Shown here one piece after another: positions 1 to 33,773 of a stretch of DNA of 33,773 nt. The stretch is from a virus. The position numbers were made by a program, and so were the translations under genes. Location: positions 1-33,773 of the IMG/VR virus record IMGVR_UViG_3300022072_000065; one strand, 5' to 3'. The notes beneath the pieces were generated by a model. That model was given only the letters and a program-made list of their open reading frames with translations. It made no database searches and was not told where the DNA came from. Every line of letters begins with the position of its first letter. The stretch's first letter is position 1.

Positions 1-42
1 AAGCTCGCTGTTGAGCAGAAGCTGCTAGAGCTGGCATCGTAA
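1..42 (+). CDS. C-terminal end of an unidentified upstream gene (partial)
   Basis: The first 42 bases read as 13 codons ending KLLELAS and a TAA stop. The frame is open to the window edge and is followed 10 bases later by a strong terminator, as expected for the last gene of an operon that begins outside the window. The leucine- and lysine-rich end looks like an alpha helix. Nothing more can be said about function. Confidence 0.5.
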   Translation, partial: KLAVEQKLLELAS

Positions 43-52
43 GTCACTGTTA

Positions 53-88
53 TTGGGCGGTTCTCCGGAGCCGCCCAAATTATTTTTG
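53..88 (+). terminator. Rho-independent terminator
   Basis: Perfect 8-bp arms TTGGGCGG (53-60) and CCGCCCAA (71-78) can extend inward to 11 pairs with one G-U, closing a TCCG loop. The stem is followed by ATTATTTTT. It lies just after the stop at 42 and just before the leader at 98, so it separates the upstream operon from the next transcription unit. Confidence 0.85.
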
Positions 89-97
89 CATTTGCTC

Positions 98-165
98 ATA
101 AAAACACTTTTCTTTTCTGTCCGAATGTCGCATAAGACCTCTATCGGGCCGCGAGGTCCACCAAC
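98..165 (+). promoter_or_regulatory. Repeated promoter/leader, copy 1, with GNRA-loop hairpin
   Basis: This block recurs at 1673-1740. Shared parts are ATAAAAACAC followed by TTTTC and CTGT, then GCATAAG, then CTATCGGGCCGCGAGG-type sequence and CCACCAAC. The distance from ATAAAAACAC to GCATAAG is 32 bases in both copies, even though each has a compensating one-base indel, and GCATAAG to the hairpin is 16 bases in both. CATAAG is a plausible -10 box; the matching -35 position reads TTTTCT, which is not canonical. Transcription would start near 143 and the RNA would carry the hairpin GGGCC-GCGA-GGUCC (146-159) close to its 5' end. Confidence 0.7.
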
Positions 166-183
166 ACTGCTCTGGAGGCTACC

Positions 184-456
184 ATGACTGCTCTGACCAC
201 TTACTCGATCCACGCTGCCTACGACCACTCGATCGTTGCGACCGCAAACCCTAGCAACCTGTCGGACATGATCCTCGGTCTCGTGGCGAGCGAAGCCAAC
301 CACGGTCGTCGGTTCTACGTCCACAATGGTTGCGGCGTAGTCGGCGCTTGCCTCGTCAAGCCGCACATCGCCCTCGAAGTTCTGCGCGACGACTACCGCA
401 AGTTTGACGGCAAGGCTCGCGAGTTGCGGACCGCTGCAGATCTCGCAAACGACTGA
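184..456 (+). CDS. Hypothetical protein, 90 aa
   Basis: This is the first gene after leader copy 1. The start is set by GGAGG five bases upstream of the ATG. The protein is soluble-looking, has no signal or membrane segment, and contains one cysteine pair-like region around FYVHNGCGVVGACLV. Basic and acidic residues cluster in the last third (DDYRKFDGKARELR), suggesting a terminal helix. I do not recognise a family. Position in a promoter-proximal run of small genes fits an accessory or host-takeover protein, but that is inference only. Confidence 0.8.
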   Translation: MTALTTYSIHAAYDHSIVATANPSNLSDMILGLVASEANHGRRFYVHNGCGVVGACLVKPHIALEVLRDDYRKFDGKARELRTAADLAND

Positions 457-464
457 TCCCAATT

Positions 465-484
465 GCCGGAGCTCAGGCTCCGGC
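465..484 (+). other. Intercistronic hairpin
   Basis: Perfect 8-bp stem GCCGGAGC / GCTCCGGC around a TCAG loop, placed between two genes. No T-run follows, so it is not a typical terminator; mRNA processing or stability is more likely. A related stem, CCGGAGC / GCTCCGG, lies in the next intergenic space of this kind at 1971-1988. Confidence 0.6.
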
Positions 485-506
485 CCCATCCTCGAAGGAG
501 CCTGAC

Positions 507-767
507 ATGGCATACCGTTTCCCCAAAGCTGGCACTGCTGCTGCCGACATGATCACCCCCCACACGCTGGAAGTGCTGGCCAGCGTAGACCGCATCCCGA
601 CGATGGCTGAGGCTCGGACGAGCGCGCGCAACTGGCTGAAAACCAGCCGGTCCGGCGCGACCGGCCTGTACCAGACCTGCATGCTGGCGAACGACGACAT
701 TGCGATCATCCTCTTCGGAAAGCGCACCATGCAGCGTGTGGTCTGGAACTTTGGGAGACCGGAATGA
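507..767 (+). CDS. Hypothetical protein, 86 aa
   Basis: The start has AAGGAG seven bases upstream. The protein is basic (MAYRFPKAG start, TSARNWLKTSRSG in the middle, FGKRTMQRVVWNFGRPE at the end) and has no membrane segment. The central MAEARTSARNWLK stretch looks helical. No family is recognised. Its stop overlaps the next start (ATGA), so it is translationally coupled to the small membrane peptide and, through it, to the SleB-type hydrolase. Confidence 0.75.
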   Translation: MAYRFPKAGTAAADMITPHTLEVLASVDRIPTMAEARTSARNWLKTSRSGATGLYQTCMLANDDIAIILFGKRTMQRVVWNFGRPE

Positions 768-883
768 TCCGCTCTGCCCTCGCCACCGTGGTGATCAGCC
801 TGTCCATTGGTTGGCTGATCACCGAGATGTTCAGCCAGATCGCCTACGTGAAGGTCCACCACCAACAGGAGATGCAGCAATGA
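764..883 (+). CDS. 39-aa single-pass membrane peptide
   Basis: A short frame with ATGA overlaps at both ends joins the neighbouring genes. Residues 4 to about 20 (SALATVVISLSIGWLIT) form one hydrophobic segment, followed by a short hydrophilic tail rich in His and Gln. The size and coupling to a cell-wall hydrolase gene at 880 raise the possibility of a mini-holin or membrane anchor, but single-pass peptides of this size are common in phages and the role is unproven. The tight overlaps are the main evidence that it is a gene. Confidence 0.6.
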   Translation: MIRSALATVVISLSIGWLITEMFSQIAYVKVHHQQEMQQ

Positions 884-1284
884 CCCCAGCAATATGCCTC
901 GCATTGGCGCTGTTCTTCGAGGCTCGCTCCGAGCCGGTCGAGGCTCAGCTGGCCATCGCAGAAGTCATCATCAATCGCGCCGAGGACAGTCGCTGGCCAG
1001 ACACAATCTGCGGAGTGGTCCGCCAAGGCGAAGAGCGTCGCCACAAGTGTCAATTCTCATTCATGTGCGATGGCAAGCCGGAGCGTCCGGACGACAACGT
1101 GATCGAGCAGCGCGCTTGGGACCATGCCCACGAGCTGGCAGACCAGATCCTTTCTGACCCGTCCATCCTTGCCGGAATGCCATCCGACCACTACGTTCGC
1201 ACAGACGTGCAAAGGGTCTGGATGAATGACCTGTTCTACGTCGACACGATCGGCTCCCACACATTCCTGACGAGTAAAGAATGA
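880..1284 (+). CDS. SleB-type cell-wall hydrolase (Hydrolase_2 family)
   Basis: A 134-aa protein resembling the catalytic domain of SleB/CwlJ-type peptidoglycan hydrolases. Visible signatures are the N-terminal LALALFFEARSEP with the family's glutamate, AIAEVIINRAEDSRWPDTIC and VVRQGEERRHKCQFSF, in the usual order. The start ATG at 880 overlaps the stop of the membrane peptide, so longer upstream extensions in this frame are unlikely. No signal peptide is clear. The enzyme is encoded far from the main lysis cassette and on the opposite strand, so it may act in entry, in superinfection exclusion, or as an auxiliary lysin; these are inferences. It ends with a TGATG overlap onto the DenV-like gene. 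Confidence 0.8.
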   Translation: MTPAICLALALFFEARSEPVEAQLAIAEVIINRAEDSRWPDTICGVVRQGEERRHKCQFSFMCDGKPERPDDNVIEQRAWDHAHELADQILSDPSILAGMPSDHYVRTDVQRVWMNDLFYVDTIGSHTFLTSKE

Positions 1285-1667
1285 TGACCCGCATAAATGT
1301 GATACTGCCCAGCCAACTCACCAGTCCGCACCTCGTCGCCGAATATCGAGAGTTGCCGCGCGCATTCGGCCTTGCCAAGCGCGCTCACGAACGAGGATGG
1401 ACGCCGGACAAGGCTCCGCAAAGCTACCTTCTCGGCACTGGCCACGTCACATTCTTCTACGACAAGCTGGCATGGTGCGCAAGGCGTCACGTAGAATTGG
1501 TCAGGGAAATGGAAGCAAGAGGATACCTTCCACTGATGAGGGTCGATCCACAAAGGCAACAGCTGACCAGCCCTGCGAGCCTGTGGGGGGATTGGACACC
1601 TACGCCGGACGCTGTCAGGCTGAATATGGCAAGGCTCCGAGAGCGTGATCCAGAAAATTACGCCTGA
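1284..1667 (+). CDS. denV: Pyrimidine-dimer DNA glycosylase / AP lyase (T4 endonuclease V type)
   Basis: The N-terminus MTRIN, then HLVAEYRELPRAFG and later LLGTGHVTFFYDKLAW match T4 DenV closely and in the same numbering. The catalytic Thr2 and Glu23 are present, as are Arg3, Arg22 and Arg26. An ATG also exists at 1281, but the chemistry uses the alpha-amino group of Thr2 after Met removal, so the start must be 1284. At 127 residues it is slightly shorter than the T4 enzyme (138), with a divergent C-terminus that still ends in YA. The family excises UV-induced cyclobutane dimers by cutting the glycosidic bond and then the abasic site. It overlaps the hydrolase stop (TGATG). Confidence 0.93.
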   Translation: MTRINVILPSQLTSPHLVAEYRELPRAFGLAKRAHERGWTPDKAPQSYLLGTGHVTFFYDKLAWCARRHVELVREMEARGYLPLMRVDPQRQQLTSPASLWGDWTPTPDAVRLNMARLRERDPENYA

Positions 1668-1672
1668 TCTCA

Positions 1673-1740
1673 ATAAAAACACTTTTCTTTCTGTGTCTGA
1701 TCAGGCATAAGCTCTGTATCGGGCCGCGAGGCCCACCAAC
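1673..1740 (+). promoter_or_regulatory. Repeated promoter/leader, copy 2, with GNRA-loop hairpin
   Basis: Second copy of the 98-165 element with identical internal spacing. The hairpin at 1721-1734 is GGGCC-GCGA-GGCCC; the third pair is G-C here and G-U in copy 1, which supports selection on RNA structure. An extra inverted repeat, GCCTGATC (1662-1669, overlapping the denV-like stop) and GATCAGGC (1699-1706), brackets the upstream half and could be an operator or a weak terminator. Confidence 0.7.
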
Positions 1741-1756
1741 CCGAGGAGATACGACG

Positions 1757-1954
1757 ATGAACTATCAAGCCAAAACTGCCCAAGCAACATTCGCAACCGA
1801 AGCCAAAGCTCGCGCATTTGCCAAGAAGGTCGGCGAGGGCGAAGTCGACGGATGCGTTTTCAAAGTTTGTCGGTCCATGACCTTTGGCTTCGTCACAACC
1901 GACATGTGCAATTGGGCCAAGAGCTGCGGCGCGGTCGAGACTTCCGAATTCTGA
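1757..1954 (+). CDS. Hypothetical protein, 65 aa
   Basis: First gene behind leader copy 2; GAGGAG lies upstream of the ATG. The N-terminal half (AKTAQATFATEAKARAFAKKV) is a lysine/alanine-rich probable helix, and the C-terminal half has three cysteines (VCRSM, DMCNW, SCGAV). No membrane segment or known domain is recognised. A small zinc-binding or disulfide fold is possible but not shown. The stop sits inside a three-copy GAATTC repeat. Confidence 0.7.
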   Translation: MNYQAKTAQATFATEAKARAFAKKVGEGEVDGCVFKVCRSMTFGFVTTDMCNWAKSCGAVETSEF

Positions 1955-1965
1955 ATTCTGAATTC
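1946..1965 (+). repeat. Three GAATTC motifs in 20 bases (7-bp period)
   Basis: GAATTC occurs at 1946, 1953 and 1960, each separated by one T, and the array spans the stop codon of the preceding gene. It looks like local slippage. The motif is also the EcoRI site. Confidence 0.9.
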
Positions 1966-1970
1966 AACCA

Positions 1971-1988
1971 CCGGAGCTAATGCTCCGG
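1971..1988 (+). other. Intercistronic hairpin
   Basis: Perfect 7-bp stem CCGGAGC / GCTCCGG with a TAAT loop, no T-run after it. Same core stem as the hairpin at 465-484, and similarly placed between two plus-strand genes. Confidence 0.6.
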
Positions 1989-2013
1989 CAACCACCAAGG
2001 AGAGGAACACATC

Positions 2014-2505
2014 ATGAACGCAATCGACACGACCATCACAATCGCAGAGCGCACAAGGCTGACCATAGGCGGGATCGACCGCCTGACAGGCATCATCATC
2101 GGGGAAACCAAGAGCCGGTCCTCCAGCAAGGAAGCGGCTGTCAAGTTCTTCGCTCGTGCCGCAAGCTCAAAAGGCATCGAGATTGAGCACCTCTCAGGCG
2201 TCATCTTTGCCGAAGATCAGGAAACTGCAGAAATGAACCTCAGCAACGCAATGAATCCATCACCACCGGCTCTTGAGCCTGATAGTGCAACCGGCTCCGG
2301 TCGCCGCTCTTGCTTCAAGAACCAGCAGCTCTGGGCAAAGTGCGACAATCCGCGCGCCAAAGAGACCCGCGCATGGCACTCGATGAACATCATCATCGAC
2401 AATGCTGGGATCACATTCGAGCAATTCAAGGCAAAAGGTGGCAACACGCGTGACCTTCTGCACGACTTCCGCCGCGACCGCATCACGATCAAGCCGGTAG
2501 AATGA
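2014..2505 (+). CDS. Hypothetical protein, 163 aa
   Basis: The start has AAGGAGAGG upstream. The N-terminal 70 residues (RTRLTIGGIDRLTGIIIGETKSRSSSKEAAVKFFARAASS) look like a compact alpha/beta region. A Pro/Ser-rich linker follows (NPSPPALEPDSATGSG), then a second region containing ITFEQFKAKGGNTRDLLHDF, which resembles a small helical DNA-associated segment. It could therefore be a two-part protein or a fusion of two small phage genes. No family is recognised. It precedes the duplicated leader at 2522 and is not coupled to the helicase. Confidence 0.7.
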   Translation: MNAIDTTITIAERTRLTIGGIDRLTGIIIGETKSRSSSKEAAVKFFARAASSKGIEIEHLSGVIFAEDQETAEMNLSNAMNPSPPALEPDSATGSGRRSCFKNQQLWAKCDNPRAKETRAWHSMNIIIDNAGITFEQFKAKGGNTRDLLHDFRRDRITIKPVE

Positions 2506-2521
2506 CCAACAAAGAGCTGGA

Positions 2522-2662
2522 GGCACCAGGTTCCAGTTATTCTGGGATTCCGGCTTCTAGCTCGTTTAATCCCCTATTCTTCTTCCTGTCTTTAAGAGAG
2601 AGGAGGAGGAGAATTAAATAGAGAGAGTTTGGGAAACCGGCGAAAAAATGGAACTTGGAGCC
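2522..2662 (+). repeat. Duplicated leader element (left copy), bounded by 14-bp inverted repeats
   Basis: The ends are GGCACCAGGTTCCA (2522-2535) and TGGAACTTGGAGCC (2649-2662), imperfect inverted copies of each other. Two internal blocks are exact reverse-complement matches to the leader of the NusG-like gene: 2574-2602 equals 33204-33232 on the other strand (29 bases), and 2639-2663 equals 33145-33169 (25 bases). Between them lies a purine tract of AG/GAG repeats. The element forms the whole upstream region of the helicase gene, so it probably carries its promoter or 5' leader. The second block is the start of the NusG-like reading frame with its GTG replaced by CCG (2637-2639). Confidence 0.85.
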
Positions 2663-2674
2663 TAGGAGGCAAAG

Positions 2675-4321
2675 ATGAGAATCACCAAGAAGAAAGAGCG
2701 TGCCACCGTGCACACCAGAGCCACACCGAAGATGCTTGCTGTGTTGCCGATGATTGAGGGTCAGAGGACTTGGCTCACCGGCGGAGGCCTTTCGATTGCG
2801 GCGACGCAACACAACTTCTCGATCTTGCGGGAGGCATTCGGGACCATCGAGATTGAGGGTGGTGAGACCAAGGAGGTGTTAGACGCCTTCGACCAGCCCA
2901 GCGAATATTCATTTAAGACCAAGCCATATCCGCACCAGATCGAGGCTCTGAAGCGGATGGAGGACAGGGCCGCGTTCGCGCTATTCATGGAACAAGGAAC
3001 TGGCAAGACCAAGGTCGCGATCGACCGAGCCGGTGATCTTTGGTCCCGAGGTCTTATCACTGGCGTTCTGGTCGTCGCAAAGAAAGGCGTCCACCGGCAA
3101 TGGATCGAGAGTGAGGTTCCGGCACACTTCGGAGGCGAATGGCATGGAGAGTTCTGGCCATGCCGCAAGATGCGCCTTCCAGACAGCGTCCGGACCGTTG
3201 GAGCGTTGAAGTTCTTCTCGATCAACTTCGACGGTGCCAAGACGCCCAAGGGTAAGGAGGCTTGTCTGGAGTTCGTCTACCACCACAAGGGTCGCGTTCT
3301 GATCGTCGCCGACGAGACGCAAGAGATAAAGAGCCACCGATCGCATCGCCACAAGGCTCTTGAAGAGATCAAGAAGGCATCCTGCTCGCCATACCGCTTG
3401 GCGCTGACTGGAACTCCGATAGCCAAAGACCTTACAGACGAATGGTCGCAGCTGCGCTGGGTCAATGAGGACATCCTCGGCATCCGCTACATCAGCGCCT
3501 TCCGCAACGAGTATTGTATAATGGGTGGCTTCGAAGGGCGGGTTGTAATCGGACACCGCAATGTCGAGCGGTTCAAGGAGAAGGTTGATCCGCACAGCTT
3601 CAGAGCGACTAAGGACCAGCTCGGGATCCTGCCCAAAGGCTACAAGCGATGGACCTTCGACCTGCACCCAAAGCAGAAGGAGGCCATCAAGAACATCCGC
3701 AAGGAGCTTGAGCACCAGATTGACACTGGCGAGATTATTTCCGCCGCCAATGCTGCTGTGGCGATGACCAAGATCCAGCAGGCCTCAAATGGCTTCATGA
3801 TCGACGAGGATGGCGAGGTGCACACGCTCCTCCCGCCCGACAAGAACCCGCGCCTGTTGGCATTGATGGAATATCTCGAGGCCTACCAAGGCAAGACAAT
3901 CATCTGGGCAAGGTTCCGGCGGGACATCGCAATGATCGCCAACGCGCTGGACGAGGCTGGGATCACATTCGTCGAATACCATGGCGGGACCAGCGACAAC
4001 GAACGTGCCGAAGGCGTCAAGAGCTTCTTGGACCTTGGTGGTGCGCGTGTGTTCTTGTCCAATCCGCAAGCAGGCGGAACCGGCCTGAACCTGCAAGGCC
4101 TCTGCTCTCAGGCCATCTACTATTCCAACAGCTACAACGCTGTGGATCGCTGGCAAAGCGAGGACCGCATCCATCGGATCGGAACTACCGGCTCGGTCGT
4201 GTACACCGACCTTGTCGCAAAGGGATCGATAGACGCCGCAATACTGACCAACCTCAGCCGCAAGAAAGGCATTAGTGAGCTGGCCTTGGGCGACATAAAG
4301 AAAATGCTGGAGGAGATGTGA
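2675..4321 (+). CDS. SNF2/DEAD-like helicase
   Basis: A 548-aa superfamily 2 ATPase. Motif Q-like YPHQIEALKRM is near 85-95, Walker A MEQGTGKT at 105-112, Walker B-type VADETQ at 211-216 and motif III LTGTPI at 244-249. The second RecA domain has KTIIWARF near 407, GGTGLNL at 467-473 and the SNF2-type DRWQSEDRIHRIG at 491-503. The start is fixed by AGGAGG five bases upstream, the last part of the duplicated leader region. Phage proteins of this type act in replication, recombination or transcription-linked DNA remodelling; which applies here is not visible. It overlaps the next gene by one base (TGATG). Confidence 0.9.
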   Translation: MRITKKKERATVHTRATPKMLAVLPMIEGQRTWLTGGGLSIAATQHNFSILREAFGTIEIEGGETKEVLDAFDQPSEYSFKTKPYPHQIEALKRMEDRAAFALFMEQGTGKTKVAIDRAGDLWSRGLITGVLVVAKKGVHRQWIESEVPAHFGGEWHGEFWPCRKMRLPDSVRTVGALKFFSINFDGAKTPKGKEACLEFVYHHKGRVLIVADETQEIKSHRSHRHKALEEIKKASCSPYRLALTGTPIAKDLTDEWSQLRWVNEDILGIRYISAFRNEYCIMGGFEGRVVIGHRNVERFKEKVDPHSFRATKDQLGILPKGYKRWTFDLHPKQKEAIKNIRKELEHQIDTGEIISAANAAVAMTKIQQASNGFMIDEDGEVHTLLPPDKNPRLLALMEYLEAYQGKTIIWARFRRDIAMIANALDEAGITFVEYHGGTSDNERAEGVKSFLDLGGARVFLSNPQAGGTGLNLQGLCSQAIYYSNSYNAVDRWQSEDRIHRIGTTGSVVYTDLVAKGSIDAAILTNLSRKKGISELALGDIKKMLEEM

Positions 4322-4587
4322 TGAACCTATCACCGATGGAGAAGGCAATTTACGATGCGATGTTGATGGACAGATCTAAGCTCTGGACGATCGATGAAAT
4401 AGCATCCGTGGCCTACAAACAAAAAGAGCGCCCTGTACACTGGTACGGGACGCTCGCAGCCACCATGAGGATCTTGATTCTCAAGTCTCGGCTGTTGCAG
4501 ATCAAGATCGTCAGGACCAGCCAGCTAGGCAGAGGAGGCAAGGCGGAATACGCTTGCGAAACTGGCCTCGGAGTCGAGAGTGTCTGA
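4321..4587 (+). CDS. Small winged-helix-like protein
   Basis: An 88-aa protein directly coupled to the helicase; ATG at 4321 follows GGAGG. The order of segments, MEKAIYDAML, WTIDEIASVAYKQ, YGTLAATMRILILKSRLLQIKIV and GRGGKAEYAC, resembles a winged helix of the OmpR C-terminal or phage wHTH kind, with a recognition helix followed by a basic wing. This is a fold-level guess from pattern. A DNA-binding partner for the helicase is a reasonable inference from the coupling. A GTG three bases upstream is the less likely start. Confidence 0.65.
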   Translation: MNLSPMEKAIYDAMLMDRSKLWTIDEIASVAYKQKERPVHWYGTLAATMRILILKSRLLQIKIVRTSQLGRGGKAEYACETGLGVESV

Positions 4588-4936
4588 CCTTCCGGAGAAG
4601 CCTACAGGGAATTCGCTTTCTACAAACGAGCGGCTGGCAGGCTGGTTGCAGGGGTTGGCATTCGAGCTTATTGCTAACGGTTCCTCAGGGATGGCCAAGA
4701 CTGTGGCTCTTGCCCAGTTCCGCGCCACAGGGATCGAGCCGACGGAAGATCAGCTCAAGCAAGTCGAGCTTGAAATGAGGAAGAAGGGCGAAGAGTTCGC
4801 AAAAACAATAATGGAGATTCAAGATGACGACCAATTCCAATCCGATGACAGACAACAAGGCGACAGCAGAGCAGGCAATCAGGAGGATCATCCACATCTG
4901 CGAGGCGAGGAAGACCATCGGAATCGCGAAGAATGA
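4580..4936 (+). CDS. Hypothetical protein with a low-complexity charged tail, 118 aa
   Basis: The GTG start at 4580 overlaps the preceding gene by eight bases and has GGAG upstream. Residues 1-80 look like a normal helical protein (NERLAGWLQGLAFELIANGSSG, then QLKQVELEMRKKGEEFAKTIME). The last 37 residues are an unusual run of Asp, Gln, Glu, Arg and His, and they coincide with the region where the next gene is read in another frame. The tail therefore looks like a by-product of overprinting or of a lost stop codon. No family is recognised. Confidence 0.6.
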   Translation: MSDLPEKPTGNSLSTNERLAGWLQGLAFELIANGSSGMAKTVALAQFRATGIEPTEDQLKQVELEMRKKGEEFAKTIMEIQDDDQFQSDDRQQGDSRAGNQEDHPHLRGEEDHRNREE

Positions 4937-5009
4937 TCACGGCTCTGCGCAACACAACGAAGAGGTCAAGTGCCTAGCCGAAATTGCTCTGCGAGGCCTA
5001 TTGGCATAG
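4824..5009 (+). CDS. Hypothetical protein, 61 aa, overprinted on the preceding gene
   Basis: ATG at 4824 has GGAG seven bases upstream. The protein reads as an ordered helical product (AEQAIRRIIHICEARKTIGI, then EEVKCLAEIALRGLLA), with more natural composition than the overlapping frame. A second ATG seven codons in is an alternative start. The overlap with the 4580 gene is 113 bases, long for this genome, where most overlaps are 1-8 bases. It is the last plus-strand gene and overlaps the convergent spanin gene by 12 bases. Confidence 0.65.
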   Translation: MTTNSNPMTDNKATAEQAIRRIIHICEARKTIGIAKNDHGSAQHNEEVKCLAEIALRGLLA

Positions 5010-5213
5010 TCCGGCGCGGATCTCGTTGTGGGCTATGACTGACCTGAGAAGCTGCTCGTCGTGCGCGAGCAGCCACTCGATCGTCTGGTCTGAGTCGATG
5101 TAGATCGTCCGCGTCCAGTCGCAATCAGTCGTCAGCCTTGTTCCGCACCCAGCGAGAAGCGCGCTCCCGCAAAGCAGCATCGCCAAGGTTGTCAATTTCT
5201 TCACGCACACCAT
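4998..5213 (-). CDS. Outer-membrane spanin lipoprotein (Rz1-like)
   Basis: A 71-aa protein with a lipoprotein signal: MVCVKKL, a hydrophobic core AMLLCGSALLAGC with the lipobox LAGC, and the predicted lipidated cysteine at position 23. The mature part has CDW near its start and AHNEIRAGLC at the end, a pattern I associate with small phage o-spanin-like lipoproteins. The start is chosen at 5213 because GGAGG lies four bases upstream; the longer frame to 5276 would bury the signal peptide. It begins inside the i-spanin gene in another frame and runs past its end, a typical overlapping spanin arrangement. It lacks the proline-rich stretch of lambda Rz1. Confidence 0.75.
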   Translation of the reverse strand: MVCVKKLTTLAMLLCGSALLAGCGTRLTTDCDWTRTIYIDSDQTIEWLLAHDEQLLRSVIAHNEIRAGLCQ

Positions 5214-5361
5214 TCGACCTCCGCATCCTTTGGTTCGAGGCTCTTGCAGCCTCCGCAGCAATGCGCTCTTCTGCAATTCGCATCCAGTGGAACCGGAGAC
5301 CGAGGAGGCCTAGCGCAACGCCAAGAAGGATCAGGGCATAGATCCTAAGCTTATTCATCAT
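5125..5361 (-). CDS. Inner-membrane spanin (Rz-like)
   Basis: A 78-aa protein: one N-terminal membrane segment (RIYALILLGVALGLLGL) followed by a charged, probably coiled-coil periplasmic part (RIAEERIAAEAARASNQRMR and REEIDNLGDAALRERASRWV). This is the usual i-spanin plan. The frame can be read from a TTG at 5439 next to the endolysin stop, but GAGGAG nine bases before the ATG at 5361 and the position of the membrane segment favour 5361. It pairs with the overlapping lipoprotein gene and would bridge the envelope during the last step of lysis in a Gram-negative host. Confidence 0.75.
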   Translation of the reverse strand: MMNKLRIYALILLGVALGLLGLRFHWMRIAEERIAAEAARASNQRMRRSNGVREEIDNLGDAALRERASRWVRNKADD

Positions 5362-5440
5362 CGTCCAGAACTCCTCGGCCTCTTCGATTTGCTTATCGGC
5401 GCTGAGCAGGCTGAGATACACCAACCCGACATCGATCAAT

Positions 5441-6085
5441 TTAGCGCGCCCCAGCCATGAAGTCTTTCAGCCGATTGCGGAAGAACCACAACCCGAAAGC
5501 AACAAGCAAGAAGCCTCCGACCAGCGCGATGATCTGAGCTTGGCCGTCCAGAGCTGCAACAGCAGTTCCGATGCCAGTCGCGCCAGTCAGTATCTGGGTG
5601 GTAGATGCTTGGGCTGTCTTGGTCGCCGCAACTGATTGACGTGCGCCCTTTGCGCGTCGGATCGCCAAGAGGCGCGATGCAGGATAGGGTGCGATGCTGA
5701 CCTTGTTGCCTTGGTTGCCGCCAAGGACCATGACCATCCCGTTCTCGACACCGGCGAAGAATCCGACATGACCGTGAGCTGGATTTGGAGGGCGCTTAAA
5801 AACAACCACATCGCCGTGTTGTGCTTCGGCAAGGCTTGCGACAGGATCTCCCCAATTGGCGTAGGACCGAGCATTGAGCTTACCAGTGTGAGGAAGACCG
5901 AGCTGGGCAAGGACGGCCCCAACGAAGGATGCGCACCAAGGCGTCTCGTCGTCCTTGACCCATCCGTGCCCGACAGCCTTCGCGAAGCCGACGACAGTTT
6001 CGTTTTGGCGAGCGCCTGGATATTCCTTGAGCCCAAGATAGCCTTCTGCTGCGCTGAAAATTGCTTCATTCATTTCATCCGCCAT
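5441..6085 (-). CDS. Endolysin, TIGR02594-type NlpC/CHAP-like peptidase with C-terminal membrane segment
   Basis: A 214-aa enzyme. DETPWCASFVGAVL has the likely catalytic Cys51, HGDVVVFKRP is near 90-99, GHVGFFAG carries His106, and LGGNQGNKVSIAPYP with Asn124 completes the triad-like set of the TIGR02594 family of cell-wall peptidases. Residues about 183-203 form a hydrophobic segment ending in a basic cap, FFRNRLKDF, so the enzyme may be membrane-tethered through its C-terminus. That is uncommon for endolysins, where anchors are usually N-terminal. The gene overlaps the holin-like gene by 11 bases; an internal ATG at 6073 is an alternative start. Confidence 0.85.
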   Translation of the reverse strand: MADEMNEAIFSAAEGYLGLKEYPGARQNETVVGFAKAVGHGWVKDDETPWCASFVGAVLAQLGLPHTGKLNARSYANWGDPVASLAEAQHGDVVVFKRPPNPAHGHVGFFAGVENGMVMVLGGNQGNKVSIAPYPASRLLAIRRAKGARQSVAATKTAQASTTQILTGATGIGTAVAALDGQAQIIALVGGFLLVAFGLWFFRNRLKDFMAGAR

Positions 6086-6347
6086 TCTGTTTAAAAGTGT
6101 ACGTTATGCCAGCCGCCAGAACGATCCAGAAGATGCGCTCTGCGAAGCGCAAGGCCTGTCCATTGTTCCCTGAGTTCTGCTCGACAGCAGTGATCCGGTC
6201 GTTGTGCTTCTTGATCGCCTCTTCGAAGCTGTCGATCCGCTTGAAGACCGTCACCAGCCTCTCTTCGACGCGTGCCAGCACAACGATCGCTTTGCGGATT
6301 TCCTTGAGCTCGGTCTCGATGCTCGCTAATCTTGTGTCTTCGGTCAT
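6075..6347 (-). CDS. Holin-like protein (coiled coil plus C-terminal membrane segment)
   Basis: A 90-aa protein. The first 65 residues are amphipathic and probably coiled coil (IETELKEIRKAIVVLARVEE, then RIDSFEEAIKKHNDRI). A single hydrophobic segment near 71-86 (RIFWIVLAAGITYTF) is followed by a short basic tail. The layout resembles XhlA-type phage membrane proteins and small holins. It sits just before the endolysin gene and starts within the stop of the heme-oxygenase-like gene (ATGA). Holin function is inferred from position and topology. Confidence 0.7.
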   Translation of the reverse strand: MTEDTRLASIETELKEIRKAIVVLARVEERLVTVFKRIDSFEEAIKKHNDRITAVEQNSGNNGQALRFAERIFWIVLAAGITYTFKQNGG

Positions 6348-6871
6348 TGCCGCCCCTCAGTATTGCGTGCCTCGATCTCATCCATGACTTTGAACAAGAC
6401 CTCGAAGGCTCGTCTTGCACCGTCGGCGATGTGCGGAATCTCCCGCAACTTCTTTACGAACAGCTCTGCTTCTTGGGGCTGGTCGAATTGTATGTGGGCC
6501 GCTGGAAGGTCGACTCCGCGTAAACGCATTGCCTTCTCGATGACCTGTCCGCCGCGCCGGTGAGCGCCGATTGTCAGGTAGGCTCCGCCGAAGATGGCCG
6601 ATATCCCAGTGAGGGTCGCAGCGTAGACTGCTGCCGCCTTCGAGGGATTGGCCACCACCGGCAAGAGCGCCAGAAGGTCGTTGGCGAGCCGGTCGGCACG
6701 CCGAATGTGTGGCGGAAGGTATGGGTCCATGGCGAGCTGGATCGTCATGTGGGCGTGCAACCAGTCTGCCCATTCTTGTGCGGTGATGGAGCCGTCCACC
6801 ATGCGCTTAGCGAGAGGATGGCCCTCCGCCTTGTGGTGCAGATCACGTGTTGCTTCCCAGAGCGGACCCAT
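6344..6871 (-). CDS. Heme-oxygenase-like protein
   Basis: A 175-aa all-helical protein. LWEATRDLHHKAE at 4-16 aligns without gaps to the heme-ligand region of classical heme oxygenases (LKEAT-x-x-x-H-x-x-AE), placing His12 at the proximal ligand. YLTIGAHRRGGQVIEKA at 98-114 matches the distal helix signature G-D-x-S-GGQ, keeping GGQ (107-109) but with one extra residue and without the distal aspartate. The rest (QEAELFVKKLREI, then ARRAFEVLFKVMDEI) fits the family's last helices. Classical members open heme to biliverdin, CO and iron. The altered distal loop leaves it open whether this one is catalytic. TGATG and ATGA overlaps couple it to a fibre gene and to the holin-like gene. Confidence 0.75.
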   Translation of the reverse strand: MGPLWEATRDLHHKAEGHPLAKRMVDGSITAQEWADWLHAHMTIQLAMDPYLPPHIRRADRLANDLLALLPVVANPSKAAAVYAATLTGISAIFGGAYLTIGAHRRGGQVIEKAMRLRGVDLPAAHIQFDQPQEAELFVKKLREIPHIADGARRAFEVLFKVMDEIEARNTEGRQ

Positions 6872-7623
6872 CAGATTACCTCAAATTCTTCGCGTTGATT
6901 GGCGACGTAGTGGAGAGAAACCACGAGCTCGTCACCGGAGTTCACTCGAACATAGAGCATGTCCTGACTCTTCAAGATGGCCTTACCAACCGGAAGGCGG
7001 AACTTTGTTCCAGCAGAAACTTCGAGGCTGTCGACAAGAATCACTTCCTCACTCTCGTCGAAGTTAAGCACCTTGATCGAGACGTTCGCGTTACCTCCAG
7101 CAAATGACATCGCTGTCGTGATGTAACGAGACTCAACTTCACGAACGTTCTGCGGATCGATCTTGTCTTCCACCAGATAAGTCGGAGGCTGGGTGACGTA
7201 AGTCCATCCGCCCAAGACCTTCGCTGATGTTGAGCGGTAGACCCGCTCGAAGAGATTGAGCGGAGGTCTATTTGTTCTAATTTCCCTGCGGAACAAGTCT
7301 GACCCGAACATCGCGTGTCCAGATGATAGCATGGTCCCGTCGGAGTAGATTATCTTGCGGATCGAGCCTTGGCCAGATATTCTCGCCCCTGCCGCTGACA
7401 GATACCCGTCTGCTCTGTTCACGACCAAGAACTGCCCGAGACCTTCGATCTGCTGACCAGCGGCTTCCAGAGAGCCGTCCGCGTAGACCACGTTCGGCGA
7501 TGCTGTCAGCCCCTGAAAGCCGTGACCGGCCGACACGAGTATTCCGTCAGCGTAGATTACGAGCTGCTCGGCCGGACTCGGCGCTCCGAGAGGCGCGTCT
7601 GCGATGGGGCTGAAGCCTAGCAT
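6871..7623 (-). CDS. Tail-fibre-associated protein with YADG repeats
   Basis: A 250-aa protein in two parts. The first 110 residues hold four degenerate repeats of about 23 residues with the pattern YADG-x-L-x-AAG-x-x-I-x-G (VIYADGILVSAGHGFQG, VVYADGSLEAAGQQIEG, VVNRADGYLSAAG, KIIYSDGTMLSSG), probably beta-strand turns. The second part begins NRPPLNLFERVYRST and ends LHYVANQREEFEVI, and is paralogous to the protein encoded at 12408-12818. The start has GGAGG eight bases upstream. It is probably a virion surface or fibre-tip protein. It overlaps the heme-oxygenase-like gene by one base. Confidence 0.7.
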   Translation of the reverse strand: MLGFSPIADAPLGAPSPAEQLVIYADGILVSAGHGFQGLTASPNVVYADGSLEAAGQQIEGLGQFLVVNRADGYLSAAGARISGQGSIRKIIYSDGTMLSSGHAMFGSDLFRREIRTNRPPLNLFERVYRSTSAKVLGGWTYVTQPPTYLVEDKIDPQNVREVESRYITTAMSFAGGNANVSIKVLNFDESEEVILVDSLEVSAGTKFRLPVGKAILKSQDMLYVRVNSGDELVVSLHYVANQREEFEVI

Positions 7624-7626
7624 TGA

Positions 7627-8076
7627 TTATGCCTCCGGTTTGGTCGGCCAAGTGATGCTCCACGGGAAGCCCGCTTGGTCTGTGACGTCGCGCAACGACT
7701 GGCGGTATGCGGCCCACTCTGGAGTCATCGTGTTGTCGCTCAAGGCCATCCAGTCAGTCTGCTGCAGGAGGTAGTCCCGCTGCGATCGGACAGATTGCCC
7801 CTCGTTGTCGGTGCGCTGCGCGATCTCTTCGGGCGTTGCGTCTGTCACGTCCCAGACCTGTGTCCACGCTCCGTCGGTCAGGACAGCCGTTCCCTCGTTG
7901 ACGTTCTTCGTGTAATCCACCTCCGGACGCGGTGTCAGCGTCAGCGGGAATACATCCCAGTCCGCCAGAAGCGCGTCGCTGGGACGCTTCGGGAAGGACG
8001 TGTTCGGGTTGTCACGACGCAGTTGCCCGATTGAGTAATTCTCAGGCTGGCCGTTTGTGATCTTTACGTAGGACAT
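7627..8076 (-). CDS. Tail-fibre assembly chaperone (Phage_tail_APC-like)
   Basis: A 149-aa protein. The C-terminal stretch RSQRDYLLQQTDWMALSDN, WAAYRQSLRDVTDQAGFP and WPTKPE is the hallmark of the phage tail assembly chaperone domain found downstream of many fibre genes. The N-terminal half (VFPLTLTPRPEVDYTKNVNEG, then WTQVWDVTDATPEEIAQR) is also typical. Such proteins help fibres fold and attach and are usually not in the virion. Its position after the propeller genes fits that role. Confidence 0.85.
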   Translation of the reverse strand: MSYVKITNGQPENYSIGQLRRDNPNTSFPKRPSDALLADWDVFPLTLTPRPEVDYTKNVNEGTAVLTDGAWTQVWDVTDATPEEIAQRTDNEGQSVRSQRDYLLQQTDWMALSDNTMTPEWAAYRQSLRDVTDQAGFPWSITWPTKPEA

Positions 8077-8865
8077 TCAAAGCTCCGTTTTTGGTAGGGA
8101 CATAAATTCAGGTTTGGCGATGCTCTCGACACCGAACATCCGCTGTGTAACTTCTGTCGCACAGTGCTCGTATTTTATAGCCATCTGGTCAAGAAAATCT
8201 TCAAGGTCCGCCGCTGTGGGGCGCGCGCCGTTGTTGATGCGCTCGTCGGTCGCGGCGATGTATCCGGTGACTTCCCGCAAGGCGATCTGGATATGAACCC
8301 CGAACTGCTGAAGGTATTCAATCGACGCCTCCTTGCCCCGACCCAACTCTACCAAGTTGCGGTAGAGAAGTTCAAATCCGCGCCGGACGTGAAACTTGTT
8401 CTCGTGGCGCTCGAAGTCTTCCTCGGTCCAGTCTTCAATGCCGTGAGTTGCGACAAGGTTGTCATAGGCGGCGATCAGGACCGCGATGTCTTTGACCGCA
8501 CCGGAGATATGGTTCTCCATCTGCTGTATCTGGAATGCCTTCTGCCGCTGCTTGGCCTCATGCAGTGCCTCGGAACAGTCCGGATCAGGCTCTTTCTCGG
8601 TAAGCTCGACGTAGCTGACTTGCGCTTCGGACAGCGCCGCTTGGCGCTTGGCGATCTCCGCGAGAACCTGACGCACCTGCCGGTGTGGCGCTTGGCCCGT
8701 GAGCATCGTGAGGCTCATCAGGCTGGTGGTCGTCTGGCTGTTGCTGCGCCCGAAGGACTGCGTCTTGGCTACCATCTCAGGGAGGCGCGCAGATGCCAGC
8801 TCAACCGCCTTGGCGGGAGCGAGTGACGCGAAGTTGCTCTGTGTGGTTGTGATTTCGTTGCTCAT
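8077..8865 (-). CDS. Hypothetical helical protein, 262 aa
   Basis: The start MSNEITTTQ at 8865 follows AGGTGG and the stop of the propeller gene (TAAAATG); the upstream extension is part of the propeller gene's end. The protein is almost entirely helical, with long heptad-like stretches (RQVRQVLAEIAKRQAALSEAQ, HEAKQRQKAFQIQQMENHI) and a C-terminal part rich in aromatic and acidic residues. No membrane segment. I do not recognise the family; position suggests a fibre-attachment or chaperone role. The first codons have a degenerate second copy at 10128-10172. Confidence 0.75.
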   Translation of the reverse strand: MSNEITTTQSNFASLAPAKAVELASARLPEMVAKTQSFGRSNSQTTTSLMSLTMLTGQAPHRQVRQVLAEIAKRQAALSEAQVSYVELTEKEPDPDCSEALHEAKQRQKAFQIQQMENHISGAVKDIAVLIAAYDNLVATHGIEDWTEEDFERHENKFHVRRGFELLYRNLVELGRGKEASIEYLQQFGVHIQIALREVTGYIAATDERINNGARPTAADLEDFLDQMAIKYEHCATEVTQRMFGVESIAKPEFMSLPKTEL

Positions 8866-8866
8866 T

Positions 8867-9772
8867 TTATCCACCTGATGTTGCCGATAACTCATATCGC
8901 CCGACCGTTAAGTCTCCGAAATCGAAAGCATTTGCGATCGATGCTATGGTCAAATAGTCCATTGCGTTAGATGCCCCATATCCAGTATATCCGCCACCAT
9001 ATACCCCCCTTGAGCCATCGCTTGTGCCTGCCAATTTTTCTCTTGCCGCCACCAAATTGTTAAATCCAAGTGCATTGCCCAGAGTGGCAATCGTGATGAA
9101 GCGTATACCTCTGGTCACACTAGGTCCACCGCCCGCAAAGACACCTCTTGTGCCGTTTGATGCTGCACCAACGCCTTGTGTCGAATCGTATAGATCACCA
9201 AAATCTGTAGCGCTGCCCGTGGTGGCGATGGTGATGTAGTCCATAACATTGCTCCCGCCACCGCCTCCAGCAAACACCCCCCTTGTTTCGCTACCTACGG
9301 CGCAAAGGTAGTATCTAGCAACAGTCAAACTACCGAAGGGAGTTGCATCACCTTTACTCGCTATGGCGATGTAGTCTATAGTGCTCGATAAGCCGATTCC
9401 ACTAGCAAGCCCGCCAGCAAAAACACCTCTTGAACTGTCCGATGTTGCAGCACCATAGGACCTAGCCAGAGACAAGTTACCAAAGTCTGAAGCATTACTC
9501 GTTACGGCAATGGTGATATATTCTATGGTATTGCTTATAGATGAATCACCAGCAAACACGCCCCTATGGCCGTTTGAAGTTCCCATCGATAAACCTAGAT
9601 TGATTGTGTCGCCGAATGAAGCTGCGTTGCCAGTTGTCGCTATAGTGACGTAGTCAATGGTTCTTGTTCCGGTTCCCGGCGTTCTTCCTCCAGCGAACAC
9701 GCCCCTCGGCCCGAACAATGTGCCGACAACACCACCAGCCCCACCAGCACCTATCGCCTTGCCCCACAACAT
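8867..9772 (-). CDS. Six-repeat kelch-like propeller tail protein (copy 2)
   Basis: About 300 aa. After MLWGKAIGAGG and a Gly-rich linker come six repeats of about 46 residues, each starting RGVFAGG or close, with DYITIATTGNA-type and DFGDLT-type motifs and an ATS-x-GS-like end. Repeats with this core occur in marine phage tail proteins and are predicted to form kelch-like beta-propeller blades; six would close a ring. The start at 9772 is set by a TAATG overlap with the upstream gene, not by the longer frame to 9823. It is a paralogue of 10174-11091, with blades that have diverged more from each other. Receptor or glycan binding is likely by inference. Confidence 0.8.
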   Translation of the reverse strand: MLWGKAIGAGGAGGVVGTLFGPRGVFAGGRTPGTGTRTIDYVTIATTGNAASFGDTINLGLSMGTSNGHRGVFAGDSSISNTIEYITIAVTSNASDFGNLSLARSYGAATSDSSRGVFAGGLASGIGLSSTIDYIAIASKGDATPFGSLTVARYYLCAVGSETRGVFAGGGGGSNVMDYITIATTGSATDFGDLYDSTQGVGAASNGTRGVFAGGGPSVTRGIRFITIATLGNALGFNNLVAAREKLAGTSDGSRGVYGGGYTGYGASNAMDYLTIASIANAFDFGDLTVGRYELSATSGG

Positions 9773-10131
9773 TACGAACCATCCCCGACGAGTGCGCCGT
9801 ACAGCACAGTTGATACTTTCCACAGTGCAATAACCGTAGGAACATCAGTGGCAAGCGTAGGAGCAGCGCCAGCGTTGTTGACCCACGTCATCGTAGGCCA
9901 TGTGACCGCGAACCCAGTACCGTCGTCGATCATGAGCGTGATGCCCTGACCGGCGGAGAACCCGTCGGTGTATGTGGTGGCTCCCGTCAGGGTGTGCGTC
10001 TGCACAGAGCCGTTGTCCGGCTCGAGCGCAACACTCGTGCCGGTGATCGCGTACACGTCCTCGGTGATCGTGCCACTGGTCACGACAGGGCTCGTACGTC
10101 CGAAGTTGGCTAGGTCGCGTGCGTTGGTCAT
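9772..10131 (-). CDS. Short fibre-head protein (copy 2 of duplicated module)
   Basis: A 119-aa protein starting MTNARDLANFG, a motif seen at the N-terminus of many phage tail-fibre proteins. From about residue 25 on (EDVYAITG, GSVQTHTLTGATTYTDG, TLMIDDGTG, VTWPTMTWVNNAGAAP, LWKVST-x-LYGALVGDGS) it is clearly homologous to the last third of the protein at 11091-11993. It has lost the longer N-terminal part of that paralogue and has a different attachment end. Its stop overlaps the next start (TAATG). Its ATG overlaps the stop of the relic frame at 10128 (ATGA). Confidence 0.8.
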   Translation of the reverse strand: MTNARDLANFGRTSPVVTSGTITEDVYAITGTSVALEPDNGSVQTHTLTGATTYTDGFSAGQGITLMIDDGTGFAVTWPTMTWVNNAGAAPTLATDVPTVIALWKVSTVLYGALVGDGS

Positions 10132-10172
10132 GTCGTACTCCGAGGCTGCAGAACTGCGATTTCGTTGTTCAT
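10128..10172 (-). pseudogene. Relic of the 5' end of the 8865 gene (14-codon leader frame)
   Basis: Directly after the stop of the upstream propeller gene the sequence reads GGTGGATAAG and then a 14-codon frame beginning MNNEIAVLQ. The same junction downstream of the other propeller gene reads GGTGGATAAA and then MSNEITTTQ, the true start of the 8865 gene. The short frame ends in a TGA overlapping the next ATG (ATGA), so it may still be translated as a coupling leader. It is best explained as the edge of a tandem duplication. Confidence 0.7.
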
Positions 10173-10173
10173 C

Positions 10174-11091
10174 TTATCCACCTGATGTTGCTGCCAGATC
10201 GCTTCTGCGCAAAGTTAAATCACCGAAGTCGGTGGCATTGCCCAGCGTTGCGATAGTAATGTAGTCAATAGTGGTAAGCCTAATGCTAGTAACCCCCCCA
10301 CCGAACACACCTCTGGGGCCGTCACTTGTTGCGGTTAGTATCTGTCTAGCTTGGGTCAAATCACCAAAGTCAGCGGCGTTACCAGTAGTGGCGATTGTGA
10401 TGTATTGGATAGTATTGGAAACAGCTCCGCCCACAATACCTCCGCCGAACACACCACGGGAACCGTCGCTTGTAGCCCCTTGTCGTTGTGTTGTTTGTAC
10501 CAAATCACCAAAGTCGATAGCGTTGCCTGTGGTAGCGATTGTGATGTAGTCGATGGTGTTGCTGGAAACATTTCCCCCGCCAAAAACACCCCTAGAGCCA
10601 TCACTCGTAGCGGCAAGAAAATACCTACTTGCAGTCAAATCACCAAAATCGTCAGCAAAGCCCAAACTGGCGATGGTGATGTAGTCGATGGTGTTAACAC
10701 CAGCTCCACCCACACTAACAGAACCCCCTGCAAACACGCCGCGAGAGCCGTCGCCCGTACCCGCGAGCATATATCTCGCTAGGGTCAGTTGGCCGGAACT
10801 TACAGCGTTTCCGGTTGTGGCGATTGTGATATACTGAGTAATATTGATAGGCTGACCGACGAAGCCTCCACCGAACACACCCCTAGAGCCATCACTCGTA
10901 GCGGCAAGATCATACGTGGCGTTCACCAAATCACCAAAGTCAGTGGCGTTACCAGTAGTGGGGATGGTGATGTAGTCAATGACGTTAGGAACTGGATTGT
11001 CGTAACCCCCGCCAAACACACCTCTCGGCCCGAATAGCACAGGTGCTCCGCCAAGCGTCCCGCCAGCACCGATAAGACCACGCTTCAGCAT
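10174..11091 (-). CDS. Six-repeat kelch-like propeller tail protein (copy 1)
   Basis: About 305 aa. Begins MLKRGLIGAGG, a Gly-rich linker and LFGPRGVFGGG, then six well-conserved repeats of 45-50 residues with the core NTIDYITIATTGNA-x-DFGDL and ends such as AATSDGS. The blades are more alike than in copy 2, so this copy may be under stronger homogenisation. The start at 11091 is fixed by the TAATG overlap with the fibre-head gene. Probably a receptor-binding propeller at the end of a fibre or tail tip. Confidence 0.8.
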   Translation of the reverse strand: MLKRGLIGAGGTLGGAPVLFGPRGVFGGGYDNPVPNVIDYITIPTTGNATDFGDLVNATYDLAATSDGSRGVFGGGFVGQPINITQYITIATTGNAVSSGQLTLARYMLAGTGDGSRGVFAGGSVSVGGAGVNTIDYITIASLGFADDFGDLTASRYFLAATSDGSRGVFGGGNVSSNTIDYITIATTGNAIDFGDLVQTTQRQGATSDGSRGVFGGGIVGGAVSNTIQYITIATTGNAADFGDLTQARQILTATSDGPRGVFGGGVTSIRLTTIDYITIATLGNATDFGDLTLRRSDLAATSGG

Positions 11092-11993
11092 TACGAACCA
11101 TCCCCGACGAGTGCGCCGTAGAGTGTTGTGCTTACCTTCCACAGCTGGACAGTCGTGTATCCGGTGGTCGCCAAGTCGGGCGCGGCACCTGCGTTATTGA
11201 TCCACGTCATGGTGGGCCACGTGACCGCCTGCCCTGCTCCGTCGTCGACCATCAGCGTGATAGCTTCACCGTCCGAGAGGGAATCCGTATATGTGGTGGC
11301 ACCAGACAGCGTGTGGGTCTGCACGGTTCCGTTGGACGGATCAAGTGCGGGGGTCGTGCCAGTCAGTGCGAACACCTGCTCGACGATGGAGGCTCCGAAG
11401 GTGGCGTCTCCCGACACGGTGGTGGTCGACGAGAACGTCACCCCACCACTGAACGTGCCGCCAGACGCAGGGACATACTCGACATCAACACCGATTGTTG
11501 TCCACGCAATGATCTCAACAAGATCGCCAGCCGAGGCTCCTGTGCTCAAGACTACAGATGTTCCGTCAGTGGCCGTGTAATCCGCAGTGCCGAGCTTAGA
11601 ACCATTCAAGAAGACGTCGACGTAGCCTATCGTGTAAACCGCAGAGAATGTGGTTTGACCACCACTCGCGGTGAAGTTCAGCTTCGTGTAAGCCACACCG
11701 CGCAACAAGTCTTCAGCGGCTGCGGTGACGAATACCTTGGCCGCTCCGGCGAGCGTGATCAAAGAATCAGCGTTGCTGCTCTCGTCGACTGTCCGAGTCA
11801 GTGTTCCAGCTGAGTAGACCCCAGAGCCTATCTCCCACTGACTTTCTTCTTCGATGACGTAACGAACGGTGTCGCCGTCGGAGACCCCAGCATCAGCAAA
11901 AGACTGATAACCCTCCAACGCTGCACCGAGTGAAAGCGTCCCAGTCCCAGTGGTCGCTGTCTCGACATACGCTCTGTTTACGAGGACGACCAT
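11091..11993 (-). CDS. Fibre-head protein (copy 1, full length)
   Basis: A 300-aa protein. The N-terminus MVVLVNRAYVETATTGTG, then VIEEESQWEIGSGVYSAGTLTR, is a common phage fibre attachment domain. A middle domain contains TFSAVYTIGYVDVFLNGSKL. The last 95 residues are shared with the 119-aa paralogue at 9772-10131. GGGAG precedes the ATG. Coupling by TAATG to a propeller gene suggests the two proteins assemble together, this one as the base and the propeller as the tip. Confidence 0.8.
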   Translation of the reverse strand: MVVLVNRAYVETATTGTGTLSLGAALEGYQSFADAGVSDGDTVRYVIEEESQWEIGSGVYSAGTLTRTVDESSNADSLITLAGAAKVFVTAAAEDLLRGVAYTKLNFTASGGQTTFSAVYTIGYVDVFLNGSKLGTADYTATDGTSVVLSTGASAGDLVEIIAWTTIGVDVEYVPASGGTFSGGVTFSSTTTVSGDATFGASIVEQVFALTGTTPALDPSNGTVQTHTLSGATTYTDSLSDGEAITLMVDDGAGQAVTWPTMTWINNAGAAPDLATTGYTTVQLWKVSTTLYGALVGDGS

Positions 11994-11996
11994 GAA

Positions 11997-12398
11997 TTAT
12001 GCTCCCGTCGCTGGTTGCGAGTAAGTCATCGTAGAAATAACCATCAGGTCTCCGGAAGACATCTCAAGCTGACTCAACTCAAAACTCCCCCCGCCGCCGA
12101 CCAGCGTGACATCACCAGAAATGATCACTGTGCCGCCGCTGTTCTTAACAGAGAACCCGTCACAGACCCCCGTGGCGGTCACGGTTCCAGATGCGACAAC
12201 AGGCACCCCAAGAGTCGGGTTAGCGGTTGTCGAGGCGTCAGTTGACCCTGCCGCAGCCGGAGGGAAAACGTCTGCAACTAGGGTGAGAGCTACCAGAACC
12301 GTTGCGCCTTCCTTAAACTCGATAGAGCCGCCGTCGAATAGCGCCGCGACAGCGTCGACTGAGGTATTCAGTGGGTTGTTCGCTAGAGTGATAGCCAT
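11997..12398 (-). CDS. Small virion-associated protein, 133 aa
   Basis: Starts MAITLANNPLNTSVDAVAALFDGG, a beginning I associate with a widespread small phage structural protein family. It is beta-rich and Gly/Ser/Thr-rich (SGTVTATGVCDGFSVKNSGG, GDVTLVGGGGSFELSQ), consistent with a jelly-roll-like decoration or fibre protein. AGGAG is six bases upstream. Function is unknown; location among fibre genes suggests a surface protein. Confidence 0.7.
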   Translation of the reverse strand: MAITLANNPLNTSVDAVAALFDGGSIEFKEGATVLVALTLVADVFPPAAAGSTDASTTANPTLGVPVVASGTVTATGVCDGFSVKNSGGTVIISGDVTLVGGGGSFELSQLEMSSGDLMVISTMTYSQPATGA

Positions 12399-12407
12399 GA
12401 TTAGCTC

Positions 12408-12818
12408 CTACAAGATTGTGAATTGTTCGCGCTGGTTTAGCACGAAACTGAGATGCGCGATGCCACTAGCCGAGGCGGAGCCTCTCACTTGCAGTCGGTC
12501 ACCAGTCATCAGGATATGTTTGTCCAGGTCCAGTTTTATGAAGCCAGACGCACTGATATCTTCGCCAGACGTCACTGTGTACGCCACATCGAGAGGGTCA
12601 AGAACCCTGATGTCTGCCGTGATGGCAAGCGCGGTCGCGTTAGACAGAAGCAAGTTGCTGATGATGGCCGCTGTGTTGATCGTCTTCTCTGGAGAAAGTC
12701 CGGTTGCTGGGATGACGTAATCGGGCACGTCGTAAATTGTCGTCCAGTTTTCGTCGAACGATATCCGGACAACTTCGAAAAGATTGAGTGGCGGACGCGG
12801 AGTGGTAATAGTAGACAT
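12408..12818 (-). CDS. Small fibre-associated protein, paralogue of the 6871 gene C-terminus
   Basis: A 136-aa protein whose first part RPPLNLFEVVRISFD and last part LSFVLNQREQFTIL match the C-terminal domain of the protein at 6871-7623. The middle has alternating beta-like segments (ALAITADIRVLDPLDVAYTV, then GFIKLDLDKHILMTGDRLQV). AGGAGG lies four bases before the ATG, overlapping the end of the large fibre gene. Its role is not known; a conserved attachment or capping domain is likely since it is used twice in one phage. Confidence 0.7.
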   Translation of the reverse strand: MSTITTPRPPLNLFEVVRISFDENWTTIYDVPDYVIPATGLSPEKTINTAAIISNLLLSNATALAITADIRVLDPLDVAYTVTSGEDISASGFIKLDLDKHILMTGDRLQVRGSASASGIAHLSFVLNQREQFTIL

Positions 12819-15335
12819 CTAGCCTCCTAGTGCGATTGTTAGGGGGAGCGAGATGTTCTGAACCCCTCGTGAGAATGCCTGTCCTTCAATCGTGCTACGC
12901 TCGAAGTCGACGCGAAGGTCTTTGCCAAGATAAGTGTCGCCAACTTCGGTGCTGTACGTCGCGTAGACACGGCCACCGAGGCTCTCAATTATGGCCAGAG
13001 AAGACTCAGGAGCCTCCCCCGTTCCACGTTGCGAGAACGGGAGGGAGTTGTAGTTGACACCTGAACCAGCATAGCTGAACTGTTGTCCGGTAGCTTCCAC
13101 GACCGATGCGAAAGATGAGACGTATTGGCTAGCAGAACCGTTGGTGTTCACATCATTGATCACCAGCTTCATGAACCCGACAAGCTCGCCGACCATCTGC
13201 TCGGCAGCAGCGTCTGTGAAACGCTGGACCAGTTCCGCAATTATCTCGTCCCAAGATGCTGTGAATATTCCGACCAGCGATGGATTGAACGCCAGCTCCG
13301 CATTCCAGTTGAAGAATCCTTTGATCACATACTGCGTGGCTCGATCTTGGCCAGAGCGGAGGTCGTTCGCTATCGCCCGCAAGATTGTTCGGGTGTCCCG
13401 CTCAGCGAGCTCGTCGTATGTTCCTGACCAACCGGAAAGACCTGAATACCGGACCATAAGATCAGTCACGATGGCCTCAAACTGACTGTCGATGATTGCT
13501 GCGGATGCGTCTTGCTCGGTGATAAGCTCTTGGTTCGGAACCCCGTCTAACTGGACAGAACGCCGGAAGCCTGTCGCCGCCAGAGCGTAGTCCCCGAATG
13601 TGTTGTTAGAGTTGGCGACTGTGACCTGCCCACCTTCGTTGCACCACAACCCGACGCGAGACCAGTTCGTAAACACAGAGACCAGTTGCACGAAAGCGTT
13701 GCGCGTGATTGCGTATCCCACACCGTTCGGGTTGATCGCCGTGAAGCTGTCTACGACGACCGAACGAAGAGGGCTGTCCAAGTCAAGAACAGAACCGTCG
13801 GCAAGAAGGTTGCCGCCCCCCAGAGGCATGTCCGGATTCCCGTTCGCGCGGTCGATAGGAAGAACAAGTTGCTCTTGTGTCAGGCTATGAAGCTGTGAGC
13901 AGTCTGCAATGTAGGGTGAACGCGTAATCACTTCTCCTGCATTGAAAGAGAAGACCCAGCCCTTCGTCGGAACAGAGTACGTCTCGGTCGCTGGATCAAA
14001 CGTGATGCTGTCGTGCTGCAACCCTCTGAACGTGAAACCGCGAACCTTGATCCCGCTGGTCATCAGGAACATGTTGTTGACTTCTTGGCCCGCCGGAAGC
14101 GTCAGCGTTGTCACGCGGAGGTCGTACCCGTACAGGGCGCAATTCGCAGGGATCACGGTGTCTGGCTGAACAACGTATGAGCCAGGATGAACGATCATCA
14201 CACAAGGAGATCCTTGGGCCTCCATCTTGTCGATCGCCGCATTGATTGTTGCGAGAGGCTTGCTGGAGCTCGTTCCGCTGTTTAGGTCACTGCCATTCTC
14301 CGCAACGTAAATCGTATTGGCTATCGGGAATTCTGGTATGGCAGACTGAGGCCACTGGAACAGTATTGGGACGTTGACATCTTCGGCCTCAACATAGTCC
14401 GCACTGTCCGCATCTGTCGCTCTCGTCGCTAGGTCGGCATTGTCTGCATCCAAGGCTCTCGTGGCGAGATCGGCATTGTCTGCATCCAAGGCTCTCGTCG
14501 CAAGGTCAGCAAGAAGGGCTGTTCTGGACTCTTTTGCAAGCTGTACCTCATTCTCCGACCCGAGAACCCTGACGTCTGTCTGCCCATCAAGCCCGAATGT
14601 TCTGACGTAAGGCACAAAGTAGACTGCGCTCGCCGGAGGAGTTATGTCTTCTCCCAACACGCGGCTCGCGTCGTACACGCCCATGGCTTGGGTGAGGGTG
14701 ACGTCTACAACGGTCTGATCCAGAACGATCTGCTTGAGGCCGTCCAACCAAGAAATGCCGAGCCGCACGGTGTCACCGGCAGGATCAGTTGGGTTAAGGC
14801 TTCTGCGAACGCTCCAGCTGACAACCACCTTCGTGTCTTCTAGAAGGCGCATTCTTTCTAGGACGCCCAGCACCTTAGCTCCGGACAACCTAACGAACGC
14901 TCCGTCCGAAAAGGTCGCAACCACATCTCCGACGAACTCATCCGCCTCGCCGCTCGAACCGTCTAGAGTCTGCGTGAAGTTCTGAGGAGTGTCTCCTGCA
15001 AGATAGGACTGGCGCAAGATTGCGAAGCCTGTCGCATCATCTGGAAGAAGACCGGAAAAGCCAGCAGGAAGCGCGGCTGTTATGGTCCATGTTCCAAGCT
15101 CGCGCCGATAGGTGCCGGTGTTTGTTGTGTCGTTTAAGACGAAACCTATCGAGCCATCCGTTGGTGCCGAAACAGCATTCAGATTTGCCAAAGTGTCCTC
15201 GAAGTAGAGATTCGAGTCCAGCGCGGCAAGGCTCTGGATCTGCTCCAGAAGCGTCTTCAGCTCAAAAGGGTTTATCTGATGACGCGGGGAGGCCGGATCA
15301 CCGAGGATGACAGATTTAACAGAGAGCGTCGTCAT
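12819..15335 (-). CDS. Large tail fibre/spike with pectin-lyase-like domain
   Basis: An 838-aa protein. Residues 1-100 look like an attachment domain (YFEDTLANLNAVSAPTDGSI, then GTYRRELGTWTI). Residues about 100-260 are beta-rich. Three 12-residue repeats, ADLATRALDADN and variants, lie at 276-312. From 341 (TIYVAENGSDLNSG, then KPLATINAAIDKM, GSYVVQPDTVIPANCALYG, IKVRGFTFRG) it has the signature of right-handed beta-helix (pectin-lyase-like) spikes. The C-terminus is mixed alpha/beta. AAGGAG precedes the ATG. Such proteins bind or cut surface polysaccharides; no active-site residues can be assigned from the sequence alone. Confidence 0.85.
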   Translation of the reverse strand: MTTLSVKSVILGDPASPRHQINPFELKTLLEQIQSLAALDSNLYFEDTLANLNAVSAPTDGSIGFVLNDTTNTGTYRRELGTWTITAALPAGFSGLLPDDATGFAILRQSYLAGDTPQNFTQTLDGSSGEADEFVGDVVATFSDGAFVRLSGAKVLGVLERMRLLEDTKVVVSWSVRRSLNPTDPAGDTVRLGISWLDGLKQIVLDQTVVDVTLTQAMGVYDASRVLGEDITPPASAVYFVPYVRTFGLDGQTDVRVLGSENEVQLAKESRTALLADLATRALDADNADLATRALDADNADLATRATDADSADYVEAEDVNVPILFQWPQSAIPEFPIANTIYVAENGSDLNSGTSSSKPLATINAAIDKMEAQGSPCVMIVHPGSYVVQPDTVIPANCALYGYDLRVTTLTLPAGQEVNNMFLMTSGIKVRGFTFRGLQHDSITFDPATETYSVPTKGWVFSFNAGEVITRSPYIADCSQLHSLTQEQLVLPIDRANGNPDMPLGGGNLLADGSVLDLDSPLRSVVVDSFTAINPNGVGYAITRNAFVQLVSVFTNWSRVGLWCNEGGQVTVANSNNTFGDYALAATGFRRSVQLDGVPNQELITEQDASAAIIDSQFEAIVTDLMVRYSGLSGWSGTYDELAERDTRTILRAIANDLRSGQDRATQYVIKGFFNWNAELAFNPSLVGIFTASWDEIIAELVQRFTDAAAEQMVGELVGFMKLVINDVNTNGSASQYVSSFASVVEATGQQFSYAGSGVNYNSLPFSQRGTGEAPESSLAIIESLGGRVYATYSTEVGDTYLGKDLRVDFERSTIEGQAFSRGVQNISLPLTIALGG
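14401..14508 (-). repeat. Three tandem 36-bp repeats inside the fibre gene
   Basis: Units begin at 14401, 14437 and 14473; the second and third differ at only a few positions, the first is more diverged. They encode the 12-residue ADLATRALDADN repeats, probably a coiled or collagen-like spacer just before the beta-helix domain. Being in phase (36 = 12 codons), copy-number change would lengthen or shorten the fibre without breaking the frame. Confidence 0.9.
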
Positions 15336-15405
15336 GGTTTCTCCTTGCGATCACAACGCAAAGCGCCGTGTCGTTATTATCGCTGATCTTGACCAATTAG
15401 GCAAG

Positions 15406-15434
15406 CTTATGGTCAGTCGACAGATTAAGATCAA
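15406..15434 (-). promoter_or_regulatory. Candidate promoter for the fibre/lysis operon
   Basis: On the minus strand TTGATC (15434-15429) and CATAAG (15411-15406) are separated by 17 bases, a good sigma70-like arrangement. CATAAG is the same putative -10 as in the left-arm leaders. It lies in the 105-base gap between the gpJ-like stop and the large fibre gene, one of the few non-overlapping gaps in the right arm. Inverted copies of GATCTT and GGTCAA-like words in the same gap could be operator or hairpin elements. Confidence 0.4.
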
Positions 15435-15440
15435 TAAAGG

Positions 15441-17603
15441 TCAAACGACCTCGGCAATTTCAGGACCGCTTACCGCCCCAGCGACGCCAGAAGAGTTTAT
15501 TGGCTCACCCCAGTAGTAGTAAGTTCCGACCGGACGTCCAGCATCAACGAAGAAGTCCGCACTGTTTGCTGCGCCGTATTCTGTCTGTATTGCCGTCGCA
15601 CTCCCAAAGTCTGTCGTTGTCCCGCGATATATCCTTGTTGCGAAATAGTTCGGGTCATTTGGGCTTTGGAATTCGATCGTGACGTCAAAACCAAGAACGC
15701 TCGTTGCAAATGTCGTCAGCGGATTTGGCGGAGTAGAGTTTAGCACCGGCGTCGCCTCGACCGGAACAACAGGCTCAAAGGTCGAAAGTTGCGCACCAGA
15801 AAAGCCAGTGACAGCCGCAACCTGAATATCGTATGTCGTTTGGTCATCAAGAGGGAAGATGTCAAAAAACAGAGTACCAGCCGGAATGACGCCAGATTCA
15901 ATCCAGTTTCCGGTGTCCTTTTCAGCCCAGCGAACGCGAGCAGCATTGACAGAATTCGCAGCCGTCCAAGAGGTGCGCAATCCAGGAGTTCCGCCAATTG
16001 AGATCGACACCGCTGTTACTCCGGTCGGACGATCATCGTCCACAACTGGAATGACATCTCCATATGCAGGTTGCGAAGGTTCTTCCACGTCCGGATCAAA
16101 GTCGAAGTCTTCTGCGACCACCGAGACGAGGCCAAGCTCGTATGACATTCCATCCTCGTTTCGGATCATGACGTCAACCTCAAAGACGGCGTCGATGCCG
16201 AGTTCTGCGTGGCTCACCCGAATGAACCGCTCTTTCATGATTCGATGTGCGCGGTATTTCACGATGCCATTGATCTTGTACTGTGAGCGTTTTGCCCGTG
16301 ACAGCCGCTTGGCGATGCGGATCGCCTGATTGTGACTGTTGATAAAAAATATCGAGTAGTCTTCGCGTATGCGCCGCCCTTCTGGATCTGCAATCCAAGG
16401 CGCTGATGGAGTCTCTCTCCAAGCGTTTTGCGGCTCGGTGTAGTTGATCAAGATCTCGTTGGGCGCTTCCTGCTCCGAAGTCCCCTCCGAAACTGTCATC
16501 GAATAAAAGTCGTCTTCGGTAAGTGTGATTGTCGGCTCAATGTAGCGTCCAAGCTTGAAGCCCACCTCACCCTCGGGCGTTTCATAGATGTACGCATCGC
16601 ACGCCGTCCCAAACTGAGCGCGAAGCTGATCGTCGTCTACGGACTCTGCAAATGAGCCGTTGATCGTCCACTTGCGCTGAGTTCCGCCGCCTTTCTTGGG
16701 AACAAGAGTGTCGGCCACGTTTGCCTCTGTGGCGACATCATCCCAGTTTACAGATCGACCCATGATGCGAGTGGCCCAATCGGCCAGAATAAGAGCCGCA
16801 TTGTCGGTGAACTTGAAGCTGTCGTCCCTCGGATCAAAGATGTCGTTGCGCCCTCTGATAACAGGAGCGTAGGCCCACTCCCGTCCTCTTGGGTAGTTGG
16901 TGGAGAATTTGTCTGATGCCGGTTTTCCTGCCGAGATCTGAGCGACGGCAAGACCAGCAAAATCGTGGGCGCTGGTCAGCTCAGCGTATTTTGAAACAAC
17001 CGGAAGAGTCGCCTGCGGATCTGTCCCAAGTCGCACATAGATGCTTGCTAAGGATCCTGGCGGCGTCGTCGTCACGGTTGTTCCAGAAACAGAAACGGGC
17101 CATTCGTCCAGCCAATGCTGCTCAATCCCATCAATCTCGTGGGCTGCGAGGATGACCACCACATCCCGCTTTTTGTCTCCGAAGTTGGTGTATGCGATCG
17201 GCCCTCCCTTGCGGACGGTGCCATAGATGGTGTCCATGTAAGTGATCGCTTGGGCGTAGTTCACCATCCGCGCCGAAGGCTCTGGTATGGCTGGTTTAGG
17301 CATCAATAGACGCGCAAGGGCTGCAAGCGCCAAGCCGATAACCAGCTGCGTAGCAAAGCTCGCGAAGGCTGCTAGGGCTGCGCCGGTCAGGCCGACCGCA
17401 ATGCCAACAGCCGTAAACGCCGCAGTTATTGCACCAACAACCGCCACCACGAAGGCGACGACCGGCGGCATGGCCTGCGCCGGTGTAGGGATGATGGCAG
17501 TTGATGCGAGCAACGCCGCCACACGAGCCGACCGAAGGATGCGAGCTGGAAGCGTATTCTTGCGTAGCACCGGAAGGTTGTCTGTGTTCTTAGTTTTGGA
17601 CAT
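15441..17603 (-). CDS. Tail tip / central fibre hub protein (lambda gpJ-like)
   Basis: About 720 aa. The N-terminus has a basic start, then long hydrophobic Ala/Val-rich stretches (MPPVVAFVVAVVGAITAAFT, GLALAALARLLMPKP), common in siphophage tail-tip proteins. The middle (YAQAITYMDTIYGTVRKGGP, then LAAHEIDGIEQHWLDEWPV, and ILADWATRIMGRSVNWDD) matches the hub region of gpJ-type proteins. Two fibronectin III-like domains end it (RPTGVTAVSISIG through TTYDIQVAAVTGFSGA, then a second to the end). Start chosen at the ATG at 17603, eight bases after GGAG; the frame also opens with a GTG at 17612. Overlaps the upstream gene by 14 bases. Confidence 0.85.
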   Translation of the reverse strand: MSKTKNTDNLPVLRKNTLPARILRSARVAALLASTAIIPTPAQAMPPVVAFVVAVVGAITAAFTAVGIAVGLTGAALAAFASFATQLVIGLALAALARLLMPKPAIPEPSARMVNYAQAITYMDTIYGTVRKGGPIAYTNFGDKKRDVVVILAAHEIDGIEQHWLDEWPVSVSGTTVTTTPPGSLASIYVRLGTDPQATLPVVSKYAELTSAHDFAGLAVAQISAGKPASDKFSTNYPRGREWAYAPVIRGRNDIFDPRDDSFKFTDNAALILADWATRIMGRSVNWDDVATEANVADTLVPKKGGGTQRKWTINGSFAESVDDDQLRAQFGTACDAYIYETPEGEVGFKLGRYIEPTITLTEDDFYSMTVSEGTSEQEAPNEILINYTEPQNAWRETPSAPWIADPEGRRIREDYSIFFINSHNQAIRIAKRLSRAKRSQYKINGIVKYRAHRIMKERFIRVSHAELGIDAVFEVDVMIRNEDGMSYELGLVSVVAEDFDFDPDVEEPSQPAYGDVIPVVDDDRPTGVTAVSISIGGTPGLRTSWTAANSVNAARVRWAEKDTGNWIESGVIPAGTLFFDIFPLDDQTTYDIQVAAVTGFSGAQLSTFEPVVPVEATPVLNSTPPNPLTTFATSVLGFDVTIEFQSPNDPNYFATRIYRGTTTDFGSATAIQTEYGAANSADFFVDAGRPVGTYYYWGEPINSSGVAGAVSGPEIAEVV

Positions 17604-18006
17604 AGCCGACACTCCATGCTGCCGCGACGCTATATGGGATCATTGTCGTGGCTCCTTGTGGCGCTTTGATTGCCCAGCTCTTTCCGGTGAAGATTGCACC
17701 GGCCAACTGCAGCTTTCCGTCTGTCGGAACCTCGACGACGCCAATGTCACCCTTGACAGGCTTATCCGTTCTCGGAAGCCTAGCAATGTCTTCGGCAAAG
17801 CGCGCGACCGTTGCCACAGGGTCTGTGAAGTATCCAGTGGCGCGCTGGCAAGATGGCGCGCTATCGTAGGTGTATCGTAGGTCTATTGCTGGGTCGAACC
17901 CGTGGACGACCTTGACCCAATCGGCCAAGACGATCATGCAATCGCATTCGCCCCAAACAAAAGGCTTTGAGATCAGAGAGTTTAAGAAGCGGTAAAGGTC
18001 ATCCAT
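17590..18006 (-). CDS. Tail tip assembly protein, DUF6950 / gpK-like
   Basis: A 138-aa protein with KPFVWGECDCMIVLADWVKVVHG near the start, VKGDIGVVEVP and AGAIFTGKSWAIKAPQG later, the order expected for DUF6950, an NlpC/P60-like fold that stands where lambda has gpK. The cysteine pair ECDC is kept, but no histidine is visible where the active-site His would be, so it may be a structural rather than an enzymatic member. The ATG at 18006 overlaps the upstream stop (TGATG). Confidence 0.75.
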   Translation of the reverse strand: MDDLYRFLNSLISKPFVWGECDCMIVLADWVKVVHGFDPAIDLRYTYDSAPSCQRATGYFTDPVATVARFAEDIARLPRTDKPVKGDIGVVEVPTDGKLQLAGAIFTGKSWAIKAPQGATTMIPYSVAAAWSVGYVQN

Positions 18007-18569
18007 CAATCAAACAACTTCTGCTCTTGAAAGTCCACCGTTGGGATGAACTCTAGCGAGGGATTGGTGCGCCCGATCAGCTTGCTGTGGTCAACTGTAT
18101 TGTAGACCAGCCTTCGTGCGCGTCTGCGGTTCTCGAATACGCTTTCAAAGGTGATTGCGATCTCTCGACTTTGCGCGCCAGACGTGGAGTATTTCAATGT
18201 TCGCATCACGCGCGTCATCAAAAGCTCTGGCGGTAGCATCGGATTGTAAAGCTCAGAAGGGTCAGTGATCGGCTGCACATAAAACTTGACAAGCCGCCCA
18301 TTGATGTAGTCGTTCCCGAGACTTTTGACTTGGCCAATCAGATCAGGCGCGTCTGGATCTTGGAAGAACGACATGGACAGCTCGCCCGCCGGTGCTATGC
18401 CGTTGACGGATTGCTCTACTCTTCCGGCCTTGATGAGCTGCGACCCAAACCAATTCTTGCCATTAACATCAGTGAAGAACCCATCCGTTCCGACAATGAA
18501 GCCGAAGTCTCCATCTGGGGTGTTAATATTTACAAGCTCAAGCTTGCCAATGATTTCTACATCACTCAT
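18006..18569 (-). CDS. Tail tip protein, gpL-like
   Basis: A 187-aa protein between the distal tail protein and the gpK-like protein, the position of lambda gpL or its analogues. Beta-rich N-terminal part (IIGKLELVNINTPDGDFGFI), then GRLVKFYVQPI, and a C-terminal end NPSLEFIPTVDFQEQKLFD that resembles the conserved end of such tip proteins. The ATG at 18569 overlaps the upstream stop (ATGA); the longer GTG start is unlikely. No iron-sulfur cysteine cluster of the lambda gpL type is visible. Confidence 0.6.
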   Translation of the reverse strand: MSDVEIIGKLELVNINTPDGDFGFIVGTDGFFTDVNGKNWFGSQLIKAGRVEQSVNGIAPAGELSMSFFQDPDAPDLIGQVKSLGNDYINGRLVKFYVQPITDPSELYNPMLPPELLMTRVMRTLKYSTSGAQSREIAITFESVFENRRRARRLVYNTVDHSKLIGRTNPSLEFIPTVDFQEQKLFD

Positions 18570-19348
18570 CGCACCCACTCCACAAAATTAAGCGTTGGAG
18601 ATGCGTACTGCTCGCCGCCGTAGCTGATGGACCCTGTCGCATCGTCCTCAGCGAAGAAGATTCCGAAGGCTATGGTGCTGATTGCATTGTCAGCGGTGAC
18701 CGCCTTCCGCAGAGGCATCTCGACCGTTAGGCGGATGATTGATTCAAGCTGGCGGTAAACTTCCTCTGCGCCCTCTCCGCTGTTGGCAAGATAGTCATCC
18801 TCCCTGACCAGACTTCTGAGGGCGATGGCTTCAGTAACCACGAATGGGTAATCATTGATTGAGTAGATACCGCCTATTTTCGGGACAGCATTAATGTTTC
18901 CGACATCTAGCCAAACTTGATAAGCTCCAGCACTCGGGAGCGTGCCTTGGCCAGATCCATCAAAGACCCCGTAAGGCTCCCCAACCACATTCCAGAACGG
19001 AACGAACTCATAACCTTTGCCGTCTGAAAATGGATTGCTCGTTGTCGGGATGATTCCACGCTCAGCCTCGCTCTTTGTGATCAGCCCATAGTCAAACGAC
19101 AAAGGATCAATCATTGGAACTCGATAGGCATTGCGACGCCCTTGGGCGCGTGCTCTGATGGCCCGCCATTCCGCTATCTTTTGGCCTTCGAGGGCAAGCT
19201 GCGGAGAACCGATCCAACGCGGAAAGGCATTGTAGACGATCTGACGCGACGCGGCGTTAGTTTCGCCAATGCTCTGGCTGCGCCAATCAATGTCCCAGTT
19301 GCAATTTGTTGACAGCATCAACTCAAGCGGAATTGTTATGGTCCTCAT
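18566..19348 (-). CDS. Distal tail protein-like, 260 aa
   Basis: Follows the tape measure gene, overlapping it by four bases, as distal tail or gpM-like genes do. Contains SRQIVYNAFPRWIGSPQLAL, then EWRAIRARAQGRRNAYRVPM and INDYPFVVTEAIAL, with a beta-rich C-terminal end LNFVEWVR. This pattern of a short N-terminal strand region followed by a loop with 'grrnayrvp' is one I associate with tail-hub proteins in phages with RcGTA-like tails. Exact family not certain. Confidence 0.6.
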   Translation of the reverse strand: MRTITIPLELMLSTNCNWDIDWRSQSIGETNAASRQIVYNAFPRWIGSPQLALEGQKIAEWRAIRARAQGRRNAYRVPMIDPLSFDYGLITKSEAERGIIPTTSNPFSDGKGYEFVPFWNVVGEPYGVFDGSGQGTLPSAGAYQVWLDVGNINAVPKIGGIYSINDYPFVVTEAIALRSLVREDDYLANSGEGAEEVYRQLESIIRLTVEMPLRKAVTADNAISTIAFGIFFAEDDATGSISYGGEQYASPTLNFVEWVR

Positions 19349-22047
19349 GCTGTTGTGCCTCGCTGGTCATATTGCGATAGTGTAGATCCGAATGCCTGCT
19401 TTTGAAGCCTGTTGGCTTGCGTCGAAACCTGAATTGCCACATTGCCGCTGATCTGGCGAACGCGCGGAGTGAACATCTCGCCCTCTTCAGCCGTGATCGC
19501 AAGCTCAATCCTTTCGGTCGCTCGCTGAGAGGCCACACCCAGCTTTCCGTCTGCGCCCCTCTTGAGAGGCATGATGGCCTCTGGACCAGCCTCGCCCATA
19601 AGACCCGTCTTGCCGCCAGACATCCCGAAAGCGGTCGGACCACCAACGACGCCGCCCTTTGCGAAAGGGACCACATTGCCAGCGGACATCACCGCCCCGT
19701 CCGCCGCCCCAAAGGCGAAGGCGAAGGCGTTTGCGAAAGCTCTGTTGATCAAGGCGCGTGCAGCCATCTGCAACAGTCCAGAAAGCGCCTCAGTTGCAGA
19801 CTTTGCGCCCATCACCATGTCGGTGAAGGCGTCCGCGAAGGACGATTGCATCTGACCAGCAGCTCCTGCGAGCTTTTGCAGAGGCGAAACGAGCCCATTG
19901 AGAATGCTCGGGAGACCCTCGCTGGCCTTGTCCCTGCCCTTTCCGCCGCCACCGCCTGCGCCGCCAAGCCTGTCGGTCTCTGCATTGACAGCTGCCAAGG
20001 CTTCTGCAACGGTTCGGATCTCTTCTTCGGTCTCACCAGCCGCCTCGCCGCTCTCGCGCAAGCGGTCGACAATGGCCTGCACCGAAGTGAGCGGACGCCC
20101 AGCCAAGTCGCGGAACGAGCTTGCCATCTGAGAATAGATCGCCTGCATGGATGCAGCATCTGCCGCGAGCTGTCCAAAGAGGCGTGGCGCTGCTCCGGTG
20201 TAGTTGACGTCCATGGCCGCTGTAAAGGCCTCGGATGCTGCTTTGCCAACAGCGGCTGCTTGTCCGACGAACGGATTGTCTACGCCGCCAAGGCTGATTT
20301 CTCCGATGCCGCCGAAGGCCGTCTCAATTCCAACAGCAGCGAGCGCGTCTCCGATCTTGCCGACGAAGGCGTCAATTCGCCGGATCGCCGCATTCAGCAT
20401 GCTCTCAACACCCTCAATCAAGCTGTTCGCCGCTTGGAACACCAAGTCGCCGATCGCCCCAGGAATTGCACGCCAAGTGGCAATGATCGCATCCTTGGCC
20501 CCGACGAAAGCGCCGATCATCTTGTTGGTGCCGTCATAGGTCGCATCGACCACGCCTTGCATGGCATTGTAGGCGGTGAATTTGAAGTTCTGCCAGAGCT
20601 CAAGCGCCCCGTAAAGTGCTGCTTGTGCCGCATAGCCGAACCGCTCCCAGACCTCTTTTGCGACCTCGCTAAACATGCGCATCATCTCGCTGAAGCCGCC
20701 GAGCTTGCCGGACATCTGGTCCAAGAAATAGATGGCTTCGCCAAGGCCAACAATCAGCGCGCCGATGCCTGTCCGGATCAAGGCCGCACGCGTCAGAAGT
20801 GCAGCCGCAGTAAGGCGTCCCATCGCAATAGCGCCTGCGATGATTGCCGGAGCGAAGTATGTTGTCACCGCCAAGGCTGCTGCGATAATGTAGGCGCGGA
20901 TGCGCTCCATCTGTGCCCCGATAAGGCGGAACACCGAAGTGATGCCTTGAACGACGGTGCGGAGAATGCCGGTTAGCCCAGCCTCACCCATAGCAAGAAC
21001 GACGCCTTGGATTGCAGAACCCAATCCCTGAAGGTCGCCTTGAAGGGTGTCGCGCATCGTTGTTGCCATGCGCAGCGCCTCACCCTCGACATCCCCGAGA
21101 GCGGTCGTAAGCTCGTTCAATCCAGGAACCTGAGAGGTCAGAGCAAGGATCGCAGGACCGCCCCGATCACCGAAGATCGTCAATGCTTCTGCAGCCGTTA
21201 TGTTGGCACCGGCAAAGCGTTCCACGATGTCGGTTATCGACTCTGTTGCCGGTGAGACTTCTGCGAGCGAAAGGCCCATGCTCTTGATTGCATCAGCAGC
21301 CTGATCGGTTGGGCTGACCAGCGAGGAAAGGATGCGCCGGAGGCCGGTGCCAGCCATGCTGCCCTGAATGCCCGCGTCCGAAAGAACTCCGACAGCTGCA
21401 GCAGTGTCACCGAGCGAGATGTCGAGCGCGGAAGCCACAGGCCCAACGTATGACATTGCGGTGCCGAGCTGGTTCACGTCTGTGTTGGCACGGCTTGAGG
21501 CTGCAGCCAGAACGTCAGCGACCGAGGCCGCTTCCATCGCCGCAATTCCGAAGCCGGACATGATGTTGGATGAGATGTCTGCAGCCGTTGCGAGGTCCAT
21601 GCTCGCCGCAGTGGCAAGGTTCAGAACATCTGGGATCGCTGCGACCGCTTCTGCTGCGCTGAAACCAGCCATGCCGAGAAACCGCAGGCCATCAGCCGCC
21701 TGAGAGGCGGAGAACTCGGTCGTTGCTCCGAGGCCCATCGCCGTAGAACGAAGGAGCTTGAGTTGGTCGTCGGTAGCGCGCGTGATGGCGGCAACCTGCG
21801 CCATGGCATGCTCGAAGCCTGCTATCTCACGCACAATAGCGCCGCCCGCAAAGGCCGCGCCAAGTGTTGCTGCCATCCCAAAAGCAGCTCTGCCGACAGT
21901 TCCGAAAGCGCGCGTCATGATCGCCGTCGAGCGGCTCACGCGTCTTTCATTGCGGTCGGCAGAGTCACCAAGACGATTAAGATCGTTGGAACCGGTCCGC
22001 ACTCCACGACTGTCAGTGTTCAGGAGCAGAGTTGCGAAGTCAATCAT
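19345..22047 (-). CDS. Tail tape measure protein (TP901 family)
   Basis: A 900-aa protein, the longest of the tail block. Residues about 75-290 carry the TP901 core: FEHAMAQVAAITRATDDQL, MGLGATTEFSASQAADGLRF, DLATAADISSNIMSGFGI and GIQGSMAGTGLRRILSSL. Hydrophobic segments near 380-440 (AYIIAAALAVTTYFAPAIIA) are probably the membrane-inserting part. The C-terminus contains AKGGVVGGPTAFGMSGG and GEAGPEAIMPLKRG, the usual end of this family. Length sets the tail length; at roughly 1.5 angstrom per residue this would suggest a tail a little over 130 nm (inference). It overlaps the chaperone T stop (ATGA). Confidence 0.95.
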   Translation of the reverse strand: MIDFATLLLNTDSRGVRTGSNDLNRLGDSADRNERRVSRSTAIMTRAFGTVGRAAFGMAATLGAAFAGGAIVREIAGFEHAMAQVAAITRATDDQLKLLRSTAMGLGATTEFSASQAADGLRFLGMAGFSAAEAVAAIPDVLNLATAASMDLATAADISSNIMSGFGIAAMEAASVADVLAAASSRANTDVNQLGTAMSYVGPVASALDISLGDTAAAVGVLSDAGIQGSMAGTGLRRILSSLVSPTDQAADAIKSMGLSLAEVSPATESITDIVERFAGANITAAEALTIFGDRGGPAILALTSQVPGLNELTTALGDVEGEALRMATTMRDTLQGDLQGLGSAIQGVVLAMGEAGLTGILRTVVQGITSVFRLIGAQMERIRAYIIAAALAVTTYFAPAIIAGAIAMGRLTAAALLTRAALIRTGIGALIVGLGEAIYFLDQMSGKLGGFSEMMRMFSEVAKEVWERFGYAAQAALYGALELWQNFKFTAYNAMQGVVDATYDGTNKMIGAFVGAKDAIIATWRAIPGAIGDLVFQAANSLIEGVESMLNAAIRRIDAFVGKIGDALAAVGIETAFGGIGEISLGGVDNPFVGQAAAVGKAASEAFTAAMDVNYTGAAPRLFGQLAADAASMQAIYSQMASSFRDLAGRPLTSVQAIVDRLRESGEAAGETEEEIRTVAEALAAVNAETDRLGGAGGGGGKGRDKASEGLPSILNGLVSPLQKLAGAAGQMQSSFADAFTDMVMGAKSATEALSGLLQMAARALINRAFANAFAFAFGAADGAVMSAGNVVPFAKGGVVGGPTAFGMSGGKTGLMGEAGPEAIMPLKRGADGKLGVASQRATERIELAITAEEGEMFTPRVRQISGNVAIQVSTQANRLQKQAFGSTLSQYDQRGTTA

Positions 22048-22840
22048 TTACGCGATCCTTTTGTGCGCACCATGATGGTCGGTGCATCTTCCCAAGGTGG
22101 TTTCCCGAGCGGGTTGCCGCCAAGATTGACGCCTTGAATATACTCAAGACTCATGTCGCGGAGGGTTTTGGCCTCCCAACCAGCCAGACCCCAGTTGAGG
22201 TCCGAGAAGGCTTTTAGCTCGGACCAAAGGAGTTGGACCATGCCTGCTGTCTGGCCTTCGCTCATCCCGCCGCCTACGTGGGAGACAACGCCAATCTCCA
22301 AGAACACTTGAAAGAGGTATTCTTCATCCTCAAGCGGTGGAAGATCCGGCGGTGCTCCGGTGTAGAAGAGGTAGGCGTCCCATCGACTTTCTGTCGCGTC
22401 CTTGGGATAGGCGTGAAGGTATCCGAGGTGCCGAGCGGCGAGCTTTAGTCGCTCGACTCCTCTGAGAAAAAATTGCGACGGTCTCGCGCGAACTCAATCA
22501 CTTGAAGGCCGACCCATTCGCGCTTCTCATAGAAAAAACGGATGTTCTTTGGGGTGCAATCAAGCTCTTTGCCGTCCCAGCCGATGCCTTGCCACTTCGA
22601 GGTGATCTTGAGCAAAAGCTCAAGACCGTCTTTCTCGAGCTTCTTGGCATTGCCATTCTGCATGGAGACTGCCGCCGCGCGAGCGATGGACTTTGCCTCA
22701 GGACTGTCGAGGCCTTTGACCCAGATGGTGACGGGTTTACCGTTTTCATCGTGCAGGTCTTCAAGAGTTACTGGGTGTTTGACGATCATTTCTGCGCCGT
22801 CTTCGGCCCAGCTCTCGAGGTCAATGTTAGAAAAGTCCAT
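22044..22840 (-). CDS. Tail assembly chaperone GT fusion, made by -1 frameshift
   Basis: The G frame from 22840 shifts back one base at TTTTTTC (22472-22466) and then stays open to the TGA at 22044. The fusion has 125 G residues plus 140 T residues. The T part reads LRGVERLKLAARHLGYLHAY, then EEYLFQVFLEIGVVSHVGGG and WSELKAFSDLNWG, an acidic/aromatic helical domain. No ribosome-binding site or good start exists for the T part alone. In lambda and many siphophages, gpG and gpGT coat the tape measure before tube assembly; the order tube, G/GT, tape measure here is the same. Confidence 0.85.
22445..22840 (-). CDS. Tail assembly chaperone G
   Basis: A 131-aa protein, the unshifted product. Contains HPVTLEDLHDENGKPVTIWV and then DSPEAKSIARAAAVSMQNGN, typical of tail assembly chaperones with a small beta domain followed by helices. 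GGAGG lies eight bases before the ATG. Ends NFFSEESSD, with NFF on the slippery site. Most ribosomes would make this short form. Confidence 0.85.
   Translation of the reverse strand: MDFSNIDLESWAEDGAEMIVKHPVTLEDLHDENGKPVTIWVKGLDSPEAKSIARAAAVSMQNGNAKKLEKDGLELLLKITSKWQGIGWDGKELDCTPKNIRFFYEKREWVGLQVIEFARDRRNFFSEESSD
22466..22472 (-). other. Programmed -1 frameshift site
   Basis: Heptamer T TTT TTC in the zero frame (codons TTT TTC), a canonical X XXY YYZ slip sequence. It lies seven codons before the G stop at 22445, and the -1 frame is open on both sides through the T domain. Confidence 0.85.
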
Positions 22841-22878
22841 CGCTGTTTCCTCCGCGTGGTTTTGGTGTGGTTGAGGGT

Positions 22879-23322
22879 TTATGCCTCAACGCCGGTTTGT
22901 GCGCTGTTGATGCGCAAGGTGAACTCGCAACCCTCATAAGAGGTTGCCGACTTCTCGATCTTGCGGTAGCTGACCACCCGCCCGAAGCTGTATTCCACAT
23001 TCCCGTCTGGGTCCGTGATCTGGAACGAGTAGTTCGCCCGCATGCCGTTTGCTGCGCGAACAGCATCCTGCCCTGTGTCGGCAAAGTCTTCAGTGTGGAT
23101 CGTGATCGCGACCTCACCACCGTCCGACGCGCCGGTGAAGTGCAGCTGCCGACCAGTCTTCAGATCTGGTGGCGGGGTGATGTCGGCGTGGGTGTCTCCC
23201 GTAGCGCCGATCGTTGCGACATTGCCAACCTCGACAAAGGTCAAGGCTTCATAGCCTGCCTGATCTACGGTTGTTGGTTCGCCCGTTGCGATTGCAAAAG
23301 TGCTTCCGATGCTCTCAGCCAT
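22879..23322 (-). CDS. Major tail tube protein
   Basis: A 147-aa beta-rich protein with GYEALTFVEVGNVATIGATG near residue 23, and then GEVAITIHTEDFADTGQDAVRAA and ANYSFQITDPDGNVEYSFGRV, which is the pattern of siphophage tail tube subunits. AAGGAG lies seven bases before the ATG. Its place between the tail terminator and the G/GT chaperones is exactly that expected. Length is at the short end for the family. Confidence 0.8.
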   Translation of the reverse strand: MAESIGSTFAIATGEPTTVDQAGYEALTFVEVGNVATIGATGDTHADITPPPDLKTGRQLHFTGASDGGEVAITIHTEDFADTGQDAVRAANGMRANYSFQITDPDGNVEYSFGRVVSYRKIEKSATSYEGCEFTLRINSAQTGVEA

Positions 23323-23334
23323 TTCAGTCTCCTT

Positions 23335-23736
23335 TTAGAATTTGGCCCTGTAGTAAATGCTGATAGGCGTTCGCCATGCAGCATCGTCCGTGTATCCGGC
23401 TTCGGCTACGGGATTGCGCAAGATGTCGCAATGTCCCGTCGCGAGAAAAATGCGAAGCCCAGCCGGAAAGACTGCTTTCACCTCGTCGCAAATCTCATTC
23501 GCCTTGCGAGTGCTTGACCCCTTTTCGACCATCACCGATATCTGGAAGATGCCCTGATTGTATTCTTGGTCAGCGCCGTTTGTTCCTAGGCGGGTTGTTG
23601 AGCCGCGAAGGAGCTGGACGACGAGATATGGAAAGGCGTTGGCGTCAAAGAACTGGTTTGGCCAGCCGATCGGATATCCAAGCGCCGCGTCGCTGAGTTC
23701 CTTCTTCAAGGCAATCTCAAGGTCTGTGTTGCTCAT
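23335..23736 (-). CDS. Tail terminator / completion protein
   Basis: A 133-aa protein: an N-terminal helix (DLEIALKKELSDAAL), then FDANAFPYLVVQLLRGSTTR, YNQGIFQISVMVEKGSSTRKANEICDEV and PISIYYRAKF. This helix-strand pattern with a Q-x-G-x-x-Q-I-like middle is that of DUF4128/gpU-like terminators, which cap the tail tube. Coupled by ATGA to the upstream neck gene. Confidence 0.75.
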   Translation of the reverse strand: MSNTDLEIALKKELSDAALGYPIGWPNQFFDANAFPYLVVQLLRGSTTRLGTNGADQEYNQGIFQISVMVEKGSSTRKANEICDEVKAVFPAGLRIFLATGHCDILRNPVAEAGYTDDAAWRTPISIYYRAKF

Positions 23737-24167
23737 GTGAATCTCGCCTTGGCTCTGTTGGACATCTCGGTCACGATCGATTGCCAGTCCATGACCGCCT
23801 TGCGAACGAAGCCGTTGCCCTCTTGGTTGTAGGTTCGACCAAGGCTGTCTTGCCCGACAAAGCCGAACTCCATCCTAGGCGCGTATTCAGCGGTCCAGCC
23901 TCCGGTGATGCGATCTCCCAGCTGCGAACCGGCGATTGCAGCAATGTAGGCGTCCGGTCCAGTCAGCGAGGTGGTGCCATTCAATCCCGCAACGAAGGTG
24001 TTGCGAAGGTTGCCAGTGTCCACCGGAAGGTTGCCGCCCTGAGCCTTTGGCGTCTGAGCGCGAGAGAACACCTCTTGCGAGCTTGCCTTGAAAACCATCT
24101 CCATCCGGCTCTCGGTCTGGCGGACCCATTCGCTTACCTGAGCAGAGAATGTCTGCGGACTAGCCAT
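23733..24167 (-). CDS. Head-tail connection protein (HK97 gp10-like)
   Basis: A 144-aa protein containing LPVDTGNLRNTFVAG and then YAPRMEFGF, with RKAVMDWQSIVTEM near the end. The 'P-VDTG-LR' motif and the 'YA-x-x-x-EFG' motif are the two signatures of the HK97 gp10 family. The gene overlaps the MuF-like gene by eight bases upstream and the terminator gene by four downstream. Confidence 0.8.
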   Translation of the reverse strand: MASPQTFSAQVSEWVRQTESRMEMVFKASSQEVFSRAQTPKAQGGNLPVDTGNLRNTFVAGLNGTTSLTGPDAYIAAIAGSQLGDRITGGWTAEYAPRMEFGFVGQDSLGRTYNQEGNGFVRKAVMDWQSIVTEMSNRAKARFT

Positions 24168-25182
24168 CTATCATACCCAAGTAATCGATCTTGTATTCCA
24201 CCCAGCATCGACACTGGATCGTCTCTTGCGGCGGAGCGCCCAGAGAGCTGTCTCCAGGAAACAGCAGGCGGAAACCTGTTGGCGTAGTGAACGGCATGCT
24301 GCTTTCCAGCTGCTGGCCATTCATCATTGAGTGCGTGTCTCGCGTCCGAGCGTCGCCGGTTGCTCGCCAGACCTTCTTGATCTTGTCCCGCTGGATGCCG
24401 CCTCGCTCGACCAGCTGCTCTAGACCCTCGCGCCGCCCAGCATTTAGGGCCGTCAGCGTCTCAGTCCGTGCCACGACATCCCCTCGGTGCTTGAGCATCC
24501 GGTTTGAGTAGCTAGTGACCATGCTTTCCAGCTGCTTTGCTGGGATTGGCCTGCCGGTGTCGATCGCCCGTCGAACAGCGCCATCATAGCGCCGGTCGCG
24601 AAGCTCGCGCGTCAGGTATTGTCTGAGGTCTGCCTCACTTCCAGACGTCAGTTGGTTGCGCGCATTAGAAACGAACCCAGATTGTTGGCTGGTCAGGCCG
24701 ATCGTTCCGCCCTCGCGCTTTCCGGTGGCTTTGTTTATGCGCCCAACGATCTCTAGAGCCGTTTGGCGAGGACCACGACCAGCCGCAATGCCAGCAGAGA
24801 CCGTTCTGCGTATCGCCTCGCGCTGGTCATTCAGGATCTCTGTCACGAAGTTCGAAGAGCGTTGAGAGGCCCAAGTCTCTGCGCGCGGATTGCGCCCGTC
24901 GAAGCGGATCACCAACGCCGCAGATGCCGGAAGTCCGGTCATGATCGCCCGACCGGCTCCGGTGTAAGCAGCACGCAAGGCGTCTCCAATCTCGTCCATG
25001 AACGCCGGATCAAAGTTCAGAGTCTCGAGAACCAGATCGATCCGACCCCGCTCAAGCGCATCAATAAGGTTTGCCAACACGACAGAGTCTTTTATGTCCT
25101 GAAAGGCGTTCAAGAATGCATCCCTGACCAGAGGGCTGTTCTTTTCCAGCTGCGCTTCGAGGAACAGCGGGATCTTGCTCAT
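24160..25182 (-). CDS. MuF-like minor head protein
   Basis: A 340-aa helical protein. The C-terminal 110 residues carry the Mu gpF signature: RGDVVARTETLTALNAGRRE, VWRATGDARTRDTHSMMNGQ and ETIQCRCWVEY with the paired cysteines. The N-terminal part is a long helical region with internal LTSQQSGFVSNARNQLTSGS. Start at ATG 25182 (ATGA overlap) instead of the longer frame to 25203. MuF proteins usually follow the portal gene; here it sits after the connectors, eight genes later. Its N-terminal part may replace an ejection or pilot function (inference). Confidence 0.8.
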   Translation of the reverse strand: MSKIPLFLEAQLEKNSPLVRDAFLNAFQDIKDSVVLANLIDALERGRIDLVLETLNFDPAFMDEIGDALRAAYTGAGRAIMTGLPASAALVIRFDGRNPRAETWASQRSSNFVTEILNDQREAIRRTVSAGIAAGRGPRQTALEIVGRINKATGKREGGTIGLTSQQSGFVSNARNQLTSGSEADLRQYLTRELRDRRYDGAVRRAIDTGRPIPAKQLESMVTSYSNRMLKHRGDVVARTETLTALNAGRREGLEQLVERGGIQRDKIKKVWRATGDARTRDTHSMMNGQQLESSMPFTTPTGFRLLFPGDSSLGAPPQETIQCRCWVEYKIDYLGMIDG

Positions 25183-25556
25183 CTCACTAGGTCCACTTCC
25201 CACAGAACCGTGATGCCAGCCGGTGCCAGCGTCCGGATCTCCTTGATCTCGGATGCCAGCTCGCCGCCGATCTGGATCAGGTCATCGCGCTCAACCACGA
25301 ACTCAGTGTCGATCACCTCGGTCGAGACGTAGACTGTGCGCGAGCGAACAGCCTCAAGGGTCTCATTGCTTGGACGATCCATCTGCATCCGCGACAGATC
25401 TACAAGGCGGATCTGGATGCTCGTTGGCGTCCCAGCCGTTGGGTCGTAGTCTGGACCAGTAGTTGACGCCTTCTTGATGAGCGTCGCCTCTTGTCCGAAG
25501 TCGTTGATCAGGCTGATCGCTGTTTGTGCCGCAGCGCCGTAATCGAACAGGCTCAT
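25179..25556 (-). CDS. Head-tail stopper-like neck protein
   Basis: A 125-aa protein: N-terminal helix AAQTAISLINDFGQEATLIK, then beta-rich segments with EAVRSRTVYVSTEVI, RDDLIQIGGE and LAPAGITVLWEVDLVR. The 'QEATLI-K' start followed by a long-loop beta barrel is typical of phage stopper and head-closure proteins. ATGA overlaps at both ends place it firmly in the neck gene cluster. Confidence 0.7.
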   Translation of the reverse strand: MSLFDYGAAAQTAISLINDFGQEATLIKKASTTGPDYDPTAGTPTSIQIRLVDLSRMQMDRPSNETLEAVRSRTVYVSTEVIDTEFVVERDDLIQIGGELASEIKEIRTLAPAGITVLWEVDLVR

Positions 25557-26134
25557 ACTGTCAATGCCGCCGGATAGGCAATGTCTGGCTCAAGAAGACC
25601 CTTCAGGGTGTCGATCGCCGCAGTGATCTCCGGACGGTAGCTTGCAAGCTGGTCGCTCAGGCTTGCGGAGCTTGGAGCGCCGAAGTAGGATCGACTCAGC
25701 GGACCGACCTTCTCGCTCTGCACTGCATTGCCGAGGGTGATGCTTGGGGTGAGAATTCCAGGCGATTGGAACTCGACCCGAGCCAAAATGTGCTGTGCGT
25801 TCTTCACCTCGACAGGTATCTCATTGACTCCTATCGCATTGTCTTCTCCGTCTGTGGCGTCTGTGCGAGGCCAAGCAAGGGATTGTGCGCGTCCGAAGGT
25901 CCGCTCACCCTTCCACTTGTATTTTCCACTGAAGCCAGCGATGGAGCTTGCATTCGCAAGGTATGTCGAAAGCCAAGCTGCCGAACGCCGCAGAGCAGCA
26001 TCCTTGACCGCATCATTGCCCGTAAGCTGATGTCCATAGAAGTCTTCCGACCACTGCTGGCACTCCGCAAGGGTAACAAAGCTGTCCGCACCAGCGACGC
26101 CGGTGCCATCTTCAACGATCAAGGTGCTTGCCAT
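25553..26134 (-). CDS. Head-tail adaptor (DnaT-like domain family)
   Basis: A 193-aa protein beginning TLIVEDGTGVAGADSFVTLA, followed by LRRSAAWLSTYLANAS and RAQSLAWPRTDATD, the pattern of the phage 'DnaT-like' family that functions as head-tail adaptors rather than as DNA-binding proteins. Helices in the middle (VKNAQHILARVEFQSP) match the usual helical bundle of adaptors. Coupled by ATGA to the stopper-like gene. Confidence 0.75.
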   Translation of the reverse strand: MASTLIVEDGTGVAGADSFVTLAECQQWSEDFYGHQLTGNDAVKDAALRRSAAWLSTYLANASSIAGFSGKYKWKGERTFGRAQSLAWPRTDATDGEDNAIGVNEIPVEVKNAQHILARVEFQSPGILTPSITLGNAVQSEKVGPLSRSYFGAPSSASLSDQLASYRPEITAAIDTLKGLLEPDIAYPAALTV

Positions 26135-26143
26135 GGTTTTGCC

Positions 26144-26347
26144 TTACTTCTTGTCTGAAGCGGTCTTGGCCTCGGCCTTTGCAGGCGCTTTGGCTGGTGC
26201 AGACTTTTCAATGGCCTCGATCATCCCAGAAGAGACCCAGCCCTTCTCGACGACCGTCTTAGGGTCGACCTCAGCCACGTTGTAGGCTTCAAGGGTTTTG
26301 CCGTCGGCGAACGTCAAGTCGCTCTTGGTGTTGTTCTTGTACTTCAT
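26144..26347 (-). CDS. Small basic structural protein, 67 aa
   Basis: Start set at the ATG at 26347, where GGGAG has a seven-base spacing; the ATG six bases upstream is too close to it. The first part (YKNNTKSDLTFADGKTLEAY) looks like a small beta domain, the rest is an Ala/Lys/Pro-rich tail (KSAPAKAPAKAEAKTASDKK) that is probably disordered. Small proteins like this often lie between capsid and connector genes; its role is unknown. Confidence 0.65.
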   Translation of the reverse strand: MKYKNNTKSDLTFADGKTLEAYNVAEVDPKTVVEKGWVSSGMIEAIEKSAPAKAPAKAEAKTASDKK

Positions 26348-26366
26348 TTTCATTCTCCCATGAAAT

Positions 26367-26398
26367 GCCGAGACGACGGGGAGGATCGCCGTCTCGGC
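26367..26398 (-). terminator. Hairpin after the major capsid gene
   Basis: Arms GCCGAGACG (26398-26390) and CGTCTCGGC (26375-26367) form a perfect 9-bp stem with a 14-base loop, ten bases past the capsid stop on the minus strand. Only a short T-run (ATTTCAT) follows, so it may be a partial terminator or an RNase barrier that raises capsid mRNA over downstream genes. Confidence 0.55.
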
Positions 26399-26407
26399 AA
26401 GTCTTCC

Positions 26408-27352
26408 TTAGATGCCGTCGCCGTAGCGAACAGCCTTAGGAAGACGGATGTCCAAGCCACCGAGGCGGAAAATTCCAGGAACGGTGAACTGCAGGCCTTC
26501 AGTCTGCACCGGCAAGAAGCGGTGAGCCATTGGGATGTGCAGCTTCAGGACGTCAGGTGCGCGACGGTAGGCGATCATGCGTGCAGTGCCACCGGCACCA
26601 ACAGCAGTCAAGCCTCGCATGCCACGAATGTCCAGTGGCGCGCCGGTCATGGCGGTGTACACGTTGTTCATGCGAATGAACTCGAGGACCGTCAGGTTGG
26701 TGTCGCCAAGGCGAGTGGAAGCGATGGTCTGGTAACGCTCGATCGGGAGGATCAAGGTGTTGGCCATCTCGACCGTGCTCGTCGCCGAATTCATGCCGAT
26801 GAGCATGGCATTGACGTCGCGGTTGATCAGGTCGCCAGTCTTGGCCGACCAGAGCGCCGAAGATCCGGTTCCATCAGCAGCGATCGACTGTGTCGGGACG
26901 CCAGTGTAGGAGAACAGACCCTCGAAGCCCTTTGCGGTGTCGCCCAAGAATGCGATGCGATAGATCATCTCTTCGTAAGCGCGACGAGCCGCTCCGGCCT
27001 TCTCCGCATCGAGCGAGATGCCCAACATGCGAGCCTGATTGACCTCTTCGAAGCCGTAGGAGTAGCCGATGCCAGCCGAATAGACTTGGGTCTCGTGCTT
27101 TTCCATCTCGACGCCGACAACGGGCATGTCTTTGCCGTTGCCATTGATCCAGTCGGCCTTACCGGCCTGATCCATCGAGAAGTAGGTGACGGACTTGATC
27201 CATTCGTTACCGGCGGTCTCGACAGGAATCATGGACGCGTAGTCCAGCTCCGGATAGCGGTTGCGATAGACGCCAGACTCGATCATCGAGGTCTGCGAAG
27301 TCACAAAGCCAAGGTTGGCCTGCATCGCGTCATTAAAGTTGAGTTGTTTCAT
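26408..27352 (-). CDS. Major capsid protein (DUF2184 family, HK97 fold)
   Basis: A 314-aa protein. N-terminal MIESGVYRNRYPELDYASMIPV, then EWIKSVTYFSMDQAGKADW and GIGYSYGFEEVNQARMLGIS, is the typical beginning of DUF2184 capsid proteins; later ANTLILPIERYQTIASTRLG and AYRRAPDVLKLHIPMAHRFL belong to the A-domain of this family. No N-terminal delta domain is present, so the scaffold function likely comes from the DUF2213 protein. GAGGAG precedes the ATG. Confidence 0.9.
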   Translation of the reverse strand: MKQLNFNDAMQANLGFVTSQTSMIESGVYRNRYPELDYASMIPVETAGNEWIKSVTYFSMDQAGKADWINGNGKDMPVVGVEMEKHETQVYSAGIGYSYGFEEVNQARMLGISLDAEKAGAARRAYEEMIYRIAFLGDTAKGFEGLFSYTGVPTQSIAADGTGSSALWSAKTGDLINRDVNAMLIGMNSATSTVEMANTLILPIERYQTIASTRLGDTNLTVLEFIRMNNVYTAMTGAPLDIRGMRGLTAVGAGGTARMIAYRRAPDVLKLHIPMAHRFLPVQTEGLQFTVPGIFRLGGLDIRLPKAVRYGDGI

Positions 27353-27366
27353 GTTCTGTGCTCCTC

Positions 27367-27819
27367 TTAGCCCAGCAGCCGCACGAGAACCAGCTCATCA
27401 GCCGCGCCGCCGGTCTCGAAGATGGCGTTGGGGATGGCAAGGTTGTCGGTGGTTGTGTCAGTGAATTTACCAGAACCGCCCACGACGCGCATGTAAACAG
27501 GCGCTCCGGCGATTACGGTGTCGAATGCCGTGACCCAAACGAGGCCACGAGTCATGACCAATGCGCTGTCGTTGACTGCGAATTCGTCGATGCTGTCTGC
27601 TCCGACCGACTGGTCGCGGACAGTGATGCCGCGAACGACATCAGCCGCAGCGGAAGCTGCGATGACGCCACGATCGGCGACGCCCTGCTTGACAGCCTTA
27701 CCGAAGCCAATGGCTGCAGTTTCGACTTCACGGCTGATCAGGTTGTTCGGCTCAGTGTTGCCGATCATCCCCTCAAGAGCTGTGCGCTGCTCGGTGAGGT
27801 ATGTGGTTTGCGTTGCCAT
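27367..27819 (-). CDS. Capsid cement / decoration protein (Gp24-like)
   Basis: A 150-aa protein with EGMIGNTEPNNLISREVET near its start, then ADVVRGITVRDQSV and GLVWVTAFDTVIAGAPVYMRVVGG, a pattern typical of phage structural cement proteins encoded next to DUF2184 capsid genes. AAGGAGG precedes the ATG. It would bind the outside of the shell and stabilise it. Confidence 0.8.
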   Translation of the reverse strand: MATQTTYLTEQRTALEGMIGNTEPNNLISREVETAAIGFGKAVKQGVADRGVIAASAAADVVRGITVRDQSVGADSIDEFAVNDSALVMTRGLVWVTAFDTVIAGAPVYMRVVGGSGKFTDTTTDNLAIPNAIFETGGAADELVLVRLLG

Positions 27820-27822
27820 TGA

Positions 27823-28950
27823 TTAGGCCTCCTTGCGCTTCCAAGCGTCCCGCATGCTGGCGACATTCTCGGCATATGCCTTGTCTGGGTCAGCATCGTT
27901 GACGTTGTGGTTGGTGTTGTCGCCGTCGTTCGCCAGCGCCTTCTTGAAGCCATCTTTGGTCTTGTCAGCTTCGTCCAGCAGCAGGTCGAAAGAGGCATCG
28001 ATGTAGGCTTGGCTCTTGTCTTTGACGCGAGCATCGCCCAACTTGGCAACAACGACAGCCTTGCGGATGTTGTCATCGGACAAGCCAGAAGTGTCGATGC
28101 TGTCGTGCAACTTCTTCGCCTTGGCGATCAGTTCTGCACGAGCGGTGACGCGGGTGTCGATGTCGGTGTCAGAAAGCTGTTTGGCCTTCAGAGCGTCGAT
28201 CTCGGCATCCTTGGTTGCCAGCTCTGCGTCCTTGACGGCGATTGCCGCTGTGTTCGCAGCAGCTGCTTGAGTTGCGGTGTTTGCGGAGTCCGCAAGGGCG
28301 CGCTGCAGCTTCTCAATCGCTTGAGCGCCTGCGTCGGTGGTCTCGATAGGCAGACCGTCCACCAGAACAGTCCGCGTTTTGATGGCGTCTGCCATATCCA
28401 TTTCTCCATGGTTGCGGGTGTCGCCAATTCTTAGATTTGAACCGCCTCTTGCCTTGGCGACTACAGCAAGGTGGTTCATTCGAAGATTGCGCTGGATCGC
28501 GTCGTAGGGCTCTCCCTCCGGCGTGATTCCGTCCACAATCTCGATCTCTGAGGTGTATCCCATAGAAAGCTCGCGCTTGCCGTTCTCGACGGCCTTGATC
28601 GCTTCACTGTCCATAAGCACCAACGGAACGCGAACAAAATCGCCGTCCCGAACAACCTCGTCGCCGGTCTGACCGACGGCAAGCTCTTTCCAGTTTCCGG
28701 CGTCGACCATCTGTGTTGGGTGGTCGAGGGTCACTGGTCTGTGAGCGTAAGTCTGCAAGGCGTCCCGCCCGAACACTTCGTCCGCCGGACGATAAACGCG
28801 CGCAATGGCCTTGTCAAAGAGACCAATGTCAGAACCTGCATAAAGCTGGATGCCGGTCCGAGCAACGCGGGCATCCGCAACGAGATAGCCGTCGGAGGTC
28901 CGACGGATGCCCGTAACAGGTGCTGCATCAAACATTAGGTTATTGTTCAT
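27823..28950 (-). CDS. Prohead protease / scaffold (DUF2213 family)
   Basis: About 375 aa. The first 190 residues are the DUF2213 domain, with YAHRPVTLDHPTQMV (candidate catalytic His) and KRELSMGYTSEIE (candidate catalytic Ser), plus RMNHLAVVAKARGG. The rest, from about 205, is coiled coil (EKLQRALADSANTATQAAAA, then DAELATKDAEIDALKAKQL) and ends in a hydrophilic region, fitting an internal scaffold. The start ATG at 28950 has AGGAGG upstream and overlaps the end of the portal gene by 11 bases. Confidence 0.85.
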   Translation of the reverse strand: MNNNLMFDAAPVTGIRRTSDGYLVADARVARTGIQLYAGSDIGLFDKAIARVYRPADEVFGRDALQTYAHRPVTLDHPTQMVDAGNWKELAVGQTGDEVVRDGDFVRVPLVLMDSEAIKAVENGKRELSMGYTSEIEIVDGITPEGEPYDAIQRNLRMNHLAVVAKARGGSNLRIGDTRNHGEMDMADAIKTRTVLVDGLPIETTDAGAQAIEKLQRALADSANTATQAAAANTAAIAVKDAELATKDAEIDALKAKQLSDTDIDTRVTARAELIAKAKKLHDSIDTSGLSDDNIRKAVVVAKLGDARVKDKSQAYIDASFDLLLDEADKTKDGFKKALANDGDNTNHNVNDADPDKAYAENVASMRDAWKRKEA

Positions 28951-30310
28951 CCGGATCGACCTCCTGTGTGTTTGGGCGCTGCTCAAGTTGTGGCGGAACC
29001 GCTGTTAGGTCATTGGGAACGTCATTCATTATGTCTGAGCCGAACTCCTCGACCGCCGACTCAAGGCCGGAAAGGTGTCCGCCCTCGATCATGGCATTGA
29101 TTGCTGCAGACCCGAGCGTCTCCATCGGCATGACCTCGGCCTCTTTCAAGATCTTGATGGTCTCTGCCGTGATCTTGCCCGTCTCTGCACGCTCTTTTTC
29201 GGTCGCCTGCCAAAGACTTCGCCAGTCGTAGGTGACCTCCGGCGGACGCGTGCCAAGGGCGGAGCGAATCAGAGCCTCGTCCATCCGGTTCATGGAAGGC
29301 GTGAACAAAAGGTTCTGGTGCGACTGGATGCGGTCGTAATAGTTGCGAAGATCGCTCTCGCCAGTCGCATTCATCCCAGCCGGAGCGCGACCGAACAGGC
29401 GCGTCATGGGGATGTCCGCAGCGCCAGAGACGTTCTGGTAGAAGCGGTCCATGATGTCTGGCAGCGTTGCGAAGCTGGCCGACTTCTGCGAATAGTCTTC
29501 GTCGGCGTCAAGGATCAGCGCGCCATTGATGCCCTTGCCGGTTGCCGCGAGCGTGAAGCGTTCAAGCAGTCGGCGCTCATAGGCGGAGTCGCGCAACCCT
29601 TCCATCAGCCCAGGAATTTTGATGACATCGACCTTGGCCTCGAACACCAGAGAGGCGATGTTGGACGAGGTTGAGTCGGCCTGAAGAACCGCTTGCATGA
29701 TCGACTGCAGAACGCTGTCGCCCCAGCCGCGCGTGGTGTCCATCTCATCTTCAGGAGGCTCTGCGCCATTAAACAGGACCAGCCGCGAGGCGTGGATCCA
29801 AGTCATGCGAGCGCGAGATGAAGATAGTTGATACCGCTCTGGCCGGTTGAACCACTCGGTCGTTGGGTCGTTGTTCAGCTGGTCAGCATTGAGATCGTTC
29901 TTTGTCAACACCGTCAGGTATTTAAGGTCGCCAAGGCCAAGGCGCTCGACCTGAAGCGGCTCCTCAAGGTTCTCGTCGCCTGTGCCAATGAAGAGCGCCG
30001 CCCCGCCGTAGAGGCGTGCAGCTGTTAGAGCCTGCAACGTCTTGCGCTGAATGTTGAGCCGCTTCTCTTCTGCCTCGAGAGCTGTGATCTGCTCCTTCTC
30101 CGCACTCCAAGCGCGCCACCGGCGGGTGGAGTCAAGGGCAGGGATGTCGACCAGCTTGCGCGGCAACCAAGCACCACGGTACGAGGCCACAAGCTGCTGG
30201 TCTGTCAGCGGACTGAACTCGTATGCGCTGCCAGTAGACTTGTCACGTGCAGTGCCGAGATTGGCTACCACATTGCGAAGTCCATCTGTAACCATGTTTA
30301 CGAAACCCAT
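28940..30310 (-). CDS. Portal protein (DUF1073 family)
   Basis: A 456-aa protein. YRGAWLPRKLVDIPALDSTRR near 45-65, LQALTAARLYGGAALFIGTG, the ERYQLSSSRARMTWIHASRL region, TRGWGDSVLQSIMQAVLQAD and PMTRLFGRAPAGMNATGESD in this order identify the DUF1073 portal type. It forms the dodecameric ring through which DNA enters and leaves. TGAGGA precedes the ATG. It follows the terminase gene by only a few bases. Confidence 0.92.
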   Translation of the reverse strand: MGFVNMVTDGLRNVVANLGTARDKSTGSAYEFSPLTDQQLVASYRGAWLPRKLVDIPALDSTRRWRAWSAEKEQITALEAEEKRLNIQRKTLQALTAARLYGGAALFIGTGDENLEEPLQVERLGLGDLKYLTVLTKNDLNADQLNNDPTTEWFNRPERYQLSSSRARMTWIHASRLVLFNGAEPPEDEMDTTRGWGDSVLQSIMQAVLQADSTSSNIASLVFEAKVDVIKIPGLMEGLRDSAYERRLLERFTLAATGKGINGALILDADEDYSQKSASFATLPDIMDRFYQNVSGAADIPMTRLFGRAPAGMNATGESDLRNYYDRIQSHQNLLFTPSMNRMDEALIRSALGTRPPEVTYDWRSLWQATEKERAETGKITAETIKILKEAEVMPMETLGSAAINAMIEGGHLSGLESAVEEFGSDIMNDVPNDLTAVPPQLEQRPNTQEVDPDEQ

Positions 30311-30317
30311 GCAGTCC

Positions 30318-31985
30318 TCACAAATGGTCTAGGGTGTAGCGCTGGCCCACGGCTGGCCAGAAGGCCATGACGATCGAATCAGCAAGGTTTGGCGAGCGCG
30401 TGCCCTCTGGAGACTTGTTTACGACGAGCTTCATAGAGCCTGTCGTTGTTGAGGCGGTTGCCTGCCCCAATTCCTTTTGAATCTGGCGCAAGGACGGAAG
30501 AGTGGATGGCAGAGTTATGAGGTCGTCCGGTGGGAACTCGACACCCTCAATTACTGCTCTGTGTGTCCGCTCAAATCGCAACCGAAGCTGCCACCATCCT
30601 TGCGCCTTAAGATTCGCGTAGAAGTCTTTGTTCAAAGGAGTGTCCTTATCCCCAGGAACGACGTGCTTGTCTGGGTTCAAGACCTTGGCCCCTGCCGACC
30701 ACGCAATCAAGCGTGTGCCCTTCGGCATGAGACCTTCTGCTTCGAGGCGGTTTGATTCCGCCTTCACCCCAGCACCAACGCCTACGCTGTCGTACTGTAG
30801 CTCTACTGCCCCATGATCTCTGCAAAGCTGGATCGCGCGTCGGGTTGTTTGCCCCGTATCTCCGTCGGCCCAGTCTTTCGTCTCAAGCAAGGCCGGACCC
30901 TTGCGTATCGCCACCGCATTCCGGTCGCCGCCCTCGTCCGCAACGTCAAGGCCACCAAACAGACGACCCTCAACATCGAACCCGAGCTTGATGTGCGCAT
31001 CGATCGCCGAACGGACCCATTCGGATGGGATGATCACATTCTCGACCGCAGCAGCGTAGTCCCGCTCGACCTCCTGAGCGAACACGTGCAGCAAGCCGTC
31101 TGCTACCGCCTTTGCTCTTCTGGTCTCGTACCACTTCTGGTCTTTGTCAGGGTGGTCAGACCAGTCCATGACGAATACGTTCGTTTTGCCTTCCTCAGCA
31201 GTGCCGCCAATCCATTCATGACCAGCCTCGCGACGACGATGGAACACGTTACCAAGACCATTGACCGAGGATATGTCGATCTGAACCCGAGTGTTGTCGG
31301 CAAGTGCCGCCTCGATCTTTTCTGGCCGCTCATAGTGGGCGCTCTCGTCCTTGAAGTAAATCAACTTACGACCGCCGCGACCGATGTTGTCTCCAGCCTC
31401 GCCGGTGATCGTTGAGCCGTTGTCGGGATTGACAATGCGCATATAGCTCATGTGGTCTTTGGTGCTGAATCCAGCAGGCATGAACTCCTTCGGCAGACCG
31501 CTGATCAACAGGCGCATCTTTTCGAAGATGCTGTCCGGATCGCCCAGCTTGTCGACAAGCTGCTCTTTGCGTGAGCCCCAGCCGACAGAAGCGCCGTCCC
31601 AGAAGCGCCACAACCAGACCGAGAATGCCGAGCAGACCCAAGTGGCCCCCATATCCCGACACTTCTCAACCAGCCCATTCTCTTCGCCCCTGATCATGGC
31701 CAGCAGGAAGTCGACCATGTCGCCTTGCCGCTCGAACAGGATGAAAGGCATCTTCGCCGGTTTGAGCTTGCCCGCATTACGCGGATCGTAGGTGTCCATC
31801 CAGTGGCTGATGAATTCCTTCGGATGGTCGCGGTAGAACTCGATCGCCCCGAACAGGAGCGTTGGGTCGTTCCTCATCCGCAACAGCTGCTGTTGTCGCC
31901 AGCCGAATACCGAAACATAATCCGGTGGCCACTGATCCTTTGTCAGCGTCTTTGGCGTTTGCCATTGGACGACTTCGTGCTTCAT
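30318..31985 (-). CDS. terL: Terminase large subunit
   Basis: A 555-aa ATPase/nuclease. The Walker A-like loop is the deviant EKCRDMGATW (107-116) and Walker B is LIYFKDESAHY (208-218). The nuclease domain has GLDVADEGGD (345-354), YDSVGVGAG (398-406) and NLADSIVMAF (533-542), which supply the three acidic metal ligands. The enzyme packages DNA into the prohead. The start overlaps the stop of terS (ATGA). Confidence 0.93.
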   Translation of the reverse strand: MKHEVVQWQTPKTLTKDQWPPDYVSVFGWRQQQLLRMRNDPTLLFGAIEFYRDHPKEFISHWMDTYDPRNAGKLKPAKMPFILFERQGDMVDFLLAMIRGEENGLVEKCRDMGATWVCSAFSVWLWRFWDGASVGWGSRKEQLVDKLGDPDSIFEKMRLLISGLPKEFMPAGFSTKDHMSYMRIVNPDNGSTITGEAGDNIGRGGRKLIYFKDESAHYERPEKIEAALADNTRVQIDISSVNGLGNVFHRRREAGHEWIGGTAEEGKTNVFVMDWSDHPDKDQKWYETRRAKAVADGLLHVFAQEVERDYAAAVENVIIPSEWVRSAIDAHIKLGFDVEGRLFGGLDVADEGGDRNAVAIRKGPALLETKDWADGDTGQTTRRAIQLCRDHGAVELQYDSVGVGAGVKAESNRLEAEGLMPKGTRLIAWSAGAKVLNPDKHVVPGDKDTPLNKDFYANLKAQGWWQLRLRFERTHRAVIEGVEFPPDDLITLPSTLPSLRQIQKELGQATASTTTGSMKLVVNKSPEGTRSPNLADSIVMAFWPAVGQRYTLDHL

Positions 31986-32509
31986 TCGCTCTCAAGTGTT
32001 GCGGCGTAGCTCGCTGCCGCCTGTCTCGGATCCATGTCGTGCTCGACCTGCCGCCACTCGATCGGACGGTCGCCGCCCCCAAGCTCGACCTTGCTGGTCA
32101 GGCCAAGGTCCATCGCAATGATCCGGCTGTTGAACTCGTTTGCTGCGCCATAGACGAACTTGCGCTCACGAACCAACTCACCAACCGCAGAGTGGACCAT
32201 GCGAACGCTGTCGTCGGAGTCCTTTGCATAGTCTTCCCATTTGCGGATCGAGATGCCCAAGAACAGACACATGCCGCTGACCGTAGGAGCGCGCTCCCTG
32301 TGCTTCGGCATGCGGATCGGAGAACCTTGGTCGTTAACGATATTGTCTATGTGGAGCGGGTTGTTGTCGAGCCACAGGAAGTATTCCATGCACTCGTCCA
32401 GCATCTGCTGCGCATTGTCGAAGTGCTTTGGTCGACCGGTCTTGATCTGCTTGGTCAGCTTCTCATGAAGGATCTCGTGCAGCTTTGTCTTTGGGTCAGC
32501 CTTTGGCAT
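31982..32509 (-). CDS. terS: Terminase small subunit
   Basis: A 175-aa helical protein directly before and coupled to terL. The central RERAPTVSGMCLFLGISIRKWEDYAK reads as a helix-turn-helix of the terminase small-subunit kind, and SAVGELVRERKFVYGAANEF plus IIAMDLGLTSKVELGG is a common C-terminal pattern. The ATG at 32509 is used in preference to a TTG at 32527. It would recognise the packaging site, perhaps in the structured gap just upstream. Confidence 0.85.
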   Translation of the reverse strand: MPKADPKTKLHEILHEKLTKQIKTGRPKHFDNAQQMLDECMEYFLWLDNNPLHIDNIVNDQGSPIRMPKHRERAPTVSGMCLFLGISIRKWEDYAKDSDDSVRMVHSAVGELVRERKFVYGAANEFNSRIIAMDLGLTSKVELGGGDRPIEWRQVEHDMDPRQAAASYAATLESE

Positions 32510-32538
32510 TTCAGTCTCTCTAAGCAATAGGACACAAC

Positions 32539-32604
32539 AGCCGCTGGAAGCAGCTTTAAGGTGTGGGTAGCGGTCCGGCTTGCGCCTCCAGTCTGATCAC
32601 CCAC
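32539..32604 (-). other. Structured gap upstream of terS
   Basis: Two stems lie in the 122-base gap between the NusG-like gene and terS. One is GTGGGT / ACCCAC (32604-32599 and 32568-32563), enclosing a GGC-GCAA-GCC hairpin with a GNRA loop. The other is AGCTGCT-TCC-AGCGGCT (32555-32539). No T-run follows. It may be the terS leader, a processing site, or the packaging recognition site. Confidence 0.45.
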
Positions 32605-32631
32605 GAACAACAAGTGTGTCGTTAATGAATA

Positions 32632-33171
32632 CTATGCCTGAATCCTGTCCAAAAGGAAAGCGGAAACTTTAATGCGAACAGATGACCCAATAACATCAAC
32701 AAAAACCGAATCACCTTGCTGAATACTGACCAAAACGTAGGGAGACGCGAAAAGATCAGACCTCAATAAAGCACGCTCACCGGCCTCGAATTGTGGCACC
32801 TCGCGGACCTCCTTGGACGCAAACGCCTCGTCCTTCCAGCGCGCCTCGAAAGATCGCATCCCATTCACCTCGTCTTCCGAGATCAGCGCGCGGTCGCCAC
32901 CGAGAGACACGAAGCCGAACCGACTCTGCGGAAGGCGTCTCAGCTCATCAACCTCGCCTCGCGCAAAGGCATATCCTGGATAGGCCTCGATCTCCATCAT
33001 GATCGGTTTGCGCTTACTCGCTACGCGCCGCCTCACGAACAGCTTAGGACAGTAGATCTCCACGACCAGACCAGCACCAGAAGCAATCTCTTCCAGACGC
33101 GCCGCCTCACCAGAAGGCAACCTCAGCACAGCCCATTTTCCAAAAGGCTCCAAGTTCCATTTTTTCGCCAC
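32632..33171 (-). CDS. NusG/RfaH-like transcription elongation factor
   Basis: A 179-aa protein with the two-domain layout of NusG paralogues. The NGN-like domain (about 11-106) has KWAVLRLPSGEAARLEEIA, VEIYCPKLFVRR, AYPGYAFARGEVDELRRLP and ALISEDEVNGMRSF. The C-terminal part (about 127-177), FEAGERALLRSDLFASPYVL then GDSVFVDVIGSSVRIKV, fits a KOW domain. The start is GTG at 33171, nine bases after AAGGAG; an ATG at 33178 is in another frame. NusG-family proteins bind RNA polymerase and suppress pausing or termination. Being first in the late head-tail block, it may be an RfaH-type antiterminator for that block. Confidence 0.85.
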   Translation of the reverse strand: MAKKWNLEPFGKWAVLRLPSGEAARLEEIASGAGLVVEIYCPKLFVRRRVASKRKPIMMEIEAYPGYAFARGEVDELRRLPQSRFGFVSLGGDRALISEDEVNGMRSFEARWKDEAFASKEVREVPQFEAGERALLRSDLFASPYVLVSIQQGDSVFVDVIGSSVRIKVSAFLLDRIQA

Positions 33172-33301
33172 TTTCCATAACTCCTTATACTTTATCTCTC
33201 TCTCTCTCTCTTAAAGACAGGAAGAAGAATAGAATAATAAGAGAGCCTAGGTTTACTTAGAACGAAAGCTCATTCCCAGCGGACTTCTGGAACCTGGAGC
33301 C
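33146..33301 (-). repeat. Duplicated leader element (right copy), bounded by 14-bp inverted repeats
   Basis: The ends are GGCTCCAAGTTCCA (33146-33159, inside the NusG-like gene's first codons) and TGGAACCTGGAGCC (33288-33301), 13 of 14 bases complementary. Blocks 33204-33232 and 33145-33169 match the left copy exactly in inverted orientation. A further inverted pair, AACGAAAG (33261-33268) and CTTTCGTT (33313-33320), surrounds the outer end. The element covers most of the 278-base gap upstream of the NusG-like gene and must contain its ribosome-binding site; a promoter probably lies in the AT-rich part near 33232-33245. Confidence 0.85.
33195..33210 (-). repeat. (CT)8 dinucleotide tract in the NusG-like leader
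   Basis: Eight CT/AG units lie 24 bases upstream of the GTG start, reading AGAGAG on the mRNA. The equivalent place in the left copy has a mixed AG/GAG purine tract. The tract could be a purine-rich standby ribosome site, or be prone to slippage. Confidence 0.8.
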
Positions 33302-33400
33302 TACCTTCCGTTCTTTCGTTTTCCCAACCTTTATTGGCTCTCTCGTTGTTTCGCTCATAAACCGGCGTCCACCGGCCCTCGCACATCCTGCAAGAATCAA

Positions 33401-33419
33401 GAAAGGCGCTTTTCCTTTC
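33401..33419 (-). terminator. Candidate terminator after the nuclease gene
   Basis: On the minus strand GAAAGG (33419-33414) and CCTTTC (33406-33401) form a 6-bp stem with a seven-base loop, followed by TTGATTCTT. It is 30 bases past the nuclease stop and before the NusG-like leader. The stem is weak. Confidence 0.4.
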
Positions 33420-33449
33420 AAGAAACTATTCAATTAAGTACGAGCCAAT

Positions 33450-33773
33450 TTACCCCGATTTGTAGACATCGAACCCCTCTCGGACTTCTTCGAATTTTGT
33501 GACCAGATATTTGCTTTTCATCTGCACTTTCTGGCCGGTTGTGCCGCCTAACGCGACCATCGCATCGTGCTCCCAGTGGACCACAGACCTAGTTCCTGCA
33601 ACCCCAGCCATGAACCTCGCGACCATTCCCGCCGCCCGCAATTTGCGGATGTTGATCTTTTGGGCATTGCGAACTTCGGCCACGAGCCCTTGAGCTTCGA
33701 AGTGCGCGAGCTTGAGCTCGATGAAGGCCGCTCGACCGTCGCACGCCACCATCGCATCTGGGAAGCCGAAACC
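33450..33773 (-). CDS. VRR-NUC-type PD-(D/E)XK nuclease (C-terminal part)
   Basis: The frame enters from beyond the right edge. The visible part starts GFGFPDAMVACDG and continues RAAFIELKLAHF, giving the G-x-PD ... (F)IELK core of VRR-NUC and related Holliday-junction-resolvase-like nucleases, with Asp, Glu and Lys as likely catalytic residues. NAQKINIRKLRAAGMVARFM follows, matching the Q-x-x-x-x-x-x-L-x-x-AG helix of the family. Function is probably structure-specific cleavage during replication or packaging. About 107 residues are visible; the N-terminus is missing. Confidence 0.8.
   Translation of the reverse strand, partial: GFGFPDAMVACDGRAAFIELKLAHFEAQGLVAEVRNAQKINIRKLRAAGMVARFMAGVAGTRSVVHWEHDAMVALGGTTGQKVQMKSKYLVTKFEEVREGFDVYKSG

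Follow-up and report, generated by a model that had tools for sequence, protein, structure and literature searches.

A predicted late-expressed heme oxygenase of a distinct family in uncultured phages

The protein P0001, encoded in the virus record IMGVR_UViG_3300022072_000065 (33.8 kb; the whole stretch of 33,773 nt was analysed and is referred to as the window), is probably a late-expressed phage heme oxygenase (HO) of a distinct family, a reading to which we give a probability of about 0.6 from sequence comparison and structure modelling. Enzymes of this kind normally degrade the pigment heme. Known phage heme oxygenases belong to pigment cassettes and are thought to serve light harvesting. 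A first-pass annotation of the window had set P0001 apart from the pigment-linked HOs of cyanophages, and this separation is supported, as is one from the pigment-cassette HOs of pelagiphages: the P0001 family is found without bilin reductase and among late tail and lysis genes, so that another reason for its presence is needed, be it iron, heme removal, redox or lysis control. The family also gives a naturally occurring case, outside plants, in which to examine how an HO functions when the catalytic Asp is replaced by His.

Gene setting of P0001 in the window

The P0001 gene and its neighbours lie on the minus strand in the order tail-fibre assembly, fibre/tip, P0001, holin/XhlA-like and CHAP/TIGR02594 endolysin:

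7627..8076, minus strand: tail-fibre assembly / Phage_tail_APC protein (PF16778, E=2.4e-18; PHROG tail fibre assembly)
6871..7623, minus strand: putative tail-fibre/tip protein, upstream neighbour of the P0001 gene
6344..6871, minus strand: heme oxygenase-family protein P0001, intact ORF of 175 codons (175 aa)
6075..6347, minus strand: XhlA/holin-like coiled coil with a C-terminal hydrophobic segment, downstream of the P0001 gene
5441..6085, minus strand: endolysin (CHAP, E=2.1e-8; TIGR02594, E=2.1e-29, above cut-off)

The stop codon of the fibre gene and the startcodon of the P0001 gene share one nucleotide (TGATG), the P0001 stop and the ATG of the holin-like gene overlap by 4 nt (ATGA, as read from the sequence), and the holin-like and endolysin genes overlap by 11 nt; the gene limits of 6344-6871 and both start-stop overlaps with the fibre and holin-like genes had been given correctly in the first-pass annotation. 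The fibre/tip protein was without a match in the profile libraries searched, and was called from its position after the Tfa-like gene and from a gene at the same position in a related locus, L004 (53% identity). The holin-like label proposed earlier for the downstream neighbour finds matches of limited strength, as XhlA (E=9e-4) stays below the Pfam cut-off and the 'hol-like' PHROG_25947 is matched at E=6e-5. Scans for promoters and terminators found no signal exceeding chance expectation. The position of the P0001 gene among its neighbours implies that it is expressed late, as had been suggested before. A long-tailed phage is indicated by the tape-measure protein and by a J-type central fibre protein, and the terminase has its nearest counterparts in Pseudanabaena phage Pam3 (61%) and in Rhizobium phages (59%).

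Heme oxygenase homology and the P0001 family

Four computational lines agree that P0001 is a heme oxygenase homologue, and its similarity to HOs is not a matter of chance. P0001 matches Pfam PF01126 just above the cut-off of 23 (23.5 bits, E=5.7e-5), with 26.6 bits for the orthologue in L007, and 39/55 relatives match this profile at E<=0.1. When a profile made from the 55 relatives, without any canonical HO, was searched against the PDB, the best matches were heme oxygenases (E=2.9e-5), as were all 26 sequences at E<=0.2, the only other matches being a few unrelated GRB2 entries with E>0.3. Profile-profile alignment (hhalign) of the family with seven canonical HOs gave a probability of 98% (E=3e-13, 165 columns), against 0.1% for a negative control of mixed unrelated neighbour proteins. 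An AlphaFold2 model of P0001 based on the family-only alignment (canonical HOs left out) had a pLDDT of 95.3 and a pTM of 0.91, while a model based on only five close orthologues (pLDDT 44.5) was discarded. The predicted fold is all-helical and of the HO type, as in superfamily PF01126; a VIA-align comparison with heme-bound rat HO-1 (Z 18.5, 2.5 A, 172/175 residues) thus places P0001, at the level of the fold, with the heme-bound HOs. The top 47 entries of the VIA-align search were HOs without exception, and Foldseek agrees with this fold. A heme-oxygenase-like diiron oxidase, which we took to be another possible identity of P0001, would be compatible with the fold search alone, but was rejected because the sequence matches in the PDB are HOs and the invariant residues are those of the heme site.

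Close orthologues of P0001 were found in seven IMG/VR loci, two being 100% identical and the rest 68-74%. A search with the neighbouring endolysin led to two loci (L103 and L104) with a 38% identical homologue at the same place. With P0001 and this homologue as joint queries, 80 loci were retrieved, mostly at 32-48% identity; the 55 distinct proteins aligned from this set are referred to as the P0001 family. In a tree with phage pigment HOs and with cyanobacterial, Leptospira and actinobacterial HOs, the family forms one clade (support 100/100) on a long stem; only the separation of the family from canonical HOs was used from this tree, because of its long branches, and the long stem may mean that function has shifted. 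The dN/dS ratio was 0.18-0.23 for P0001 versus its orthologues and 0.05-0.37 for ten pairs of family members, and by this sequence measure the family is under purifying selection. No family member was found in 50,697 phage records (isolates), in the plasmids searched or in one pattern-limited scan of species genomes. Within the databases searched, the contigs carrying the family come from uncultured phages only, which are siphovirus-like, GTA-like or T4-like. Our literature searches gave no description of the family, which is apparently a distinct and undescribed family of phage HOs. A frameshifted or broken family member is located at L203:4989-5487, after a ferredoxin-NADP reductase assigned by eye, on a contig which may be non-phage.

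Active-site residues compared with known heme oxygenases

The residues expected to form the heme site are encoded at three places in the P0001 gene:

6824..6850, minus strand: proximal-helix motif T8-R9-D10-L11-H12-H13-x-x-E16, with H12 equivalent to the heme ligand His25 and E16 to Glu29 of HO-1
6548..6580, minus strand: distal-helix motif Y98-x4-A103-H104-x2-G107-G108, with a plant-type Ala-His for Gly139-Asp140 and with Y98 at a heme propionate site
6443..6445, minus strand: codon of R143, equivalent to the heme propionate contact Arg183 of HO-1 and invariant (55/55)

Twenty-two of the 175 P0001 positions are invariant among the 55 relatives. These include T8, R9, D10, L11, H12, H13 and E16 of the proximal helix and Y98, A103, H104, G107 and G108 of the distal helix (each 55/55), and an HMM alignment maps the invariant set on HO-1 as Lys22 (R9), His25 (H12), Glu29 (E16), Tyr134 (Y98), Gly143-Gly144 (G107-G108), Arg183 (R143) and Phe207 (F156). 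Seven of 13 HO-1 active-site positions taken from the literature are invariant (hypergeometric p=2e-4, with the list made afterwards), and an eighth, Tyr58, is nearly uniform as His. The gap-free alignment of the proximal-His motif to classical HOs, claimed from the sequence at first reading, was borne out by both MAFFT and the HMM alignment to HO-1, the conservation of His12 in relatives is complete, and the distal helix has the Gly-Gly(-Gln) that had been noted. The same reading was correct that the distal Asp is missing, but Gly139-Asp140 of HO-1 are replaced in register by Ala103-His104 in 55/55 family members, as in plant HOs; the extra loop residue it described is not there, as in both alignments Y98-A103-H104-G107-G108 fall without a gap on Y134-G139-D140-G143-G144 at the HO-1 spacing.

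Other positions of the canonical pocket have changed. The position of Arg136 is Leu in 53/55 relatives and Thr in P0001, and with His at the Asp140 position throughout (55/55) the canonical distal Arg136-Asp140 network is absent; that of Asn210 is mostly Leu, that of Tyr58 is His in 52/55 relatives and Gln in P0001, and that of Lys18 is aromatic. The alignments thus show a family that retains its proximal and propionate side but has a rebuilt distal hydrogen-bond network. Further His or Cys residues, invariant or nearly so and atypical of canonical HOs, lie beside the proximal ligand (H13, A15, which is Cys in 50/55 relatives, and H18) and at H126; a second metal site may be considered.

P0001 combines features of several groups of HOs. 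With the canonical HOs (mammalian HO-1, HmuO and cyanobacterial HO) it shares the fold, the His/Glu pair, Gly-Gly, Tyr134, Arg183 and Phe207, whereas the family lacks the distal Asp and Arg, has about 20% identity to them and is shorter (about 165-180 aa). With the plant-type enzymes (soybean GmHO-1 and Arabidopsis HY1) it shares the Ala-His pair at the same spacing from Tyr and Gly, and likewise the absence of Arg136 with Tyr134 and Arg183 kept. In contrast, the proximal His of GmHO-1 is, in the alignment, shifted 13 residues upstream with a shortened first helix, while His12 of P0001 is in the HO-1 register and retains its Glu29 partner, so that the proximal register is bacterial/mammalian; in the fold comparison, Z reaches 18.5 with mammalian and bacterial HOs but is 13.6 with Arabidopsis HO1, so the structure is closer to the former. 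The pseudo-HOs PfHO and AtHO2 resemble P0001 in having an HO fold with an altered active site, but the His ligand has been lost from both of them and the Gly-Gly from PfHO as well (PMC11634067), whereas the P0001 family keeps the ligand and the Gly-Gly (55/55). Finally, the HOs of phage pigment cassettes (P-SSM2 Ho1, Mosig HemO and those of freshwater T4-like phages), which have been shown to be enzymatically active (PMC11480375, PMC3037559), are phage-encoded like P0001, and in the compact T4-like ones both termini resemble those of P0001; these HOs keep the distal GDL-GG, and the compact ones tested adjoin a bilin reductase, neither of which is true for the P0001 family. Compact canonical HOs of this kind (HMGDLFGGQ) were seen at L009:5998-7216 and in about 70 related loci (L019-L090) on freshwater or marine T4-like contigs; those loci that were checked have a bilin reductase next.

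Soybean HO-1 is an active, ferredoxin-dependent enzyme with a distal network based on Ala149-His150, and its Tyr144/Ala149/His150/Gly153 are in the register of Y98/A103/H104/G107 of P0001 (PMC7948506). The missing distal Asp on its own therefore does not mean a dead enzyme. As the Ala-His pair of GmHO-1 supports activity and the losses seen in pseudo-HOs are absent here, the sequences and the model make it very likely that P0001 binds heme, and they favour oxygenase activity slightly over peroxidase activity or sequestration. P0001 might alternatively be a heme-binding peroxidase or heme-sequestering protein which no longer opens heme, for instance against late oxidative damage; the proximal site would then still serve to hold heme, while the Gly139Ala and Asp140His changes would divert the chemistry. 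We regard this as unlikely, though it deserves weight: the Ala-His pair is invariant in the family, Asp140Ala turns human HO-1 into a peroxidase (PMC5623701), and replacement of Gly139 is reported to do the same in the title of Liu et al. 2000, as cited in PMC5542595. The best PDB scores of the family profile go to HO-1 G139A entries, a match which fits the Ala and is silent on activity. These phenotypes come from engineered human variants and not from a naturally adapted pocket, and soybean HO-1 is active with the very same Ala-His. By analogy, the sensitivity of human HO-1 at Gly139 and Asp140, where Asp140His strongly lowers activity (PMC7948506), would nevertheless count against an enzyme, as would the sequence changes at distal Arg136 and Asn210, which are not kept, and at the aromatic Lys18 position.

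Genomic context across relatives and possible function

Across the relatives the upstream genes of the P0001 family belong to many unrelated families, while the P0001-type protein itself is conserved; named upstream matches are mostly tail or structural genes, though many are unnamed. Among the scanned loci, the gene directly downstream is a GTA-like tail assembly gene in nine and an 'L-shaped tail fibre assembly' gene in eight. Lysis genes are located at most three genes away in the window, L004, L007 and about nine more loci, some assigned by eye (L134, L137, L163, L167, L180, L183, L185, L192, L199). Placement beside tail or lysis genes is thus common, and adjacency to lysis genes is only a part of this, in about a dozen loci. 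The lysis neighbours described at first for the window therefore recur in some related phages, with other family members in tail modules, and no family member lies in the flanks examined of L105 and L106, whose lysis cassettes are related to the window's, or of L109, with a cassette related to that of L004; a link to lysis as a general feature is not borne out.

Where the family gene does lie next to lysis genes, its partners vary. The endolysin is of the CHAP type in the window and L004 (L004:6776-7444) and amidase-like, with weak Pfam support, in L007 (L007:6770-7369); in L004 and L007 alike, the HO-like and TM/coiled-coil genes ahead of it are conserved. The build of the holin-like protein also varies between loci. 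In L103 and L192 the 38% homologue of P0001 precedes a holin-like gene which is 87% identical to that of the window, so the type of gene is kept and its sequence has changed; replacement by such a homologue at the same place suggests that the activity is useful at that position.

Bilin reductase genes are directly downstream of canonical compact phage HOs in 9/9 loci checked, whereas none was found near P0001 family members in the loci checked; likewise, PF05996 was matched in 0/27 family contigs versus 2/2 canonical-HO contigs, bearing in mind that the contigs may be fragments. No second PF01126 match was found in the family contigs searched, and no Fer2 ferredoxin in 29 contigs searched, which included 27 family contigs. 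The PHROG label phrog_5115 'ferredoxin' on neighbouring genes was considered for an electron donor and set aside, as the protein checked (L167:5720-6136) is an endolysin-type peptidase and the label is probably wrong.

If P0001 is an oxygenase, host heme would be bound between the proximal (H12/E16) and distal (A103-H104-x2-GG) helices, and O2 would be activated via an Ala-His hydrogen-bond network of the soybean HO-1 kind. Electrons would presumably come from a host ferredoxin or reductase, given that no Fer2 ferredoxin was found in the 27 family contigs. Heme would then be opened to biliverdin, Fe2+ and CO late in infection, and the likeliest benefit, which we infer from the setting, would be late removal of host heme with release of iron rather than pigment synthesis. 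Delivery of this iron to virions, as had been proposed, is not favoured: the Ferrojan-horse idea places iron in phage tail proteins (background in PMC11705849), and none of five tail, fibre or neighbouring proteins checked contained an HxH motif as an iron site.

In a possible role in lysis timing, a late HO would remove heme and release CO, so that respiration and proton-motive force fall and the adjacent holin is triggered. The idea is attractive because inhibition of respiration by KCN leads to early lysis, and lambda lysis is triggered once the proton-motive force falls by 40% (PMC3166277). In the window and in relatives the family gene is coupled by start-stop overlaps or closely spaced to TM/holin-like and endolysin genes, and in about a dozen loci lysis genes follow shortly downstream. 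This role is nonetheless highly improbable, when nine loci have the gene before a GTA-like tail gene and eight before an L-shaped-tail-fibre-assembly gene instead, homologous lysis cassettes do without it (L105, L106, L109), and holin-like and endolysin genes are exchanged around it. Equally doubtful is the broader scenario of a phage HO lineage which independently acquired a plant-type pocket and in which end-of-infection heme breakdown or CO helps to set the time of lysis. The recurring position next to fibre and tail genes in different phages could also be explained if P0001 were a structural component of the adjacent tail fibre or a chaperone-like protein serving it, reusing the HO fold with no need for heme. 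The heme-ligand and heme-contact residues, for which a chaperone would have no need, are selectively kept, and the P0001-type protein is conserved next to upstream genes of many unrelated families, which leaves such a role with a very slight probability, marginally below that of lysis timing. The late-expressed HO remains our preferred reading of P0001.

Two further regions of the window can be set beside L004. On the minus strand, 8867-9823 and 10174-11142 encode two paralogues with repeated 'RGVFGGG...IDYITIATTGNA.DFGDLT' units (PHROG_19111), and the corresponding region of L004 encodes an unrelated protein of 745 aa, which suggests that a receptor-binding module has been swapped. After the endolysin, 5125-5439 (minus strand) encodes a small membrane-anchored protein, and in L004 the genes at 7396-7680 and 7529-7795 include an overlapping frame with a lipobox-like LLLVSGCS; this arrangement in L004 looks like an inner/outer spanin pair.
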